From Desulfobacterales bacterium (GTDB taxonomy: Bacteria > Desulfobacterota > Desulfobacteria > Desulfobacterales > Desulfobacteraceae), in contig JAKSAU010000501.1 of the NCBI GenBank assembly GCA_022361535.1, positions 1 to 9,748 on the forward strand: a DNA stretch of 9,748 nucleotides, read 5' to 3'. The translations under genes and the position numbers were made by a program. Positions within the stretch are counted from its first letter, which is position 1; each line of letters starts with the position of its first letter. Positions 1 to 9,748 of this stretch are shown here, in pieces. The notes under the pieces were generated by a model. That model saw only the letters and a program-made list of their open reading frames with translations. It was not told where the DNA came from and did not search any database.

Positions 1-1
1 A

Positions 2-3000
2 CAATTGTACAAACAATCCGGGCTGAGTGAAGAACATTTCCTTAAAATTGGAGTGCAGATTACCGCAGCGGTCATTGACATCCACCGGGAGCAGATTCTT
101 CACAACAATATTAGCCTTGCAAATATCGTTTTAAATCGTGCGGACGGCCGTCTGAACATCATTGATTTTGCCGATGCCAGCCCTATAAATGAAAATCGGG
201 AAAAAGTTACCACTACTAACCTTCAGACCGAACCTGGATACCTTGCACCTGAAAGATCGGGAAGGACTATTTTTCCTGTTGATTTTCGTTCGGATCTTTA
301 CTCAATAGGGATGGTCTTTTACCGGCTGCTGACGGGTCGTCTTCCCTTTGAATTTTCTGAGCCGTCTCAACTCACCCATGCCCATCTGGCCAGAAAGGCC
401 ATTCCAATACAGAAAATATCCAGAACGGTCTCAGACCCTTTGTCTGATATCATAATGAAATTATTGGAAAAAAATCCTGGCGATCGGTATGCGGAAGCTG
501 AACACCTTCTGCAGGATCTCAATGTTTGCCTGAACAGAAAGATTCCCCGGCAGCAGTCTGTTTTTACGATCGGGAAAAAAAGCTTGCTCCGTGATTTGAG
601 TGATTCAAAAAAAATTTTCGGCCGGCAGAAGCAGCACAGGTTGATGGTTCGTACCTGGAATCAGGTGAAGACTGAGAAACAGATATTTCTGGTCAAAGGT
701 GCTGCCGGGGTGGGTAAAACCGCATTGGTTCAAAGTATCGACACCCCGGATATCCTTGGCTCCGGTGTGTTTATCCAGGGTAAGTTTGATCAGCTTCAAA
801 GCAATGTACCTTACAGGGCGTTAACACATGCCTTTGGTCGCTTGATTGAGCGTATCCTGTCAACGACACAGGATTCGTATGAACGTTGGCAGAAACGGCT
901 GAAACGTGCGCTGGGGCCCAATGGCAGGCTTATCACGGATTTGATCCCCGCTCTTGAAAAGGTGATCGGTCCCCAGCCTCCTGTCGCACCTCTTAAACCA
1001 CTTGAAGAAAAAAATCGATTCGCTTTTGTTTTCCATAGTTTTGTAGAGGCCCTGTGTGTAAAAGACCAGCCCGTGTGCCTGTTTTTTGATGACTTGCAAT
1101 GGGTGGATAAAGGATCACTTGAATTAATACGCATCATCTGTATTTCTCCGAATATTAAGCACTTGATGGTTGCTGCGGCGTACCGTGATAATGAAGTGAA
1201 TGAAACCCACAACTGGTCCAAGCTTGTTTCCGATCTAAAACAGCATGAGATAAGCATCACTCGGGTTCGTGTGTCTCCTTTGGGTATTGATGAAATTTCC
1301 CTTTGGCTGTCAATGCTTTTGAAGCAGTCTAAGGACAAGGTTACTGATCTGGTTGAGGCAATATTCCAAAAAACCGGGGGCAATCCGTTCTTTATCAATG
1401 AGTTATTATCTTCTATCCATACGAAAGGATTCATCAAGTATGTTCCTGAAGACGGACAATGGGCATGGGACACCACGGGAATTAAGCGTTTGAAAGTCAG
1501 TCGCAGTGTGGCAGGTATTATCAGGGAGCGGATCGATTTGCTAAGCAAAGATGCTGTGGATATTTTACAGACCGCCTCATGTTTCGGTAATCAGTTCCCT
1601 TTAAAGGCGTTGAGCATTGGTGACGGCCGGTCGCCGGAAATCGTGAAAGGCCATTTGGCGCCTGCCCTGGATCATGGCATAGTCATTTGCAGGCCCTCAC
1701 GGCAGAACAGCCGCAAAGCACCCGCACAATTTTATTTTGCCCATGACAGTATTCAGCAATATGTTTACGAAAGTCTCTCCGAAACCTCCAAGAACCGGCG
1801 TCATCATCGTATCGGAAAAGAGTTGTTGGCCTATCATGGTAAAAATGCGGATAATTACCTGTTTACCATTGTCAGCCAGCTGAATGCCGGAAGAGCTATA
1901 ATTAACGACCGGGATGGCTTGTTGGAACTTGCCAGTTTGAACCGGGGCGGAGCAGAGAAATCTTTAGAGTCTGCAGCCTATGACTCTGCCCTTGATTTTT
2001 ATCAGACCGGTATTCATCTTCTGAAAAAGACCGCTGATGATCTTGGGAACTCCCCTTGGCAGGACCAACCGGACCTTTGTTTTTCCTTATATAAGGGGGC
2101 AGCACAGGCCGCTTTTCTGATGAGCGAATATGACAAAATGGATGACCTGATCAGTCAGGTGGATCAGAATGTTCAGGACCTGGTGAAAAAAAAACGGTTT
2201 TACGAGATAAAGATTAGTTCTTTGTATGCCAGGAACCGTATGGATGAAGCCATTGATATTGCCCTTGAATTTTCCAAACGTCTTGGTGTCAGGTTTCCCA
2301 GAAAGCCAAACAAGGCACATATTATCATGGGACTAATGAAAACCCGTGTACGATTGCTCGGCAGGGATACGCGGGATCTGGCCCTGTTGCCCGAGATGAA
2401 GAATCCCATTTCTCTTGCCGTGTTAAGGGTTCTTTCCTGTGTGACACTGGCGGCCTTTTATTCCTGCCCCAATCTACTGCCGCTCATCGTATTCAAGTCT
2501 ATTGACCTGTCCCTGAAACACGGCAATACCGATGCCTCCATATTCGGATATTCCGGGTATGGATTCATCCTGTGTGGCGTTTTAAATAAAATGGATGCCG
2601 GCTATCGCTATGGCCGTCTTGCAATGGACCTTGTAAAAGAGTTGGCCGCAAAAAGCATTGAAACCCGTACCACAAGCACATTCTGCGGTTTGATTTCACA
2701 CTGGACGGACCATCTTAAGGATACAATGCCTATACAGCGGGTATCTTTTAGGACCGGGCTCGACACCGGTGACCACCAATTCGCCGCCATCAGCGCTGTA
2801 GCTTATTGTACAGCTGCCTTTCATACGGGCGTTCCACTTGATGGTGTTAAAAAAGAGATGAATACGTATATGTTTCATCTTCAGCAGATCAAGCAGGATG
2901 TCGTTTCTACAAAATTAGGCATTTTTATCCAGGCCGTGACCAATCTATCCGAAAAGAGCCAGGCTCCGTGGAAACTAAAAGGCGAGCTGCACGATATTGA

Positions 3001-4921
3001 TGTTATAAAGCCGACGCTAATCCAATCCAATGACCAAATCGCTCTTTTTACCCAGTTTTATCTGTCATGTATGTTGTGCGTTATCTTTAACAGGCCTCAG
3101 GATGCGGTTCGCTATGCTGATCAGACTCGTGAGTATTATGAATCCGCCCAGGGTATACCGGATTCGGCCTGCTTTATTTTCTATGATACAATTGCCCGAC
3201 TGTCTCTTGCCGTCCAAGTGAACGGCCGTACAAAGCGGAAACTTATCAGTCAGGCAAAGGCCAATATCAGGTTGATGAGCCGCTGGGCATCGTATTGTCC
3301 TGCGAATTTTATCCATAAACAGGAATTAATGCAGGCCATGATGTATCAAGTGGAAGGAAAAGCGGATAAGGCATCGGCTTATTTCCGGAAATCTGTCGAC
3401 CATGCCTCTGAGAACCAGTATGTAAACGACAAAGCCCTGGCATGTGAAATGGCGGGCCGTTTTTTTATAGCTTCAGAGGAACAGGTTCAGGCTAAAAAAT
3501 GGCTGCTGAAATCCCATGAATGTTACCTTGAATGGGGGGCTTTGGCAAAGGCCAGACACATGGAAGAAACATATTCCACGCCGAAGATAACGTTTACGGA
3601 TAGTCCTGGCTTGGAATTCCAGAGTCAGGCGTCTGCACAGTATTTCAATGTCAACGTTGATCCGGATCTGATTGCAGACCACGATCTTGATGTTCATACC
3701 GTACTCAATGCCTCTCGGGCCATCGCAGCTGAAACCCGACTACCTGCGCTCTTGAAAAAGCTGATCCATCTCATTATAGAAAATTCCGGTGCGCAAAAAG
3801 CGTTTTTACTGCTGTATTCTGATAATACGTTAAAAATTGAGGCCTTTGCCCGGCTTAATCCGGATGACATCCGAATACTTGAGTCTCGAAAGTTTTCCGA
3901 GGATACCTTGGATTTACCGGTATCTGTTGTAAATTATACCCTTCGCACCGGAGAAAGCATTATTCTTGAAGATGCAGGGCAATCCAGCCAGTTTCAGACA
4001 GATGCATATATTATCTCAAACCGGCCGGTGTCGATTCTGTGTATGCCAATCTACAATAAAAACCTGACTGCCGGTATCCTGTATCTTGAAAACAACTTGA
4101 TGAAAGGTGTGTTTACCAAACAGCGGCTGAAAATTCTTAATATTCTCATTTCGCAGGCGGTTGTTTCCATTGAAAATGCGCGGTTGGATGAAGCCCTGTT
4201 AAAAGAAAAGAGACAAAAGGATGCAGCTGTCGGGGAGATCAGTCTTCATAAGAGACTACTTAAAGATATGTCCGCCGAACTGGCCATGGTAGAAGAGAGG
4301 GAGAAAAAGGCCATTGCCGACGATCTCCATGACAGTGTATCCCAGACCCTGGCATTGGGCGTTCTTAATTTGAAACGCATTGAGCAAGTCATTGACGAAG
4401 ATGTGAAGCAGGACATTGGAAAGGTTCGTGATCATCTGGGCCGGGCTGTAGAGGAAATCCGGTCACTGACCTTTCAACTCAGCCCGAGAATACTATACGA
4501 TTTCGGGCTGGTTGCCGCACTGGAATGGCTTTCAGATGATATGCGGGAGCGATATGGGCTTGAGGTGGTTTTTATGAATCAGGCGACAAAAAGTGTGAAT
4601 CTGAATAATTCCCAAAAGATTATTATTTACAGGGCGGCAAGGGAACTACTTATAAATGTTGTCAAACATGCGGATACCAACCTGGCCTTTATGATTTTGG
4701 ACAAAGATGCAGATGCGCTGGTGATAAAGATAAAAGATAAGGGAAAAGGGTTTTCCATTGCTGAGAACCGGTCTGGAAATGAGGGCTTGGGAGGATTCGG
4801 TCTTTACAGTATGCAGGACCGGCTGCTTGCAATCAACGGGCAGATACGGATTGTATCGGAATCAGACAAGGGAACGGAAATCATAATTAGAGTACCTGTG
4901 GGAAAAGATCATGATAAATAG
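2..4921 (+). CDS. Trifunctional sensor: Ser/Thr kinase-like domain, AAA ATPase, GAF and histidine kinase (5' end outside window)
   Basis: This is a cytoplasmic sensor kinase, and its N-terminus lies beyond the left edge: the frame is open at base 2, and the TTG at 5 is an internal Leu. Residues are counted from that Leu. A protein-kinase C-lobe comes first (about 1-185), with a DFG-like D54-F55-A56, an APE-like LAPER and the DLYSIG helix. Its catalytic loop is degenerate: HNN at 33-35 replaces HRD. An AAA_16-type ATPase follows, with FGR at 205, Walker A GAAGVGKT at 232-239, the family signature GKFDQ at 259 and Walker B FFDDLQW at 360-366. A long helical, TPR-like region (about 600-1210) leads to a GAF domain (about 1227-1395), a short coiled coil, HisKA_3 with phospho-accepting H1442 in DLHDSVSQ, and HATPase_c (E1547/N1551, D1578, G-rich loop 1594-1599). 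No membrane segment is evident, so the signal is probably sensed inside the cell. The architecture matches the cyanobacterial/proteobacterial trifunctional kinase family. The stop overlaps the response-regulator start. Confidence 0.93.
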   Translation, partial: QLYKQSGLSEEHFLKIGVQITAAVIDIHREQILHNNISLANIVLNRADGRLNIIDFADASPINENREKVTTTNLQTEPGYLAPERSGRTIFPVDFRSDLYSIGMVFYRLLTGRLPFEFSEPSQLTHAHLARKAIPIQKISRTVSDPLSDIIMKLLEKNPGDRYAEAEHLLQDLNVCLNRKIPRQQSVFTIGKKSLLRDLSDSKKIFGRQKQHRLMVRTWNQVKTEKQIFLVKGAAGVGKTALVQSIDTPDILGSGVFIQGKFDQLQSNVPYRALTHAFGRLIERILSTTQDSYERWQKRLKRALGPNGRLITDLIPALEKVIGPQPPVAPLKPLEEKNRFAFVFHSFVEALCVKDQPVCLFFDDLQWVDKGSLELIRIICISPNIKHLMVAAAYRDNEVNETHNWSKLVSDLKQHEISITRVRVSPLGIDEISLWLSMLLKQSKDKVTDLVEAIFQKTGGNPFFINELLSSIHTKGFIKYVPEDGQWAWDTTGIKRLKVSRSVAGIIRERIDLLSKDAVDILQTASCFGNQFPLKALSIGDGRSPEIVKGHLAPALDHGIVICRPSRQNSRKAPAQFYFAHDSIQQYVYESLSETSKNRRHHRIGKELLAYHGKNADNYLFTIVSQLNAGRAIINDRDGLLELASLNRGGAEKSLESAAYDSALDFYQTGIHLLKKTADDLGNSPWQDQPDLCFSLYKGAAQAAFLMSEYDKMDDLISQVDQNVQDLVKKKRFYEIKISSLYARNRMDEAIDIALEFSKRLGVRFPRKPNKAHIIMGLMKTRVRLLGRDTRDLALLPEMKNPISLAVLRVLSCVTLAAFYSCPNLLPLIVFKSIDLSLKHGNTDASIFGYSGYGFILCGVLNKMDAGYRYGRLAMDLVKELAAKSIETRTTSTFCGLISHWTDHLKDTMPIQRVSFRTGLDTGDHQFAAISAVAYCTAAFHTGVPLDGVKKEMNTYMFHLQQIKQDVVSTKLGIFIQAVTNLSEKSQAPWKLKGELHDIDVIKPTLIQSNDQIALFTQFYLSCMLCVIFNRPQDAVRYADQTREYYESAQGIPDSACFIFYDTIARLSLAVQVNGRTKRKLISQAKANIRLMSRWASYCPANFIHKQELMQAMMYQVEGKADKASAYFRKSVDHASENQYVNDKALACEMAGRFFIASEEQVQAKKWLLKSHECYLEWGALAKARHMEETYSTPKITFTDSPGLEFQSQASAQYFNVNVDPDLIADHDLDVHTVLNASRAIAAETRLPALLKKLIHLIIENSGAQKAFLLLYSDNTLKIEAFARLNPDDIRILESRKFSEDTLDLPVSVVNYTLRTGESIILEDAGQSSQFQTDAYIISNRPVSILCMPIYNKNLTAGILYLENNLMKGVFTKQRLKILNILISQAVVSIENARLDEALLKEKRQKDAAVGEISLHKRLLKDMSAELAMVEEREKKAIADDLHDSVSQTLALGVLNLKRIEQVIDEDVKQDIGKVRDHLGRAVEEIRSLTFQLSPRILYDFGLVAALEWLSDDMRERYGLEVVFMNQATKSVNLNNSQKIIIYRAARELLINVVKHADTNLAFMILDKDADALVIKIKDKGKGFSIAENRSGNEGLGGFGLYSMQDRLLAINGQIRIVSESDKGTEIIIRVPVGKDHDK

Positions 4922-5576
4922 CAATAGTACAGAAAAAAAAATCCGCTTGCTTCTAGTGGACGATCACAAAATATTGCGTGACGGACTTAAACAGGCCATT
5001 GCCCTGGAAAAAGACATGGCCTTGGTCGGCGAGGCAGATAATGGAAGAGAAGCTTTAGTGATCGCCGGAGAAACACAACCGGATGTGATTATCATGGATG
5101 TATCTATGCCGGATCTTAACGGGATTGAGGCCAGCCGCCAGATCATAAAAAATCATCCGGACCAAAAGATCATCGCCTTGTCCATGCATGATGACAAAAG
5201 GTATGTCATGGGAATGTTCAAGGCTGGTGTCTCAGGGTATCTTCTTAAAACCAATGCCTTTGAGCATCTGGCCGAAGCCGTGCGACAGGTTGCTGCAGGG
5301 CATTCATACATCAGCTCAAACGTCGCGGGTACATTGATTCGATCTGCTCTGGATCATGAAGGTGCTCCGGACGAAGCGGAAGAATTATCCTCCCGGGAAA
5401 TCGAAATCCTCCAGCTGATTGCCGAAGGAAAAAATACAGAATATATGGCGGATATACTTCACATTAGCAAAAGAACCGTGGAAAACCACCGCCGAAACCT
5501 GAGAAAAAAGCTTAAGCTTGATACTACTGCCGAATTGACACGATATGCTATCAAAAAAGGCATCATTTCTTTGTAA
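4911..5576 (+). CDS. NarL/FixJ-family response regulator
   Basis: This 221-residue protein is a DNA-binding response regulator, the probable phosphoryl acceptor for the histidine kinase just upstream. The receiver domain spans about 11-127 and keeps all the usual residues: acidic pair D17/D18, phospho-accepting D63 in IIMDVSMPD, S91 and K113. The output domain (about 157-215) is a LuxR/GerE-type helix-turn-helix, beginning LSSREIEILQLIAEG, with the recognition helix around SKRTVENHRRNLRKKL. HisKA_3 kinases such as NarX, DegS and UhpB pair with this regulator class, so the match of kinase and regulator type supports a cognate pair. The ATG lies 11 bases before the end of the kinase gene and has only a weak purine-rich stretch ahead of it, so translational coupling is likely. 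The target genes cannot be read from the sequence; the exported-protein gene downstream is the nearest candidate. The exact symbol is unknown. Confidence 0.95.
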   Translation: MINSNSTEKKIRLLLVDDHKILRDGLKQAIALEKDMALVGEADNGREALVIAGETQPDVIIMDVSMPDLNGIEASRQIIKNHPDQKIIALSMHDDKRYVMGMFKAGVSGYLLKTNAFEHLAEAVRQVAAGHSYISSNVAGTLIRSALDHEGAPDEAEELSSREIEILQLIAEGKNTEYMADILHISKRTVENHRRNLRKKLKLDTTAELTRYAIKKGIISL

Positions 5577-5616
5577 GATTCTGCATACAATCAAGACGAA
5601 TTCTTAATGACCCGAT

Positions 5617-5648
5617 TTTTTGAGTAGTTTCCCGCCTGTTTTTGAGTA
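5617..5648 (+). promoter_or_regulatory. Two direct repeats, 22-base period (possible operator)
   Basis: The 10-mer TTTTTGAGTA occurs at 5617-5626 and again at 5639-5648, each followed three bases later by TCCC. The 22-base period is close to two helical turns, so both copies face the same side of the DNA, as tandem regulator sites often do. The repeats lie in the 201-base gap between the response regulator and the exported MACPF-like protein, about 130 bases before the latter's start. No convincing -35/-10 pair was found here; TATAGC at 5671-5676 is a possible -10 but has no good -35. The operator role is an inference. Confidence 0.35.
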
Positions 5649-5699
5649 TTCTCCCTGATTGTCCCGACACTATAGCCATGCAATGATTTGAGATCGCTA

Positions 5700-5731
5700 A
5701 GTGGTTTTTAAAATCGGGCCAAAAGACCACT
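5700..5731 (+). promoter_or_regulatory. Leader hairpin upstream of the exported MACPF-like gene
   Basis: Bases 5700-5709 (AGTGGTTTTT) can pair with 5722-5731 (AAAGACCACT) in a 10-bp stem with one G-T wobble and a 12-base loop. The loop contains AAATCGGG. In addition, AAAATCGGG at 5710-5718 is the exact reverse complement of CCCGATTTT at 5611-5619, so an alternative long-range pairing across the direct repeats is possible. No T-tract follows, so this is not a normal intrinsic terminator. It could be an operator or a leader-RNA structure; no function is proven. Confidence 0.35.
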
Positions 5732-5762
5732 ATTCAAGGTGCCCAAGAACTATTCTGTTCCA

Positions 5763-5771
5763 AAGAGAGGA
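5763..5771 (+). promoter_or_regulatory. Ribosome binding site deciding the start of the MACPF-like gene
   Basis: The purine-rich AGAGAGGA stretch lies 6 bases before ATG 5778 and 9 before ATG 5781. It argues against the in-frame GTG at 5739, which would place 13 extra residues, not signal-peptide-like, ahead of a normal signal sequence. GTG 5775, directly in front of the ATG, cannot be excluded. Confidence 0.6.
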
Positions 5772-5777
5772 TACGTG

Positions 5778-8237
5778 ATGATGAAAACAAACTCCCAAAA
5801 CCAGCGTTCTATTTTTCCGGTTATAGCACTGATGCTTTTGATTCTTGCTTTTCCCTGCCGATCTGTCCTGGCACAGAAAAACGATGCGGCCTGCCGGAGA
5901 TATGCTCAGGAGGCTGTGCGACAGAATGAGCAAAATATTAAACTTCAGGCCGGCTTCAAGCCGCCTGCCTGGAGTAGTGATTTCAATGTTCACTATAAGT
6001 GGTGTAAAGCAGGCGCAAATGTTGCCACAACACCCGGCCACCTTGCAGCACGGGCAAAGCAGCTCCAGGATTTTGTCATCAAAAAGCAGGGCAAAGATAG
6101 TGCCGCCCAAAGATATGGAAAAGAAGCGGTGCGCCAGTACAAAGCATCTGCCGCCATGTCCACCGGTTTTAAGCCGCCGGTCTGGAGCAACGATTATAAC
6201 TCGCATTACAACTGGAGCCGGCATGGCAATAATATCGCAACAACACCCGGCCACTTAGCACACAGGGAAAAAGCGTTGCAGGAGTTTGCCATCAAGCATA
6301 ACAAAGGGCCTGCAAAAGCAGTAACCGGCGGCCAGTCAACGAAAATGGTTGTAGTGGGCAAACCTATCGCAGTTGCGACACTTCCTAGTATTGTTAAACC
6401 GCCTAAAACCGAATCTATAAAAAATCCTGGAACCGGTATAAAGGGTAACCACGCATTGCAGGCAAAAATGAATAAGAAAATTCTGTCCCGGATTGACCGG
6501 CCCAGTCAGATGGAATCTCCTAATTTTGCATTTGATTCTGATTCAGAGACCTTTATGTACTATCCGTCAGACCACCATCAGAAAGTAGGTCTTGGCAAGG
6601 GGTATGACACTCTCTATGGAAGAGTGATGTCATCTGCAGTCGATATCCTGCCGGGCGGCCATAACGAGGACCCTTTGGATAAAACAGATGAACTTTTCGG
6701 ATTTGTGACTGAGATCAAAGACGGGTACGTAAGGTCATTGGATGAATTCTGGGAGCATCTCGGTGTAGATATCAAAGTTTCCGGTCATTATATGGGATAC
6801 TCAGGAAGCAGTGAAACTCAATTTGATAAGTACAAGAGCAACAGCAGCTACGCAGAAACATACGTTGCCTCGGTATTTATGGAAACTTTTGTAGAGTATA
6901 CAAACCTTTCTCAGCTTAAATTGAAACCCGAGGCGCTTTCCGTATTAAAAACCTACGGTAAAAATGAATTTTATAAGAGATATGGAGACTGTTTTCTTTA
7001 TGCCATTTATTACGGGGCTTCTCTTCAGGGGGCGGCGTCATACAATCTGCTAAAGGAAAGCAGTAATACAAAAATAATCACTAAAAACAAAACCAGCGGT
7101 AACTGGGGTTTTGCAGGTTACAGTGTGGGAGTGGATGTTGAAAAGGAGACTAGGAAGGCAAAAGAACGCCAGAGCGAGGATTCGTTGATTCGTTCCTTTG
7201 GGGCAGGGTATCCGGTTCTGCAGACCAATAAGTCAGTGGACAGACTCAAAGATCTTGTCTCCAAGTTTCCCAAGCTGGCTGCTGATGAGGCAAGACGGTC
7301 TACAGCTAACAGGAAAAACGGTGGTGTGATCAGATACGAGGTTATGAAATACAGCAGACTTCCTGAATTTATCCATATCGCAGGAGATCAGGCACTGGAC
7401 CTTAGTGAACAGCGGAAGCTGTTATTTGATCTGACACACTACCGGAAAAAAATCGAATACATGATGAACAATCTTGTCTATATCATTGATCATCCCGAAG
7501 AGTTCAAACCCCATGAGATTCAGCAGGCCATTTCCAAGAAAAAAGATCTTGCCGGATGGGTAAAGACAGTGAATCATGACATCTTTATCCTGAAGAAATA
7601 TCCTCTGGACCGCTCAAAATGGAAATTCAACAACAACTACAACCACATCCCGGAATATGCCCCGGATACTCGGTTTGCGAAAGTGAAAGTCCATTTTCCG
7701 GCAGAGCCGGTAGAGCCGCAGACCAGCGGGGATCACAACTGGATAAAAGATCATCAGGGCCCATTGATCAAATTCAACCTCACAAAGGGTGACCATGATG
7801 GGTACGGCAATAGAATGGCCATCGATATCAATACCGAACTTGTGGTAAGCCAGGACAAAAAGGAAGCATTCCTGAAATTTAAATTCAAATCCGTTGAAAC
7901 CCAGGGCGATAATACCACATATGAAGGGGTCAAACCCCTTTACAAGGTATATCATGCTCCTGAAAATCATATTATCGTGGGATTTAAAAAAGCTTCGGAG
8001 AAATATGTCTTCAGAGACCTGTTCAAGAATAAGCCTTACGTAGAAGACGGTGCCGTGATCAGGAATGTTCATCTTCAAAAGAAAGAGTATCCTGAATTTA
8101 ATTTTGTCAACGCCCCCATAAAGGAACCCAGATTATGGCCTAACCTGTCTGTGATTTTTGATACAAGCGACGGGGACAGCCAGCAGGGCGCTTTTGGAGA
8201 CCTTGTTTTTGAAGTGGAACTCAAGCCGGTCAAATAG
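5778..8237 (+). CDS. Exported MACPF-like (perforin-type) protein with two N-terminal 71-residue modules
   Basis: The 819-residue protein starts with a Sec signal peptide: a charged N-region, hydrophobic core IFPVIALMLLILAF, and VLA before Q33 as the likely cleavage site. Cys in AFPC does not fit a lipobox. Residues 36-106 and 107-177 are two copies of one module, sharing GFKPP-x-W, HY-x-W and ATTPGHLA; I do not recognise its family. After a linker rich in Pro, Lys and Thr (about 178-265), residues 270-535 resemble the MACPF/CDC fold: LGKGYDTLYG at 272, a long beta strand at 357-374, FYKRYGDCFLYAIYYG around 399-414 in the place of the Y-G-T-H signature, then GNWGFAGYSVGVDVEKE and a FGAGYPVL turn. 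The Thr-His of the signature is replaced by Asp-Cys. The C-terminal part (about 640-819) looks beta-rich and unassigned. MACPF proteins insert oligomeric pores into membranes; that this one does so is inferred. It follows the response regulator after a 201-base gap with its own leader. Confidence 0.8.
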   Translation: MMKTNSQNQRSIFPVIALMLLILAFPCRSVLAQKNDAACRRYAQEAVRQNEQNIKLQAGFKPPAWSSDFNVHYKWCKAGANVATTPGHLAARAKQLQDFVIKKQGKDSAAQRYGKEAVRQYKASAAMSTGFKPPVWSNDYNSHYNWSRHGNNIATTPGHLAHREKALQEFAIKHNKGPAKAVTGGQSTKMVVVGKPIAVATLPSIVKPPKTESIKNPGTGIKGNHALQAKMNKKILSRIDRPSQMESPNFAFDSDSETFMYYPSDHHQKVGLGKGYDTLYGRVMSSAVDILPGGHNEDPLDKTDELFGFVTEIKDGYVRSLDEFWEHLGVDIKVSGHYMGYSGSSETQFDKYKSNSSYAETYVASVFMETFVEYTNLSQLKLKPEALSVLKTYGKNEFYKRYGDCFLYAIYYGASLQGAASYNLLKESSNTKIITKNKTSGNWGFAGYSVGVDVEKETRKAKERQSEDSLIRSFGAGYPVLQTNKSVDRLKDLVSKFPKLAADEARRSTANRKNGGVIRYEVMKYSRLPEFIHIAGDQALDLSEQRKLLFDLTHYRKKIEYMMNNLVYIIDHPEEFKPHEIQQAISKKKDLAGWVKTVNHDIFILKKYPLDRSKWKFNNNYNHIPEYAPDTRFAKVKVHFPAEPVEPQTSGDHNWIKDHQGPLIKFNLTKGDHDGYGNRMAIDINTELVVSQDKKEAFLKFKFKSVETQGDNTTYEGVKPLYKVYHAPENHIIVGFKKASEKYVFRDLFKNKPYVEDGAVIRNVHLQKKEYPEFNFVNAPIKEPRLWPNLSVIFDTSDGDSQQGAFGDLVFEVELKPVK
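5883..6308 (+). repeat. In-frame tandem duplication, 2 x 213 bp, within the MACPF-like gene
   Basis: Two adjacent 213-base units (5883-6095 and 6096-6308) encode the 71-residue modules. The DNA is still recognisably similar in places: CAACACCCGGCCAC appears in both, at the ATTPGH motif. Elsewhere the copies have diverged, so the duplication is old and the protein motif has been kept by selection. Unit 1 has Cys39 and Cys76; unit 2 has Ala and Ser at the equivalent positions (110 and 147). Confidence 0.85.
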
Positions 8238-8245
8238 TACCCGTT

Positions 8246-8501
8246 ATGAAAAGGTCATCGGTAGCCCGAACCCTTTTGATACTATTGTCAATCTAGTTTT
8301 CCCTGGTCTGTTCGTATATCCTTTTTGCTGAATCTGCATCGGCCCGGGAAAACAGGTCAAAACAAGGATGACGATCCATAATTCTATGAGAAGCAGAAAG
8401 GTCTTGTATTAAAGCTGTCAGGCTCTCGAAATCCTGAAAAACAGGTTCAGGAAACCGTTACCCTGAAACCGCAAAAACCATTCATGCAACGTTTAATATA
8501 A
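8246..8501 (+). pseudogene. Decayed small secreted-protein gene
   Basis: Starting at ATG 8246, eight bases after the MACPF-like gene's stop, the frame reads MKRSSVARTLLILLSI, then TAG at 8294-8296. It continues FSLVCSYILFAESASA followed by REN. Read through the TAG, this is a textbook Sec signal peptide: basic N-region, hydrophobic core, SASA before the cleavage point. The frame then ends at TGA 8369. Coding-like text resumes in the next frame (about 8382-8501), reading FYEKQKGLVLKLSG and on to QRLI and a TAA. The frames would join with a one-base shift near 8368, with one further TAA at 8379. At least three lesions point to a broken gene of about 84 codons. No good ribosome binding site is visible. 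The family is not recognised. The alternative is that this is plain intergenic DNA with a chance hydrophobic reading. Amber readthrough alone would not restore the frame. Confidence 0.5.
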
Positions 8502-8510
8502 GTATATAAA
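8495..8510 (+). promoter_or_regulatory. AT-rich box, possible -10 region for the last gene
   Basis: The AATATAAGTATATAAA stretch contains TATAAG and TATAAA, either of which could serve as a -10 element about 50-60 bases before ATG 8561. No good -35 hexamer was seen at the usual spacing, so this is weak. It overlaps the end of the decayed reading frame. Confidence 0.25.
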
Positions 8511-8545
8511 CGGCCGGAAAGGCACTGATTTTTTCAACTTAATTC

Positions 8546-8555
8546 AGAAAGGAAG
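8546..8555 (+). promoter_or_regulatory. Strong ribosome binding site for the last gene
   Basis: AGAAAGGAAG sits five bases before ATG 8561. It fixes the start there rather than at the in-frame ATG 8606, which has only a weak AGGA ahead of it. Confidence 0.75.
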
Positions 8556-8560
8556 TTTCC

Positions 8561-9562
8561 ATGATTCGTTTTAACCATTTACCTTCCACCACCAGGACCA
8601 TCACCATGTCGTTGATCCAGGTGATTGTAGTTTTGATGCTGAGCGCTGGCCTCGGTGCATTTACCACCGTTTGCAGCCAAACACAGCAATATAATCCCGG
8701 GCAGTTGGTAGCCGCCAGCCCCATCGCCATTCCCCGGCCCATCCGGCTTGAGGTTTATGACCCTGTAAATAAAATTGCAGGCCTTCCTATTCCCATCCCA
8801 AGACCACCCATAAACAAAGATATGGGGATACCAGCCCCTGCAGCCGTACCTGCAGAAACAAAAATGATGAAAACCACCACACTTGCTCTTCCTGCAAAAA
8901 AGCCGGCTATAAGGGCAATGAAGGATGACATCACCGGCTTTGAGATGGTGCGTATGCGTAATTCAACCTTAGTTGTCCGGATGCATTTCAGTGTTGACCC
9001 GGATAGAAGCCGTCCGATATATGCAGGGGCCTGGCTGTTCGGTCCTGGTAGAAAGGATGTGGGAGTCGGCTATAAACCGGTGACTATCCCCCGGGTCGAC
9101 ACAGGTTCTGTGGATATCATACTGACCCTCCCGGATGAGCCGTTTACCACCGAGTTTGCAGAAGCCATGCTTATTCAGTCGGGACAGGTGATTGCTAAAA
9201 AGCGATTTGCCGCCGCCTATGCCTGGAATTCAGATTCGGCTACACAGGGGAATCTTACTACCCTAAAAAAGGTGGAGCAATTGCAGGGCGCGTGGAAAGC
9301 AAGCATTTTAGGTAACCCTGTGGAATACATATTTACCCCGGATGGCAGTGATATTAACAATCCGGGAAAATTCCAATGGCGCTGCGATGCATTCCAGCAG
9401 ACAGCCAAAGGTACAATCCAAGCGGGAAATCAAATACATGCAGCCTGGACCGAGTTGGGAAAACAGATTTCCGGTGTCGCATCTGTCGAACTCAACAGCT
9501 CTGGTAGCGCTGTCAAAATAATCTGGAACAATGGCGTAGTAATGACCCGTAATTCTAATTAG
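8561..9562 (+). CDS. Exported protein of unknown function, Pro-rich linker plus two beta-rich domains
   Basis: This 333-residue protein is not recognised as a named family. A rather long basic N-region (about 15 residues) precedes a hydrophobic segment, SLIQVIVVLMLSAGLGAF, consistent with a signal peptide cleaved near residue 38-40; FTTVC is not a proper lipobox. Residues 50-110 are rich in Pro, Ala and Lys and contain two similar short motifs, SPIAIPRPI and LPIPIPRPP. Residues about 122-222 alternate beta-type segments (TLVVRMHFSV, DIILTLP, AEAMLIQSGQVIAKKRF). Residues about 240-333 form another small beta-rich domain beginning LQGAWKASILG, with a run to KIIWNNGVVM; its pattern recalls small beta-barrels of lipocalin type, but this is only a resemblance. 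The start is set by a good ribosome binding site. It lies 323 bases after the MACPF-like gene on the same strand and is followed by a terminator, so it may be the last gene of this exported cassette. The periplasm or the outside is its likely location. Confidence 0.85.
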   Translation: MIRFNHLPSTTRTITMSLIQVIVVLMLSAGLGAFTTVCSQTQQYNPGQLVAASPIAIPRPIRLEVYDPVNKIAGLPIPIPRPPINKDMGIPAPAAVPAETKMMKTTTLALPAKKPAIRAMKDDITGFEMVRMRNSTLVVRMHFSVDPDRSRPIYAGAWLFGPGRKDVGVGYKPVTIPRVDTGSVDIILTLPDEPFTTEFAEAMLIQSGQVIAKKRFAAAYAWNSDSATQGNLTTLKKVEQLQGAWKASILGNPVEYIFTPDGSDINNPGKFQWRCDAFQQTAKGTIQAGNQIHAAWTELGKQISGVASVELNSSGSAVKIIWNNGVVMTRNSN

Positions 9563-9748
9563 CAGGCTTGACGTTTCCTGGGAACGCTTTTTTCAATCTG
9601 CCGGAGCATATCAGGATAAGCTTTGATTTGCTCAAAGGGGCAATGGAATTTTTCCTTGCCCCTTTTTCCTGGTCTACTATCTACGTTTTTTATCCTTATA
9701 CGAGCATCCGCCTTATTCCGTATGCCAATGTGATACCTACAACCGCGC
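9559..9748 (-). CDS. Possible 3' end of a convergent gene (partial, uncertain)
   Basis: On the minus strand one frame is open from the right edge to a TAA at 9559-9561, about 62 codons. The last part reads naturally (PFEQIKAYPDMLRQIEKSVP and on to RQAC) and is rich in Lys and Arg. Its stop overlaps the TAG of the + strand gene by two bases. Against it: the frame contains the terminator hairpin, and an open run of this length can occur by chance. A second minus frame, ending at TAA 9696-9698 with VVGITLAYGIRRMLV before the stop, competes for the edge. Only one can be the real gene end. Confidence 0.25.
   Translation of the reverse strand, partial: RGCRYHIGIRNKADARIRIKNVDSRPGKRGKEKFHCPFEQIKAYPDMLRQIEKSVPRKRQAC
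9634..9667 (+). terminator. Intrinsic terminator after the last + strand gene
   Basis: AAAGGGGCAA (9634-9643) pairs perfectly with TTGCCCCTTT (9656-9665). Inside it, GGAA pairs with TTCC past one bulged T, leaving a TTT loop, for about 14 bp in all. The right arm runs into five T (9663-9667). It lies 71 bases past the last gene's stop. The left arm's AAA gives only a short T-run on the other strand, so minus-strand termination would be weaker. Confidence 0.8.

Follow-up and report, generated by a model that had tools for sequence, protein, structure and literature searches.

The canonical MACPF signature is written as Y(F)-G-T(S)-H-X7-G-G, and the available part of one review (PMC5483515) calls it the only identified one; near versions of it are given in the accessible portions of PMC3667788 and PMC6089593. 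For cholesterol-dependent cytolysins, a signature undecapeptide is placed in domain 4 (PMC7527733, available text). Mpf2Ba1 oligomerises and its TMH1 and TMH2 segments refold into a beta-barrel, and its beta-prism carries the membrane-binding site, as described in the accessible sections of PMC10344926. Receptor binding by BSAP-1 requires its C-terminal domain (PMC12853789, available part).

The DNA examined here (the window) is a stretch of 9,748 nucleotides from a Desulfobacterales bacterium. Its MACPF-like gene encodes a protein of 819 aa, designated P0001; the location that the initial annotation gave for this gene, 5778..8237, was confirmed by the ORF call and translation. The features of the window are as follows:

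2-4921: multidomain kinase, open at the window start, with Pkinase, AAA_16, GAF, HisKA_3 and HATPase_c domains
4911-5576: response regulator of LuxR/GerE type, with receiver and GerE domains
5778..8237, + strand: coding sequence of the predicted secreted MACPF-like protein P0001, 819 aa (ATG at 5778, stop ending at 8237)
5778..5873, + strand: predicted signal peptide, residues 1-32 (read by eye)
5886..6083, + strand: N-terminal module copy 1, residues 37-102, with Cys39 and Cys76 (module profile)
6099..6296, + strand: N-terminal module copy 2, residues 108-173, without cysteines (module profile)
6312..6563, + strand: linker, residues ~179-262 (little conserved in the alignment, low model confidence)
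6579..7508, + strand: MACPF-like domain, residues ~268-577 (profiles, fold ranking, Streptomyces match)
6732..6854, + strand: predicted TMH1, the first membrane-hairpin segment, residues 319-359 (between model beta1 and beta2, pLDDT < 50)
6981..7019, + strand: variant signature Y-G-D-C-X7-G-A, residues 402-414 (translation, alignment)
7044..7325, + strand: predicted TMH2 and the following helix, residues 423-516 (between model beta3 and beta4, mostly pLDDT < 50)
7404..7598, + strand: two long helices inside residues 543-607 (model, block pLDDT 76-93)
7665..8234, + strand: beta-rich C-terminal domain, residues 630-819 (conserved in seven relatives, P0002-P0008, and in the protein of locus L002; weak model)
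8561-9562: downstream ORF of 333 aa with a signal-like start and a Pro-rich stretch

The predicted signal peptide of P0001 has a type-I-like end, with V-L-A ahead of Gln33, and a canonical lipobox is absent from the signal region (both by eye). Cys27 comes after A-F-P and is missing at the corresponding place in P0004, P0005, and P0007. The lipidated cysteine of a BSAP-like surface lipoprotein was thus not recognized by eye in P0001, Cys27 being unconserved and without a lipobox. No known match was found for the C-terminal domain (residues 630-819).

Relatives of P0001 were sought among 5.77 billion proteins. Seven of them, P0002-P0008, have the same architecture and show 38-99% identity, with 91-100% of the length of P0001 conserved; four relatives were found at 67-100% over residues 240-819, and three more at 38-40%. 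P0008 begins within module 1. PF26770, a newer Pfam label precomputed in the protein database, is carried by all seven, and through this label on close relatives a part of P0001 is already recorded as a family. The scan of species genomes with the single P0001 sequence returned nothing. A second scan with an alignment, covering 84,980 species genomes, revealed one locus, L002, with 31% identity in the best segment, in a genome titled as a Bacteroidales MAG. In the protein of L002, a distant relative, one variant-type module is joined by a proline-rich linker to the MACPF-like region, and the C-terminal domain follows. When the module was sought across the phylum, it turned up in 1 of 296 genomes, that of L002 itself; the L002 contig may therefore have been binned wrongly, which makes its Bacteroidales title uncertain. 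No relative was detected in viral contigs, none in phages by tblastn, and no N-terminal modules were found in plasmids.

A further relative is encoded by a Streptomyces plasmid. The tblastn match shares 22% identity over 317 columns, which correspond to residues 268-577 of P0001. The plasmid gene (L001:4971-6578) encodes Y-G-D MACPF-like and beta/gamma-crystallin domains and has transposase and recombinase genes nearby. Additionally, a diverse six-row profile, which included the L002 and Streptomyces proteins, recovered two loci in the order of L002: L004, a BACON-MACPF protein with the canonical signature (Pfam MACPF, 3.5e-12), and L005, a Gly-Asp protein. The former (L004:4-2670) displays five BACON domain stretches followed by a canonical Y-G-T-H MACPF. 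The product of the latter has a lipoprotein-like start (by eye), and genome G094 of the same order contains two Gly-Asp MACPF-like genes, L005:1330-2895 and L014. One further protein, P0019 (828 aa), reads Y-G-D-S-Y at the signature, contains a long insert that is probably helical, and was unmatched in Pfam at E up to 1.

Searches of Pfam, NCBIfam, PADLOC and PDB with the single P0001 sequence gave nothing, and its comparison with PHROGs gave one weak unrelated row only (0.12). The search with PF01823 that the initial annotation had proposed failed to retrieve P0001 at E up to 1; P0002-P0005 (E up to 10), P0006-P0008 and L002 (E up to 1) were likewise unmatched by this profile. Scores under its cut-off of 21.5 bits were obtained for the Streptomyces relative (17.5 bits, E 0.0048) and L005 (16.0 bits, E 0.014). 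Single-sequence searches of PDB gave nothing for L005 and only a four-helix bundle at 0.18 for P0019.

Profiles built from the relatives identified MACPF structures first. The 4-relative profile had four matches in PDB at E up to 10, of which the first three were MACPF proteins: GNIP1Aa (4e-4) and Mpf2Ba1 (0.22 and 0.26), the fourth being wheat germ lectin (2.8). Five matches were obtained with the 7-relative profile: GNIP1Aa (1.5e-5), Mpf2Ba1 (6.1e-4 and 6.7e-4), Plu-MACPF (2qp2; 0.84), and one non-MACPF match, a designed bundle (0.28). The six-row profile returned eight, namely Mpf2Ba1 (2.6e-5 and 2.7e-5), GNIP1Aa (3.5e-5), Aegerolysin-L (Aeg-L; 5e-4), Plu-MACPF (2qp2; 0.005), TgPLP1 (0.76), and two unrelated structures (0.38 and 0.86). 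Aeg-L is classed here as MACPF-like from these profile matches, as its structure title names no MACPF, and the three profiles have rows in common and are not independent. The relatives of P0001 thus display sequence-profile homology to solved members of the MACPF/CDC group.

A model of residues 256-628 was of low confidence but had its elements in the MACPF order, beta1-TMH1-beta2-helix-beta3-TMH2-beta4. Foldseek produced 196 matches to this domain model at E up to 10; among the best 50 of these, rows 1-48 are, by title, MACPF/CDC proteins, complement complexes or the Aegerolysin-L pore. The top match was the Aegerolysin-L pore 9uj0 (E 1.6e-5, prob 1.00). Of the full-length model, only the helical hairpin and the N-terminal modules were usable, and Foldseek found nothing below E 0.1 with it. 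The structure prediction suggested in the initial annotation therefore leads to MACPF/CDC folds in the ranking, although a confident model was not obtained.

The absence of a Pfam match and the low confidence of the model would suit an unrelated secreted repeat protein that resembles MACPF proteins by chance. This is highly improbable: MACPF is indicated by each of the three profiles, which overlap, as well as by the ranking of folds and the bridging Streptomyces protein. Since seven relatives conserve the protein over 91-100% of its length and the profiles retrieve MACPF structures first, the observation is more than chance. On these sequence comparisons, P0001 is homologous to MACPF proteins, and its domain is of a known kind. 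The MACPF-like reading of the initial annotation is thereby upheld; the two results it had named as contradicting this reading were not obtained, as there was neither a confident model without the fold nor a clear assignment to another, unrelated family.

The same annotation had described two modules of an unknown kind and a linker, in an arrangement it did not recognize. The modules and the linker were confirmed, but the module is also present in ten proteins that are otherwise dissimilar. These proteins, P0009-P0018, align over 17-26% of P0001, which corresponds to the N-terminal modules, and then continue differently; all ten lack the MACPF signature by pattern. They include proteins named as belonging to Desulfobacterales bacterium (P0009), Desulfobacter latus (P0015), and Pseudomonadota bacterium (P0013). 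Three of the carriers (P0015, P0016, and P0017) possess IPT/TIG or PAN domains. Typically, a Cys-bearing copy of the module is followed by a Cys-less copy, and P0009-P0018 have signal-like starts. The module profile, built from eleven copies and partly from those of P0001 itself, matched the two copies in P0001 at E 3e-35 (37-102) and 1e-34 (108-173); 42 copies were counted in the proteins collected. Pfam had no match to the module in 11 carriers (P0001-P0008, P0009, P0015, and P0018) or in L002.

Each copy is modelled as a long helix, a loop, a short helix, and a long helix (block pLDDT 58-87). Both cysteines are present in 24 of the 41 complete copies and neither in 17, and a lone cysteine occurs in no copy; the count excludes the copy in P0008, which is truncated. 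Eleven copies went into the profile and many are near-identical, so that the 41 do not represent independent events. This pairing fits a disulfide. A search of solved structures with the module gave 25 rows; the best of these, short ankyrin stretches (0.0097), were rejected as chance.

The strings quoted in the initial annotation lie in the claimed order: LGKGYDTLYG at residues 272-281, FYKRYGDCFLY with YYGAS at 398-415, and GYSVGVDVEKE at 447-457. The signature reads Y402-G-D-C-X7-G413-A, with Gly-Asp-Cys at residues 403-405 (DNA 6984-6992). Compared with the canonical form, Thr/Ser, His, and the second Gly are replaced; Tyr, Gly, the exact X7 spacing, and the first Gly of the pair are kept. 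The cholesterol-dependent cytolysin undecapeptide was absent from P0001 on reading the sequence. Of the Gly-Asp-Cys that was reported to take the place of Gly-Thr-His, the Gly-Asp part recurs in relatives but the Cys is not conserved. Namely, Y-G-D occurs in 11 of the 12 domain relatives found by similarity (P0002-P0008, L002, the Streptomyces protein, P0019, L004, and L005), the exception being L004 with Y-G-T-H; the residue that follows Y-G-D is C, T, S, V or K. A control search with PF01823 covered 149 genomes from the same order as the L002 genome. Nine genomes were matched, eight of them above the cut-off, which yielded 14 loci. Twelve of these loci have Y-G-T-H, L014 has F-G-D-K, and L020 has no motif by the pattern used.

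Trees were calculated from 24 rows, i.e. 12 Gly-Asp and 12 Thr-His proteins, the latter drawn from one order; P0002 (a near-copy), L004 (the same gene as L011), and L020 were left out. With the motif columns kept, the split between Gly-Asp and Thr-His proteins formed one branch (90/83). Removal of these columns left no clean split and two changes, with a single change in 26% of the bootstrap trees. Without four long rows (P0019, L012, L013, and L015), one branch was obtained both with (98/98) and without (97/95) the motif columns. A common Asp branch of MACPF proteins is favoured by these trees, not firmly, because the split without motif columns appears only after removal of the four long rows.

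The replaced signature residues raise the question of whether P0001 forms pores at all. It could instead be a secreted surface or matrix protein whose MACPF fold serves in assembly or adhesion, the signature change marking a lost pore transition. Some MACPF proteins are believed to lack pore-forming activity (PMC5483515, available text), and the sharing of the module with ten signature-less proteins, three of which have IPT/TIG or PAN domains, suggests a structural setting. Against this, the solved Aegerolysin-L pore reads Y-G-D at the aligned place of the signature (profile alignment), and Y-G-D appears compatible with pores for this reason. Judging from the title of 9uj0 and the alignment, we infer that the Asp does not abolish pore formation. 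Also, an unplanned hydropathy-alternation scan had its top 12-residue segment at 323-334, in TMH1, although segments starting at 53 (module 1) and 679 (C-terminal domain) score almost equally. A MACPF fold without pores is, on balance, an improbable explanation of P0001. Our preferred reading, with a probability of about 0.68 based on sequence and model comparisons, is that P0001 would be secreted and form beta-barrel pores as a member of a MACPF branch with Asp in the signature.

The gene for this predicted pore-former lies downstream of a regulatory pair. The adjoining two-component system named in the initial annotation is indeed present: according to the domain search, a kinase ending in HisKA_3/HATPase_c and a receiver/GerE regulator are encoded upstream, and their ORFs share 11 bases of overlap. 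The kinase is a very large hybrid protein, which combines Ser/Thr kinase, AAA_16, GAF, and histidine kinase parts. A sequence scan of positions 5577-5777 on the + strand detected no promoter-like or terminator-like site, so that co-transcription of the MACPF-like gene with the upstream pair is possible. The downstream 333-aa ORF is without a family match in Pfam, NCBIfam, PADLOC, and PHROGs; its Pro-rich stretch resembles by eye the linker of the MACPF-like protein of L002.

In the proposed mechanism, P0001 would be exported through its predicted signal peptide (by eye). The N-terminal modules may then hold the protein at the surface or in the matrix of the producer, or act in export; the modules are common to other proteins with signal-like starts. 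The C-terminal domain would bind the target and set specificity, by analogy with BSAP-1 and Mpf2Ba1. Ring assembly on the target membrane would follow, after which the two helical segments of each subunit, TMH1 and TMH2, may refold into a beta-barrel pore as in Mpf2Ba1.

Two kinds of target can be envisaged, bacterial competitors on the one hand and a eukaryotic host or grazer on the other. A BSAP-type antibacterial pore-former acting against related bacteria is a tentative option with less than even odds. It agrees with the recovery of MACPF proteins by the same profile in the order of the genome of L002, titled Bacteroidales, and with the large conserved C-terminal domain, given the need of BSAP-1 for its own in receptor binding (PMC12853789, available part). 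However, BSAPs are described there as surface lipoproteins with PF01823, neither of which applies to P0001 (signal by eye), and at first sight no immunity gene is apparent in the window. Eukaryotic membranes, those of a protist grazer or an invertebrate, are a rather unlikely target, although GNIP1Aa and Mpf2Ba1, which act in this way, are the best sequence-profile matches; these matches cover the MACPF part only, and profile rank says little on the target.

Should Y-G-D proteins prove to be pore-formers, the published form of the signature would be too narrow and the number of bacterial pore-formers underestimated; P0001 and its close relatives are missed by PF01823. The common N-terminal module offers a testable handle on how the producers, probably Desulfobacterales, place secreted weapons or adhesins. 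Taken together, one may speculate about a Y-G-D lineage of bacterial MACPF pore-formers in distant bacteria, mostly missed by PF01823. In one branch, a tandem module with a disulfide bond, which the same bacteria would also use for many other secreted proteins, would display the pore-former on the surface or in the matrix of the producer. Such a perforin, borne by the matrix and equipped with an addressing tag of its own, is a doubtful proposition as a whole. The open-licence literature searched yielded no description of the Asp branch or of the module-MACPF architecture, no source paper for Aegerolysin-L, and no paper on MACPF with Streptomyces.

Among the known systems, the Aegerolysin-L pore 9uj0 is the best fold match to P0001. 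Y-G-D-x-F is aligned in the two proteins and the match spans residues 258-627 in the full model, including the helical hairpin, but the profile E is just 5e-4 and the match stops short of the N-terminal modules and the C-terminal domain of P0001. The bacterial insecticidal MACPFs GNIP1Aa (6fbm) and Mpf2Ba1 (8b6u, 8b6v) are the best profile matches in the part from TMH1 to the signature. Their signature residues differ from those of P0001 in the alignments, and Mpf2Ba1 is composed of a MACPF domain and a C-terminal beta-prism (PMC10344926, accessible sections). The Streptomyces griseoaurantiacus plasmid protein WWY89135.1 shares the domain at 22% over residues 268-577 as well as Y-G-D-x-F; unlike P0001, it is without a signal-like start or module and has a C-terminal beta/gamma-crystallin domain. 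Like P0001, BSAPs are bacterial proteins in which a MACPF is joined to a distinct C-terminal part. According to the available part of PMC12853789, they are surface lipoproteins with PF01823, whereas P0001 has a type-I-like signal (by eye), two N-terminal modules, and Gly-Asp in the signature, and is not matched by PF01823.
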